55,097 nucleotides of DNA from Bacteroidaceae bacterium (GTDB taxonomy: Bacteria > Bacteroidota > Bacteroidia > Bacteroidales > Bacteroidaceae): the NCBI GenBank assembly GCA_024680695.1, contig JAILBW010000229.1:1-55097 (forward strand), given 5' to 3'. Position 1 is the first letter of the stretch, and every line of letters starts with the position of its first letter. The position numbers were made by a program, and so were the translations under genes. This document shows, in pieces, positions 1 to 55,097 of the stretch. Under the pieces are notes generated by a model. That model was not told the origin of the DNA. It did no database searches and saw only the letters and a program-made list of their open reading frames with translations.

Positions 1-367
1 CAATATACACTATGCTTCATCCACCCATGAGGAGGGCGAAATAGATGAGCGTGAATAAGTTGGTTGGCTTTCTCTGTGTTATAGGCATATGTAATAGCCC
101 AATGCTTTATTCCTATTAATGCTTGTACACCGACAGACAAACGTGTAAGTACTCATAATTATCGATGGGTTTCTTCTGAGGGTGAAGATTATTTTTTTCC
201 GTTGGAGAGTTGGTCCTGTTCCTAAAGCTGCTAATGGCGATTTCACTATTTATATAAATGAGGTTCCAACATCAAAGAAAGATTGGACGAAACAACAGAA
301 GATTCACTTGTGTTGAAGAGTCAAGTAACCTATAAGTTTGCTGTAGAGATAAATGGCGATGCTGACA
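1..367 (+). pseudogene. AT-rich, frame-disrupted region with coding-like fragments (e.g. ..HNYRWVSSEGEDYFFPLESW.. and ..VLKSQVTYKFAVEINGDADI..)
   Basis: Protein-like stretches in different frames interrupted by stops; composition more AT-rich by eye than sequence to the right; coding-like character ends near 367 where the opposite-strand Bro-N ORF begins. Confidence 0.25.
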
Positions 368-796
368 TTTTACCGTTCCTGCCTCCATGCTGTCTAAGAG
401 TCCGCTCTCAAACAGCGTGTAGGCCTTCTTGCGGCTCTGCCCGTCAATGCTGTTGTCGGAATAGGTGAACCAGTCAAGAAAGGCATGAGCCCGGTTGCTG
501 GGATAATGCTTCGCCAGCATCTGCACGCCCTCGGCATCCAGCACGTCCGCCTTACGCATCTTGCCGTCGGGAGCCTCGAACTTGAACTCGTGAGTGGCAC
601 TCACGAGTTGAATCCCCTCGCCTGACAATTTCTTTTTCAGCCATCGCCAATAGTTGCCTGCCTTGGCATAGTCTTCCTCATCGTTGATGGCGCGTACAAC
701 ATCGGTTGCAGAGAAGTACCATTTGCTCTCGGCATCACTCCATACAGCCCGCACCTTGCGGTCGTTGAAGAAACGGATGGATTTCTTGCTTGTCAT
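272..796 (-). pseudogene. Truncated Bro-N / antirepressor-like protein (possibly a Bro-N-Fic fusion remnant)
   Basis: MTSKKSIRFFNDRKVRAVWSDAESKWYFSATDVVRAI...NSIDGQSRKKAYTLFESGLLDSMEAGTVK is Bro-N-like; after about 368 the frame runs into unrelated sequence antisense to the left fragment. Confidence 0.6.
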
Positions 797-809
797 TATA
801 TTCTTCCTG

Positions 810-935
810 CTAACGAAGCACCATGAACGGCAGGATGATCTTCTTGTAATCTCCTTTCTCGAAAGCATGTACCAACACATCGTTGGCAATGTTCCGGATG
901 AAGGAGAAGAGAGCGTTATATTGTTTGTTGTCCAT
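810..935 (-). pseudogene. hsdM: N-terminal fragment of type I restriction-modification DNA methylase (HsdM), stop after 41 codons
   Basis: Reverse-strand translation MDNKQYNALFSFIRNIANDVLVHAFEKGDYKKIILPFMVLR* matches the typical HsdM N-terminus; not in the supplied ORF track because it is short. Confidence 0.75.
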
Positions 936-938
936 CGG

Positions 939-1763
939 TCAACGTTTTTGGGGCTTCAGCGCTTTCTCAGTAGCCAAGAAGTAGAGTTGGTAGAGGCCAA
1001 CATTGGCATAGCCGTTGTAGTTCATGTGGAGATTGTCCTTGAGATAGAAGCGGTCCTTCGTCTCGGGCGTGAGGATGGGGAGGGTGAACTGATCGAAGAA
1101 GCAGAGGCCATGCATCTCGGCGACCTGACGCTGCAGGTCGATGTAGTAGGCGAAGTTGTGGCCCGTCTTGTTCGTCTCCGTGCTGGCAGGGTCGTAGCCG
1201 CCGCTGTTCCACCAGAAGGGGAGGGAGCCGAAGACGTATATCGTAGCTTTGGGATTGAGCTGACGGAGATGGCGAATGCAGTAGTTCAGTCCGCCACACT
1301 GAGTGACGAGCTTCGACGCATCGTAGCCGTCGGCCTCGGTGTAGTCCTGCGGTGTGCCAGGCTCGCGGCTGTTGGTGTAGTCGTTGGTGCTGGCCCAGAG
1401 GATGTAGATGTCATGCTTTCGGGCACTGTTCACCTGGTCGAGCACAGAGCCTTGGAGCGACGAGAAGCCGTAGCCGCCGTGGCCGTAGTCGGTAACATGC
1501 ATGTCGAGGTACTCGCTCCACATGAGCTTGGCGGCCTGGCTCTCCTTGTTCACGGAGAGGCTACCGCCGAAGACGGCTACGGACTTGCCGCGGTTCTTAC
1601 TGTAGCGGCACTTCTTGGCGACCTTCGTCATGAGCGACGAGTCGGTAAGCTCGCAGCCGAGTGCCTTGAGCTGATGGATGTTGTGAATGTCCTGGGCATT
1701 GGCCGAAAGGACGGGTGCGATGAGCCAGAGGGCGCAAAGCAGGAGGGTGTGGATGGGTTTCAT
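939..1763 (-). CDS. Secreted SGNH/GDSL hydrolase family protein
   Basis: Signal peptide, VFGGSLS block, WASTNDY, and DNLHMNYNGY C-terminal block. Confidence 0.75.
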   Translation of the reverse strand: MKPIHTLLLCALWLIAPVLSANAQDIHNIHQLKALGCELTDSSLMTKVAKKCRYSKNRGKSVAVFGGSLSVNKESQAAKLMWSEYLDMHVTDYGHGGYGFSSLQGSVLDQVNSARKHDIYILWASTNDYTNSREPGTPQDYTEADGYDASKLVTQCGGLNYCIRHLRQLNPKATIYVFGSLPFWWNSGGYDPASTETNKTGHNFAYYIDLQRQVAEMHGLCFFDQFTLPILTPETKDRFYLKDNLHMNYNGYANVGLYQLYFLATEKALKPQKR

Positions 1764-1781
1764 AGGTTAGCGGGGATTAAA

Positions 1782-1848
1782 GCCCCCTCCCAACCTCTCC
1801 GAGGGGAGTGGTTCGCAGGGCGGAGTAATTATGAATTGTGAATTGTGA
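1782..1848. repeat. Dispersed GC-rich hairpin element, copy 1 (AGCCCCCTCCCAACCTCTCCGAGGGGAG...GAGTAATTATGAATTG)
   Basis: Near-identical to 2705-2766; overlaps the stop codon of the S1-domain gene. Confidence 0.7.
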
Positions 1849-2692
1849 TTCCCTCGTCGCCGATGGTGATGAGACGGCGTTTGTAGAGGTCGCCGACGGC
1901 TTTCTTGAACACTTTCTTGCTGACGCCAAAGGTGTCGTAGATGAGCGTGGCGGGTGACTTGTCGCCCAGGGGAGCGTGTCCGTCATGGGCCTTCAGGTAG
2001 TCGAGGAGTACGGCAGAGAAGGAGTGTACGGCGCGTCCGCCTGTGGGCTGCAGGGCGAGGTCGAGCTTGCCGTCGGGACGAACCTGCGTCACGTAGGCCT
2101 TCGTGCGGTCGCCGGTCTGCAGGTGACGGAAGAGCTGGTCGTCATAGAGCAGTCCGCCATAGCGATTATCGACAATGGCTTTCAGGCCAAGGTCGGTCTT
2201 CTGCCACACAAGGATGTCCACCTCATCGCCTTCGCGGTAAGGGGGAAGGGAGGTAGAGAGGTAGCGCTCCACCTTGGCGCTGGCCATGATGCGGTAGGTC
2301 TCGGGGTCGATGTGGAGATGGACGATGTAGCGCTGCCCCTTCTGCATCTTCATCTTCTGTTCGCGGAAGGGGACGAAGAGGTCTTTCTGCGGCCCCCAGT
2401 GGAGGAAGGCACCGAAGTTGTTGACCCAAGACACCTCGAGATGGGCAAAGTCGCCGACCATAGCGAGCGGGCGGTGCATAGTGGCCACGAGGCGTTCTTC
2501 CTGGTCGAGGTAGAGGAAGACGTCGACAACAGCGCCCTCGGCAAGGGGCTGGGGCTGCGATTCGTCCACCTCGCTCGAGGGGAGCAGCACCTCGATGCGT
2601 CGTCCGCGTATCGCGCCCTCCAGATAGTATCCGAACTCCACCTGCTTCACTACGGGCAGGCTATTCATGCGTCCAAGTTGTAGTTCTGTCAT
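1829..2692 (-). CDS. S1 RNA-binding domain protein, CvfB family
   Basis: 287 aa, repeated S1-like OB domains and a C-terminal winged-helix-like region (YDTFGVSKKVFKKAVGDLYKRRLI). Confidence 0.8.
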   Translation of the reverse strand: MTELQLGRMNSLPVVKQVEFGYYLEGAIRGRRIEVLLPSSEVDESQPQPLAEGAVVDVFLYLDQEERLVATMHRPLAMVGDFAHLEVSWVNNFGAFLHWGPQKDLFVPFREQKMKMQKGQRYIVHLHIDPETYRIMASAKVERYLSTSLPPYREGDEVDILVWQKTDLGLKAIVDNRYGGLLYDDQLFRHLQTGDRTKAYVTQVRPDGKLDLALQPTGGRAVHSFSAVLLDYLKAHDGHAPLGDKSPATLIYDTFGVSKKVFKKAVGDLYKRRLITIGDEGITIHNS

Positions 2693-2704
2693 GTGATGAG
2701 GGTT

Positions 2705-2766
2705 AAGCCCCCTCCCAACCTCCCCGAGGGGAGGAGAAAGCCGGGAGGAGCAATTATGTATTGCTC
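2705..2766. repeat. Dispersed GC-rich hairpin element, copy 2 (AAGCCCCCTCCCAACCTCCCCGAGGGGAGGAG...GAGCAATTATGTATTG)
   Basis: Direct repeat of 1782-1848; overlaps the lolD-like stop codon. Confidence 0.7.
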
Positions 2767-3419
2767 ATTAGCATTCCGTCCTTCATGTGGATGGTTCGGT
2801 CGGTGGTTGCGGCAAGCGACTCGTCGTGGGTGACGATGACAAATGTCTGGCCGAAGCGGTCGCGCAGGTCGAAGAAGAGGCGATGCAGTTCTTCCTTGTT
2901 CTGACTGTCGAGGCTGCCGCTGGGCTCGTCGGCCATCACGACGGCGGGATTGTTCACCAGCGCGCGGGCCACTGCGACGCGCTGCTTCTCGCCACCCGAG
3001 AGTTCGTTGGGCTTGTGGGTGGCACGTTCCTCGAGTCCCATGAAGCGCAGCAGTTCGAGTGCGCGCTCCTGTGCCTCGCGCCGTCCGGTGCCGCCGATGA
3101 AGGCGGGAATCATGATGTTCTCTATGGCCGTGAACTCGGGCAGCAGTTGGTGGAACTGGAAGACGAAGCCGATGTGGCGGTTGCGGAACCGTGCCAGTCG
3201 GGCTTCGCCAAGCCGACTCACATCCTGCCCATCGATGAGTGTCTGCCCGCTGTCGGGGCGGTCGAGCGTACCCATAATCTGGAGCAGAGTGGTCTTTCCC
3301 GCACCGCTCGGCCCCACGATGGAGACGATCTCGCCGCGGGCAATGTCCAGGTCGATGCCACGCAGCACCTGGAGGGAGCCGAAGCTCTTGGTTATTCCTC
3401 GGAGTTGAATCATAGACAT
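2754..3419 (-). CDS. lolD: ABC transporter ATP-binding protein, LolD-like
   Basis: Walker [10 protein letters not shown], signature [15 protein letters not shown], Walker B VVMADEP. Confidence 0.85.
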
Positions 3420-3436
3420 ACTCTCCTCTCCCCTCT

Positions 3437-6166
3437 TTACTTCATTGTATAGATGAGCCGATGGCGTCCGCTGACGAGCACGATGGGCTGAGAGGCATCA
3501 AGGACGGTGTTTCTGTCGCCGGTGTCGGTGGACTGCTGTTTGTCGTCATAGACGAGGCCGCGGCGGGTGACGCGCTCGAAGGCCGTCTCGACCGTCTTGG
3601 GCTGGAAGGGCACCTCGACGGTGGCGGTGGTGCCTGCAGGCACGGAAACTTTCAGGTCGAAGGTCTTGCCCGAGAGCGTCCAGTCGATGACAATGTCTCC
3701 GTAGGGCGTGGGCTTGCAGCAGCGCACGAAGCGGATGCCGTCGGGAATCTGAGGACGGATGAAGAAGTGGCGATAGGCGGGAGCCTCCTCGTCGTTGACG
3801 ATACCGGCCAGCGCCTGATAGAACCACGAGCCGATGCCGTTGTAGCAGTTGTGGATGCGGCTGCGACGGGCATCCCAGTGTTCCCAGGTGGTGGTGGCAC
3901 CGTTCTCAATCATATAGAGGTAGCCGGGGAAGCTGCGTTTCTTGAGCATGTCGTACATCAGCTGTGCCTCGCCGGCGCGAGTGAGCCACTGCGTCAGGAT
4001 GGGGATGCCTACGAGGCCTGTGAAGAAGTGTCCGGCAAAGCGCTGGTAGGTGAGGTCGCGCAGCGAGTTGTTGACCTTCTCGCGCAGCTTCTCAGGCGTG
4101 GCACCCACGAAGAGCGGGAAGGCCAGGTCGAGCTGCAGGCCGTTAGAGTAGGTACTTTCCTTGGCATGGTAGAAGGTCTCGTGGATGCGGCTGTTGATGT
4201 CGGCCTGCTTCTGTGCGAAGACTTTCTGCTCGTCGGGCTTACCGAGGATGGCCGCCGTCTTGGCAATGATGCCATACACCCAGCTCATCGAGCAGGAGTT
4301 CACTATGTCGATGCTCGACTCGTCGTGCTGGTGCACCTCGTTGGGCAGTGCCCAGTCGCCCAGGAACCAATGGTGCTGGCGATTGTTGGGCCAGCGGTTC
4401 TTGATGGCAAGCAGTCCGTCGGGCATGTAGCCCTCGGCAAACTCGGCAAAGCGCTTCATGTAGGGATAGTAGTGAGCGAGGATGTCCTTGTCGCCATACT
4501 GCTGATAGGTCTGCCAGGGGGCATGGGCAATGAAGGCCAGCCAGTAGGGACCGCCACCGCAACGGGTATAGGAGGGAGCGGTGTGGGGCAGGTCGCCGTC
4601 GGGCGACTGTTCGTCGCCGTAGGCCTGCATCCAGTTCACGTAGAGCGGATAGAGGTCGTACATCAGCTGCGCCGCGAGGGTCGAGGAATTGCCGTCGCCG
4701 CCGTAGCCGCCGCGCTCGAGATGGGGGCAGTCCACCATGTAGCCGCTCTGGGTGAGACACTCGAAGGTGTAGTGTATCATGTTGTGGATGGCATTGATAT
4801 CCTCATCGTTGCAGATGAAGGACGAGCGGTTGTCGTAGCCTGTGTGGATGAGGTAGGAGGTCACATCGTCGAAGTCGGGCGCATGCGTCAGGCCGGTAAT
4901 CTTGATGTAGCGGTAGGCATGATAGTTAAACTTGTTCTCAAAGTATTCCTCACCCTCTCCACGGGCGATGTAACGGTCGGAGAAGACGCCGTACTCGAAC
5001 TCGCCGTTGAGTCCGAGCATGTCGCAGTAGCTGATGCCGATGGTCTGCCCCTTCTGCAAGTCCTTCATCCGAATCTTTGTCCATCCGACAACGCTCTTGC
5101 CCATGTCAATCATCCAGGTGCCGGGGCTGAGCTGGCGGATGCCTTGCGGCCGCAGGGCGTCCTTGATGCGGTTGGGTTCGCACATCATCGGGGTGATGGT
5201 GCGCGGGGGGATGCTGGCCTCGAAAGTCTCATCCCACTGAGCGGCGGCAAGTGTCTCGTGGGACATGTCGGGCAGTAGCTCCTCGGCCTTGACCACCTCG
5301 CCGTCGAAGCGATTGCGTGCCCAAGTGCCCGGCAGATAGTATCCGCTCTTGCGTGCCCGCCAAGTGCGGTCGGTGGCAACTGCGGTGGTCCATCCCGCGC
5401 CGTCCTGCACATCGATCTGTGCCATCACGTAAGGACCTTTGGCGATGCCTCCGGGGACTGCAGCGTCGTAGAATCCCTTGCCGAGCCAGACGACAATATC
5501 GTTCTCGCCGTCGCGAAGGAGGGAGGTCACATCGTAGCTCATAGCCTGGCTGCGCTTTGTGAATACCACCACCGAGGGGGCGAGCACATCGTTGCCCACC
5601 CGCCGTCCGTTGAGGTACACTTCATGGAAGCCGAGCGTGCTGATGTGCAGGAAGGCCTGCGCACCGCCATTCTTCGTGCAGCGGAAGGTCTTCCAGAGAA
5701 GGGGCGAGATGGTGGTGTCACTGCGCTCCATGCCGATGTAGCGACCGTGCCAGTCGGACTGCTCGAGGAGCCCCACGGTGAAGCGGGCCGTCGCACTCCA
5801 ACCCGACTCCTGGTTCTGCTCGTCCCACACCTTCACCTTCCAATACACCACACTGCGCGAGGTGAGAGGCTTGCCTTCGTAGCGTACCCAGATGGACTGG
5901 TCGGAGTCGATGCGTCCGCTGTTCCAGAGGTCGGCATCCTTCTCATTCAGTTTCTCGGGCGTGGATGCAGCCAGGATGTAGTAGGCCTTCTGTCCGATGC
6001 CTCGGCGTTCAGCAGGTATCTGCCAGCTGAGGTGGGGCTGCGTAGTACCGATGCCACAGGGGTTGTCGAGCATCTCACACTTCAGATTGTTCGTTCGAAT
6101 GGCGGACAAAGTGGTGCTGCAAAGCAGGCAGAGCAATGTGATGAGCGTTCTGGAGATTCGTTTCAT
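3437..6166 (-). CDS. Alpha-L-rhamnosidase (GH78), secreted
   Basis: Signal peptide; [25 protein letters not shown]-terminus; [15 protein letters not shown] and TTWEHWD regions typical of GH78. Confidence 0.85.
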
Positions 6167-6178
6167 GGGAGTATTGTG

Positions 6179-9100
6179 TTAATGTAAGATTTTCCGTGCC
6201 TTCCCGTCGGCGCGCCGGACGATGGAAATGCCATGCTGAGTGGTGGAAAGCGACATTTGCCGTCCGCTCAGGTCGTAGCGTGCCACGATGCGTCTCGGGC
6301 TCGACTCTTCCGTGTTCTCGATGCCTGCGAAGTGGTCGAGCACATATTGCAGGCCAGCCTCGGCATTGATTTCGCCATAGCCGTAGTCGTTGTTGGGATA
6401 GGTGATGCCAGACTCGGGCTGGCGACTGGTGGCGGCGATGGTTTCCAGGACTTGGTCGTGCGTCAGCGTAGGGCAGGCCTGGAGCCAAAGGGCGATGACA
6501 CCGGCGACTATGGGGCAGGCCATCGAGGTGCCCGACTGGGCGTTCCAGGCGTACTGGCGCCCAGCAAAGGGGAAGCGCGAGACGTCGAACCCGGTGTACC
6601 AGTCCTCGCCCTGCTGCTCGAGATAGTAGCTGCTCATGGCGGCAATGACATGCATGCCAGGGGCCATTACATCGGGCTTTGTCAGTCCCATGAGCGACGG
6701 CCCCGTACTGCTGGTGGCAGCCCGAAGTCCATCGGTGCCGGCATTCATTTCTTGCCATTCGTGCCGGTAGTTGAGGATGCCTGTGCGGTAGGCCGTGGAG
6801 CCCACGCAGATGACGCTTGATGCGGCTCCGGGCGAGTGGATGCTGTGGGTGAATTCGCCTTCGAGATAGTCGGGATAGGCCGTCGAATGGGCGAAGTGGC
6901 CGCCCGAGGCAATGGCTTCCACATCGGTCTCCTGTCCCATCAGGGTGAGCAGTACGCGATAGTCCTTGTTCTCCTCGCCCTCGAGGCTCTTCAGATACAG
7001 TTCCGTGGCCCACTGCGAAGAGTCGTAGCACGAAGGGTAGCTCGCCATCAGCAGTTGGTAACTCTTCGACTCGAAGCGGAGAGTGTCGATGAGCAGGCTG
7101 TCGGGGCAGGCCAGGATGTCCGCCGTAGCCACCTCGCGCGTGCCCAGAACCTGCTGGGGCGAATGGAAAAAGGTGAGCCTGACGGTCATCAAATCGGACG
7201 AGCGCAGGGTGTAATAGGCAAAATCAGGCTCGAACTGGAGCAGGACGGAACGTTCGGCCAGGCCGAGCGGCTTGTGCAGATAGGTGAGGTAGCGCCCCAG
7301 ATTGCCGGCCGAGGCGCAGAGGATGCGGCCAGGTCCGGCAGTCAGCGAGTCGAGAACTTCGAAGGTGAGCTGGTCGTCGCCGTAGAGGTCCTGATAGCGC
7401 CCCTCGCTGAAGGAGACGACGCAGGGCTTCCCCTGCTGCCGGGCGTAGTCGTAGATGTACTTGAAGCCCAGGAGGTCGGTAGCCGAAGTGAACTTGTACT
7501 GCGCCTCTTCAGGTACGAGCTCCATATCGCTGCCGACGGCATTGGCCACCAGGCAGAGGTCGGCCTCGGGGGCAAGTCCGACATAGGGCGAGTCGTAGCC
7601 ACTGCCGGCGGCGGTGGAGGCGGTGTGAGTGCCGTGGAACTGGATGAGTCCGTCGGCGGCATGCGCCTTCGCGAGGATGGCTTCACGACCGAGATACTCC
7701 TGTCCGACATAGAGTACGCTGTCGCCCGAGAAGTCGAGCTGGTCCCAGAAGGCGCGGATGCGGTAGTCCGACATGTCGCGCGAGTAGAAGGTGGGATGGG
7801 TGAGGTCGAAGCCGATGTCCACTACGCCCATCACCACGCCGCGCCCCGTATAGGCGGTCAACGTATCGGCCGCCGGGTTGTGCAGGCGTTCGGCACCGGT
7901 GATGATGAGTGCCGTATCGAGCGTTGCCGAGCATTGCCGGCCGGCCTCGATGCGCTGCACCGATGGCTGGGAGGCGAGGCTGACAAGGCCTTCGAGCGGG
8001 ATGTCGGCGATATGGATGTCGCCCCATGAGGCCAATATGCGGCTGCCATGCCGAGCGAGCAAGTCTTGGTCGGATGTCCGGACGAGGGCGCACAGAGTGC
8101 GGCTGCCACCTTCGCTGCGGCGGGCCACTCTCGCGGAGCGAGTCGCGTCCTCGGGAAGTGTCTGGCGCTGTCGTGCGGCATTGTCCATTGCGGCCTGCCG
8201 GACAAGGGGCGACATCTTACGCAGCACAGAAGCACTCTGCGCACCGGCCGGCAATGCGGCGCACAGCAGGGCAAGCACCGCAAAGGCAGGGAAGACATGG
8301 CGACGCAACCAGCCGAACAAGCCGTGCGACTGGCGGGTGACGGCCGTACCGTTGGGCGAGAAGACGGAGACGGAATCCATCGGGTCGCCCCACTGGTCGG
8401 GGAAGAGGAGCATGACGTTCGTATTGCCGAAGTGCTGGTGGAGCTGTTGGGGCAACAAGTCGAGGGCTGTGGTGTAGCTGATGAAACCCGGACGCGCCGA
8501 GACGACAACGAGCATCTTGTCCTCGCCCATCTTGTCGAAGAGTTGTTCGAAGTCGCTCCATCGCGGCATGGGCTGGTAAGTGGCGCGGACTCGGGGATGC
8601 TTCTGCGACATATAGCCCTGGATGTACCACATCGTGGCCGGGTGGGCACGGAACTCGAAGCGGCAGTCCGTCAGTTCGCCGATGCGGCACAGGTGTTCGA
8701 GCCACTTATAGAAGCCCACTTCGTATTCGGCCTTCTCGGGCACAACGACCACCACCTGGCGCAGTGTGCCGGGGGGCACGATGGCGCGGATGGCGATTAC
8801 CTCGCGGTGGGAGCCGTTCAAGACATCGTTGATGATGTTCCCGAGCGAGGGCTTCAGCATGCCTGTCTCGCGGTCGGCAAGGCTCATGATGATTTCGCCC
8901 GCCTCGTATTCGTGGAGGGTGTGGAGGATGCCTCGCGAGATGTTCGTACTCATGCGGCAGAGGGTGGACATCTGGACGTTGGCCGATGCAGCGATGGCCT
9001 TTGCCTGTTCCAGCAGCTCCTTGCCGCGACGGTGCGTCTCCTCGCTTTCCTCGTTGTCGTAGGAGACGGAGAGGCCCATGAGGCTGTCGGCGATGTAGGG

Positions 9101-10414
9101 ATTGCGGATGAGGATGGCCAGCTGTGTCATCACATCCACATCATCGGCCTGGGAATAGGTGATGACGCACTTTCCGTGATACGAGCCTCGGTTCTCCTCG
9201 AGCGTCGTGTCGCTCAGGGCCAGCTGCTTGGCGCCCTTGTTGGTGGCCAGCGAACTGATGATGCAAGAGAAGAGGATGAGCATCACCGTGCTGTTGAGGA
9301 GCGACGAGTCCATGAGGTTCACCTCGGGACTTGTGCCCACCATGACGATGGCCAAGGCTCCGGCTGCGTGGGCATTCGTAAGTCCGAACATCAGCCGAGT
9401 GCTGCCGTTACCCATCTGGGCGATGCGCGCCATGAGCCATGCAGCCAGTCCCTTCGAGGCGGTGGCTGCAATCACGATTGCCAGCATGCAAAGGGTATCT
9501 TCCATGTGGCGCATCACACTAATGTCGATAATCATGCCCACCCCAATCAGGAAGTAGGGAATGAAGAGGGCATTGCCCACGAACTCGATGTGGTTCATCA
9601 GAGGGCTGGTGTGGGGAATGAGGCGGTTCAGCACCAAGCCGGCCAGGAAGGCGCCCAGCAGTCCCTCGAGGCCTGCCAGCTCGGCCAAAGCGGCGCTGAG
9701 GAAGACGAGTGCCAGGATGAAGATGTATTGGAGCACACTGTCGTTGTTGCGACGCAAGAACCAGCGTCCCAGGCGCGGGAAGCCGAAGACGACGGCAGCC
9801 CCATAGACCGCACATTTCGCACCGAAGAACATCCAGGTGTATATTGTCGTCTCAGGGTCGAGACTGCTCACGGCAAACGTCAGCGTGAGCAGGGCGGCAA
9901 AGATGGCAAAGGCAGTAGCCACCACGCTGATCACCGCTACACGATGGCGCCCCAGTCCGTAGCGGTTCACGATGGGATAGGCCACCAGGGTGTGGGAGGC
10001 CAGAATGCAGCTGAGCAGGAGGCTCGAGAGCCAGCCGTAGCCCAGCACCGCATGGCCCACGAGCAGGCCGGCACCAAAGGGAATGCCGAAAGTGAGCAGG
10101 CCGAAGAGCAGGCCCTGGCGTCCGTAGCGCTGCACGCTGCCCATGTTCAGTTCGAGGCCTGCCAGGAACATGATATAGTAGATGCCCACCTTGCCAAAGA
10201 GCTCGAACGAGCTGTCGCGCTCCAGAACGTTAAAGCCGTACTGCCCCAGCAGCATTCCCGCCACGATGAGTCCGATGATGGGCGGAATGCGCAGGCGGCG
10301 CAGCAACAGGGGAGCTGACAATATGATGAGCAGTACGAGGAAGAATATCCACGTAGGGTCGGAGATGAGGGCTCCCGACGATGTCTGCAGGAGGTGGGCC
10401 ATGAGTGTGTGCAT
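6179..10414 (-). CDS. Single ORF: CPA2-type cation:proton antiporter (to about aa 728) fused in frame to S8 subtilisin-family serine protease
   Basis: N-terminal multi-TM antiporter with cytosolic USP-like tail; then RRHVFPAFAVLALLCAALPAGAQS signal-like segment and complete Asp/His/Ser motifs (VVDIGFDLTHP, HGTHTASTAAG, GTSMACPIVAG). Track ORF extends to 10480; ATG at 10414 preferred. Confidence 0.8.
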   Translation of the reverse strand: MHTLMAHLLQTSSGALISDPTWIFFLVLLIILSAPLLLRRLRIPPIIGLIVAGMLLGQYGFNVLERDSSFELFGKVGIYYIMFLAGLELNMGSVQRYGRQGLLFGLLTFGIPFGAGLLVGHAVLGYGWLSSLLLSCILASHTLVAYPIVNRYGLGRHRVAVISVVATAFAIFAALLTLTFAVSSLDPETTIYTWMFFGAKCAVYGAAVVFGFPRLGRWFLRRNNDSVLQYIFILALVFLSAALAELAGLEGLLGAFLAGLVLNRLIPHTSPLMNHIEFVGNALFIPYFLIGVGMIIDISVMRHMEDTLCMLAIVIAATASKGLAAWLMARIAQMGNGSTRLMFGLTNAHAAGALAIVMVGTSPEVNLMDSSLLNSTVMLILFSCIISSLATNKGAKQLALSDTTLEENRGSYHGKCVITYSQADDVDVMTQLAILIRNPYIADSLMGLSVSYDNEESEETHRRGKELLEQAKAIAASANVQMSTLCRMSTNISRGILHTLHEYEAGEIIMSLADRETGMLKPSLGNIINDVLNGSHREVIAIRAIVPPGTLRQVVVVVPEKAEYEVGFYKWLEHLCRIGELTDCRFEFRAHPATMWYIQGYMSQKHPRVRATYQPMPRWSDFEQLFDKMGEDKMLVVVSARPGFISYTTALDLLPQQLHQHFGNTNVMLLFPDQWGDPMDSVSVFSPNGTAVTRQSHGLFGWLRRHVFPAFAVLALLCAALPAGAQSASVLRKMSPLVRQAAMDNAARQRQTLPEDATRSARVARRSEGGSRTLCALVRTSDQDLLARHGSRILASWGDIHIADIPLEGLVSLASQPSVQRIEAGRQCSATLDTALIITGAERLHNPAADTLTAYTGRGVVMGVVDIGFDLTHPTFYSRDMSDYRIRAFWDQLDFSGDSVLYVGQEYLGREAILAKAHAADGLIQFHGTHTASTAAGSGYDSPYVGLAPEADLCLVANAVGSDMELVPEEAQYKFTSATDLLGFKYIYDYARQQGKPCVVSFSEGRYQDLYGDDQLTFEVLDSLTAGPGRILCASAGNLGRYLTYLHKPLGLAERSVLLQFEPDFAYYTLRSSDLMTVRLTFFHSPQQVLGTREVATADILACPDSLLIDTLRFESKSYQLLMASYPSCYDSSQWATELYLKSLEGEENKDYRVLLTLMGQETDVEAIASGGHFAHSTAYPDYLEGEFTHSIHSPGAASSVICVGSTAYRTGILNYRHEWQEMNAGTDGLRAATSSTGPSLMGLTKPDVMAPGMHVIAAMSSYYLEQQGEDWYTGFDVSRFPFAGRQYAWNAQSGTSMACPIVAGVIALWLQACPTLTHDQVLETIAATSRQPESGITYPNNDYGYGEINAEAGLQYVLDHFAGIENTEESSPRRIVARYDLSGRQMSLSTTQHGISIVRRADGKARKILH

Positions 10415-10609
10415 GTTCCGAATCGGCGCTTTGCGATGCAAATTTACATAAAAATCGCGATTTGTAAGCCAGTACGACAAAGAAAACGCAAATGTATTTG
10501 CAGTTTTCTGAGCGAGAGGACCAAAGACCGAAGGTCAAAGACACAAATAAACCTCCGAAGGACCCAAAAAGTTGTGCCTTTCTTCGACAACTGTAACGAA
10601 AGACTTTGT

Positions 10610-10719
10610 GACAGCAAGCAGGAACTTCTGCGACAGCAAGCAGGAGCTTCCGCGACAGCAAGCAGGAGCTTCCGCGACAGCAAGCAGGAGCTTCCGCGAC
10701 AGCAAGCAGGAGGCATCGT
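10610..10719 (-). repeat. 22-bp tandem repeat array, about 5 units (plus strand GACAGCAAGCAGGAGCTTCCGC)
   Basis: Units read at 10610, 10632, 10654, 10676, 10698; last unit partial/diverged. Confidence 0.9.
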
Positions 10720-10778
10720 CTGCGGTCGCTCTGCCGGATGTAAGAAGTATCGTTCTCGGCCGAAGACAGAAGAAGCGG

Positions 10779-13046
10779 CTACTTCACATAGACGCGGCCT
10801 TCCAGAATCTTCTCTGCGGCATTGCGTCCCAGCCACACCTGATACCAGCCTTCCTCGACACGGAAGTGCATATCGGCATCCCACAGGCAGAAGGTGCGAT
10901 GGGGCACCATGAGCTCCACCCGTTTTGTCTCGCCAGGCTCGAGTGTCACTCGCTTGAAGGCAGCCAGTTCCCGCATGGGGCGAGCCACGGAGGCCAGCTC
11001 GTCGTGCACATAGAGCTGCACCACCTCGTCGCCTGCCATCTGTCCGGTATTTGTCACACTGACGCTGACGCGCAGCGAGTCCTCGCCCTGCAACTCGTCG
11101 TCCATCGCGAAGTCGCTGTATTCGAAGGTCGTATAGCTGAGTCCATATCCGAACGGATAGAGGGGACTGCCGTCGTTCTCCACATATCCGTAGCCGCGGC
11201 CGCTGGGCTTGATGGAGTAGTACATGGGATTCTGGCCAATGCTGCGCGCCCAGCTCATGGGCAGTCGTCCGCCGGGGCAGTACTTTCCCGTCAGCACATC
11301 GGCGATGGCCGTACCGCCCTGCTCGCCGGGATACCACGCTTCGAGGACTGCAGCTGCGCCGTCCACCCAGTCGGAGATGTCGATGACCGCTCCGTTGTGG
11401 AGCACCACGATGACGGGCTTGCCGGTGGCAATAAGGTCGCGCACCATCTGCTCCTGGTCGATGCGCACCTTCACCGCCTGCTGGTCGGCAATGATTTGCG
11501 CGCCGGTCTTGGCTCGCAGCTGCGCTACGCGGCTCGACGGCAGGTGGAAACTGCTGCGGTCGCTGCCCTCTTCCTCGGTGATGGAGGGGAAGAAGATGAG
11601 TACATCGCACGTTCTGGCCAGCGGGTTCACGTCCTGACCGGTCGTATTCAGCACCACCTCGGCCTTGCCCTCGAAGGCTTTCTTCAGTCCGTCGAGAGGT
11701 GTCACTCCACCCTCGCCGCGCCAGCCTCCGCGCCCGCCGCTGTAGTCGCCGAGGTTGAGAATGTCTGCGGCAGGACCATAGAGGCCTATCCGTCGCACAC
11801 TGCCCGGCTGCAGGGGCAGGATTCCGTTGTTCTTCAGCAAGGTCATGGTCTTACGGGCACACTCCTCGGCCAGGCGGCGATGTTCGTCGCTGCGCACGAT
11901 GGCGCCTGCCGCTTCCGGGTCCACATAGGGGTTGTCGAAGAGGCCCAGCTCGAACTTTATGCGCAGGACGCGCCGCACGCTCTCGTCGAGCGTCTTTTCG
12001 CTGATTCTGCCGTCGCGCACCAGTGCGGCCAAGCTGTCGCTCGTACTCGCCAACTGCAGGTTGAGTCCGTTGTTCATGCAGAGCGCCAAGGCATCCTCGG
12101 GCGAGGCGGCCATGCCATGCTGCGAAGCCACGATATTCACACCGCCATAGTCCGATACGACGTATCCATCGAAGTGCCATTCGTCCTTCAGTATGTCCTT
12201 CAGCACTTGGCTGTTGCAGCTCATCGGCACCCCATCCACCGAGTTGTAGGCAGCCATTACGGCGCGCGCTCCGCCCTCCTGGATGCAGGCGCGGAAAGGC
12301 TCCAGATACACCTCGCGCAGCTCGCGCCACGACATTGTGGAGGCGTAGGAATCGTGTCCGCCCGCGCCATAGTTGTCCACAAAATGCTTCGGAGTGGCCA
12401 CCACTCCGCCTTCCTCGAGCGCCTTCACATAGGCCACTCCCATGCGGGAATTGAGCAAGACGTCCTCGCCGTAGCTCTCCTGGCCGCGTCCCCAGCGCTG
12501 GTCGCGGGTGATGTTCACCACCGGTGCATACACCTGGCGGACACCGACGGCACGCAGTTCCTCGGCCACTATGCGGCCCATCTGGTGATAGAGGCTGTCG
12601 TCGAACGTAGCCGCCATCGCAATGCTCTGGGGGAAACAGGTGGCATTGCCCCACTGCGCCCCGTGGAGCGCCTCGCCGTGCTGCAGCACCGGGATGCCCC
12701 ATCGGCTGGCCTCGACGGAGCGGCGGGTATCCTCGTTGATGTGCTCCGCCACCGACTTTGCATCGTTGGGGATGTTTCCCTCCCACAGGAAGTGCCCAAT
12801 GTTGCGGATATGCCCCTTCGTGTAGTCGCGCTTCGCATGGAACTGCTTGTAGAAAAGCAGCTGTGCGCTCACCTGGCTGACCTTCTCCTCGAGCGTCATG
12901 CGGCGCATGAGGTCGTCCACTCGGCGCTCGACGGGCAAGTCACTGTTCTGGTAATCACACTTGTCGGACTTCTCCGTCTGACAGGAAAGCACTGCGAGAC
13001 ATGCCAAGAGGGGAAGGCATCGGCGGACTGAAGGAAAGGAATGCAT
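10779..13046 (-). CDS. Glycoside hydrolase family 3 (beta-glucosidase-like), secreted
   Basis: Lipoprotein-like signal; KHFVDNYGAGG, nucleophile region VVSDYGG, C-terminal fibronectin type III-like domain. Confidence 0.9.
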   Translation of the reverse strand: MHSFPSVRRCLPLLACLAVLSCQTEKSDKCDYQNSDLPVERRVDDLMRRMTLEEKVSQVSAQLLFYKQFHAKRDYTKGHIRNIGHFLWEGNIPNDAKSVAEHINEDTRRSVEASRWGIPVLQHGEALHGAQWGNATCFPQSIAMAATFDDSLYHQMGRIVAEELRAVGVRQVYAPVVNITRDQRWGRGQESYGEDVLLNSRMGVAYVKALEEGGVVATPKHFVDNYGAGGHDSYASTMSWRELREVYLEPFRACIQEGGARAVMAAYNSVDGVPMSCNSQVLKDILKDEWHFDGYVVSDYGGVNIVASQHGMAASPEDALALCMNNGLNLQLASTSDSLAALVRDGRISEKTLDESVRRVLRIKFELGLFDNPYVDPEAAGAIVRSDEHRRLAEECARKTMTLLKNNGILPLQPGSVRRIGLYGPAADILNLGDYSGGRGGWRGEGGVTPLDGLKKAFEGKAEVVLNTTGQDVNPLARTCDVLIFFPSITEEEGSDRSSFHLPSSRVAQLRAKTGAQIIADQQAVKVRIDQEQMVRDLIATGKPVIVVLHNGAVIDISDWVDGAAAVLEAWYPGEQGGTAIADVLTGKYCPGGRLPMSWARSIGQNPMYYSIKPSGRGYGYVENDGSPLYPFGYGLSYTTFEYSDFAMDDELQGEDSLRVSVSVTNTGQMAGDEVVQLYVHDELASVARPMRELAAFKRVTLEPGETKRVELMVPHRTFCLWDADMHFRVEEGWYQVWLGRNAAEKILEGRVYVK

Positions 13047-13167
13047 GGCGGAACGTTTTTTAATATTGTACGCAGAATGATGAAAGCCGCAATTGGCACG
13101 ACAAAATTACGAAATATTTCTGCAAATCCAAGGAATTGTGCCACATAATTCATTTTTCGGTGTGCAT

Positions 13168-13201
13168 TTTGTCTGTATTCCGCGTAAAATGGCTACCTTT
13201 G
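13168..13201 (+). promoter_or_regulatory. Bacteroidota-type promoter for asd (TTTG-N22-TACCTTTG)
   Basis: TTTG 13168-13171 and TACCTTTG 13194-13201, 55 nt upstream of asd. Confidence 0.6.
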
Positions 13202-13256
13202 CAGCGCAATTGGAAAGAACAAGAAGAACGACTCGAACTTAGCACAAAAGGACGGC

Positions 13257-14279
13257 ATGAAAATAGCAATTGTAGGCGCCAGCGGCGCAGTGGGGCAGGA
13301 ATTTCTGCAAGTACTGGAGGAGAGAGCGTTTCCCATCGACGAGCTGCTGCTCTTCGGCAGCCAGCGCAGTGCGGGACGCACTTACGTATTTCGCGGCAAG
13401 GAGCATGAAGTGAAGCTCCTGCAGCACAACGACGACTTCCGCGGAGTGGATATCGCCTTCGTAAGCGCAGGCAGCGGCACAAGCAAGGAGTTTGCCGAGA
13501 CCATCACGAAGCACGGCACGGTGATGATAGACAACAGCAGCGCCTTCCGCATGGACGAGGATGTGCCTCTGGTCGTGCCCGAATGTAATGCCGAGGACGC
13601 GCTCTGCCGTCCCCGCGGCATTATTGCCAACCCCAACTGCACCACCATCATGATGGTTGTCGTGCTGCAGTGCCTGGAGCGGCTGAGCCACATCCGTCGC
13701 ATTCATGTGGCTTCGTATCAGGCAGCCAGCGGTGCAGGTGCTGCCGCCATGGCCGAACTGGAGCAGCAATATCGTGAAGTGCTCGACGGACGGCCCGTCA
13801 CGGTGGACAAGTTCGCCTATCAGCTGGCCTACAATGTCATTCCGCAGATAGACGCCTTCACGGACAACGGCTACACGAAGGAGGAAATGAAGATGTTCAA
13901 CGAGACGAAGAAAATCATGCATACCGACGCGCTGTGCTCGGCAATGTGTGTGCGCGTCCCCAGCCTGCGCAGCCATAGCGAAGCCGTTTGGGCCGAGACG
14001 GAAGAGCCCGTCAGCCCCGAAGCATTTGCCGAGGCCATCCGTCAGGGACAGGGCGTACAGCTGATGGACGACCCTGCGAACAAGGTGTATCCGATGCCTC
14101 TCTTCCTGGCTGGCAAGGACGATGTCTATGTGGGCCGCATCCGCAAAGATCTGGCCAACGAGAACGGCCTCACCTTCTGGCTCGTAGGCGACCAGATAAA
14201 GAAGGGGGCCGCACTGAATGCCGTACAGATAGCCGAATGGCTGCTCGCTCACGACAAGCGCTTCTGCTCCGTCGGCTGA
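13257..14279 (+). CDS. asd: Aspartate-semialdehyde dehydrogenase
   Basis: [29 protein letters not shown], full length 340 aa. Confidence 0.95.
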
Positions 14280-14341
14280 GAAGGGAGGGACTGCCTTAAG
14301 AAAGCCTTAGAGCAGTTCAACGCTATTCTTTCAGAACCCAC

Positions 14342-15298
14342 CTAAAACACGCTTTTTACAATCTGGCACACATTGTCAGTCTTGGCCATCGTATAGAAAT
14401 GAATGGCAGGCACGCCATTTGCCAGTAGCTCGCGACTTTGGCGGATAGCCCACTCGATACCAGCCTGATAGGCATCCTCGGCCGTCTTCGCCTCTTGCAT
14501 CAGTGCGACGAGTTCCTGCGGCAAGTCTATATGGAAGGCGCGCGGTAGGAGGTCTATCTGTCGCGGCGAGGAGAGGGGCTTCAGGCCTGGGATGATGGGG
14601 ACGGTGATGCCAGCCTCGCGGCAGCGCTGTACGAAACGGAAGTACCGGCTATTGTCGAAGAACATTTGCGTGACGATATAGTCGGCCCCCGATGCCACCT
14701 TCTGCTTCAGGTACTGGATGTCTGTATCCAGATTCGCTGCCTCGTAGTGCTTCTCGGGATAGGCCGCTACGCCCACACAGAAGTCCGTGGCGAGCCCCTT
14801 CTTGACCGTCGGGTCGAGATATTGTCCCCGATTCAGCCGGGCGAGCATGTCCACCAGCTCGGAACTGTGACTGAAGCCGTCTCGCTCTGGGATGAAATAG
14901 CGCTGTCCGGGCAGTGCATCGCCACGCAGAGCCATCACATTGCGAATGCCGAGGAAATGCAGGTCGAGCAGTTCGCTCTCCACCCTCGAACGCGAAGCCC
15001 CGCCACAGATCACATGCGGTACGATCTCCAGTTCCGGATAGCGGCGCATGATGGCAGCCACGATGGCGATAGTGCCAGGGCGCTTGGCCAGCGTCATCTT
15101 CGTGAAGGTGCCGTCGGCATTGGGTATATACTCTATCTCATCGCGATGGCATGTCACGTTGATGAACGGCGGACAGAACTGCATCAGCGGGTCGATGCTC
15201 TGATAGAGCAGGCTCACATCGCTGCCCTTCAAGGGCGGCACCAGCTCGAAGCTGGCAAATGGGCGCTTGGCAGTGCGCAGGATATCAATGACTTTCAT
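14342..15298 (-). CDS. metF: Methylenetetrahydrofolate reductase
   Basis: FASFELVPP, NVTCHRDE, GASGADYIVTQMFFDN-type motifs. Confidence 0.93.
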   Translation of the reverse strand: MKVIDILRTAKRPFASFELVPPLKGSDVSLLYQSIDPLMQFCPPFINVTCHRDEIEYIPNADGTFTKMTLAKRPGTIAIVAAIMRRYPELEIVPHVICGGASRSRVESELLDLHFLGIRNVMALRGDALPGQRYFIPERDGFSHSSELVDMLARLNRGQYLDPTVKKGLATDFCVGVAAYPEKHYEAANLDTDIQYLKQKVASGADYIVTQMFFDNSRYFRFVQRCREAGITVPIIPGLKPLSSPRQIDLLPRAFHIDLPQELVALMQEAKTAEDAYQAGIEWAIRQSRELLANGVPAIHFYTMAKTDNVCQIVKSVF

Positions 15299-15317
15299 AA
15301 TCTTGAGCTTCTTCCCT

Positions 15318-18300
15318 TCAGGGGAGGTCTTCCTTAATATATTTCGAGAGCAGTTGCTCGCCGTCCTCGGGCGAGATGCCCCTGCGTTGGCAGTAGTCGG
15401 TCAGCTGTGAGCGGTCGATGCGTCCCACAGGGAAATAGCGTGCCTCGGGATGCGCGATGAGCAGGCCGCAGACAGAGGTGGAGGGCTGGATGGAATAGTG
15501 GTCGGTGAGCGTGATGCCAAGTTGCCGCTCGGCTTCGATGCGGTCGAAGACGATGCGCTTGAGCGAATGGTCGGGACAGGTGGGATAGCCGAAGGCTGCC
15601 CGCAGGACATGTGCCTCGCCATAGCACTCGCGCTGCAACCATTCGGCAGCGGCCTCGGCCAGACGGGCACACAGTGCATGCTGCATCAGTCGCTCCGTAT
15701 CGTCGGCGGGAGCGCTCAGTGCATCGGCCGTGACGACAAACATCCCCAACTTGCTTGGACGCTCCGGGTCGAAGTAGTCGGCCAGGCAGCAGAAGTGTCC
15801 CGACGGACTTTGGCTGCGCAGCATGGGCAGCAGCGTGCCATCCGGCTGGAGCACTATGTCATTGCCTCTGCGCACAGCCGGCTCGAAGCGCACCAGCGAA
15901 CGCACCCGCAGACTTCCCTCGCTGATGGCCTTTTGGAGGTACTGCTGACCTTCGTGCAAAGTACGCTCGGCCTCGGGATTCACCAAGAGCTGGGGCAGGC
16001 TCTCGCCCTTGAAGCCCCAGAAGAGCAGGAACATGCGCCAATCGACGAGTGCAGAGAGGCGGGCGCAGAGCGTGGGAGGTTGAGGAGCGGCGGCAGGCTC
16101 GGCGGAGAACCACTGATAGCGCGGCGCGCGGCTGTTGGCCTCGGCGTATGCAACCAGCTCGGAGTGATGCGCTTCGTAGGCCGTGCGCAGCAAGTGCTGT
16201 TCCTCTTGTGCCTCGGCAGCTACGGCAGGCAGGTCGAGTTCCATGCGCTTGGCCAGCACCGAGGTCTGCGAGGCATCGCCGCCATACACCACCAGCGCAT
16301 CATAGAGTGGAGCCAGACGGACGGCAGTGTGCACGGCCGAGGTGGTGGCACCGCCCACCAAGATGGGAGTTCGCAATCCTTCGCGCTGGAAGAGTTGGCA
16401 CAGCTGCTCCATCTCCTTCAGCGACGGGGTGATGAGTCCGCTCACTCCGACAAAGACGGGCCGATAGCGACGCACGGCCTCGAGGATGGCTTCGTTGGCC
16501 ACCATCACACCCAGGTCCTGCACATCGAATCCGTTGCAAGCCAACACGATGCCCACAATATTCTTCCCGATATCATGTACGTCTCCGTTGGCCGTTGCCA
16601 GCACTACGCAGGGGCGTTCGCGACCGCCGTCGGCCTCGCTCGCCGCATCGATGTAGGGTTGCAGCAAGGCCACAGCCTCCTTCATCACCTGGGCCGACTT
16701 CACGACCTGCGGCAGGAACATCCGTCCCTCGCCAAAGAGCTGGCCGATGTGCTTCATCGCCTCCATCAGCGGTTTCTCGATGACTTCGATGGGCTTCCCA
16801 TACTTCGCCAGCGCCTCGGGCACGTCCTCCGCCAGATGTTCGCCGATGCCCTTCGTCAAGGCATACGACAGACGTTCCTCGACGCTTCGGCCTCGCCAGT
16901 CGGGCAAGGTGTCCGGCGACTGTGGAGCGGCAGACGCAGTGCCCGTCGCTTGCTGAACCTCGGCGGCAAGCGCAATGAGCCGTTCGGTGGCCTCATCGTC
17001 CGTGTTGAGGATGACATCCTCGACCGTGCGCAGCAAGCGGGGCTCGATATCATCATAGACCTGCAGCATGGTGGGATTCACGATGGCCATGTCCAGCCCC
17101 TTGCCGATGGCATGATAGAGGAACACACTGTGCATCGCCTCGCGCACCTTGTTGTTGCCGCGGAAGCTGAACGACAGGTTGCTCACTCCGCCACTCGTCT
17201 TGGCCAGCGGCAGGTGGTGCTTTATCCACTCCACGGCACGGATGAAGTCGATGGCATAGGCCTCGTGTGCCTTGATGCCTGTGGCCACGGAGAGGATATT
17301 CGTATCGAAGATGATGTCCTGAGGCGGGAACCCAATGCCCGTCAACAGTCGATAGGCGCGCTGGGCAATGGATGTCTTGCGCGCGAACGTGGTGGCCTGT
17401 CCCTCTTCGTCGAAAGCCATCACCACCACTGCGGCTCCCAGTCGCCGCAATTCCCGCGCCTTGCGGATGAAGTCCTCTTCGCCGGCTTTCAGGCTTATGG
17501 AGTTCACGATGCACTTGCCCTGCGCGTTCTTCAGTCCGGCCACCACGGTGGGCCAGTCGCTGCTGTCAATCATCAGCACGGCGCGTGCCACAGACGGGTC
17601 GCCCGAGACATAGCGGCAGAAGGCCTGCATCTCCTCGCGGCTGTCGAGCATCGCATCGTCCATGTTGATATCGATGATGTGTGCGCCGCCCTCTATCTGA
17701 TGCCGCGCCACCGTGAGCGCCTCGTCATACTTCTTCTCAGCGATCAGACGGGCAAATTTCCTCGAACCGGCCACGTTAGTGCGCTCGCCGATGGGTATGA
17801 ACCCTCCCCCGCCCCCTTCCGTCGAGGGCACGGCAAGCGCTTCGAGTCCTGCCAGCCATAGGCGGGTGTCGGCCTCGACTGGCCGGCGCGGCTCGATGCC
17901 TCGCAGGGCTTCGCTGATGGCCTGAATGTGGCATTCGTCGGTACCGCAGCAGCCTCCCGCAATGTTCAGCAGGCCTGCCTCGGCCATCTGGCGCAGGTGG
18001 CTGGCCGTGTAGTGGGGCACTTCCTCGTATTCGCCCATTTCGTTGGGCAGTCCGGCATTGGGATGAATCGACACGAAGACTGGCACTCGCGCCGAGATTG
18101 CCTCAGCCAGAGGGCGCAGGTCGGCCACGCCGAACGAGCAGTTCAGGCCGAAGCTCAGCAAGTGGGGATAGTGGGCAATGCTAACGTAGAAGGCCTCCAG
18201 CGTCTGCCCCGTCAGGGTTCGGCCGCTGCGGTCGTTCACGGTGGCCGAGACCATCACGGGTGTCTCTCTTCGCAGCCGTTCGTTCAGGCGCTGAATGGCA

Positions 18301-18866
18301 TAGAGGGCAGCCTTCGTGTTCAGTGCATCGTAGCATGTCTCGAGCAGCAGCACGTCTGCACCGCCCTCGAGCAGTGCTTCGGCCTGCTCCTCGTATGCGG
18401 CAGCCATCTCGTCGAACCCTACGCTGCGCATCGCCGGCCGACTCATGTCCGAGGCCAGCGTGAGCGACTTCGAGGTGGGGCCCATCGAGCCTGCCACCCA
18501 GACTCTCCTGCCGCTCTCATGGAGTGCCTCGTCGGCCACCCGCTTTGCGATTTGCGCACCGGCCAATGCCATTTCGCGGGCATGTGCCTCGCATCCGTAC
18601 TCCTTCTGGCTGATACGGTTCGAGGAGAAGGTGTTCGTACTGATTATGTCGGCACCGGCCTGAACATACGTGCGATGTATGCCGGCAATCATATCAGGAG
18701 CCGTAAGCGACAGCACATCGTTGTTGCCCACAAGCGAAACCGGCCACGCAGCAAACCGGCCGCGATGGAAATCATCGGCGGTCGGTCGCAGCGACTGTAT
18801 CTTCGTGCCCATCGCGCCGTCGAGAATCAGAATCCGCCGGCGCAAGGCTTCGTATATATCGTTCAT
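15318..18866 (-). CDS. metH: Cobalamin-dependent methionine synthase
   Basis: LDGAMGT, GGCCGT, GERTNVAGS, DVHDIGKNIV (B12 site), C-terminal activation domain; start at MNDIYEALRR. Confidence 0.95.
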   Translation of the reverse strand: MNDIYEALRRRILILDGAMGTKIQSLRPTADDFHRGRFAAWPVSLVGNNDVLSLTAPDMIAGIHRTYVQAGADIISTNTFSSNRISQKEYGCEAHAREMALAGAQIAKRVADEALHESGRRVWVAGSMGPTSKSLTLASDMSRPAMRSVGFDEMAAAYEEQAEALLEGGADVLLLETCYDALNTKAALYAIQRLNERLRRETPVMVSATVNDRSGRTLTGQTLEAFYVSIAHYPHLLSFGLNCSFGVADLRPLAEAISARVPVFVSIHPNAGLPNEMGEYEEVPHYTASHLRQMAEAGLLNIAGGCCGTDECHIQAISEALRGIEPRRPVEADTRLWLAGLEALAVPSTEGGGGGFIPIGERTNVAGSRKFARLIAEKKYDEALTVARHQIEGGAHIIDINMDDAMLDSREEMQAFCRYVSGDPSVARAVLMIDSSDWPTVVAGLKNAQGKCIVNSISLKAGEEDFIRKARELRRLGAAVVVMAFDEEGQATTFARKTSIAQRAYRLLTGIGFPPQDIIFDTNILSVATGIKAHEAYAIDFIRAVEWIKHHLPLAKTSGGVSNLSFSFRGNNKVREAMHSVFLYHAIGKGLDMAIVNPTMLQVYDDIEPRLLRTVEDVILNTDDEATERLIALAAEVQQATGTASAAPQSPDTLPDWRGRSVEERLSYALTKGIGEHLAEDVPEALAKYGKPIEVIEKPLMEAMKHIGQLFGEGRMFLPQVVKSAQVMKEAVALLQPYIDAASEADGGRERPCVVLATANGDVHDIGKNIVGIVLACNGFDVQDLGVMVANEAILEAVRRYRPVFVGVSGLITPSLKEMEQLCQLFQREGLRTPILVGGATTSAVHTAVRLAPLYDALVVYGGDASQTSVLAKRMELDLPAVAAEAQEEQHLLRTAYEAHHSELVAYAEANSRAPRYQWFSAEPAAAPQPPTLCARLSALVDWRMFLLFWGFKGESLPQLLVNPEAERTLHEGQQYLQKAISEGSLRVRSLVRFEPAVRRGNDIVLQPDGTLLPMLRSQSPSGHFCCLADYFDPERPSKLGMFVVTADALSAPADDTERLMQHALCARLAEAAAEWLQRECYGEAHVLRAAFGYPTCPDHSLKRIVFDRIEAERQLGITLTDHYSIQPSTSVCGLLIAHPEARYFPVGRIDRSQLTDYCQRRGISPEDGEQLLSKYIKEDLP

Positions 18867-18882
18867 TACATCACACGAGGGG

Positions 18883-18915
18883 TTCAAGGGTTCAAGGGTT
18901 CAAATGTTCAAGGGT
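18883..18915. repeat. 8-bp tandem repeat (GTTCAAGG, about 4 units) in metH leader
   Basis: gttcaagggttcaagggttcaaatgttcaagggttc, 17 nt upstream of the metH start. Confidence 0.85.
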
Positions 18916-18971
18916 TCTTCGCACTAAAGGCGAAGCGGCAGAGCCGAGCGCAAGACCTCGCCGCCGGTACT

Positions 18972-18995
18972 CCCCTCTCCCGAAGGGGAGAGGGG
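18972..18995. terminator. GC-rich hairpin (CCCCTCTCCC-GAAG-GGGAGAGGGG), terminator-like or dispersed element
   Basis: 10-bp perfect inverted repeat with 4-nt loop, between cysK and metH. Confidence 0.5.
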
Positions 18996-19024
18996 GATGT
19001 GTGTGAGGCTTGGTGAGGCTCTGT

Positions 19025-19972
19025 TCACAAAGGATACTCCTCGAAGGCATAGAGGACGGTCGAGAGGTAGCGTTCGCCGGTATCGGGCAGCAGGACGACC
19101 ACCTTCTTGCCCTTGTTCTCCGGCCGCTTGGCCACCTGGATGGCTGCATAGAGGGCTGCACCGGCCGAGATGCCGACCAGCAGTCCCTCCTGCCGGGCTA
19201 TCTCGCGCCCGGTGCGGATGGCATCATCGTTCTCTACATCAAACACTTCGTCGACAAAGTCGGGACTATAGGTCTTCGGCACGAATCCCGCACCGATGCC
19301 CTGAATCTTGTGGGGACCGCTCTGTCCGCCGTTCAGTACGGGGCTCGACTTGGGCTCCACGGCAATCACCTTCACGTTGGGGTTCTGCTCCTTCAGGTAT
19401 TTGCCCGCGCCGCTGACGGTGCCGCCAGTGCCTACGCCAGCCACGAAGATATCGACCTGCCCCTCCGTCTGTGCCCAAATCTCGGGTCCGGTGGTGGCAT
19501 AGTGCTTGGCGGGGTTGGCGGCATTCTCGAACTGCTGCAGGATGACGCTTCCGGGAATCTCGTCGCGCAGTGCTTCGGCGGCTCGGATTGCGCCCGGCAT
19601 TCCCTCCTTGCCCGAGGTCAGCCGCACCTCAGCGCCGTAGGCCTTCACCAGGTTGCGACGCTCGATGCTCATCGTTTCGGGCATTGTCAGGATGAGTTTG
19701 TAGCCCTTCACGGCGCTGACGAGTGCCAGTCCCACGCCAGTGTTGCCGCTGGTAGGCTCGATGATGGTGGCACCGGGCTTCAGGATGCCCTGCTTCTCGG
19801 CATCCTCTATCATTGCCAGCGCGATGCGGTCTTTCACGCTGCCGCCGGGGTTGAAGAACTCCACTTTGGCTATCACCGGGGTCTCCAGCCCGTTGGCCTT
19901 TGAATACTTGTTGAGCTCCAGAAGGGGCGTGTTGCCGATGAGCTCGGTCAGTTGTCTTGCTATCTTGCTCAT
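19025..19972 (-). CDS. cysK: Cysteine synthase A
   Basis: [42 protein letters not shown]. Confidence 0.95.
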
Positions 19973-19989
19973 AGTTGTTGTCTTTTTTT

Positions 19990-20025
19990 GTGTGATTTGT
20001 GTGATTTGTTTGATTTGTGTTATTG
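19990..20025. repeat. 9-bp tandem repeat (GTGTGATTT, 4 units) in cysK leader
   Basis: gtgtgatttgtgtgatttgtttgatttgtgttattg, 18 nt upstream of cysK start. Confidence 0.85.
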
Positions 20026-20039
20026 AAGAATGAATCCAC

Positions 20040-20756
20040 TTACTTTTCCTCGACGATCGGATACAGTTCGATGAACTCGCCCTGATGGTTTCGGCCGTCA
20101 TTAATCAGTTCGGCCACCTTCTGCCCCACCGTCTCTGTGTCGTGAAATCCGGGCAGCGCCATGTTGCCGTTCAGGTCGGTGGTCGTAGGGCCCGGGTGGA
20201 TGGAGAAGATCTCCAGCGGCGTGCCGCTTTGGGCGAACTCGGTGGCCATCACGCCCATCATGGCGTTCTGCGCAGCCTTGCTGGTCACGTAGGCCAAGGG
20301 GTGCCAGTAGGGGCTCACCTCCGAGGGGACGGTGATGTTTGCGATGCGTCCGTGATTCCGGGCGAGCAGTGGGATCAGCGCCTTCGTGAGGGCGAAGGTG
20401 CCGACGAAGTTCACCTCGAGTGTCTCCCTGATGTCTCGTATCTCCGTGTGAGCGCTGTCCACGCTCATGTCTCCGGGTATTCCGGCATTGTTCACGAGCA
20501 GCGACAGCTTCGGGTAGCGCTTGCCCAGCTCGCTGGCAGCCTGCGCAATGCTGGCGGGGTCCTTCAGTTCGACGCTCACCCATCCGAGCACCTCGATGCC
20601 CTCCGCCTTCAGCGCTTCGATGGCTTTCGCCGCCCGCTTTTCGTCGCGCGCGCCCACGATGACCTGCCAGCCTGCGAGGCCCAGATGCTTCGCGATGCCA
20701 AAGCCGATTCCCTTGTTGGCACCCGTCACAAAGACCGTCTTTTCCTCCATCTTCAT
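20040..20756 (-). CDS. Short-chain dehydrogenase/reductase family oxidoreductase
   Basis: [43 protein letters not shown] promoter motif overlaps the annotated upstream Met codons, so start placed at MKMEEK. Confidence 0.9.
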
Positions 20757-20805
20757 GCAAATTTTCTGCAAAGGTAATTAATTATTGTGAATTACGCGCC
20801 ATGAA

Positions 20806-22095
20806 TCAGGCATTATCTAACGCTTGCGACAAATCTGCGATGATATCGTCGATGTGTTCCGTGCCGACGGACAGGCGGATGGTCGAGGGCGTGATGTGCT
20901 GCTCGGCCAGTTCCTCGGGCGAGAGTTGCGAGTGGGTGGTGGTGTAGGGATGAATCACCAGGCTCTTCACATCGGCCACGTTTGCCAGCAGCGAGAATAT
21001 CTGCAGGCTGTCGATAAAGCGCCAGGCCGCCTGCTGCCCGCCCTTGATTTCGAAGGTGAAGATGGAGCCGGCTCCGTGGGGGAAGTACTTCCGGTAGAGG
21101 TCGTGGTCGGGATGGCTCTCGAGGGCGGGATGGTTCACCCGTTCCACCTTTGGATGACGGGCCAGGAAGTCGACCACCTTCAGGGCGTTTTCCACATGGC
21201 GCTCCACACGCAGGCTCAGCGTCTCGACGCCCTGCAGCAGGATGAAGGCATTGAAGGGCGAGATGGCCGCACCGGTATCGCGCAGGATGACGGCACGGAT
21301 GCGGGTGACGAAGGCGGCAGCGCCGACCGCCGCGGCAAAGACAATGCCGTGGTACGAGGGGTCGGGCTTGGCCAAGGTGGGGAACTTGTCGGGGTCGGCC
21401 TGCCAGTCGAACTTCCCGCCATCCACCACTACGCCTCCCAGGCTCGTACCGTGTCCGCCCAGAAACTTCGTGGCAGAGTGCACCACAATGTCGGCTCCGT
21501 GCTCCAGCGGACGGATGAGGTAGGGCGTGCCGAACGTGTTATCGACGATGAGGGGGATGCCGTGCCGGTGGGCCACCTCGGCCACGCCCTCTATGTCGAG
21601 CACATCGCTGTTGGGATTTCCGAACGTCTCGGCAAACACCACCTTCGTGCGGGGCTGTATTGCGGCCTCGAGTGCGGCGAGGTCGTTCACCCGCACGATG
21701 GTGTGGTCGATGCCCTGCGAGGCCAGTGTGTGGGTGATGAGGTTGTACGAGCCGCCATACAGGTTGTCGGCTGCCACGATATGGTCGCCTGCCTGCGCGA
21801 TGTTCTGCAGCGCATAGGTGATGGCGGCAGCGCCGGAGGCGACAGCCAGTCCGGTCACTCCGCCCTCGAGGGCTGCCACTCGGTCCTCGAAGACGCCCTG
21901 TGTCGAGTTGGTCAGTCGGCCATAGATGTTACCCGCATCGCGCAGCCCGAAGCGGTCGGCAGCGTGCTGCGAATTGCGAAACACATACGAAGTGGTTTGA
22001 TAGATGGGCACGGCGCGCGCATCTGTGGCGGGGTCGGCCTCTTCCTGCCCCACATGTAGCTGCAGGGTCTCAAAACGATAATTTTTCTTTTCCAT
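20806..22095 (-). CDS. metY: O-acetylhomoserine aminocarboxypropyltransferase/sulfhydrylase
   Basis: PLP enzyme; [23 protein letters not shown] lysine motif, 429 aa. Confidence 0.9.
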
Positions 22096-22134
22096 ACACT
22101 CTTTAACTTTAAACTTTATTACTAACTGTCTTTA

Positions 22135-22214
22135 AACTTACAACCTCATAAACTCATAACCTCATAACCTTACAACCTCATAACCTTACAACCTCATAAC
22201 CTCACAACCTCACC
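22135..22214. repeat. 8-bp tandem repeat, about 10 units (ACCTCATA/ACCTTACA), between metY promoter and start codon
   Basis: Direct reading of units at 22143, 22151, 22159, 22167, 22175, 22183, 22191, 22199. Confidence 0.9.
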
Positions 22215-22226
22215 CTTTTCCCGCTG

Positions 22227-22259
22227 CAAAGGTACGGCGATATGGAGATATCCTCCAAA
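22227..22259 (-). promoter_or_regulatory. Promoter for metY (minus strand TTTG-N21-TACCTTTG)
   Basis: caaaggta 22227-22234 and caaa 22256-22259 on plus strand. Confidence 0.65.
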
Positions 22260-22262
22260 TTT

Positions 22263-22294
22263 CTTGCAGAATTCGGAAAATCACACTACATTTG
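22263..22294 (+). promoter_or_regulatory. Promoter for Lrp-family gene (cTTG-N20-TACATTTG)
   Basis: TACATTTG 22287-22294, divergent from the metY promoter. Confidence 0.55.
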
Positions 22295-22365
22295 CAGCTG
22301 AAACAGAAAATCTTTCCTCGGCGCACCGAGAAAAAGTACGCCAAGGAGAATAAAACACCAAAAAG

Positions 22366-22815
22366 ATGGCAAGCGAACTCGACGAAATCGACCTGCAGAT
22401 ACTGAAAACGCTGCAAAGGAACGCAAAACTGACCACAAAAGAGCTGGCCGCGGCCGTAAATCTCAGCTCCACGCCCGTCTTCGAGCGCCAAAAACGCCTG
22501 GAGCGGAGGGGCTACATCCGAAAATACGTGGCCGTGGTCGACCCCGAGAAGATGGGGCTGGGACTGCTCGTCTTCTGCAAGGTGAAGCTGAAGCAGATAA
22601 ACACCGCGATAGCCGAGGCCTTCGTCTCCCGCGTCCGCTTCATCCCCGAGGTCATCGAGTGCTACAACATCAGCGGTGCCTACGACTATCTGCTGAAGGT
22701 ACGCGCGCGCGACATGAAGCACTATCAGGAATTCGTGCTCACGAAGCTTGGCGATATCGACAGCGTAGGCGCCATCGAAAGCACATTCGTGATGAGCGAG
22801 GTGAAACACCCTTGA
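22366..22815 (+). CDS. Lrp/AsnC family transcriptional regulator
   Basis: ELDEIDLQILKTLQRNAKLTTKELAAAVNLSSTPVFERQKRLERRGYI HTH plus RAM domain. Confidence 0.93.
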   Translation: MASELDEIDLQILKTLQRNAKLTTKELAAAVNLSSTPVFERQKRLERRGYIRKYVAVVDPEKMGLGLLVFCKVKLKQINTAIAEAFVSRVRFIPEVIECYNISGAYDYLLKVRARDMKHYQEFVLTKLGDIDSVGAIESTFVMSEVKHP

Positions 22816-22838
22816 CCATTGAACATTGAACATTGAAC

Positions 22839-23510
22839 ATGCTCCGCCACGAATTTCTTTTCCTCGCCCTGCTTCTGAGCCTGACGCTGCCGGCACAGAC
22901 GAGCCCCACCGCCCAGCAGATGGCGCGGCTGGGATTCGTAGACGTCCGCCAGCAAGACTCCACCATCCACGTAAGCCTGATGTACAGCCGCCCCGACAAC
23001 TTCACGGGCCGCACGCTCTATGCCGACCTGCGCGAGGCATACCTCCATCCCAAGGCCGCACGGGCACTGCTGCGCGCACAGCAGCTGCTGCGTGCCCGAC
23101 GCCCCGACCTCGCGCTGAAGGTGTTCGACGCAGCCCGTCCCATGCACATCCAGCAGGCGATGTGGAACACGGTGAAGGGCACTCCGCAGCAGGACTACGT
23201 GAGCAACCCGCGCAACGGCGGCGGACTGCACAACTACGGGCTGGCCGTCGATATCTCGCTCTGCGACGCACAGACGGGCGACACGCTCGACATGGGCACC
23301 GTCGTGGACCATCTGGGCCCCGAGGCACACACCGACCGCGAGGAGGCGCTGGTGCGGCAGGGCACCATCAGCGCGCAGGCATTGGCCAACCGGCTGCTGC
23401 TGCGCGACGTGATGCGCCAGGCAGGCTTCACTCCCCTGCGCACCGAGTGGTGGCACTTCAACCTCGTCTCCCGTGCCGAGGCCCGCGCCCATTACAAGCC
23501 CATACCGTAG
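22839..23510 (+). CDS. D-alanyl-D-alanine dipeptidase, VanX-like (M15D), secreted
   Basis: SxHxxGxAxD-type motif GLHNYGLAVDIS and TEWWHFN. Confidence 0.88.
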   Translation: MLRHEFLFLALLLSLTLPAQTSPTAQQMARLGFVDVRQQDSTIHVSLMYSRPDNFTGRTLYADLREAYLHPKAARALLRAQQLLRARRPDLALKVFDAARPMHIQQAMWNTVKGTPQQDYVSNPRNGGGLHNYGLAVDISLCDAQTGDTLDMGTVVDHLGPEAHTDREEALVRQGTISAQALANRLLLRDVMRQAGFTPLRTEWWHFNLVSRAEARAHYKPIP

Positions 23511-23660
23511 TCCGCACACGCGCACACGACAAACACACCCCCATGTGCAATGCAACACAACAAGGTGTACCCACTCTCGCGAGAGGCTAAGTTGTGGAAA
23601 GTAAGAAGAGAGAACGAAGTGAGGAAAAAAGCGTGCTTCCGCGCAGCGCTTCAGGGACAC

Positions 23661-24440
23661 TCAGACGGAGGCGACGATGCGGGTGCCGCCCTCGCCGTCG
23701 AGGTGGTCGGCGCGGGTGATGACGACCTCGCGCACTCCGCGACGGAGGGCGGCAAAGGCGTTTTCGAGCTTGGGAATCATGCCGCCGGAGACGATGCCTT
23801 CGGCCTGCAGGCGCTGGAAGGCGGATGCGTCGATGACGGAGATGGCGCTCGACTCGTCGTCGGCATCGCGCAGCACGCCGCGCTTCTCGAAGCAGAAGGT
23901 CAGCGTGACATCGCAGTCGCGGGCCAGCGCACAGGCGACCTCGCTGGCAATGGTGTCGGCATTCGTGTTGAGTATGTGGCCTTGGCCGTCGTGGGTGAGG
24001 GGCGCAATCACGGGCACGAAGCCGTCGTCGATGAGGCGGCGCAGCGCATTGTTGTCCACATGGTCCACATCGCCCACCCAGCCGTAGTCGATGCCATCCC
24101 TGAGCGGGCGGCGGTGGCTGCGGATGATGTTCATGTCGGCACCGGTGAGGCCCACGGCGTTCAGTCCCTGTTGCTGCAGGCCAGCCACGACCTGCTTGTT
24201 CACCAGTCCGCCATAGACCATCGTGACGATATCGAGCATGGCTGCGTCGGTGATGCGACGACCGCCCACCATGCGGGTTTCAACGCCCAACCGCTCGGCC
24301 ATGCGAGTGGCACTGCGTCCGCCGCCATGCACCAGCACCTTCGCGCCTGGCAGCACGGCGAAGTCGGACAATAATCGGGATAGCGCCGCGGCATCCTCCA
24401 CCACGCCGCCCCCCACCTTTATCACATTGATTGGGTTCAT
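23661..24440 (-). CDS. argB: Acetylglutamate kinase (or N-succinylglutamate kinase, as in some Bacteroidota)
   Basis: VIKVGGGVVED, VHGGGRSATRMAERLG, AAK family. Confidence 0.88.
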   Translation of the reverse strand: MNPINVIKVGGGVVEDAAALSRLLSDFAVLPGAKVLVHGGGRSATRMAERLGVETRMVGGRRITDAAMLDIVTMVYGGLVNKQVVAGLQQQGLNAVGLTGADMNIIRSHRRPLRDGIDYGWVGDVDHVDNNALRRLIDDGFVPVIAPLTHDGQGHILNTNADTIASEVACALARDCDVTLTFCFEKRGVLRDADDESSAISVIDASAFQRLQAEGIVSGGMIPKLENAFAALRRGVREVVITRADHLDGEGGTRIVASV

Positions 24441-24473
24441 ATTCTAATTATTCAGAGGAGCCGGCAGCTTCCG

Positions 24474-25643
24474 TTATGTGTAATGGCGCCGAGCTCTCTT
24501 GACGACAACACGACGGCTGATGGAATCCTTCTCCGAGTATTCGCGCACATGACCACACTCGGGACAGGTAACCCTGTAGCGGGTGGTCTTTGTGGAAGAC
24601 ATCTCGTGCTCCACCTGCTTGTCGCCGTCGCCCCAGGTGGTGGTAATCTCGTCGGTCTTTCCACCCGAATAATGGTGACCTATTTCCTCGACATCGCAAT
24701 CTCGGTGGTGGCATTTCACGCAGCGGAAGTGGTCTTCGTTCTGGATGGATGCAGGGAAGAGGGCGAAGAGGGCGAGAAGGAAGAACAACCAGGCGAAGAA
24801 GCTGTTCAGGCCAAAGAGCATGATGGGAACACAGAGGGCCAGGAATATCATCCATGCAAAGCCTCCAGCTTCATTGTTGCCGAGTGGGCGCAAGTAGTAT
24901 GGCAGGACGGCCACATCCTTGGCCAGCCAGAATGTGACGGGCCAGAACACAATATTGGTAACCAGCCACATAATGAAGGCGAAGATAACGCCCAGCCAGC
25001 CAGAACAACGCAGCCAGGCTGGCAGGCTATACTCGTTCCAGAACGTGCATTTGGGATAGAGTGCATAGCCGCCATTCACTACATCGGGCTGCATCTTAAA
25101 TGCGATTCTTATGGCTCGCGAGTGACCCTTGCGCACTTTGCGCGAAAGTTTCTTGAACCATCCGTCGTCGGCCTTTGCCTTGCTGTCGATGATGGAATCG
25201 ACTTTGGCCAGCGGACGCAGCACCGTAGTCACGGGCAGATATACCTGCACCTTCTTGCTGTGTATGAACATGCTATCCACAAGTGCCTCGTCCTCGGCAA
25301 TAAAGGGAAGATTGGCGCAGCCCATGGTGCCATCGTCCAGGCGGATGGCATAGTAGCGGTCGGGGGTGATAGTGCGCGGCGATTCGCTTTCCACATATTG
25401 CTGGATGCCCATCAGCTTCACATTTGTGCCGGCAGCTATGCTGCGCTCCTTGCCGTCAACATAGATTTTTGCAGCCTGCTTCAACCGGATGGTCGGTGCT
25501 TGCTCCAACGCCTTTTCCTCGCTCAGAGGACTATAGGTCAGGAAGACGAGCATCTGAGCGTAGGGCAGGAATGTGACGAAAGCCACAAGGGCCAAAACGG
25601 CCATTTTGATGAGATGTAGTTTCATAGGCTTCTTATTATTCAT
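24474..25643 (-). CDS. Multi-TM membrane protein of unknown function with C-terminal zinc-ribbon-like CxxC pairs
   Basis: N-terminal TM, central hydrophobic segments, CVKCHHRDC...CPECGH; start overlaps upstream lipoprotein stop. Confidence 0.7.
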   Translation of the reverse strand: MNNKKPMKLHLIKMAVLALVAFVTFLPYAQMLVFLTYSPLSEEKALEQAPTIRLKQAAKIYVDGKERSIAAGTNVKLMGIQQYVESESPRTITPDRYYAIRLDDGTMGCANLPFIAEDEALVDSMFIHSKKVQVYLPVTTVLRPLAKVDSIIDSKAKADDGWFKKLSRKVRKGHSRAIRIAFKMQPDVVNGGYALYPKCTFWNEYSLPAWLRCSGWLGVIFAFIMWLVTNIVFWPVTFWLAKDVAVLPYYLRPLGNNEAGGFAWMIFLALCVPIMLFGLNSFFAWLFFLLALFALFPASIQNEDHFRCVKCHHRDCDVEEIGHHYSGGKTDEITTTWGDGDKQVEHEMSSTKTTRYRVTCPECGHVREYSEKDSISRRVVVKRARRHYT

Positions 25644-26478
25644 ATTTTTCTTCACCGATACTCTTATAATTGGTGGCGAGGTTGAAGAGGTTGTCGGCGT
25701 AGTGGACTTTCTCGAGTGCCTGCATGCCTGCCTGGCGGTCGCCTACCTGATTGGCCAGCCGGATGGCTTGGTTGTACGACTCGGTGGCGCGCTTCAGTAA
25801 CATCTGTTTTGAGTGGGTGATTTCCATGCTCTGATTGCCCACGAAGATGCCCGTATTCGCCCGGGGTATCATGCGAGCGGCCTCGATCAGTTCGTCTCCG
25901 GCCGTCAGCCAGGCATTGCGCTCTTCCTGTCGCCGCAGCTTGATTGTGGATTCCAGGCGTTTGTTCTCTTCGGTTTGCTTTTGATTCTCCTCCGCCAATT
26001 CGCCTTGGATGCGCACCAGTTCTTCGGCAGTCCGCATGGTCTCTTGGTCTATCACCTCTATGTCGGTGTGCAGACGGGATATCTCCCGTTCCTTCGCCTC
26101 GAACGAGTGCTGCAGTGCATCGATTTCGGCCAGCAGTTCCTTGTTCTGTGCAGCGTCCTGACGCGCCTTGTCCAGCTCCTCTCTCAGCATTTTCATTGCC
26201 GTGAAGAGTTGCTCCGACATGTTCGTGCCGTTGATGGAACCGCTGCGTTCGCGCTCACCCTCGAGCTGCAAGGTGTAACCCGTCACTTTGTTCATCAGCA
26301 ACAGGATGCGGAAGAGTTCCTTGCGCTCCTCCATCAGGGTGCCGGCCATCTCGTTCTTGTTCTTTACCGCCGTCTCCAGCTCGCTGGCGTCCATCGTCAC
26401 CTTCTCTTGGCCCGGGCTGCAGGCACTGGCAGCCAGAGAGACGATGGTCAGCAGTATGTAAAACTTCTTTCTGTACAT
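25636..26478 (-). CDS. Coiled-coil lipoprotein of unknown function (paralog of the next upstream gene)
   Basis: Lipobox-type signal LAASAC; long heptad-rich region; ends EEKYE*. Confidence 0.75.
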   Translation of the reverse strand: MYRKKFYILLTIVSLAASACSPGQEKVTMDASELETAVKNKNEMAGTLMEERKELFRILLLMNKVTGYTLQLEGERERSGSINGTNMSEQLFTAMKMLREELDKARQDAAQNKELLAEIDALQHSFEAKEREISRLHTDIEVIDQETMRTAEELVRIQGELAEENQKQTEENKRLESTIKLRRQEERNAWLTAGDELIEAARMIPRANTGIFVGNQSMEITHSKQMLLKRATESYNQAIRLANQVGDRQAGMQALEKVHYADNLFNLATNYKSIGEEKYE

Positions 26479-26496
26479 TGTAGCGCTGTGTCTTGG

Positions 26497-27294
26497 TTAT
26501 TCGCCTTCCAGTTGCCTGAGCTTCGCGTTGGCGTTGCTGATTTTCTGACTGGCCGATGGGGCGCCCATGCTGCCGGCTGTTTCGTAGCACTTGATGGCTC
26601 GGCGCAGGATGCGCTTGTTGGCCTCGCGGACGCCTTTCACCAGCTTTCCCCGTTTCTTCACCACCTGGGTCTCGTCGGCGCTTTCCACCAGCTTGTCTCC
26701 CACATCCAGCCATGTCTGGCGGCGAATGTCATCGATCTTGTCTTCCTCGCCGAGCAGGCGTTCGTGCGTGGCACGAAGGGTTGCCTGGGCATCCTGCAAG
26801 TCGGCATTCTTCTGCCGCAACTCATGGATTTTCCGGTCCAGCTCGTCCTTTTTCACCCATTTCACCGTGCGCAGGCGCGCAATCTCGGCCTCGCGCTCGC
26901 TCACCGTGCGTTTCAGTTCGTCGAGCATCTCCAGCAGTTGCACATTGTCAGCCGCCAGTTCGCGCGCCTCGTCAATTTCGCGTCCGATGGCCTTGAGCTT
27001 CGCCGTGATACGGTTGGCCATCGAGGTGTCCCGCAGCGACTGGTTTTGCTCGCGGTCGTTCTCCAAGGCGTAGGCATCACTGGAGAGTTCGTCGAGGCTC
27101 CGAAGTATCCGATACATGGTCTTGCGCTGCTCCATCGTAGCGCTGGCCAGTATGTCCGTCTCGTCTGCCAAACTGGAGAGAGTGGCCGAGTCCACCTTCA
27201 CGGAGCCCGCCTTACGGCCGCAGCCGGCCAACAGGCCAAGGGTGCATGCCCAGAGGAGGAGGTGTCGTGCTAAAGTCCTTTTTCCAACAGCCAT
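26497..27294 (-). CDS. Coiled-coil lipoprotein of unknown function (paralog)
   Basis: Lipobox LLAGC; similar architecture and blocks to 25636-26478. Confidence 0.75.
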   Translation of the reverse strand: MAVGKRTLARHLLLWACTLGLLAGCGRKAGSVKVDSATLSSLADETDILASATMEQRKTMYRILRSLDELSSDAYALENDREQNQSLRDTSMANRITAKLKAIGREIDEARELAADNVQLLEMLDELKRTVSEREAEIARLRTVKWVKKDELDRKIHELRQKNADLQDAQATLRATHERLLGEEDKIDDIRRQTWLDVGDKLVESADETQVVKKRGKLVKGVREANKRILRRAIKCYETAGSMGAPSASQKISNANAKLRQLEGE

Positions 27295-29387
27295 CCGTCA
27301 AATATCATTTTAATCTTAAACGCTTTCTTGTCCTGCTCCACCCGGCCAATGCCCAACTGGGGCGAGCTGAGGCTGCCCGTGGCACGGTCGTAGGTGATGT
27401 CCACCGTCTGGAGGTTGGCATTGTTGTCGAGCACAACCATCCGGAGCCGAGTGCCGTCGCCGTCTGTGGCATGCACCTCGGCGCCTGTGGTGCCAAAGGG
27501 GATTTCCGCATCGTTCATCCGAACCACGAGCCACGAGTTGCCCTCCAGCGAGGGGTATTGCATATCCGCGACGGCCGAAGAGGGCGCATCGGCGGACGAG
27601 TTGCAACTGCGGGCAGCGAGGAAGAGCACAAAGGCGACCAGCACGGCGCAGAGCACCCATCCGTAGAGTGCCTTGCCCTTCGGGAGGTACTGCGTCCAAC
27701 CCTCTTTGGATGGTTTGTGCTCGGACGTTGGTGGTGGCGGTGGCGGCAGAGACGGCTTTTTGCGCAGCGTCACCATCACCTGGCGGGTGAGGCTGCCATC
27801 GGTCGGCTCCACCTTGGTCACGCTCTCGTATCCCTCGGCCGAGAACGCAAAACTGATATTGTCAGCAAGCGCCTCTTTGCGGAATGCAATCGTGACGGCC
27901 TCCCGCTTTCCGTTCTGCAGGCGGCTGACTGCCCGTCCCTGCTTCGTGCCGGATGTCCACACGATGAGAATATCCTCCGCTGCATGGCCTTGCAGCTCGG
28001 CAGCAATGAGGAAGTTGATGGTCTCCGATGGCGGTGGGGGCGGCGGAGTCTGCTTTTTTCGCAGTGTCATCCGCACCTGATGTGTGGGAATGCCATTGTA
28101 TTTCTCCACCTTGATTGCTTCCTCGTATCCCTTGGCCGAGAAAACGAAACGGATGTCATCGCCGACTTCCTCCTTCGGCAATTGGATTGTCACCTGCTTC
28201 CTCTCCCCGTTCTGGAAGTGGCTAATCTCCTGTCCGCCATTCCTGCCGGAATTCCACTTTATGAGAATGTCGCCGGTGGCATGGTCGTCCAATTCCGCCG
28301 CAATGTGGAAGGAGACGAGGTCGTCCGCCTTCTTCTCATCGGGATTCTCATCGGTCGAACTATCCGCGGATTTGTCAGTTGACTTGTCGGTCGTCTTGTC
28401 GGTTGACTTATCGGTCGTCTTGTCAGTTGACTTGTCGGTCGTCTTGTCGGTTGACTTGTCGGTCGTTTTGTCGGTTGACTTGTCAGCCGTTTCAGACAAG
28501 TTTATCCAAATGAGATTTGTTGAAAACTGCTCATCCTCCCCGATGTTTACATTGAAATCGCCACGCTTGACTGGCTTTTTCACCTCGGCACTGGCAAAGC
28601 CTGCCACGGCCTGTATGGTCAGTTCGATAGAAGCTTCATTACCAAAGGCCGTCTTTTTTATGGCACGATACAAAGGAGTATATATCTTGGAAGACCCTGT
28701 CTCGATGATTTCGCCATTTACGATAAACTTGAAGTTCACATGGCCTTTAATCTTCGTCTTCTTCTTTAGCACAGGCTTAATGCAGATGCCTGCAGCAAAC
28801 GGCTCCAGATTACGGGCAATGATGGTGCCCACAAAGAAGGAACGAATGTATGTCCTGAGAGTATCGAGAGAATCGTTTCCTCCGGGATGCGAGGCCTTGT
28901 TTCTTACTTCACGACCGCGTTCAAGATACTCTGTCGCTTGTAATGTCTGCTTGTTGTAATAGCTACGCTTCTTCAGTTCCTGAATGCATTTTCCGATCAT
29001 CCACTTCTTATTCCCGGACAGCTTCTCCGGAGAAAAGGAAACGGAGTCGATATGGTGCAGCAAGCACTGGAGAAACTCCTCGTACGTTCTCGCGGTTATC
29101 TGATCTTCCGATTCAAAAGTCAAGCACGGAACACCATCCACTTCAACGCAGTTTTTCTCAATGTCGTTGCAGAAATTTTTCAAGGTGTCTTTACTGCTCT
29201 CAAGTGGAGTATTCCTGAGAATATCAAAGCATGACTCCCATACCGCGATGATGTGCTCACGACTCTTCTGCTGATTGTCGGAAAAGTATTTCTTAAAGAG
29301 TTCTTCGACCTCTCCCTGACTGGTGAAGTCCGACTTGTTGCTGGCAATATAGTCTGCCAAGACGCGTATGATATCTTTTTCTTCCAT
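27270..29387 (-). CDS. Putative HEPN-domain protein with repeated beta domains, low-complexity linkers, one TM helix and C-terminal domain
   Basis: RNKASH (Rx4H with adjacent Asn) at aa 162-167; two near-duplicate about 90-aa beta modules; PPPPPP linkers; TM LYGWVLCAVLVAFVLFLAA. Confidence 0.65.
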   Translation of the reverse strand: MEEKDIIRVLADYIASNKSDFTSQGEVEELFKKYFSDNQQKSREHIIAVWESCFDILRNTPLESSKDTLKNFCNDIEKNCVEVDGVPCLTFESEDQITARTYEEFLQCLLHHIDSVSFSPEKLSGNKKWMIGKCIQELKKRSYYNKQTLQATEYLERGREVRNKASHPGGNDSLDTLRTYIRSFFVGTIIARNLEPFAAGICIKPVLKKKTKIKGHVNFKFIVNGEIIETGSSKIYTPLYRAIKKTAFGNEASIELTIQAVAGFASAEVKKPVKRGDFNVNIGEDEQFSTNLIWINLSETADKSTDKTTDKSTDKTTDKSTDKTTDKSTDKTTDKSTDKSADSSTDENPDEKKADDLVSFHIAAELDDHATGDILIKWNSGRNGGQEISHFQNGERKQVTIQLPKEEVGDDIRFVFSAKGYEEAIKVEKYNGIPTHQVRMTLRKKQTPPPPPPSETINFLIAAELQGHAAEDILIVWTSGTKQGRAVSRLQNGKREAVTIAFRKEALADNISFAFSAEGYESVTKVEPTDGSLTRQVMVTLRKKPSLPPPPPPTSEHKPSKEGWTQYLPKGKALYGWVLCAVLVAFVLFLAARSCNSSADAPSSAVADMQYPSLEGNSWLVVRMNDAEIPFGTTGAEVHATDGDGTRLRMVVLDNNANLQTVDITYDRATGSLSSPQLGIGRVEQDKKAFKIKMIFDGWLLEKGL
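28375..28494 (-). repeat. 24-bp coding tandem repeat (5 units) encoding (STDKTTDK)n linker
   Basis: Units at 28375, 28399, 28423, 28447, 28471. Confidence 0.9.
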
Positions 29388-29462
29388 CTTACATCTTACT
29401 GAATTGAAAAATTGCTATTTCGGAAATGGAGGTGCCGATATGCGTTGGCGATTGGACGGAGA

Positions 29463-31355
29463 CTATTCCAGATAAGTATATCCGTAGAGTCCCGAACGGT
29501 AGTTGCTGATGAATTCCTTACCCTCGGCTGCGGTAATCTTGCCGTCCTTGATGGCGCGGCTCACCCAGATTTCGAGGCGGCGCACCAGTTTCTTGGGGTC
29601 GTACTGAACGTACTCGAGCACATCGGCTACCGTCTCGCCATCGATTACCTGCTCAATCTCGTAGCCATCCTCGTTGACGGAGATGTGCACGGCATTCGTA
29701 TCGCCGAAGAGGTTGTGCATGTTGCCCAGGATTTCCTGATAGGCTCCGACAAGGAAGACGCCGACATAGTAGTGCTCGTCGGACCTGATGGGATGCAGGG
29801 GGATGTAGCTCGTCTGCTGCCCGCCGTTCACGTAGGCCGAAATCTTTCCGTCCGAGTCGCAGGTGATATCCTGAAGCATTGCGCTGCGCGTAGGCTGTTC
29901 GTTCAGTCGGTCGATGGGCATGATGGGGAAGAGTTGGTCGAGGGCCCACGAGTCGGGCATCGACTGGAAGAGGCTGAAGTTGCAGAAGTACTTGTCGGCC
30001 ATCTGGCGGTCCAGCTTGCGCAATTCGTCGGGGACATGCTTCTGGTGGTGGGCCAGTTCGGCAATCTCATGACTAATGGCCCAGTAGAGCGACTCGATCT
30101 GGGCGCGCGTCTTGAGGTCGATGATTCCGTGGCGGAAGAGGTCGAGGGCCTCCTCGCGAATGTCCTCAGCATCGTGCCAGTCCTCGAGCATCGAGCGGCT
30201 GCTGAGCTTGTCCCAGATTTCCGTCAGTTCGTGGACGAGTTTGTGGTCGTCGGCGCCTGGCTGGAAGTCCTCGGGCATCTGCGGTGCCGACACGCTTTCG
30301 AGCACATCGATGATGAGCACGCTGTGGTGGGCTGTCAGCGAGCGACCGCCCTCGGTGATGATGTTCGGATGGGGAATCTGATTCTTGTCGGCGGCCTCGA
30401 CAAGTGTATAGATGCAGTCGTTCACGTATTCCTGAATGCTGTAGTTCACGCTGCTCTCGCTGTTGCTGCTTCGAGTGCCGTCGTAGTCAACGCCCAGTCC
30501 TCCTCCGCAATCGACAAACTCGATACCGAACCCCATTGCGTGGAGCTGGACATAGAACTGTGCCATCTCGCGCAGAGCGGTACTGATGCGGCGTATCTTG
30601 GTAATCTGGCTGCCAATGTGGAAGTGAATCAGCTTCAGGCAATCGCGCATGCCCATCTCGTCGAGCATCTGCAGGGCCGTGAGCAGTTCGCTGGAGTTGA
30701 GGCCGAACTTGCTGGCATCGCCGCCGCTCTCTTCCCATTTGCCTGCGCCGCTGCTGGCCAGCTTGATGCGGATGCCCAGATTGGGACGGATGCCCAGTTT
30801 CTCGGCCGTCTCGGCAATAATCCTCAGTTCGGGAAGCTTCTCGATAACGAGGAAGACGCGCTTGCCCATCTTCTGGGCGAGCAGTGCAAGTTCGATGAAG
30901 TTCTGGTCCTTGTGGCCGTTGCAGACAATCAGGCTGTCCGAATCCATGTTGGTGGCCAGGACGGCATGCAGCTCAGGCTTCGAGCCTGCCTCAAGACCGA
31001 GGTTGTAGCGCTTGCCGTGACTGATGATTTCCTCAACAACGGGGCGCATCTGGTTCACCTTGACGGGAAAGATGATGAAGTGCTCGCCGTGGTAGTTGTA
31101 TTCCTTCGATGCCTTGCGGAAGCATTCGTCGGTCTTCTCGATACGGTTGTCCAGAATATCGGGGAAACGCAGCAGCATGGGAGCCGTTACATGACGCGAG
31201 GCAAGGTGATCGACCACCTCCTTGAGGTCCACCTGGACACTGTTCTTCTTCGGTGTCACAAAGACGTGTCCCTTCTCGTTGATGCCAAAGTAGTTCACAC
31301 CCCATCCCTTGATGTTGTAAAGCTCCTCAGAGTCTTCAATTCGCCACTTTCTCAT
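29463..31355 (-). CDS. speA: Biosynthetic arginine decarboxylase
   Basis: VKVNQMRPVVEEI PLP-lysine region, 630 aa, typical full-length SpeA. Confidence 0.95.
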   Translation of the reverse strand: MRKWRIEDSEELYNIKGWGVNYFGINEKGHVFVTPKKNSVQVDLKEVVDHLASRHVTAPMLLRFPDILDNRIEKTDECFRKASKEYNYHGEHFIIFPVKVNQMRPVVEEIISHGKRYNLGLEAGSKPELHAVLATNMDSDSLIVCNGHKDQNFIELALLAQKMGKRVFLVIEKLPELRIIAETAEKLGIRPNLGIRIKLASSGAGKWEESGGDASKFGLNSSELLTALQMLDEMGMRDCLKLIHFHIGSQITKIRRISTALREMAQFYVQLHAMGFGIEFVDCGGGLGVDYDGTRSSNSESSVNYSIQEYVNDCIYTLVEAADKNQIPHPNIITEGGRSLTAHHSVLIIDVLESVSAPQMPEDFQPGADDHKLVHELTEIWDKLSSRSMLEDWHDAEDIREEALDLFRHGIIDLKTRAQIESLYWAISHEIAELAHHQKHVPDELRKLDRQMADKYFCNFSLFQSMPDSWALDQLFPIMPIDRLNEQPTRSAMLQDITCDSDGKISAYVNGGQQTSYIPLHPIRSDEHYYVGVFLVGAYQEILGNMHNLFGDTNAVHISVNEDGYEIEQVIDGETVADVLEYVQYDPKKLVRRLEIWVSRAIKDGKITAAEGKEFISNYRSGLYGYTYLE

Positions 31356-31374
31356 AATACATGGATCCTAAAAT

Positions 31375-31902
31375 CTACACTCCCAGCTCCCGGCGCAGGA
31401 GGTCGATGGTTAAAGCTATTTTCTCGAAGTTGTCCAAGAGGTCTACGTTGATGACATGTTTCGCCTGCATGTAGAACGGCTCGCGCTCCGACAGTGACTC
31501 GCGAATGTAGGTCAAGAGTTCCTCGCCACTCTTGTTCTTGATGAGCGGCCGCTCGACGCGAGCCATCTTCAGGTGGGCGGCAAGCACTTCGGGGCTGGCC
31601 TTCAGATAGACGGTTTCGCCAAGCGAGTTCATGTACTGCATATTGTCGAAGTAGCATGGCGTACCGCCGCCGCAAGAGAGCACTACATCCTCGAACTCGG
31701 CCACCTCATGGAGCATGTTGTACTCCAATTGGCGGAAATGTTCCTCACCGTCCTCGCGGAATATTTGGGACACCGAACGCCGGTAGCGTATCTCGATATA
31801 CCAGTCGAGGTCGTAGAACGACACGCCCAATGCCATCGCCAACTGGCGACCTACGGTGGTCTTGCCAGACCCCATATATCCGACGAGGATGATGCGTGTC
31901 AT
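31375..31902 (-). CDS. aroK: Shikimate kinase
   Basis: GYMGSGKTTVGRQLA, DLDWYIE, VLSCGGGTP. Confidence 0.95.
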   Translation of the reverse strand: MTRIILVGYMGSGKTTVGRQLAMALGVSFYDLDWYIEIRYRRSVSQIFREDGEEHFRQLEYNMLHEVAEFEDVVLSCGGGTPCYFDNMQYMNSLGETVYLKASPEVLAAHLKMARVERPLIKNKSGEELLTYIRESLSEREPFYMQAKHVINVDLLDNFEKIALTIDLLRRELGV

Positions 31903-31912
31903 TAGTTATTGG

Positions 31913-34264
31913 TTATTGCTTCTTTTTCGGGAAATACCGGCGTTTGGCAGCGGGTTTCTCACCCGTCTCCTTATCCTGCTGCTCGTGAATCAGCTTCATG
32001 CATTCTTCAAGCGTGATTTCGGAAACGTGTTCATGCACGGACTTCGGCAAACGGTAGTTGGCACCCTTATAATTAATGTAGGGTCCATAGCGCCCGTTCA
32101 GGATTTCGAGGTCGGGTGCTTCGGCGAAGGTCTTGAGCTGTCGCTTCTGCTCGGCTTGCTGCTTTTCCACAATCAGGCGGATGGCTTCGTCGAAACTGAT
32201 GGCCATCGGATCAGTGCCTTTGGGCAGTGAGGCGAACATTCCGTTGCAAGCCACGTATGGACCATAGCGCCCGGATGCGACTGTCACCTCGTGGCCTTCG
32301 TGCTCGCCGAGCAAGCGAGGAAGGCGGAAGAGGTCGAGTGCCTCCTCGAGGGTGATAGTGTCTATGCTCTGCTCCTTCTTTAGTTGTGCAAAGCGGGGCT
32401 TCTCGCCGAGTTCGGAGTTGCCAATCTGCACCACAGGACCGAAGCGGCCAATCTTGACACTCACCGGGAAGCCCGTCTTCGGGTCATCGCCCAGCATGCG
32501 CTCGCCCACCCGATGTTCGCCGCGCATCTTCAGCGACTGTTCGACCATCGGATTGAAGTTGGCATAGAAGTCGCTGATGACATGCGTCCACTCGGTGCGT
32601 CCTTCGGCAATCTCGTCAAACTCCTTTTCCACATCGGCCGTGAAGTTGTAGTCCATGATGCTGGGGAAGTTTTCCAGCAGGAAATCGTTCACGACGGTGC
32701 CTACATCGGTGGGGACCAGTCGGGCCCGTTCGGCACCAAGCGTAACCTCGCTGGTCGAAGCCAGAATATCGTCGCCCTGCAGTACGAGCGTCAGGCAGTC
32801 GTGTGTGTCGCCGGGTTTGTCGCCCTTGGTCACGTATTCGCGCTGCTGTATGGTGGTGATGGTGGTAGCGTAAGTGCTGGGGCGGCCAATGCCCAGTTCC
32901 TCCAACTTGCGCACGAGGCTCGCCTCGTTGTATCTCGGGGGATGCTGGGAGAATCGCTGGGTGGCAGTCACGGTCTGGCGTGTGAGCATTTCGCCGAGAT
33001 ACGTCTCAGGCAGCTGTGCACTGCGCTCCTCTGCGTTTTCGTCCTCTTGCGGCTGAGCGTCGCGATAGAGGCTGAGAAAGCCGTCGAACTTCACCACTTC
33101 GCCCATAGCCACAAATGTTTCCTCTTGACCGGAGATTCCGATAACCACCTGTGTCTTCTCGATCTCGGCATCAGCCATCTGGCTGGCGATGGATCGTTTC
33201 CAGATAAGTTCGTAGAGGCGGCGTTCGGGGAGTGTACCCTCGATGTGCGTCTGGTCCATATAGGTAGGACGGATGGCTTCGTGGGCCTCCTGTGCACCCT
33301 TCGAGTGGGTGTGATAGTGGCGTATCTTTACATATTGTTCGCCCATCTGTTCGGTAATCACTTTCTTGCTGGCATTGAGGCAGAGGTCGCTCAGGTTCAC
33401 GCTGTCGGTACGCATATAGGTAATGCGTCCGCTCTCGTAGAGGCGCTGGGCCACGGTCATTGTCTGGGCCACGGTGAAGCCGAGCCGATGAGCTGCTTCC
33501 TGCTGGAGCGTACTCGTCGTGAAGGGAGGTGCGGGGACACGTTTCTGCGGTTTCGTGGTGATGTCCTGCACGGTAAATTCTGCACCGCGGCAACGCTTAA
33601 GGAAGTCCTCGGCCTGCTCGCGCGTGGTGAACTTGCGGCTCAACTCTGCACGAATCTCACTGCCGTCAGGTGTCGTGAAAACGGCGATCACACGATAGTT
33701 GTCCTCAGACTGGAACAGTTGTATCTCTCGCTCGCGATCGACAATTAGCCTGACGGCTACGCTCTGCACTCGTCCAGCACTGAGTGACGGCTTCACGCGT
33801 CGCCACAGGACGGGACTTAGCTTGAAGCCTACAATGCGGTCGAGAACTCGACGCGCCTGCTGGGCATTGACCAGGTTCAGGTCGATGTTGCGCGGATGGT
33901 CGATAGCGTTCAGGATGGCCGACTTCGTGATTTCGTGAAACACGATGCGGCGGGTATGCTCCGGACTCAGATGGAGCACCTCCGAGAGGTGCCAGCTGAT
34001 AGCCTCTCCCTCGCGGTCTTCATCGGATGCCAGCCATACGGTCGATGCCTCGCTGGCCGCTTTTTTCAGCTGCGCTACCACCTTGGCCTTGTCCGTCGGT
34101 ATTTCATACACAGGCGAGAAGGTGTCTATATCAATGCTGAAGGAATGTTTCTTCAGGTCGCGAATGTGTCCATAGCTGGAGAGTACGGTATAGTCCTTTC
34201 CAAGAAATTTCTCAATTGTTTTTGCCTTGGCGGGACTCTCCACGATAACCAGATTTTCTTTCAT
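31913..34264 (-). CDS. topA: DNA topoisomerase I
   Basis: LVIVESPAKAKTIEKFLG, YMRTDS, C-terminal Lys-rich tail. Confidence 0.97.
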   Translation of the reverse strand: MKENLVIVESPAKAKTIEKFLGKDYTVLSSYGHIRDLKKHSFSIDIDTFSPVYEIPTDKAKVVAQLKKAASEASTVWLASDEDREGEAISWHLSEVLHLSPEHTRRIVFHEITKSAILNAIDHPRNIDLNLVNAQQARRVLDRIVGFKLSPVLWRRVKPSLSAGRVQSVAVRLIVDREREIQLFQSEDNYRVIAVFTTPDGSEIRAELSRKFTTREQAEDFLKRCRGAEFTVQDITTKPQKRVPAPPFTTSTLQQEAAHRLGFTVAQTMTVAQRLYESGRITYMRTDSVNLSDLCLNASKKVITEQMGEQYVKIRHYHTHSKGAQEAHEAIRPTYMDQTHIEGTLPERRLYELIWKRSIASQMADAEIEKTQVVIGISGQEETFVAMGEVVKFDGFLSLYRDAQPQEDENAEERSAQLPETYLGEMLTRQTVTATQRFSQHPPRYNEASLVRKLEELGIGRPSTYATTITTIQQREYVTKGDKPGDTHDCLTLVLQGDDILASTSEVTLGAERARLVPTDVGTVVNDFLLENFPSIMDYNFTADVEKEFDEIAEGRTEWTHVISDFYANFNPMVEQSLKMRGEHRVGERMLGDDPKTGFPVSVKIGRFGPVVQIGNSELGEKPRFAQLKKEQSIDTITLEEALDLFRLPRLLGEHEGHEVTVASGRYGPYVACNGMFASLPKGTDPMAISFDEAIRLIVEKQQAEQKRQLKTFAEAPDLEILNGRYGPYINYKGANYRLPKSVHEHVSEITLEECMKLIHEQQDKETGEKPAAKRRYFPKKKQ

Positions 34265-34323
34265 TGAACCGATTGATTGGTGAATTTGGGCGCAAAGGTA
34301 GTGCAAAAATTCCTTTCCTTACC

Positions 34324-34884
34324 TTAGTTTAATAAGAAATTTTTCAAAAAAAGTTTCTCCACACCCTTCCTGACAGAGGTTAGGCCAAAGGCCTCGGGGT
34401 GAATCTGCGCGATAGGCGTCCATGCAATCTCGGCCGCATCGTCCATCGCATGGGCCTCGCGACCCTCATCGACCCGACAGGCAAAGAACATGTCCATCGT
34501 ATGAATGTCCATCCCACTGTAGCGGTAGATGTTCGGAATGGAAAACAGGTAGCGGCTCTCCTGCACACGAAGTCCCGTCTCCTCAAGTACTTCGCGCGCC
34601 ACCCCTTCCTCGGCCGTTTCGCGGCAGTCGCAGAAGCCGCCGGGCAGGTCGAGCGTCCCTCGGGCAGGTTCCTTAGCCCGCCTCACCGTGAGCAGTTCGT
34701 TGTACGCGTTCAGGATGACAGCCACGGTGGCTGCACAGGGATTCAGAAAAAAGACAAAGCCGCAATCCTGGCACCGCTTGCTCTTCTCGCTGTCGATGAC
34801 GAAACGGGACGAGCCACAAACAGGACAATGCCGGAACACGGACAGCAGATGACTCTCTCTCATGGTCGCTATTGTTAAGTTCAT
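34324..34884 (-). CDS. NUDIX hydrolase with N-terminal zinc ribbon
   Basis: CPVCGS...CQDCG; GGFCDCRETAEEGVAREVLEETGL Nudix box. Confidence 0.9.
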   Translation of the reverse strand: MNLTIATMRESHLLSVFRHCPVCGSSRFVIDSEKSKRCQDCGFVFFLNPCAATVAVILNAYNELLTVRRAKEPARGTLDLPGGFCDCRETAEEGVAREVLEETGLRVQESRYLFSIPNIYRYSGMDIHTMDMFFACRVDEGREAHAMDDAAEIAWTPIAQIHPEAFGLTSVRKGVEKLFLKNFLLN

Positions 34885-34996
34885 GTTGCAAAAGTACGAA
34901 AAAAACTTCTATTCGCAAGAAAAACCGGCTTTTCTGCATGCAGGAATGAAAAATAAAACGTATTTTTGCAGAGAAAACCCTTAACAAGAGACAGAC

Positions 34997-35599
34997 ATGA
35001 CTTCTTTCATTACATGGTACAACGGCTTGGAGCCCGCACTGCGCGCTTATTGGACGATTGCGCTGCTGACGACTTTGGTATTTGCCATACAGATGGTACT
35101 GACCCTTATTGGCATTGGTGACACTGACGGCGGCCTGGATGCCGACACAGATTTCGGCGATGCAGATGCAAGCGGTGACACGATGGACACGGGCGGAGCC
35201 ATCCAGCTCTTCACCATCCGCAATATGGTGAACTTCCTGCTCGGCATCGGCTGGGGCGGTGTATGTTTCTACTCGTCCATCCCCAACAAACTGCTGCTGG
35301 CAATAGTGGCACTGATTTGCGGCGCGCTGATGGTCACAGCCTTCCTGTTCATGTTCCGCCAGCTGATGAAACTCGAGTCGAACGGCGCTTTCCGTATCGA
35401 GGACTGCATCGGAGCCACATGCGATGTCTATCTGCGCATTCCCGGCGAACGCAAGGGGCAGGGCAAGGTGCAGGTGAGTTTCGAAGGTTCGGTGCAGGAG
35501 CTCAGCGCTGTCACCGACGGCGACCCGATACCAAGCGGCACTAAGGTACGCATCGTGGAGCTCATCGGCAGCAACCTTCTCCGCGTGGAGCGCCTCTGA
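34997..35599 (+). CDS. NfeD-like/OB-fold membrane protein
   Basis: TM segments, C-terminal OB-like domain, paired with flotillin gene. Confidence 0.7.
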   Translation: MTSFITWYNGLEPALRAYWTIALLTTLVFAIQMVLTLIGIGDTDGGLDADTDFGDADASGDTMDTGGAIQLFTIRNMVNFLLGIGWGGVCFYSSIPNKLLLAIVALICGALMVTAFLFMFRQLMKLESNGAFRIEDCIGATCDVYLRIPGERKGQGKVQVSFEGSVQELSAVTDGDPIPSGTKVRIVELIGSNLLRVERL

Positions 35600-35661
35600 G
35601 ACATGCCATCGGGCTGAAAGTGCAAAACCCTACATTATTAACATCATAAACAGACAGAACT

Positions 35662-37029
35662 ATGGGAGCATTCTATTTTACCGTTATCGGCGTTATCGCG
35701 CTGGTTTTCCTCTTCATGGCATTGATTAACCGCTACCGCCGTTGTCCGAGCGACAAGATTCTGGTCATCTACGGCAACAAGGGGTCGAAGGCCAGCGCCA
35801 AGTGTGTGCATGGCGGTGGCGCCTTCGTATGGCCTATCATCGAGGACTATGCCTACATGAGCCTGACACCCATCAGCATCGACGCAAACCTGACCAACGC
35901 CCTGAGCCGCCAGAATATCCGTGTCGATGTGCCCTGCCGCTTTACTGTCGGCATCAGCACCGAGCCCGACAGCATGCTTGCCGCCGCCGAACGACTCCTC
36001 GGACAGTCGGCTCAGCAGATACAGGAACTCGCGCGCGACATTCTCTTCGGCCAGCTGCGTCTTGTCATCGCCACGATGAGCATTGAAGAACTGAACAGCG
36101 ACCGCGACAAGTTCCTCGAGGCCATCAGCGCCAACGTTGAGGTGGAACTCAAGAAGATAGGTTTGCGCCTCATCAACGTGAATGTCACCGATATCAAGGA
36201 CGAGAGCGGATACATCGAAGCCCTCGGTCAGGAAGCAGCCGCCAAGGCCATCAACGAGGCTAAGGTGCGCGTTGCCGAGCAGGAGAAACTGGGAGAGATT
36301 GGTAAGGCCGAAGCCGTCCGCGAGACGCGCGTCCGTACTGCCGAGGCCAACGCAGAGGCCGTCAAGGGCGAGAACGAAGCAAAGATAGCCATTGCCAACT
36401 CCGATGCAATTCGTCGCGAACGTGAGGCTGAGGCACAGCGCAAGGCTGTTGCAGCCGAAAAGGTTGCCAACGCACAGGCACTCGAAGAGGCATACGCAGC
36501 CGAACAAAAGGCCGAGGAGGCGCGCGCCGACCGTGAGCGTTCCACGCAGAATGCCAATGTCATCGTGGCACAGGAGATAGAGAAAAAGCGCCTCGTCATC
36601 GAGGCTGAGGCTGCCGCAGAACAGAAGCGCGTCAATGCCAAGGGTGAGGCTGATGCAATCTTCGCCAAGATGGAGGCCGAGGCAAAGGGTCTATTCGAAA
36701 TCCTCACCAAGCAGGCCAGTGGCTACGACAAGATGATTCAGGCTGCCGGTGGTGATGCCACAAAAGCATACACTCTGCTGCTGCTCGAGAAACTGCCCGA
36801 GCTCGTAAAGACGCAGGTGGAGGCCATCAAGGGCATCAACATCGACAAGGTGACCGTCTGGGACAATGGCAGCGGCGACGGCAAGACGAGTACGGCCAAC
36901 TTCCTGAGTGGGCTCATGAAGAGTGTGCCTCCTCTGGCTGAACTCTTCGACCAGGCTGGCATGGCATTGCCCGAATACCTCGCCAAGCGAAAGGAAGAGG
37001 AGACTCCCACAAGCGAAGAGGCCGAGTAA
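35662..37029 (+). CDS. Flotillin family (SPFH/band 7) protein
   Basis: N-terminal TM, SPFH domain, long Ala/Glu-rich coiled coil. Confidence 0.9.
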   Translation: MGAFYFTVIGVIALVFLFMALINRYRRCPSDKILVIYGNKGSKASAKCVHGGGAFVWPIIEDYAYMSLTPISIDANLTNALSRQNIRVDVPCRFTVGISTEPDSMLAAAERLLGQSAQQIQELARDILFGQLRLVIATMSIEELNSDRDKFLEAISANVEVELKKIGLRLINVNVTDIKDESGYIEALGQEAAAKAINEAKVRVAEQEKLGEIGKAEAVRETRVRTAEANAEAVKGENEAKIAIANSDAIRREREAEAQRKAVAAEKVANAQALEEAYAAEQKAEEARADRERSTQNANVIVAQEIEKKRLVIEAEAAAEQKRVNAKGEADAIFAKMEAEAKGLFEILTKQASGYDKMIQAAGGDATKAYTLLLLEKLPELVKTQVEAIKGINIDKVTVWDNGSGDGKTSTANFLSGLMKSVPPLAELFDQAGMALPEYLAKRKEEETPTSEEAE

Positions 37030-37064
37030 ACCCGAGTCGGGGACAACATAAAAACGAGACTGCC

Positions 37065-40000
37065 ATGAAGAAGAAAGGATTGAGTCTTCTCCTGCTGGCG
37101 TTTCTGTGCCTCGTGGGAAGCAGTGGGGCGCAGGAGGCGAGCCGCCTCACCTTTGGTGTAATCAGCGACACACACTTCGAAAACAACACGGGCGAAGGAG
37201 CGATGGTGAAGGTTCCTCGCGCACTTAGGAACCTGACTTCGCAAGCAACGCTTGATGCGCTTGTGGACGTAGGCGACATTGTGAATGTGGGTACGTCTGA
37301 CGAATACGCGATGCTGAACCGCGTCTTCGGTGATGCCTCGAACTACACCAATCCTGTAGGCGAGCTGATTTTCGTCATGGGCGGACATGAGTACCTGAAG
37401 CCCGCCGGCGATGCACTCTCGAACTACCAGCAAGGATTAAAGACCTTCAACGGCGGCGAACCCTATCCGCTCGACCAGTACAAAGTCATCAAGGGCTACC
37501 CCTTCATTACGGTGGCCATGCGAAATTCGAATGCCCAAGACACCAGTTCCCCGTCGGCGGGCCTTGCCGTCTATCCCACGGAGACTCAGGAGTGGCTACG
37601 GGCGGCCCTGGACCGAGCCAGTCAGGAGTGTCCGGGCAAACCCATCTTCGTCTTCACACATATTCCGCCCCGATGGACCGTTTATGGCTCGTGGCCCGAG
37701 TTCGAGTCGGGAAACGCCTGGTGCATGAAGGTACTGAACCCCATACTGAACAAGTATCCGCAGGTGGTACTCTTTGCCGGTCACAGCCACTACCCCATCG
37801 GAGACCCACGCAGCATCCATCAGGGCACGCATGCCAATTCGCCCCACCAGAACTACTACACTGTCATCAACACCGGCTCTACCACCTACTCCGAGGTGAA
37901 CCCCGGAGTCGTTGATGCCGGCATCCATCCCGAGAATTTTCAGTATGTGACCGAGGGCCTGATTCTGTCCGAGTTGGAGAATGGTGACTTCGAGATTCGT
38001 CGCTACGACACCTATCGCAATCTGGAAATAGGTGCCGAAAGGCGATGGGTGCTGAAGGCGCCCTTCGACGGCAGCCAGTTCCAGTATGCCGACCTGCGCG
38101 ATGCCGACGATAATCCCAACAATGTGCCTCTGCGCGACGGACTTCCCGCACCCAGCTTTGCCGAAGAGGATGCCATCACGGTAGAGGCCTCCTCGTATTC
38201 GGCCAAACTGACCATCCCGCAGGCTGCGGACGACGAATGTGTATTCCGTTACAGGATCCGCTCCGGCAAGGGAGGGATGGTGACGGAGGAGAAGTTCGTC
38301 TTCTCGCAATTCTACCTCAACGCCGACATGCCCAAGACGCTGACCTACAGAATGTCCGAACTGAAGCCCAGCACCGAATACAGGGTGGAGGTGGTGGCCT
38401 ACGACTCTTACGATAATATGTCGCAGTCGCTCGTCGTTAGTTTCAAGACACCCGAAGTGGGCGGGACGGAGAGTTCGCAGCCCGATGCCCAATGGACATT
38501 TGACACCCCCGAGGACCTGCTCAGAGTCTCATCGGGCAGCTTCGTGCTGCAACCCATCGCGATAGGGAAAAAATCCGTCACCGTCAAGGAGCGTTTGGAC
38601 GAGGTTGGGATTACCGCAGCCGAAGGGACGACCGACTCCGACGGTGCTGCATTTATCCCCAAGAATGCGGGCTTCAAGGTGGTGCGCCCAAACGGCGGGC
38701 TCACCAACGATTGGACCGTACTGATGGACGTCAAGATGAAGGATGCAGCCGCCTACAACAGCCTCATCCAGACCAACAAGACGAATAGCAACGACGGCGA
38801 CCTCTTCGTCTATCGCAACCAGATAGGCATGGGCGCAATGGGGGGCTATTTCGGCAAGATACAGAACGGTACATGGTATCGAATCGCACTGATGAACCGC
38901 AATGGGACGGTGCATGTCTATGTGGATGGTGTCCTCACCATCACCTGCGCCGGAGAGGGGCGCTGGGAGATAGACCCCTGGGGCTTCTACCTCTTTTGCG
39001 ACGAGGACGGCGAGATGTCCGACACTTATGTGAGCGAGGTGGCCTACTGGGAGAGGAGCCTCTCCGAGGACGAAGTGCGCGCTCTCTCGGGCCTTGCTCC
39101 TCAGGAGGTTACTCCCGAAGAGCCCTACGCAAGGCTGCTGACACCGAGCGTCAGAGTGACGGACGATCTGGATTTCACCATCACGGTGGAGGCCAACGAG
39201 CCTTTCACCTTCGAGGTGCCGGAATGGATAGAGGCCATCGATGTAATGCCGTTCGTAGGCAAGAGAAACTACCGGTTCCGTGCCCAGCCGATGAAGGAAG
39301 GCAGCAATCGCAGCGGCATCATCCTTCTCAAGGCTGCCGGACAGGACGACCAGCAGGTGATAATAGACCAGATAAATGCCGAGGGAGCAACCCCCGAACC
39401 CGTCAGTGTCTGGACCTTCGATGACGAGAACGACCTCCTCGCAGGCAGCGGGCCGGCCGTGTTGCGAGCCGCAGAACGAGGGAGCAATGGCATCCCTCGG
39501 GTAATACAGAATCCGGCGAAAGCAGGCATTGTACCCATTCCGGGACCGACGGAAGGGAACGGCGCCATAACCGTACCCATCAACAGCTACCTGCAGATGG
39601 CTCACAATCAGGCCGAACCCAACCAGAATACGTTCACCATCCTGATGGATATCCGACCAAAGAGCCTCGCGGGCTACAATGCCTTGTTCCAGAGCTATGA
39701 GTACAACGAAAAGGACGGCGCCCTATTCACTCTGAACACGACAATCGGCATCAGCACCAGCGGGCTCGGCTATGGCGGCCATCTGGTGGAAGGCCAATGG
39801 CACCGCATCGTCTTCGTGGTGGAAAACAACTGCATGACGGCATATATTGATGGCAACAAGGCTGTATCGACAAACACCCCGAGCGTCGAGAAATGGACGC
39901 TTCGCAAGGTCTGCTACTTCTTTGCCGACGAAGACGGCGAGGAGGGACAGATAGACATCGCCGAACTTCGTTACTGGAATCAGGCCATCTACTCGCCACA

Positions 40001-40181
40001 AGTGAGGCGGATGGGCAATCCCAATACGGCCGTGGGGGTCGAGTCCGTCCAAGCCCTCAACGCTTTTCCCCGAAACGGAGCCTACGACCTGTCGGGGCGA
40101 AAGATTTACCACGATTCAAACGCCAAACCCCGAAAAGGACTGTATATCGTCAGCGGGAAGAAAGTTGTTGGTGGGTTCTGA
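37065..40181 (+). CDS. Secreted calcineurin-like metallophosphoesterase with LamG-like modules and C-terminal YDLSGR..GLYIV motif
   Basis: VISDTHFENN, DVGDIV, GGHEY, FAGHSHYPIG; two WTFD..LL LamG-like modules. Confidence 0.8.
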   Translation: MKKKGLSLLLLAFLCLVGSSGAQEASRLTFGVISDTHFENNTGEGAMVKVPRALRNLTSQATLDALVDVGDIVNVGTSDEYAMLNRVFGDASNYTNPVGELIFVMGGHEYLKPAGDALSNYQQGLKTFNGGEPYPLDQYKVIKGYPFITVAMRNSNAQDTSSPSAGLAVYPTETQEWLRAALDRASQECPGKPIFVFTHIPPRWTVYGSWPEFESGNAWCMKVLNPILNKYPQVVLFAGHSHYPIGDPRSIHQGTHANSPHQNYYTVINTGSTTYSEVNPGVVDAGIHPENFQYVTEGLILSELENGDFEIRRYDTYRNLEIGAERRWVLKAPFDGSQFQYADLRDADDNPNNVPLRDGLPAPSFAEEDAITVEASSYSAKLTIPQAADDECVFRYRIRSGKGGMVTEEKFVFSQFYLNADMPKTLTYRMSELKPSTEYRVEVVAYDSYDNMSQSLVVSFKTPEVGGTESSQPDAQWTFDTPEDLLRVSSGSFVLQPIAIGKKSVTVKERLDEVGITAAEGTTDSDGAAFIPKNAGFKVVRPNGGLTNDWTVLMDVKMKDAAAYNSLIQTNKTNSNDGDLFVYRNQIGMGAMGGYFGKIQNGTWYRIALMNRNGTVHVYVDGVLTITCAGEGRWEIDPWGFYLFCDEDGEMSDTYVSEVAYWERSLSEDEVRALSGLAPQEVTPEEPYARLLTPSVRVTDDLDFTITVEANEPFTFEVPEWIEAIDVMPFVGKRNYRFRAQPMKEGSNRSGIILLKAAGQDDQQVIIDQINAEGATPEPVSVWTFDDENDLLAGSGPAVLRAAERGSNGIPRVIQNPAKAGIVPIPGPTEGNGAITVPINSYLQMAHNQAEPNQNTFTILMDIRPKSLAGYNALFQSYEYNEKDGALFTLNTTIGISTSGLGYGGHLVEGQWHRIVFVVENNCMTAYIDGNKAVSTNTPSVEKWTLRKVCYFFADEDGEEGQIDIAELRYWNQAIYSPQVRRMGNPNTAVGVESVQALNAFPRNGAYDLSGRKIYHDSNAKPRKGLYIVSGKKVVGGF

Positions 40182-40245
40182 AGAGAGCAGAACCAAATCA
40201 CATTTGAGCTATGCCGAGCGGAAGCCGGCTCGAACGAAGTCATTT

Positions 40246-40273
40246 GCAAAATGCAAAATGCAAAATGCAAAAA
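40246..40273. repeat. 7-bp tandem repeat (GCAAAAT, 3-4 units)
   Basis: gcaaaatgcaaaatgcaaaatgcaaaaa. Confidence 0.85.
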
Positions 40274-40397
40274 ATCGTGTTTTCCAGAGTGAATTTCTTC
40301 GACCAGCAAAGCGGCATAGCTGAGTAGAATGGATTACGCTTTGAATCTGAAGGGGTTGAACTTTGTTTCGCTTAGCCCTTCTGAGGATAGAATTTCT

Positions 40398-40474
40398 GCT
40401 TGCTGTCGCGGGAGCTTCCGCTTGCTGTCGGGGGAGCCGGTGCTTGCTGTCGCGGAAGCCGGTGCTTGCTGTCG
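40398..40474 (+). repeat. 22-bp tandem repeat array, about 4 units (GCTTGCTGTCGCGGAAGCCGGT), same family as 10610-10719
   Basis: Units at 40398, 40420, 40442, 40464. Confidence 0.9.
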
Positions 40475-40617
40475 TATTTTTGCTCGCTACCCGCAATTGT
40501 TTTGCCTTTTGCATTTATCTTTTTTATTCGCACCTTTGACCTTTGGTCGAACTTTGTCACGACTCAACAAATGAAATGCAGCATTTCTTTGTATTCGCTG
40601 CTCCAAAATTTGCGTTT

Positions 40618-40714
40618 TCGCTCACTTATTCGTACCTTTGACTTTGTCGAAGAGTACTCTCGTTCGGAAAACTGCAAATAAATTTGCGTTTTCGCTCACT
40701 TATTCGTACCTTTG
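40618..40714 (+). promoter_or_regulatory. Duplicated promoter repeat upstream of gpmI (TACCTTTG at 40633 and 40707)
   Basis: TTTGCGTTTTCGCTCACTTATTCGTACCTTTG present twice, flanking AGAGTACTCT palindrome (40651-40660). Confidence 0.75.
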
Positions 40715-40745
40715 CAGCCCGAATTTGAAATCAACATAAAGAATT

Positions 40746-42263
40746 ATGGCAAAGAAAGCTCTGCTGATGATCCTCGATGGATGGGGAATCGGCAATCAAG
40801 GTAAAGGTGACGTAATCTTCAACACTCCCACTCCCTACATGGACATGCTGCAAAGCACATATCCCTGCTCGCAACTGTTGGCAAGCGGCGAAAACGTAGG
40901 CCTGCCCGACGGACAGATGGGTAACTCGGAGGTTGGACACCTGAACATCGGTGCCGGACGCATCGTATACCAAGACTTGGTGAAGATTAACCGCGCCTGT
41001 GCCGACGGCAGCATCCTCAAGAACCCCGAAGTGGTATCGGCCTACGAATATGCCAAGGTGAACGGCAAGAACGTCCATCTGATGGGACTCACGAGCAACG
41101 GCGGTGTGCACAGCAGCCTCGACCACCTGTTCAAACTGATTGAAATCTCGGGCGAATATGGCATTGAGCACACCTACGTACACTGTTTCATGGACGGCCG
41201 CGACACCGACCCGAAGAGCGGCAAGGGCTTCATCAGCCAGGTGACAGAGAAGTGTGCCGAAGTGCCGGGCGCTGCAATCGCCAGCATCGTGGGACGCTTC
41301 TACGCAATGGATCGCGACAAGCGCTGGGAGCGCGTGAAGATGGCCTACGACCTGCTCATCGACGGACAGGGCAACCAGGCCACCAACATGGTGGAAGCCA
41401 TGCAGGACAGCTACGACGAAGGAGTGACCGATGAGTTCGTGAAACCCATCAACAACAAAACCGTCGACGGCACCATCAAGGAGGGCGATGTGGTCATCTT
41501 CTTCAACTACCGCAACGACCGCGCCAAGGAGCTCACCATCGTACTGACACAGCAGGACATGCCCGAACAGGGAATGAAGACGATCCCCGGATTGCAGTAC
41601 TACTGCATGACACCGTATGATGCCTCGTTCACCGGTGTCCACATCCTCTTCCCCAAGGAAAACGTGATGAACACCTTGGGCGAATACATCAGCAGCAAGG
41701 GCCTGAAGCAGCTGCATACGGCCGAGACGGAGAAGTATGCCCATGTGACCTTCTTCTTCAACGGCGGTCGCGAAATGCCCTACGAGGGCGAGGACCGAAT
41801 CCTCGTGGCCAGCCCCAAAGTGGCGACCTACGACTTGCAACCAGAGATGAGTGCCTTCCTGGTGAAGGACAAACTGGTGGCAGCCATCAAGGAAGACAAG
41901 TACGACTTCATTGTGGTGAACTTTGCCAACGGCGACATGGTGGGTCATACGGGCGTCTATGAAGCCATCGAGAAGGCTGTGGTGGCCGTCGACAGCTGCG
42001 TGCATGACGTAATCGAGACCGCTAAAGCCGTAGGATACGAGGCAATTATCATCGCCGACCACGGCAATGCCGACAATGCCATCAACCCCGACGGCACTCC
42101 CAACACGGCACACTCCCTGAATCCCGTCCCCTTCATCTATGTGACGGAGAAGAAGGACGCCAAAGTGGAGAACGGCGTACTGGCCGATGTGGCTCCCAGC
42201 ATTCTGCACATCATGGGACTGGAGCAGCCCAAGGAGATGACAGGCAAGTGCCTTATCAAGTAA
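40746..42263 (+). CDS. gpmI: 2,3-bisphosphoglycerate-independent phosphoglycerate mutase
   Basis: [32 protein letters not shown]. Confidence 0.97.
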
Positions 42264-42325
42264 GCCACTACTCCTCCCCACCCCACTTGGACTCTCCACA
42301 CTGGACTAAGACCTAAAAAAGAAAG

Positions 42326-42988
42326 ATGACCGTTCGTATCGAAGAAAGTTGGGGAGTGCGCCTTGCCGAAGAGTTCGACAAGCCATACTTCCAGGCTCTG
42401 ACGCAATTTGTGCGGCAGGAGTACGGACAGGGTCAGTGTTTCCCGCCCGGACGCCTCATCTTCAACGCCTTCGACCAGACACCCTTCGAGCGGGTGCGGG
42501 TCGTCATTCTGGGACAGGATCCCTATCATGGACCGGGACAGGCCCACGGTCTCTGCTTCTCGGTAAACGACGGTGTGGCCTTTCCCCCATCGCTTGTGAA
42601 CATCTTCAAGGAGATACAGGCCGAGACTGGTGCGCCCATCCCGCAGAGCGGCAACCTGACACGCTGGGCACAGCAGGGCGTATTCCTGCTCAACACTTGC
42701 CTCAGCGTGCGGGCTCATCAGGCCTTCAGCCACAGCGGACACGGCTGGGAGACATTCACGGATGCCGTCATCCGCACGCTCTCGGCCGAGCGCGAAGGTT
42801 TAGTGTTCCTGCTCTGGGGGGCACCAGCTGGACGTAAGGCGGCCCTCATCGATGCCTCGCGCCACCTCATCCTGCAAAGCGCTCACCCAAGCCCCCTGAG
42901 CGCCCATCGCGGTTTCTTCGGCAATAATCACTTCAACCTCTGCAACCAATACCTTCAACAGCATGGACAGCCAGCCATCATTTGGTAG
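42326..42988 (+). CDS. ung: Uracil-DNA glycosylase
   Basis: GQDPYHGPGQAHGLCFSV, QSAHPSPLSAHRGFFG. Confidence 0.97.
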   Translation: MTVRIEESWGVRLAEEFDKPYFQALTQFVRQEYGQGQCFPPGRLIFNAFDQTPFERVRVVILGQDPYHGPGQAHGLCFSVNDGVAFPPSLVNIFKEIQAETGAPIPQSGNLTRWAQQGVFLLNTCLSVRAHQAFSHSGHGWETFTDAVIRTLSAEREGLVFLLWGAPAGRKAALIDASRHLILQSAHPSPLSAHRGFFGNNHFNLCNQYLQQHGQPAIIW

Positions 42989-43568
42989 TATGCTCATGGT
43001 GGGCGATGTGGTGGTACACACCGACATCCTGACTGAGTACTTCTGCTGCGACCTCGCTGCCTGCCACGGACGCTGTTGTGTGGAAGGCGATGCAGGTGCA
43101 CCTGTCACAATGGATGAAGTGGCTCGACTCGAGGAATGCCTCGACACGGTGTGGCCCCAGCTGACGGCACAGGCTCAGAGCATCATCGACCGCCAAGGCG
43201 TAAGCTATGTGGATCGCGAAGGCGAACTCGTTACAAGCATCGTGAGCGGCAGGGACTGTGCCTTTGTCGTACAAAAAAACGACTGCGCACTCTGTGCACT
43301 CGAATGTGCCTTCCGCGACGGACGCACACGATGGAGGAAACCCATCAGCTGCGCGCTCTATCCCATCCGCGAGAAGAAACTCGGAGCCTACGTGGGCCTC
43401 TCGTACCATCGCTGGGACATTTGCCGAGAAGCCGTACAGCGCGGCACAGAGATGCGTCTTCCTCTCTACCGATTCCTGCGCGAGCCTCTCATCGAACGCT
43501 TCGGCCAAGCGTGGTACGAAGAACTGGAGACAGCAGTCGGCGAGATGCAGGCACAGGGACTATTGTAA
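42963..43568 (+). CDS. DUF3109 family protein (Cys-rich)
   Basis: CDLAACHGRCCVEGDAGAP and CALCALECAFRDG cysteine clusters; overlaps ung 3' end. Confidence 0.8.
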   Translation: MDSQPSFGSMLMVGDVVVHTDILTEYFCCDLAACHGRCCVEGDAGAPVTMDEVARLEECLDTVWPQLTAQAQSIIDRQGVSYVDREGELVTSIVSGRDCAFVVQKNDCALCALECAFRDGRTRWRKPISCALYPIREKKLGAYVGLSYHRWDICREAVQRGTEMRLPLYRFLREPLIERFGQAWYEELETAVGEMQAQGLL

Positions 43569-43586
43569 GGAATTTGGTGTTTACCT

Positions 43587-43765
43587 CACTTATCCGTACC
43601 TTTGACTCCGTCGGAAGTACTCTCGTTCGGAAGTTCGAGAAGAAAATCGTCTTTTCTTTTTGCACTTCGCTCGCTTATCCGTGCCTCTGACCTATGGTCG
43701 AAGCGTACTCTCGTTCGGAAAACTGCAAATAAATTTGCGTTTTCGCTCACTTATCCGTACCTTTG
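43587..43765 (+). promoter_or_regulatory. Tandem promoter-type repeats upstream of calpain-like gene
   Basis: CTCACTTATCCGTACCTTTG (TACCTTTG 43597-43604), degenerate TGCCTCTG 43682-43689, TACCTTTG 43758-43765. Confidence 0.7.
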
Positions 43766-43816
43766 CAACTCGTAACAGGATAATCCACGAAGAAAGAATA
43801 ATCAACACACACAATT

Positions 43817-45301
43817 ATGAGAAGAAAACTACTCGCCAGCATTGCCCTGATGGCAATCTGCATCATCCGGCTGAATGCCCAGGGCATTGTCATTCACCAA
43901 ACCGACGGCAACGTCTATGTATTCCCCTCGGCTAAGGTGGAAAGCATCACCACAGTCACTGAGGAGAACACCTACATCTTCGGCACTTGGTATCTGGGCT
44001 TCTACAAGAACGGCTCGAGCGTCATCCACTACGAAGGCACGGAGTACCTCACCTTTGCCGGCTCGGAGCTCTTCTGGGGCAAGGCAGACGGAAAGGTGGG
44101 CACCTACTCGCTGCGCTTCTTCCCGAAGAACAACTACTTCATGGCACTGGGACGCAACGGCACTTCGGGCACGCTGCGATGGAGCGTTACGAGAAACACT
44201 GAGGATATGCTCATCCTTCAGGACGGTACCATCTATCGCTACTTCTACCCCACCAAGGAGGCTGCAGCGAATGCCATGTTTGAGCTCGACCCGCCCTCGC
44301 ACAAGGAGACCACGAGCATCACCACCATATTAAAATACGCGTCGGGCAAGTCGAACTCGACCATAACGCCGATGGGCAAACATTTCGAGGGCAAGCACCA
44401 GACAACCGAGAGCGACCGCACCTGGCTGGCAAACGCAGCCAACGAACCCGACAAAGTGGCCGGCCTAACGCAATGGGTGGCCAAGACCGTGAAGCTGTAC
44501 CCATACACGAATCCAGTGCCCGCGGACGTGAACCAACACGCCATCGGCGACTGCTGTGCCTGCGCCGTATTCGCCTCGATGGCCTACCTGTACCCCGACT
44601 ATATCAAGCAGATTATCAAGAACAACGGGAACAACAGCTACACCGTCACGATGTACGACCCGCAAGGAAATCCCGTGGACGTTTGTGTGTCGAACAAGAT
44701 TCTCTGCGACGGCAACGGCAACATCGGCCAGGTCACCGGAAAGAACAATGCCGTGACATGGGCCACGATACTGGAGAAGGCGATGATGAAGTACATGACC
44801 ATCTACAAAACCAACGGCATCGAAGGCATCGGCACAGAACATGTAGCGCCCCTCTTCACGGGATGCGGCGACAGCTTTGCCTTCTCGCCCAATTCGCTCT
44901 ACACCTCCGAACTGAAGCTCGCCATCGAATACTGCCTCGCACAGGGCAAGATTTGCGTGGGCGGATTCAACGTGGGCGACATCCCATGCGGCGTACTGAA
45001 GACTGTCACCGGACACGCTTTCACCTTCATGCTCTCGACGAAAGAGAGCTCCATCTTCGCCATGCGCAATCCTTGGGGCATCGAATCGGTGGACGGCCTG
45101 CTAGAAATTCCCGACGTGCGCACCACGGTGCAGACCATCGATGCCCGCATCGTCGATCCCGGTGCTGCAGCACCTTACCTGCGTGCCGACCTGTCGCCCT
45201 ACACGCCGCCCGCATTCATCCGCCGTCCGACCGACCTTGGCGTATCGCCGCGACTGCTGAACCGAGTGTTTAACGAATCGAACAAAGACGAATTATGGTA
45301 A
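43817..45301 (+). CDS. Secreted calpain-like (C2 family) cysteine protease
   Basis: Signal peptide; Cys motif IGDCCACAVFASMAYL, His motif GHAFTFML, Asn motif RNPWG. Confidence 0.75.
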   Translation: MRRKLLASIALMAICIIRLNAQGIVIHQTDGNVYVFPSAKVESITTVTEENTYIFGTWYLGFYKNGSSVIHYEGTEYLTFAGSELFWGKADGKVGTYSLRFFPKNNYFMALGRNGTSGTLRWSVTRNTEDMLILQDGTIYRYFYPTKEAAANAMFELDPPSHKETTSITTILKYASGKSNSTITPMGKHFEGKHQTTESDRTWLANAANEPDKVAGLTQWVAKTVKLYPYTNPVPADVNQHAIGDCCACAVFASMAYLYPDYIKQIIKNNGNNSYTVTMYDPQGNPVDVCVSNKILCDGNGNIGQVTGKNNAVTWATILEKAMMKYMTIYKTNGIEGIGTEHVAPLFTGCGDSFAFSPNSLYTSELKLAIEYCLAQGKICVGGFNVGDIPCGVLKTVTGHAFTFMLSTKESSIFAMRNPWGIESVDGLLEIPDVRTTVQTIDARIVDPGAAAPYLRADLSPYTPPAFIRRPTDLGVSPRLLNRVFNESNKDELW

Positions 45302-45708
45302 GACATATTTTCACCGCTCTCCTGCTGTGCCTTTGCACGATGGCCAAGGCGCAGCAGCAGCTGAACCTCTACACGACTACCCAGGGCGTGCTCACCTTCA
45401 GCTTTGCCGACGATCCCAAGGTCACCTTTCCCACGAGCGAGACTCTGGCAGTGACCAGCGCAACGCTCAGCGTCGAGTTTCCCTTCAGCGAGATAGAGAA
45501 GATGACGCTCGAGGATGGCGTAACACCCGTGGAACAGCTCACGGCAAGCGAGAACGAGGGTGGCATCACCATCTACGACCTCGGAGGTCGCCAAGTGCTG
45601 CAGATCGCTCCCCGTCGGGGTGGCACTCGCGTGGATTTCTCGACACTCCCCGTCGGCACATACATTGTGAAGGACGGACATCGCTCATACAAGATAATGA
45701 GGAGGTAG
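45295..45708 (+). CDS. Small secreted protein with C-terminal sorting-type domain, overlapping the calpain-like gene
   Basis: Signal peptide; C-terminus ITIYDLGGRQVLQ...LPVGTYIVKDGHRSYKIMRR; start overlaps upstream stop (ATGGTAA). Confidence 0.7.
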   Translation: MVRHIFTALLLCLCTMAKAQQQLNLYTTTQGVLTFSFADDPKVTFPTSETLAVTSATLSVEFPFSEIEKMTLEDGVTPVEQLTASENEGGITIYDLGGRQVLQIAPRRGGTRVDFSTLPVGTYIVKDGHRSYKIMRR

Positions 45709-45712
45709 GACG

Positions 45713-46336
45713 ATGCGCGTACTATTGATCAACGGAAGTGCCCGTCGCAACGGGAATACGTTTCTGGCACTGAGCGAGGTGGCAAAGACACTGGGCCGAC
45801 ACGGCATCGAGACGGAGATCATCCAGATAGGCACCAAAGCCGTCCGCGGTTGCGTTGCCTGCAACCTGTGCAAGACCAAGCAGCTGAGCCATTGCATTTT
45901 CGACGACGACATCTGCAACATAGTGGTCGAGAAACTGGCAGCAGCCGATGCGCTTGTAGTAGGTTCGCCCGTCTATTACGGACAGCCCAACGGCACCGTA
46001 CTTTCACTCATTCAGCGCGTATTCTACTCGAACCCCAAGGGAGCACAGAACAAGCCCGCCGCAGCCGTTGCAGTGTGTCGGCGTGGCGGCGGCTCAGCCG
46101 TGTTCCAGACACTGACTATGCCGTTCCAGATGATGAACATGCCCGTAGTGACATCTCAGTACTGGAACATGGTCTATGGACGCGAGGAGGGGCAGGCGGC
46201 ACTCGACACCGAGGGCATGCAGACAATGCGCACGCTGGCCAACAACATGGCCTGGCTGCTCAGGAAGATTCATGCCGACGGCCAACCCGACTATCCCGAA
46301 CGCGAGGAGTGGCAGCCGATGAACTTTATCCGCTAA
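45713..46336 (+). CDS. NADPH-dependent FMN reductase / flavodoxin-family protein
   Basis: LLINGSARRNGNTFLALSEV, CNLCKTKQLSHCIFDDD, GSPVYYGQPNG. Confidence 0.9.
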   Translation: MRVLLINGSARRNGNTFLALSEVAKTLGRHGIETEIIQIGTKAVRGCVACNLCKTKQLSHCIFDDDICNIVVEKLAAADALVVGSPVYYGQPNGTVLSLIQRVFYSNPKGAQNKPAAAVAVCRRGGGSAVFQTLTMPFQMMNMPVVTSQYWNMVYGREEGQAALDTEGMQTMRTLANNMAWLLRKIHADGQPDYPEREEWQPMNFIR

Positions 46337-46419
46337 GCCCGCAGGAAAAGCGACAGTCCCATTCTCACTGCAAGTCATTTTCAGCGGACTGCAATAACAA
46401 TTAGTAATCATAATCCCAG

Positions 46420-46481
46420 CAGCAAGCGGAGGCTCCAGCTACAGCAAGCAGAGACCTCCGCTTGCTGTAGTTTTGACCGCT
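46420..46481. repeat. Inverted-repeat form of the CAGCAAGC/GCTTGCTG repeat family
   Basis: CAGCAAGCGGAGG (46420-46432) complementary to CCTCCGCTTGCTG (46455-46467); CTACAGCAAGC (46439-46449) complementary to GCTTGCTGTAG (46460-46470). Confidence 0.9.
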
Positions 46482-46519
46482 GCTTGCTGTAGCAGACCGA
46501 GAGGCTTAAGCAAGAAAGG

Positions 46520-46557
46520 CAGATAGCCCGCCGGCGAGAATGCCGACGGGCTATCTG
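46520..46557. terminator. Hairpin terminator between convergent genes
   Basis: CAGATAGCCCG...CGGGCTATCTG 11-bp arms plus inner CGGC/GCCG. Confidence 0.75.
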
Positions 46558-46683
46558 TCTAATTCAGTTTATTCCGCTCTCTCGATTCCCCCGCCTATGA
46601 GCAAAGGGGAAATCGAACAAGGAGACTATTCTCCCGCAAGCTCATTGTAATATGGCATTGCATAGCAAGGGGGAAAGTCCCCC

Positions 46684-49488
46684 TTACTTCACCACAACCT
46701 TGCGTCCGTTCACGATGTAGAGACCCTTCTGAGTCTTCTCTACGCGGCGACCGCTGAGGTTATAAACAGTTCCTTCGCTTGCGGAGAAGGCCGGAGCGAG
46801 GCTTTCAATGCCTGTAGCATTACCGAAAGTATAGACCTTCACCGTCGGCTCGGGAATCTCCAGATAAGCCTTGTATTCGGCAATCTGAGTGCCAGCCTCG
46901 GCCTTGAAGAATCCCACAACGCCATCCTTCTCGGCCAGTACATACTGCGTGCCGGTGGCCTCAACAGCCTGAAGGATTCCCTTCAGTTCGTTCGAAGAGT
47001 CGCTGTTGCCTGCATTCTCCACGGGCTTCAGCTCGTAAACGCCGGCAGCGCCCTTCAGGATGACACCGACCTTGGCGGGCACATTACCCTCGACAGCCGT
47101 CAGCTTCACGCTGTTGTTTTCCACCTTGCCGGTATAAGCCTCAACGCCCTCGGGCAGAGCCACATTGGCAGGACTGAAGAAGGTGGCATAGCCTGCGTTG
47201 CCGATTTTCACGGGGAATGTGAATTCCATTGCGCCCAGTTCCTTTACCTGCTTCTCGGTCAGCGAGGTGTTCCATACACGGAGCTCGGCAATGTCCACAA
47301 CGCCCTCTTCGCCATCCTCGTCGGCAAAGAAATAAGCCACATCATGGAGCGTCCAACGGTCGCTGGGCGTGTAGGTGATGCTAATCCGTTCACCGTCGAT
47401 ATAGGTGGCCATGCAATTGTCGGAAACCGAGAATACGATGCGATGCCAGATGCCCTGCACTACTTGGCCGCCATAGCCCAAGCCGCTAAGATTGATGCCC
47501 AGCTTGCTCGACTTGTTCAGGAAGAGGTCGGCATCGCTTTGGTTCGTGGCGTCACTCTGGAAGAGTGCATTGTACACCGACACATTCTTGGGCCGGATGT
47601 CCATCAGCACGGCGAAGGAGTTCTGGTCGCCGCCTTGGTTGTGAGCCAGCTTCAGATAGGTATCCTTGGGCACGGTCACAGCACCGTTGCTTGCTGAGGG
47701 ACCCACTGCGAGTACAATTCCTGCGGCAGCAATATCGCTGGCGGGCTCAGGTCCCTCGGCTCCCTTGACAGCTGCGGTCCGAGCGGCTGTACCAGTACCG
47801 GCCAGCAGGTTGGCAGCATCGTCGAAGGTCCAGACGCCGATGGGGTCGGCAAGGGGTTCTTCGGCAGCCGTCTGCTTCACGGCACCGAGAAGCGTCACGA
47901 GCTCATTAGTCAGGGGCACATCCCAGAAACGAATCTCAGCCACCGAGTTGTAGCCATCCTCGTCGTCGTTGTCGGCAAAGAAGAGTGCTTCGGGCTTCAG
48001 AGTCCACAGGGCGTTGGGCGATGCACTGCTGCCCACCGATTCTCCGTCCAGATAGGTGAATGCAAAGCCATCCTTGACCACGAAGACAATGCGGTGCCAG
48101 GTATTCTCCTGCATGCTGCCCTTATAGCCCAGTCCGCTGTTGTTGAGTCCGATTGCGCCGTTCTTGATGAAGAAGCTGCCGTCCGCCTGGTTCGTCGGGT
48201 CAGTCTGGAAGAGTGCGTGGTATCCACCCAGCGTCGTGGGCTTCACGTCAAGCATGATCGTGTAGTTCTTTGTCTCGGGAACCCCTAGGTTGGTGGTCAA
48301 CTGGAGGTAAGCCTCGACGGGCATGCCTACGGCACCGTTCTTCTCCGTAGGTCCGTCGACAGGAACGATTCCAGCCGTTACGGCATCAACTGTAATTTCG
48401 GGACCTTGTGCTCCCTTTTTGGCTGCCTTCAGCGTGGCCGTACCAGTGCCAGCCAGCAGGTCGGCGGCATTGTCAAACGTCCAGCAGCCAGCAGCCTCGG
48501 GCACATCGTTGCCCATGAACACCTGTGTTACCGGCACCTCGACAGCCTCGAGGCTGCCACCCTTCACAATGATGGAGCCGCTGCGACTGCCTGCCTCGGT
48601 CATCTCCTTGAAACGGAAGGCGTAGTCCTTCTCGCCCGAGAACGGAGTCACATCCACTGCCTCGACCCATTCGGGCAGAGTGAACGTCACGTTTGTGTTC
48701 GTATTCACGGTCACGATAAAGTCCAGCTCGTTGAACTTCTTGACGGACTCGGTGGTGACGGTCATATATTCGTCACGATCGATACCACCCACGGCTGCAA
48801 TCTGCTCCTCGGTGAGCGCCGACTCCCAGAAAGCCACTTCGGCTACGTAAGTGTCGTTAGCCTCGCCGTCCTCGTCGCAGAAGAGATAGAAACCCCACGG
48901 GTCGATCTCCCAGCAGCCCTGACGGCTGGTGCTGGTGCTCAGCAGCTTGCCATCTACGTACACGCTGAATGCGCCATCGCGGTTGATGAGCATAACGCGG
49001 TACCAAGTGTCATCGAGAATGGTGCCGTTGTATCCCAAGCCGCCCGTCCGGATACCAATCTGGTGGTCGTTGATGAAGATGTCTCCGTCGTTGGTGTTCG
49101 ACTTATTCGTCTGGAAGAGGCCATCATAGACGCTGGCATCATTCACCTTGATGTCCATCATGATGGTGTAGTTCTCCGTGGCAGCCTCGGCATTGCGAGC
49201 CACCATCAATGCCGAATTCTTGGGCACAAAGATTGCCTTGTTCTTGGACAGAGGTCCATCCGTGGCGTAGATGCTTGCCTCGTTGAGCGTCTCCACAAGG
49301 GTGATGCTCTTTTTTCCGATTGTGGCAGGAGTAAGGGTCAGGCTACCCTCGGAGGTTGCCAGCAGGTTTTCGACATTGTCGAATGTCCAACGGCCAGCTG
49401 CCTCGGGCACCTTCTCGGCCCGTGCCACTGTACTCGTTCCCAGCATGCATGCCAATGCTGCAAGAATTAGTGTAAAGCTCTTTTTCAT
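46684..49488 (-). CDS. Secreted multi-LamG protein with BACON-like segment and C-terminal NLSGRRV..GLYIVNGRKVVVK motif
   Basis: Three WTFD..LLAG..T modules, signal peptide, paralogous to the C-terminal half of 37065-40181. Confidence 0.8.
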   Translation of the reverse strand: MKKSFTLILAALACMLGTSTVARAEKVPEAAGRWTFDNVENLLATSEGSLTLTPATIGKKSITLVETLNEASIYATDGPLSKNKAIFVPKNSALMVARNAEAATENYTIMMDIKVNDASVYDGLFQTNKSNTNDGDIFINDHQIGIRTGGLGYNGTILDDTWYRVMLINRDGAFSVYVDGKLLSTSTSRQGCWEIDPWGFYLFCDEDGEANDTYVAEVAFWESALTEEQIAAVGGIDRDEYMTVTTESVKKFNELDFIVTVNTNTNVTFTLPEWVEAVDVTPFSGEKDYAFRFKEMTEAGSRSGSIIVKGGSLEAVEVPVTQVFMGNDVPEAAGCWTFDNAADLLAGTGTATLKAAKKGAQGPEITVDAVTAGIVPVDGPTEKNGAVGMPVEAYLQLTTNLGVPETKNYTIMLDVKPTTLGGYHALFQTDPTNQADGSFFIKNGAIGLNNSGLGYKGSMQENTWHRIVFVVKDGFAFTYLDGESVGSSASPNALWTLKPEALFFADNDDEDGYNSVAEIRFWDVPLTNELVTLLGAVKQTAAEEPLADPIGVWTFDDAANLLAGTGTAARTAAVKGAEGPEPASDIAAAGIVLAVGPSASNGAVTVPKDTYLKLAHNQGGDQNSFAVLMDIRPKNVSVYNALFQSDATNQSDADLFLNKSSKLGINLSGLGYGGQVVQGIWHRIVFSVSDNCMATYIDGERISITYTPSDRWTLHDVAYFFADEDGEEGVVDIAELRVWNTSLTEKQVKELGAMEFTFPVKIGNAGYATFFSPANVALPEGVEAYTGKVENNSVKLTAVEGNVPAKVGVILKGAAGVYELKPVENAGNSDSSNELKGILQAVEATGTQYVLAEKDGVVGFFKAEAGTQIAEYKAYLEIPEPTVKVYTFGNATGIESLAPAFSASEGTVYNLSGRRVEKTQKGLYIVNGRKVVVK

Positions 49489-49782
49489 AGGGATTGATGT
49501 TTAAAAGTTGTTGTTTACGCTTGTTGTGGCGTAAAATTACACATTTTCCTTCAAGCGCAATACATTATTATATATAATCCCGCGCGATTTAACACTTTTT
49601 AGTAATTGCGTTTTCGGAAGTTTCACTTGTTTGAAATAGAAAGGAAACTTTTCGCTCGGCATCCGAAAGAACTGCACCTGATTTGTCGCGCTTGATTACT
49701 TGGGAAGCTTCTTCGAGCATAGCTACTCAAAAGAACGCCAGCTCCGGACAAAGTTGGGAGTAGAGACATCAGAATAGGCCCA

Positions 49783-49890
49783 TGCCAAGGTTCATTCATA
49801 TTCAAGCAAAGTGACGGCAGCGTTTATGCTTTCCAAAAAGTACGCTCCTCGCTGGCAAGAATAGTTCTTAGCTCGGCAAGCCAAGTTCTT
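49783..49890 (+). pseudogene. Decayed fragment resembling the N-terminal domain of the calpain-like protein
   Basis: CQGSFIFKQSDGSVYAFQKVRSSL versus AQGIVIHQTDGNVYVFPSAKVESI at 43817 gene; no intact ORF. Confidence 0.4.
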
Positions 49891-49959
49891 CGTGTGGAAA
49901 AGAATGTAAGTACACGTTGTGCGGGCAACGTGCGAAAGTTGAGTTACCGACGGTTGGAT

Positions 49960-50904
49960 TTACTGAAAGCCCCATGCCTTGGGCGTGCAGTTGCTCTCTA
50001 CTACTTTTTCGATGTCGTCGGGCAGGTTGCAGAAGAAGTCGATGCCCGTAAGTGTCTCCAGTGAGTCGATGCTGATGACATATTTCTTCAGGTCGTTGCC
50101 CGAAGTGCGGTCGGTGCCGTTGGTGTGCTCCACCCAGAAGGCGATGGCCTTGTATCCGCCCTGCGATGCCTGAGTGTTTTTGTAAAGAAAGGCCATGAAG
50201 AAGTATTTCGGCACGATGAGCCCCTTTGCCGTCCGCATCAGGATCTGATCGTCGGGGGCGATGGAACCGCCCTGAGTGCCGATAGTACCGCCCTTGACGG
50301 CATAGATGGTGTCCTGTGCATTTTTCTTCGGTGTCCAGTTCAGATAGAACCTTCGCACGTAGTTCTCCATGTTTCCCCACACGAATGGGCTTGCGTTGAA
50401 GCTGTTATACTGCGGGTGGATATTGCTCATCAGAAAAGTCTGGGCATTAGCCTCCCTTGAATTCTGCCTGTCCTCACTGGCCAGCATATGCCCGCGGTCG
50501 AAGCCGTTGCTTCGGTGGTCATCGAGCGTGACGCGATAGGGTTCGGGAATCTGGGTATCCTCGTCCCACATCTCCGAGCGTCCGATGTTGTTGTCCACGC
50601 TGTTGTCGATGTCCCATCGAAAGGCAATCCATCGTGTGGCCCGCTGCAGGCAGTCGAATTCGTAGCAGTAGTTTACGCCATAGGTCGGTACCGTTTTCAC
50701 GCGGAAGAGGCTCATGGCGTCGCCCTGCAGGCGAGGCATCTCCATTCGTCGCGAGTAGTTGGTGAACGCAGTGTTTGCATTCGCGTTGTTGTTGTTGCCT
50801 TCTTGTCCCGAGGGGGGGGGCTTAGGCATGTCATCGTCGCTGTTGTTGCAGGCGGTCAGCACCAGACCGACAGCGAGTAGCGTGAGCAGTCGTCTTACTT
50901 TCAT
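49960..50904 (-). CDS. DNA/RNA non-specific endonuclease (NucA-like), lipoprotein
   Basis: Lipobox LTAC; DRGHMLAS catalytic motif; N in NIHPQYNSFN. Confidence 0.9.
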   Translation of the reverse strand: MKVRRLLTLLAVGLVLTACNNSDDDMPKPPPSGQEGNNNNANANTAFTNYSRRMEMPRLQGDAMSLFRVKTVPTYGVNYCYEFDCLQRATRWIAFRWDIDNSVDNNIGRSEMWDEDTQIPEPYRVTLDDHRSNGFDRGHMLASEDRQNSREANAQTFLMSNIHPQYNSFNASPFVWGNMENYVRRFYLNWTPKKNAQDTIYAVKGGTIGTQGGSIAPDDQILMRTAKGLIVPKYFFMAFLYKNTQASQGGYKAIAFWVEHTNGTDRTSGNDLKKYVISIDSLETLTGIDFFCNLPDDIEKVVESNCTPKAWGFQ

Positions 50905-51026
50905 GGGAGGGTAGGATTCAGGATTCAAAAAGCAAGGAGAAGCTGGAGAAAAAAAATTAGGAGCTAAGAACGCGGAGTACAACTCCACACTCCTAACTCC
51001 TAACTACTAACCACTATGTTTCGTAC

Positions 51027-51278
51027 TTATTTCTTCGAGCGTGCGTAGCGGCTCATGAACTTGTCGACACGACCGGCAGTATCGACGAGCTTGCTCTTAC
51101 CCGTATAGAAGGGGTGAGATGTGTTCGAGATTTCCAGTTTCACGAGTGGATAGGTCTCGCCCTCAAACTCGATGGTTTCATTTGTCTTACAGGTCGAGCG
51201 GCTCAGGAACATGTCGCCGTTGCTCATATCCTTGAACACTACGGGACGATAGTTCTCGGGATGAATTCCTTGTTTCAT
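51027..51278 (-). CDS. rpmE2: 50S ribosomal protein L31 type B
   Basis: [30 protein letters not shown]...[10 protein letters not shown]. Confidence 0.95.
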
Positions 51279-51352
51279 TGCAGTATTGTTTTTGTTCTTT
51301 TTTGCCTTAATTGATACTCTCTTGGTAACGATGTATGGGTGTAAATGGCGTG

Positions 51353-51360
51353 CAAAGGTA
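51353..51360 (-). promoter_or_regulatory. -7 element (TACCTTTG) for rpmE2 within inverted CTTATTCGTACCTTTG repeat
   Basis: plus strand caaaggtacgaataagcgg. Confidence 0.6.
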
Positions 51361-51411
51361 CGAATAAGCGGGGACATGGCAAAGAAAAACGGGAAGTTTT
51401 TTTTGTTTTGC

Positions 51412-51516
51412 CTCACTTATTCGTACCTTTTACTTCGTCGAAAGTACTTTCGTTCGAAGGTGCGAAAAGAAAATCGTCTTTTCTTTTTGCACTTCGCTTA
51501 CTTATTCGTACCTTTG
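51412..51516 (+). promoter_or_regulatory. Duplicated promoter repeat upstream of Sel1 gene, containing a 14-bp palindrome
   Basis: TTATTCGTACCTTT (about 51418-51431) and TTATTCGTACCTTTG (51502-51516) flank CGAAAGTACTTTCG (51439-51452). Confidence 0.75.
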
Positions 51517-51545
51517 CGGCGGAGAATATATATAAGACAGAGACA

Positions 51546-52112
51546 ATGAGAACAATTATCACCCTCTTGCTGCTCGTTCTCGGCGGGGCAGCGATGGCAC
51601 AGGATGCCGAACGGATTTACGCCGAAGGCAAGGCGTACTACGACAGAAAGAACTACACGCAGGCTGTTTCCAGATTGAAGGAAGCTGCAGACTTGGGTCA
51701 TAAGAAGGCACAGTACCGACTGGCCAAGTGCTACGACAAAGGTCTGGGTACGAAGGAGAACGACCATCTGGCCTTCCAATGGTACATGAAGGCTGCCGAG
51801 CAGGGATATGCCAAGGCACAGTACGAGGTGGGCAAGTGCTACAAGAACGGCGAAGGCACGAAGGAAGACCGTGCCAAGGCTGTGGAGTACTTCAAGAAGT
51901 CGGCCGAACAGGACAATGCCGAGGCGCAATTGGCACTCGGAAAGTGCTACATGAAGGGTAAAGGCGTGCCCGAAGACTTGAAAAAGGCCAAAGAACTCTT
52001 CAAAAAGGCTGTTGCGAACGAGAAGGACGGCGCGGAGGTCATGCTGGAGCTGCGTGCCGAGGCCAAACAAGGCGACATGGATGCAAAGCGAATCTTGGAA
52101 ATGGTAAAATAG
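51546..52112 (+). CDS. Secreted Sel1-like repeat protein
   Basis: Signal peptide, repeated AxYxLGKCYxxGxGxxxDxxKAxxxFxKAA units. Confidence 0.9.
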   Translation: MRTIITLLLLVLGGAAMAQDAERIYAEGKAYYDRKNYTQAVSRLKEAADLGHKKAQYRLAKCYDKGLGTKENDHLAFQWYMKAAEQGYAKAQYEVGKCYKNGEGTKEDRAKAVEYFKKSAEQDNAEAQLALGKCYMKGKGVPEDLKKAKELFKKAVANEKDGAEVMLELRAEAKQGDMDAKRILEMVK

Positions 52113-52137
52113 CGCAGGGAGAATCCCCTGTATACTA

Positions 52138-52186
52138 TTATCCCGGCATTCCGTTTTTATAACAGGATGCCGGGATAACTTTTTTA
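52138..52186. terminator. Rho-independent-type terminator
   Basis: TTATCCCGGCAT (52138-52149) / ATGCCGGGATAA (52167-52178) followed by CTTTTTT. Confidence 0.8.
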
Positions 52187-52202
52187 GACCATCCAGCATT
52201 CC

Positions 52203-53645
52203 TCAGAAGCTAAGATTCGCACCGATTCCGAATACTCTATTGCTGCGATAGTAGTGATCGTGTTTCGTGCCGGCTGCTGTTGTCATGTCCACATTGCGCG
52301 TCTGGTAGAAGTTGTGCATATAGCCGAAGTCGAGGGTGAGGTGTTCGCTGGCATTGAAGCGGAGTCCCACGCCGATGGCGTTGCTGCTGAGGTTGAAACT
52401 GAGGTCGTTCATGTATTCGTCGCTCAGACGATAGCGAGTGCACTGCCACGAGGCGCTCAGCGTGAGGCGGCGCATTACGTCATATTCGGCACCGGCACTG
52501 AATTCGAGGGTTCCCTTGTCGATGAGTTCTTGCTTGTCACCCTCCTTCTTGGCTTGGCAGTCCATGTAGTAGTGCCATCCGGCCATGAGGCGCAGACGGT
52601 CGCAAGCCTTATACTGTGCGCCGGCTGCAATGATGCCGGGTACGTCCTCACGCACGCTACGTCCGTCGGCAAACTGTCCCAATGTGGGATTCGTCTGTGC
52701 CACAGCTGCGGTGTAGGCGTTCATTTCTGTCTTGTTCTTGAGCGACAGGTGCGTGGGCAACTCGAACTTGAAGGCCAGATTCCAATGCGAGTCAACCTGC
52801 CAGTCCATGCCGATAATCGGCGTGACGCCGAAGCCCGTCTGGTCGGCATTCAGGTCGAGGCTGTTGGCCGACAGGTCGGTCGTAGCCATCTGTCCGTCGG
52901 CGGGATTCTGGTAGTAAGCCTTGACATCGGTGACCCATCCGTTGTAGTTGTTGGTGGCAAACACCCCGCGCAGGCCCACGAAGGCCGAAAGGTTGTCCAT
53001 AATCTTATAGGTACCGCCCAAGGTGAGGCCAAACTGATAGGAACGCCCCTTCATGTATGCGTTCAGGTCATAGCCGCGAAAAGCTGCTGTTGCAGCGGCC
53101 TGTGCCTGTGTGGACACTTGTGCGACAGGCACTCCGGCCGCGATAAGGCTGGGTGCGATGGCTGTGGCCAGGTCGCTGACTACACCCGAATAAATCTGGC
53201 TGGCATAGAGTGCCTCGAAGGTACCGAGTCCCTGGTCGAACTCACACTTGCCGCCTCCGCCGCCCAAGGCAAAGGCTGCGTTTACGCTCCAACGCGAGTC
53301 CCAATTGTACGACAGCTGCAGCGAGGGAATCACCGGAGCCAATGCGTCACCGTCGAAGCGGTGAGTAGCCTGTGGGTTCTGGCGGTTGTAGGCAAAGAGG
53401 GGGAACGACGTGGTGATGTCGCGACTTTGCTTGGCACTTTGGATGTTCAGGCTCAGGTGCAGACCAGGTGAAAGGAATGCCGTGCCGGCGGGATTGGCGT
53501 AGAGGCCCGTGATGTCGATGATGCCGTCCTGACTCATTTGGCGCAGGAACGAGGCGTTCTGATTCGTGTTCGTGAGCAGGCCACCAGCCATCATGGAGGC
53601 CGAGGCGAGAGTTGCCGTAAGGGCAAGAATGATTTTCTTCTTCAT
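52203..53645 (-). CDS. Outer membrane protein, OmpP1/FadL-like transporter
   Basis: Signal peptide; GLYANPAGTAFL; beta-barrel alternation, C-terminal aromatic LSF. Confidence 0.8.
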   Translation of the reverse strand: MKKKIILALTATLASASMMAGGLLTNTNQNASFLRQMSQDGIIDITGLYANPAGTAFLSPGLHLSLNIQSAKQSRDITTSFPLFAYNRQNPQATHRFDGDALAPVIPSLQLSYNWDSRWSVNAAFALGGGGGKCEFDQGLGTFEALYASQIYSGVVSDLATAIAPSLIAAGVPVAQVSTQAQAAATAAFRGYDLNAYMKGRSYQFGLTLGGTYKIMDNLSAFVGLRGVFATNNYNGWVTDVKAYYQNPADGQMATTDLSANSLDLNADQTGFGVTPIIGMDWQVDSHWNLAFKFELPTHLSLKNKTEMNAYTAAVAQTNPTLGQFADGRSVREDVPGIIAAGAQYKACDRLRLMAGWHYYMDCQAKKEGDKQELIDKGTLEFSAGAEYDVMRRLTLSASWQCTRYRLSDEYMNDLSFNLSSNAIGVGLRFNASEHLTLDFGYMHNFYQTRNVDMTTAAGTKHDHYYRSNRVFGIGANLSF

Positions 53646-53796
53646 ATCGTTTTGCAAATAAAAATCGGCCGCAAAGGTAGGGCAAAGATTCGATATGGAC
53701 GATAAAATCCTATAAAATCTTCATGTTTGAGGCGCGATTCGCCCCTTTTATCCTACGTGCGTCCGATTTTCTCCTATGGAAGACGAAATGTTAAAA

Positions 53797-53836
53797 GGTT
53801 CAAGGGTTCAAGAGATCAAGAGATCAATGGTCAATG
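53797..53836. repeat. 8-bp degenerate tandem repeat overlapping stop codon of the hydrolase gene
   Basis: ggttcaag ggttcaag agatcaag agatcaat ggtcaatg; stop at 53831-53833. Confidence 0.8.
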
Positions 53837-54985
53837 TTCCTTCAAGCTAACAGTAATCTTTGCGGGAAAACAATAGCGAGGGTCGCCTCGTTCGGCGAGT
53901 GAGGCTTGCATGTTCGCTTCCGTGCGTGGAATGCGCCCACGGAAGAGTGTCCGTTTGCCGCTCTTCACCGTCACCTTCTTGTCGAGGTTGAGTAGGTCGT
54001 CGTTCAGCCAAAGCGTGATCGAGGTGTAGTCGCAGCGAGTGAGCAGGATGGTGTTGTCCACGATGGTGACGTCCACCCGGCGTCCGCGCACCTGTTCTCC
54101 AGCGGGTGCCTGAAGCCAATAGAATGTGGGGCGCACCACTTCCTCCTGCTGCCAGACGACAGACTTCGGGTAGGGATTGCGTATGTGGCGGCGCATCCAG
54201 GGCAGTGCGATGCGGTCCTCACGATCCATCCAGTGTCCCTTGCCCTGCATGATGTGCGTCTGATGGATGTATCCCTCGGGACAGTCGCGTTGCAGCGAGT
54301 CCATCTGCTCGCCTCGCTGGGCGCAGAGCACATTGCGCTGATAGGCTGCGTCGTTGGCACCGCACCATATCATGAACGGCATATTGCGCAGGTTCACGAG
54401 CGAGACGTCGCCCGGATGTCCTGCCATCATGGAGGCTGCGGCCCAGTGGTCGGCCATACGCGGAGCCTCACGCCACACTCCGTCGCCGCCTGCCGAATAG
54501 CCCATCAGATAGACGCGGTCGGGATCGACACCCTCGCAGGCCACCATTAGCCGGATAAGTTGCTCGTAGAGTTCGTCGATGGGCTCCTGGCACCACATAT
54601 TCCATGCATTCCACGGTGCGCGAGGCGCCACATAGACCCCCTCCTCGGGCTGGTAGAGCCGCTTCTGATTATCCCACTGTCCGTCGTTCACCTCCTGTGG
54701 CACTCCGCCACCGCCGTGCAGGGAAATCCACAACGTACGCTTTCCCTTTGGTGCCGAGCCATAAACCTTGTACCAGAAAGGCATTGTGGCCAGCGACGAA
54801 CTGACGGCGCGCGCCGAATCGGGCAATGCCAGTATCGCATTTCCCGCCTCGCGCTCTCGTGCCATCCATGAGTTAATTACCTGTTCCTGTACCTCTACGC
54901 ACTCCTCGCGCGAAAGTCCTCTTCTTGCCGAAAAGGACGGCAATGTCGCCATCGCCATGAGAATGAGAAAGACTCCTTTTTGCAT
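53831..54985 (-). CDS. Secreted alpha/beta hydrolase (esterase / prolyl-oligopeptidase-like)
   Basis: SLHGGGG oxyanion region, LMGYSAGGDG nucleophile elbow, signal peptide MQKGVFLILMAMATLPSFS. Confidence 0.8.
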   Translation of the reverse strand: MQKGVFLILMAMATLPSFSARRGLSREECVEVQEQVINSWMAREREAGNAILALPDSARAVSSSLATMPFWYKVYGSAPKGKRTLWISLHGGGGVPQEVNDGQWDNQKRLYQPEEGVYVAPRAPWNAWNMWCQEPIDELYEQLIRLMVACEGVDPDRVYLMGYSAGGDGVWREAPRMADHWAAASMMAGHPGDVSLVNLRNMPFMIWCGANDAAYQRNVLCAQRGEQMDSLQRDCPEGYIHQTHIMQGKGHWMDREDRIALPWMRRHIRNPYPKSVVWQQEEVVRPTFYWLQAPAGEQVRGRRVDVTIVDNTILLTRCDYTSITLWLNDDLLNLDKKVTVKSGKRTLFRGRIPRTEANMQASLAERGDPRYCFPAKITVSLKEH

Positions 54986-55097
54986 ACTGTCAAACCATTT
55001 TTGCAAGTGCAAAATTAGTGTTTGTAGGGCAAAGGACAAAGCAGCACACACTTTTTTTTCCTTAATAGGCATCTGTTTGTAAAAAAACATCTAACTT

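Follow-up and report, generated by a model that had tools for sequence, protein, structure and literature searches.

In a 55,097-nt contig of a Bacteroidaceae bacterium (the window, that is, the whole stretch of DNA analyzed here), four genes are inserted into a housekeeping operon. The end of the first of these genes and the overlapping second gene belong to a two-gene membrane module that recurs in other genomes, joined there to differing cytosolic parts. The module combines a transmembrane (TM) helix and a lipocalin-like C-terminal domain (CTD) with a coiled-coil lipoprotein, and it is apparently undescribed (literature searches did not find the pair described). We see about an even chance that the cassette was acquired laterally and encodes a membrane receptor whose output is a probable HEPN RNase.

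Insertion site and gene order

The cassette consists of four intact, closely packed minus-strand ORFs at 24,474–29,387, with speA on one side and argB on the other. Genes 1 and 2 overlap by 25 nt, genes 2 and 3 are 18 nt apart, and genes 3 and 4 overlap by 8 nt, all as given in a preliminary description of this DNA. The inserted segment (24,441–29,462, without strand) is flanked by argB (23,661–24,440) and speA (29,463–31,355). The usual order among congeners is topA-aroK-speA-argB, as the preliminary description had it. In 19 congeners, speA adjoins argB at distances from −8 to +273 nt (L051, the nearest relative, has overlapping speA and argB ORFs), and genes 1–4 are absent from these empty sites. 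Because speA lies directly next to argB in the 19 congeners, the cassette is an insertion in the present lineage, into a housekeeping operon as had been proposed. The host is a gut-type Bacteroidaceae genome.

No mobile gene was seen beside the cassette, and no phage or plasmid relatives of its genes were found. Conservation of the four-gene order had been suggested as a check, and no second genome among those searched has all four genes. PADLOC gave no convincing model match for the cassette genes (weak short or coiled-coil matches only, best E 4e-4). Database comparisons agreed with the first impression that the proteins match no nameable family. The ORFs surrounding the cassette, read by eye, include none of the vWA, PP2C, and kinase genes of a TerY-P triad.

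Architecture of gene 1

Gene 1 (27,270–29,387; this and all following coordinates are on the minus strand) encodes 705 aa, in the order HEPN-like domain, beta region, two beta repeats, TM helix, and lipocalin-like domain. The beta repeats, each of ∼90 aa (aa 355–445 at 28,053–28,325 and aa 456–546 at 27,750–28,022), share 53% identity. They are followed by a single TM helix (aa 573–591; 27,615–27,671), which is indicated by hydropathy and is also a helix in the AF2 model. A 24-nt (2 × 12) tandem repeat at 28,372–28,484 encodes a (TDKSTDKT)n linker and lies at a compositional boundary, with the HEPN-like part on one side and the TM/C-terminal module on the other: GC3 is 56% in codons 1–300 versus 73% afterwards (Fisher p 2e-6). 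This break is consistent with domain exchange within the gene.

A direct search of 101 relatives, viral contigs, and plasmids yielded no full-length relative of gene 1. Neither the whole gene nor its N-terminal part has a relative in 393 genomes of the order or in the wider genome contig collection, and the fused form (HEPN-like part plus membrane module) has none in the searched data. The sole order-level match (L007) is a helical SecA stretch outside the Rx4H motif, and was judged spurious.

The N-terminal domain (aa 1–200; 28,788–29,387) is predicted to be all-helical and contains RNKASH (R162–H167; 28,887–28,904), a candidate for the catalytic Rx4H motif of HEPN proteins. The residue after R is a polar N, in agreement with the published definition, Rx4-6H with a polar residue following R (PMC3710099). 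The exact Rx4H pattern arises by chance in 2.8% of shuffled gene 1 N-termini, and by itself the motif is weak evidence. No HEPN family profile matched significantly. The best, PF18735 (HEPN_RiboL-PSP), aligned with aa 6–167 at E 0.24 and 11.7 bits against a cut-off of 28.4, and we therefore term the domain HEPN-like rather than file it as a HEPN member. The AF2 model of this domain is helical, but its pLDDT of 38 is too poor for use; its top Foldseek match, Csx1-Crn2 (E 0.26), was not taken as evidence. Rx4H-like matches in neighbor proteins at two other loci (L065 and L125) were motif-only. Taking the motif together with the subthreshold profile match, we regard the domain as probably a HEPN RNase. 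The earlier label of putative HEPN is probable rather than proven.

The CTD (∼95 aa; 27,273–27,551; 12-member alignment A7), which is predicted to be periplasmic, was modeled by AF2 at pLDDT 82. Nearly all of the top Foldseek matches to this model are lipocalins, with probabilities up to 1.00, although E-values are at least 0.03 (none passes 0.001) and TM-scores are moderate (0.4–0.6); the modeled fold looks lipocalin-like. A CTD profile built without the window sequence recovers the gene 1 C-terminus at E 2.7e-9 and matches no other ORF in the window.

The lipoproteins and gene 4

Gene 2 (26,497–27,294) encodes a 265-aa coiled-coil lipoprotein with lipobox LAGC25, the partner of the CTD. Gene 3 (25,636–26,478; 280 aa) is its paralogue, as the preliminary description had recognized (27% identity, E 2e-21). 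With a lipoprotein profile from which window sequences were left out, genes 2 and 3 score 100.7 and 71.9 bits, respectively, and generic coiled-coil lipoproteins reach at most 47.8 bits. In the tree, genes 2 and 3 are sisters on long branches (support 86/94), and gene 3 is probably a tandem duplicate of gene 2.

Gene 4 (24,474–25,643; 389 aa from ATG) encodes an orphan protein with three to four TM segments and a zinc-ribbon-like CxxC...CxxC C-terminus. Three hydrophobic peaks (16–34, 211–233, and 282–300) and two CxxC pairs (C308/C311 and C360/C363) fit the multi-TM, zinc-ribbon-like protein described beforehand. Among 101 relatives, viral contigs, and plasmids, it has no relatives.

A recurring two-gene module

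The preliminary description treated the four genes as a single system, but only the C-terminus of gene 1 (TM helix plus CTD) with the overlapping gene 2 recurs elsewhere, at a dozen loci in Bacteroidaceae/Prevotella. Wherever the two genes are complete, the lipoprotein ORF begins inside the end of the CTD gene, with an overlap of 19–31 nt. The window cassette has the same form, with TM and CTD at a C-terminus and, overlapping this gene downstream, a coiled-coil lipoprotein from the same family. In a survey of 349 genomes of the family, CTD and lipoprotein matches coincide, with one exception (a weak, unrelated lipocalin-like match). The complete pair is present in only seven of these genomes, a patchy spread, and the CTD and lipoprotein trees have supported clades in common.

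The cytosolic part varies between versions of the module: zinc ribbon, TPM (with a lipobox and several TMs), Ig-like, or none, and HEPN-like in the window. Relatives sit in operons of stress and immune type, namely TerY-P, AAA/trypsin, Hsp70, kinase/vWA, PARP/PARG, and HerA operons; at L063, for example, the relative lies within a TerY-P operon that has vWA, PP2C, and kinase genes. One conflict-type operon with a module relative also has a WYL regulator.

Several matches were set aside. About 80 lipoprotein matches (E ∼1e-8) represent generic Cbp1-type lipoproteins; among those inspected, a location near rsmI/hflX was frequent. A class-level lipoprotein match (G937) is without a CTD gene and is flanked by unrelated genes, and one CTD match (G749) is a lone lipocalin-like lipoprotein.

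Proposed mechanism and alternatives

Fusion of the module to a probable RNA-cutting domain suggests a receptor that converts an envelope signal into RNA cleavage. Gene 1 would be anchored in the inner membrane through its one helix, with the HEPN-like domain on the cytosolic side and the CTD on the periplasmic side, pairing with the lipoproteins encoded by genes 2 and 3. The recurrence of the module lends weight to the earlier proposal that a cytosolic domain is held at the membrane by a single TM, with a genetic link to a lipoprotein. The CTD and lipoproteins may sense an envelope change or a hydrophobic ligand; the signal would alter gene 1 assembly so that the HEPN domain cleaves RNA, leading to growth arrest or defense. 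Gene 4 might be an accessory membrane component, and genes 3 and 4 may act together with genes 1 and 2.

Proteins with a lipocalin fold usually bind hydrophobic ligands, lipids among them. Given a lipocalin-like CTD, the module could instead serve envelope transport or maintenance, with CTD and lipoproteins spanning the periplasm as carrier or chaperone for a lipid or lipoprotein, and with the helical N-terminal domain no more than a cytosolic anchor or regulator lacking nuclease activity. The TPM versions, with their lipobox and several TMs, and the unproven HEPN identity of the N-terminal domain would suit this reading. We nevertheless think it unlikely, as the relatives accompany TerY-P triads, kinases, AAA-trypsin, PARP/PARG, and HerA rather than envelope biogenesis genes, and the patchy spread ill suits a maintenance role.

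A defense or toxin-antitoxin-like cargo, in which the membrane module and gene 4 restrain a HEPN toxin until phage attack on the envelope triggers it, also seems improbable. The lack of a convincing PADLOC match, of phage or plasmid relatives, and of an adjacent mobile gene speaks against it, whereas the cassette is an accessory insertion in the present genome only, its relatives lie in conflict-type operons (including the one with the WYL regulator), and HEPN toxins are common in defense and toxin-antitoxin-type systems (PMC3710099). That unrelated orphan genes gathered here by chance, with no common function, is highly improbable: insertion as one block at a site empty in congeners, tight gene overlaps, and the membership of genes 1 and 2 in a recurrent pair outweigh the restriction of the four-gene set to this one among the genomes searched and the orphan status of gene 4 and of the N-terminal part of gene 1.

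Returning to the receptor reading, a broader version of it falls just short of an even chance in our judgment. The module may be an undescribed, swappable transmembrane input for Bacteroidaceae conflict and stress outputs (TerY-P phosphosignaling, AAA-protease, Hsp70, HerA), and the window its shortest form, a direct HEPN RNase fusion and, in logic, a bacterial counterpart of Ire1. The general view is that most intracellular conflict systems detect signals within the cell. A portable, periplasm-linked module, if real, would explain how envelope attack reaches them and would be a testable candidate receptor for TerY-P and related operons. The simplest test case is the window version, which carries receptor and probable RNase on a single chain.

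Comparison with known systems

Cbp1 lipoproteins (NF052320) are also coiled-coil lipoproteins, weakly similar to gene 2 (E 7e-5), but gene 2 scores 22.4 against a cut-off of 90 bits, the C-terminal region differs, and family members occupy a different locus. The TerY-P triad comprises vWA, PP2C, and kinase-zinc ribbon proteins (PMC11090510). Relatives of the CTD and lipoprotein pair occur inside such operons, whereas the window cassette has the membrane pair only, no triad proteins nearby, and a HEPN-like domain where the zinc ribbon would be.

Ire1 crosses the membrane once, with a sensor domain in the lumen and an RNase of HEPN fold in the cytosol (PMC3710099); the likeness of gene 1 to Ire1/RNase L KEN-type sensors is one of layout, and we claim no sequence relation. 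Membrane-associated HEPN RNases responding to a surface signal were predicted earlier (Anantharaman et al. 2013, section 15; PMC3710099), in three groups: WP-signature TM with a DUF4145-like HEPN, Abi2/SWT1 HEPN after a TM, and HEPN-2TM-zinc ribbon. For none of these groups do the descriptions include a lipocalin-like domain in the periplasm, beta repeats, or partner lipoproteins; what gene 1 shares with them is a HEPN domain, predicted to lie in the cytosol, on a protein of the inner membrane that might sense stimuli through its outer part.

A cassette inserted between speA and argB

The preliminary description placed four closely spaced same-strand ORFs between speA and argB, and all were found at the coordinates given, on the minus strand, spanning 24474-29387. 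Gene 1 (27270-29387, 705 aa) overlaps gene 2 (26497-27294) by 25 nt, 18 nt separate gene 2 from gene 3 (25636-26478), and gene 4 (24474-25643) overlaps gene 3 by 8 nt, taking its ATG at 25643. The N-terminus of gene 1 is helical; a beta region, a (TDKS)n linker, two beta repeats (53% identical to each other), a proline-rich stretch, one transmembrane (TM) helix (573-591), and a C-terminal beta domain (CTD) follow in that order. Genes 2 and 3 encode lipoproteins and are paralogs, as had been proposed (27% identity, E = 2e-21). The gene 4 protein has a first TM, a loop of ~170 aa, two or three further TMs, and paired CxxC motifs at its C-terminus. The four proteins had been said to match no nameable family, and none has a match above curated cut-offs in Pfam, NCBIfam, or PADLOC.

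We found argB in 56 of 61 congeneric genomes. Wherever speA lies upstream of argB the two are direct neighbors (19 genomes, gaps of -8 to +273 nt), which bears out the suggestion that these genes adjoin in relatives; argB is located elsewhere in other congeners. Six long congeneric loci retain the complete topA-aroK-speA-argB order with an empty speA-argB interval, and tblastn detected no relatives of genes 1-4 there. In the nearest relative (locus L051 of genome G025; speA 94% and argB 71% identical), the speA and argB ORFs overlap. Because speA adjoins argB in congeners, without genes 1-4, the ~5.0 kb segment between them in the window is a single-block insertion. The cassette is real and accessory. 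Its site is likely transcribed by read-through from speA, and a TAnnTTTG-type -7 box was not detected in the region. Searches with genes 1 and 4 returned no relatives from 101 related genomes, viral contigs, or plasmids. For gene 1, scanning 85,000 species genomes (sensitive to close relatives only) was likewise negative, as was a search with its first 295 aa across 393 genomes of the order.

A recurrent two-gene membrane module

The cassette is of more interest than a set of orphan genes, since it reveals a two-gene membrane module that has apparently not been described. With gene 3 as the query, lipoprotein relatives were recovered from three further genera of the family. In each, the immediately upstream gene runs into the start of the lipoprotein gene, and its product terminates in a TM helix and a ~95-aa domain resembling the gene 1 C-terminus. 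The module was then traced to a dozen loci, Prevotella and Xylanibacter ruminicola among them, by a profile search and a second scan. The two genes share 19 nt at most loci, 22 nt at L065, 31 nt at L127/L128, and 25 nt in the window, and the CTD conserves, with few exceptions, an early G-x-Y, S-x-x-L/M-G-x-G, and F-x(2-6)-W close to the end.

With the window sequence left out, the CTD profile matched gene 1 (E = 2.7e-9) and none of the other window ORFs. The corresponding window-free lipoprotein profile scored gene 2 at 100.7 bits and gene 3 at 71.9 bits, versus at most 47.8 bits for generic coiled-coil lipoproteins. Among 349 family genomes, those with CTD matches (the window genome, G541, G463, G491, G561, G692, and G741) are those with genuine lipoprotein matches, the sole exceptions being G529, whose contig begins within the lipoprotein gene, and G749, a weak and unrelated match. 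The matched members were themselves included in the profiles, so the informative point is that no genome emerged with one half alone. Two supported groups, {L063, L131, L132} and {L127, L128}, appear in both the CTD and the lipoprotein tree; {L133, L064, L134, L136}, supported in the CTD tree, also stays together in the lipoprotein tree. Genes 2 and 3 are sisters (support 86/94), consistent with a putative tandem duplication, albeit on long branches. We consider it very probable that the gene 1 C-terminus and gene 2 represent a genuine family.

AlphaFold2 modeling of the CTD from a 12-sequence alignment (mean pLDDT 82) gave the TM helix and eight strands. The best Foldseek PDB matches were lipocalins nearly throughout. 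First among them was SP_0198, a lipocalin-like lipoprotein of pneumococcus (probability 1.00, E = 0.03, target TM-score 0.60), and a Bacteroides uniformis lipocalin-like protein also featured. Because no E-value passes 0.001, the predicted lipocalin-like fold is treated as likely only.

Exchangeable partners and the N-terminus of gene 1

The cytosolic part or neighbors of the module vary from locus to locus: a zinc ribbon at L063, L131, L132, and L065, a TPM-like part at L064, L134, and L136, an Ig-like region at L125, and a helical part at L133. L127 and L128, beside purL, have no cytosolic part; a HerA-like ATPase and then a ~360-aa protein precede the bare TM-CTD and lipoprotein pair, possibly a separate defense locus. 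At L063, PADLOC identified TerY, PP2C, and STK, and AAA-AAA-trypsin and radical SAM protein genes are nearby. Other loci have Hsp70, kinases, metallophosphatase, PARP and PARG-like proteins, TIR/WD40, CbxX-type AAA, and a WYL regulator. The gene contexts at L063 and elsewhere are of a type known from published conflict and stress systems (PMC11090510, PMC7159879). The long operons at L131 and L133 (several vWA genes, kinases, zinc-ribbon membrane proteins, LIM-like metallopeptidases, and PARP and PARG-like genes or TIR-WD40) look like large undescribed Prevotella signaling/conflict islands. RNxxxH motifs (RNFTIH, RNCIAH) also occur in two proteins lying near the module, at L125 (17144-17695) and L065 (8836-10656); neither has a Pfam match, and both are possible HEPN partners in trans.

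If the cytosolic part is exchangeable, a domain swap in gene 1 is to be expected. GC3 is 56% in codons 1-300 versus 73% in codons 301-705 (Fisher p = 2e-6), the compositional break lying at a 24-nt tandem repeat or slightly before it, and the remainder of gene 1 together with genes 2-4 (68%-76%) is close to the chromosomal neighbors. This composition fits an N-terminal domain swapped onto the membrane module. The N-terminal domain is somewhat more probably HEPN than not: RNKASH (162-167) matches the Rx4H HEPN motif with a polar residue following R (PMC3710099), and the exact pattern turns up in 2.8% of shuffles. PF18735 (HEPN_RiboL-PSP) aligns to residues 6-167 at E = 0.24, and a single-sequence model was unusable (pLDDT 38).

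Other features of the window

A D-Ala-D-Ala dipeptidase (22836-23510, plus strand; Peptidase_M15, E = 9e-24, VanX/DdpX-like) adjoins argB and has a relative at the same place in L051. A 22-bp tandem repeat (GACAGCAAGCAGGAGCTTCCGC, 4.7 copies, 97% match) at 10610-10712 is apparently intergenic, immediately downstream of a glycoside-hydrolase-like gene (10779-13046). A Bro-N-like protein near the contig end (275-889; E = 9e-4, under the cut-off) may be a mobile-element trace, and the product of 43817-45301 contains a cysteine protease domain of the calpain family (E = 1e-8), here in a Bacteroidales genome.

Proposed mechanism and precedent

Gene 1 would be oriented N-in/C-out, given the lack of a signal sequence, the positive residues ahead of the TM, and the zinc-ribbon partners in relatives. 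The pairing and shared tree groups suggest that the CTD touches the lipoproteins in the periplasm, from where a signal would pass to the HEPN domain, with RNA cleavage as the predicted output. We regard control of a HEPN RNase by a surface signal as a reasoned hypothesis for how the cassette works, with about equal weight for and against it. Its nearest precedent is the membrane-associated bacterial HEPN proteins predicted to degrade RNA upon surface stimuli (PMC3710099, section 15), although the three membrane-associated HEPN groups of that study differ from gene 1 in architecture.
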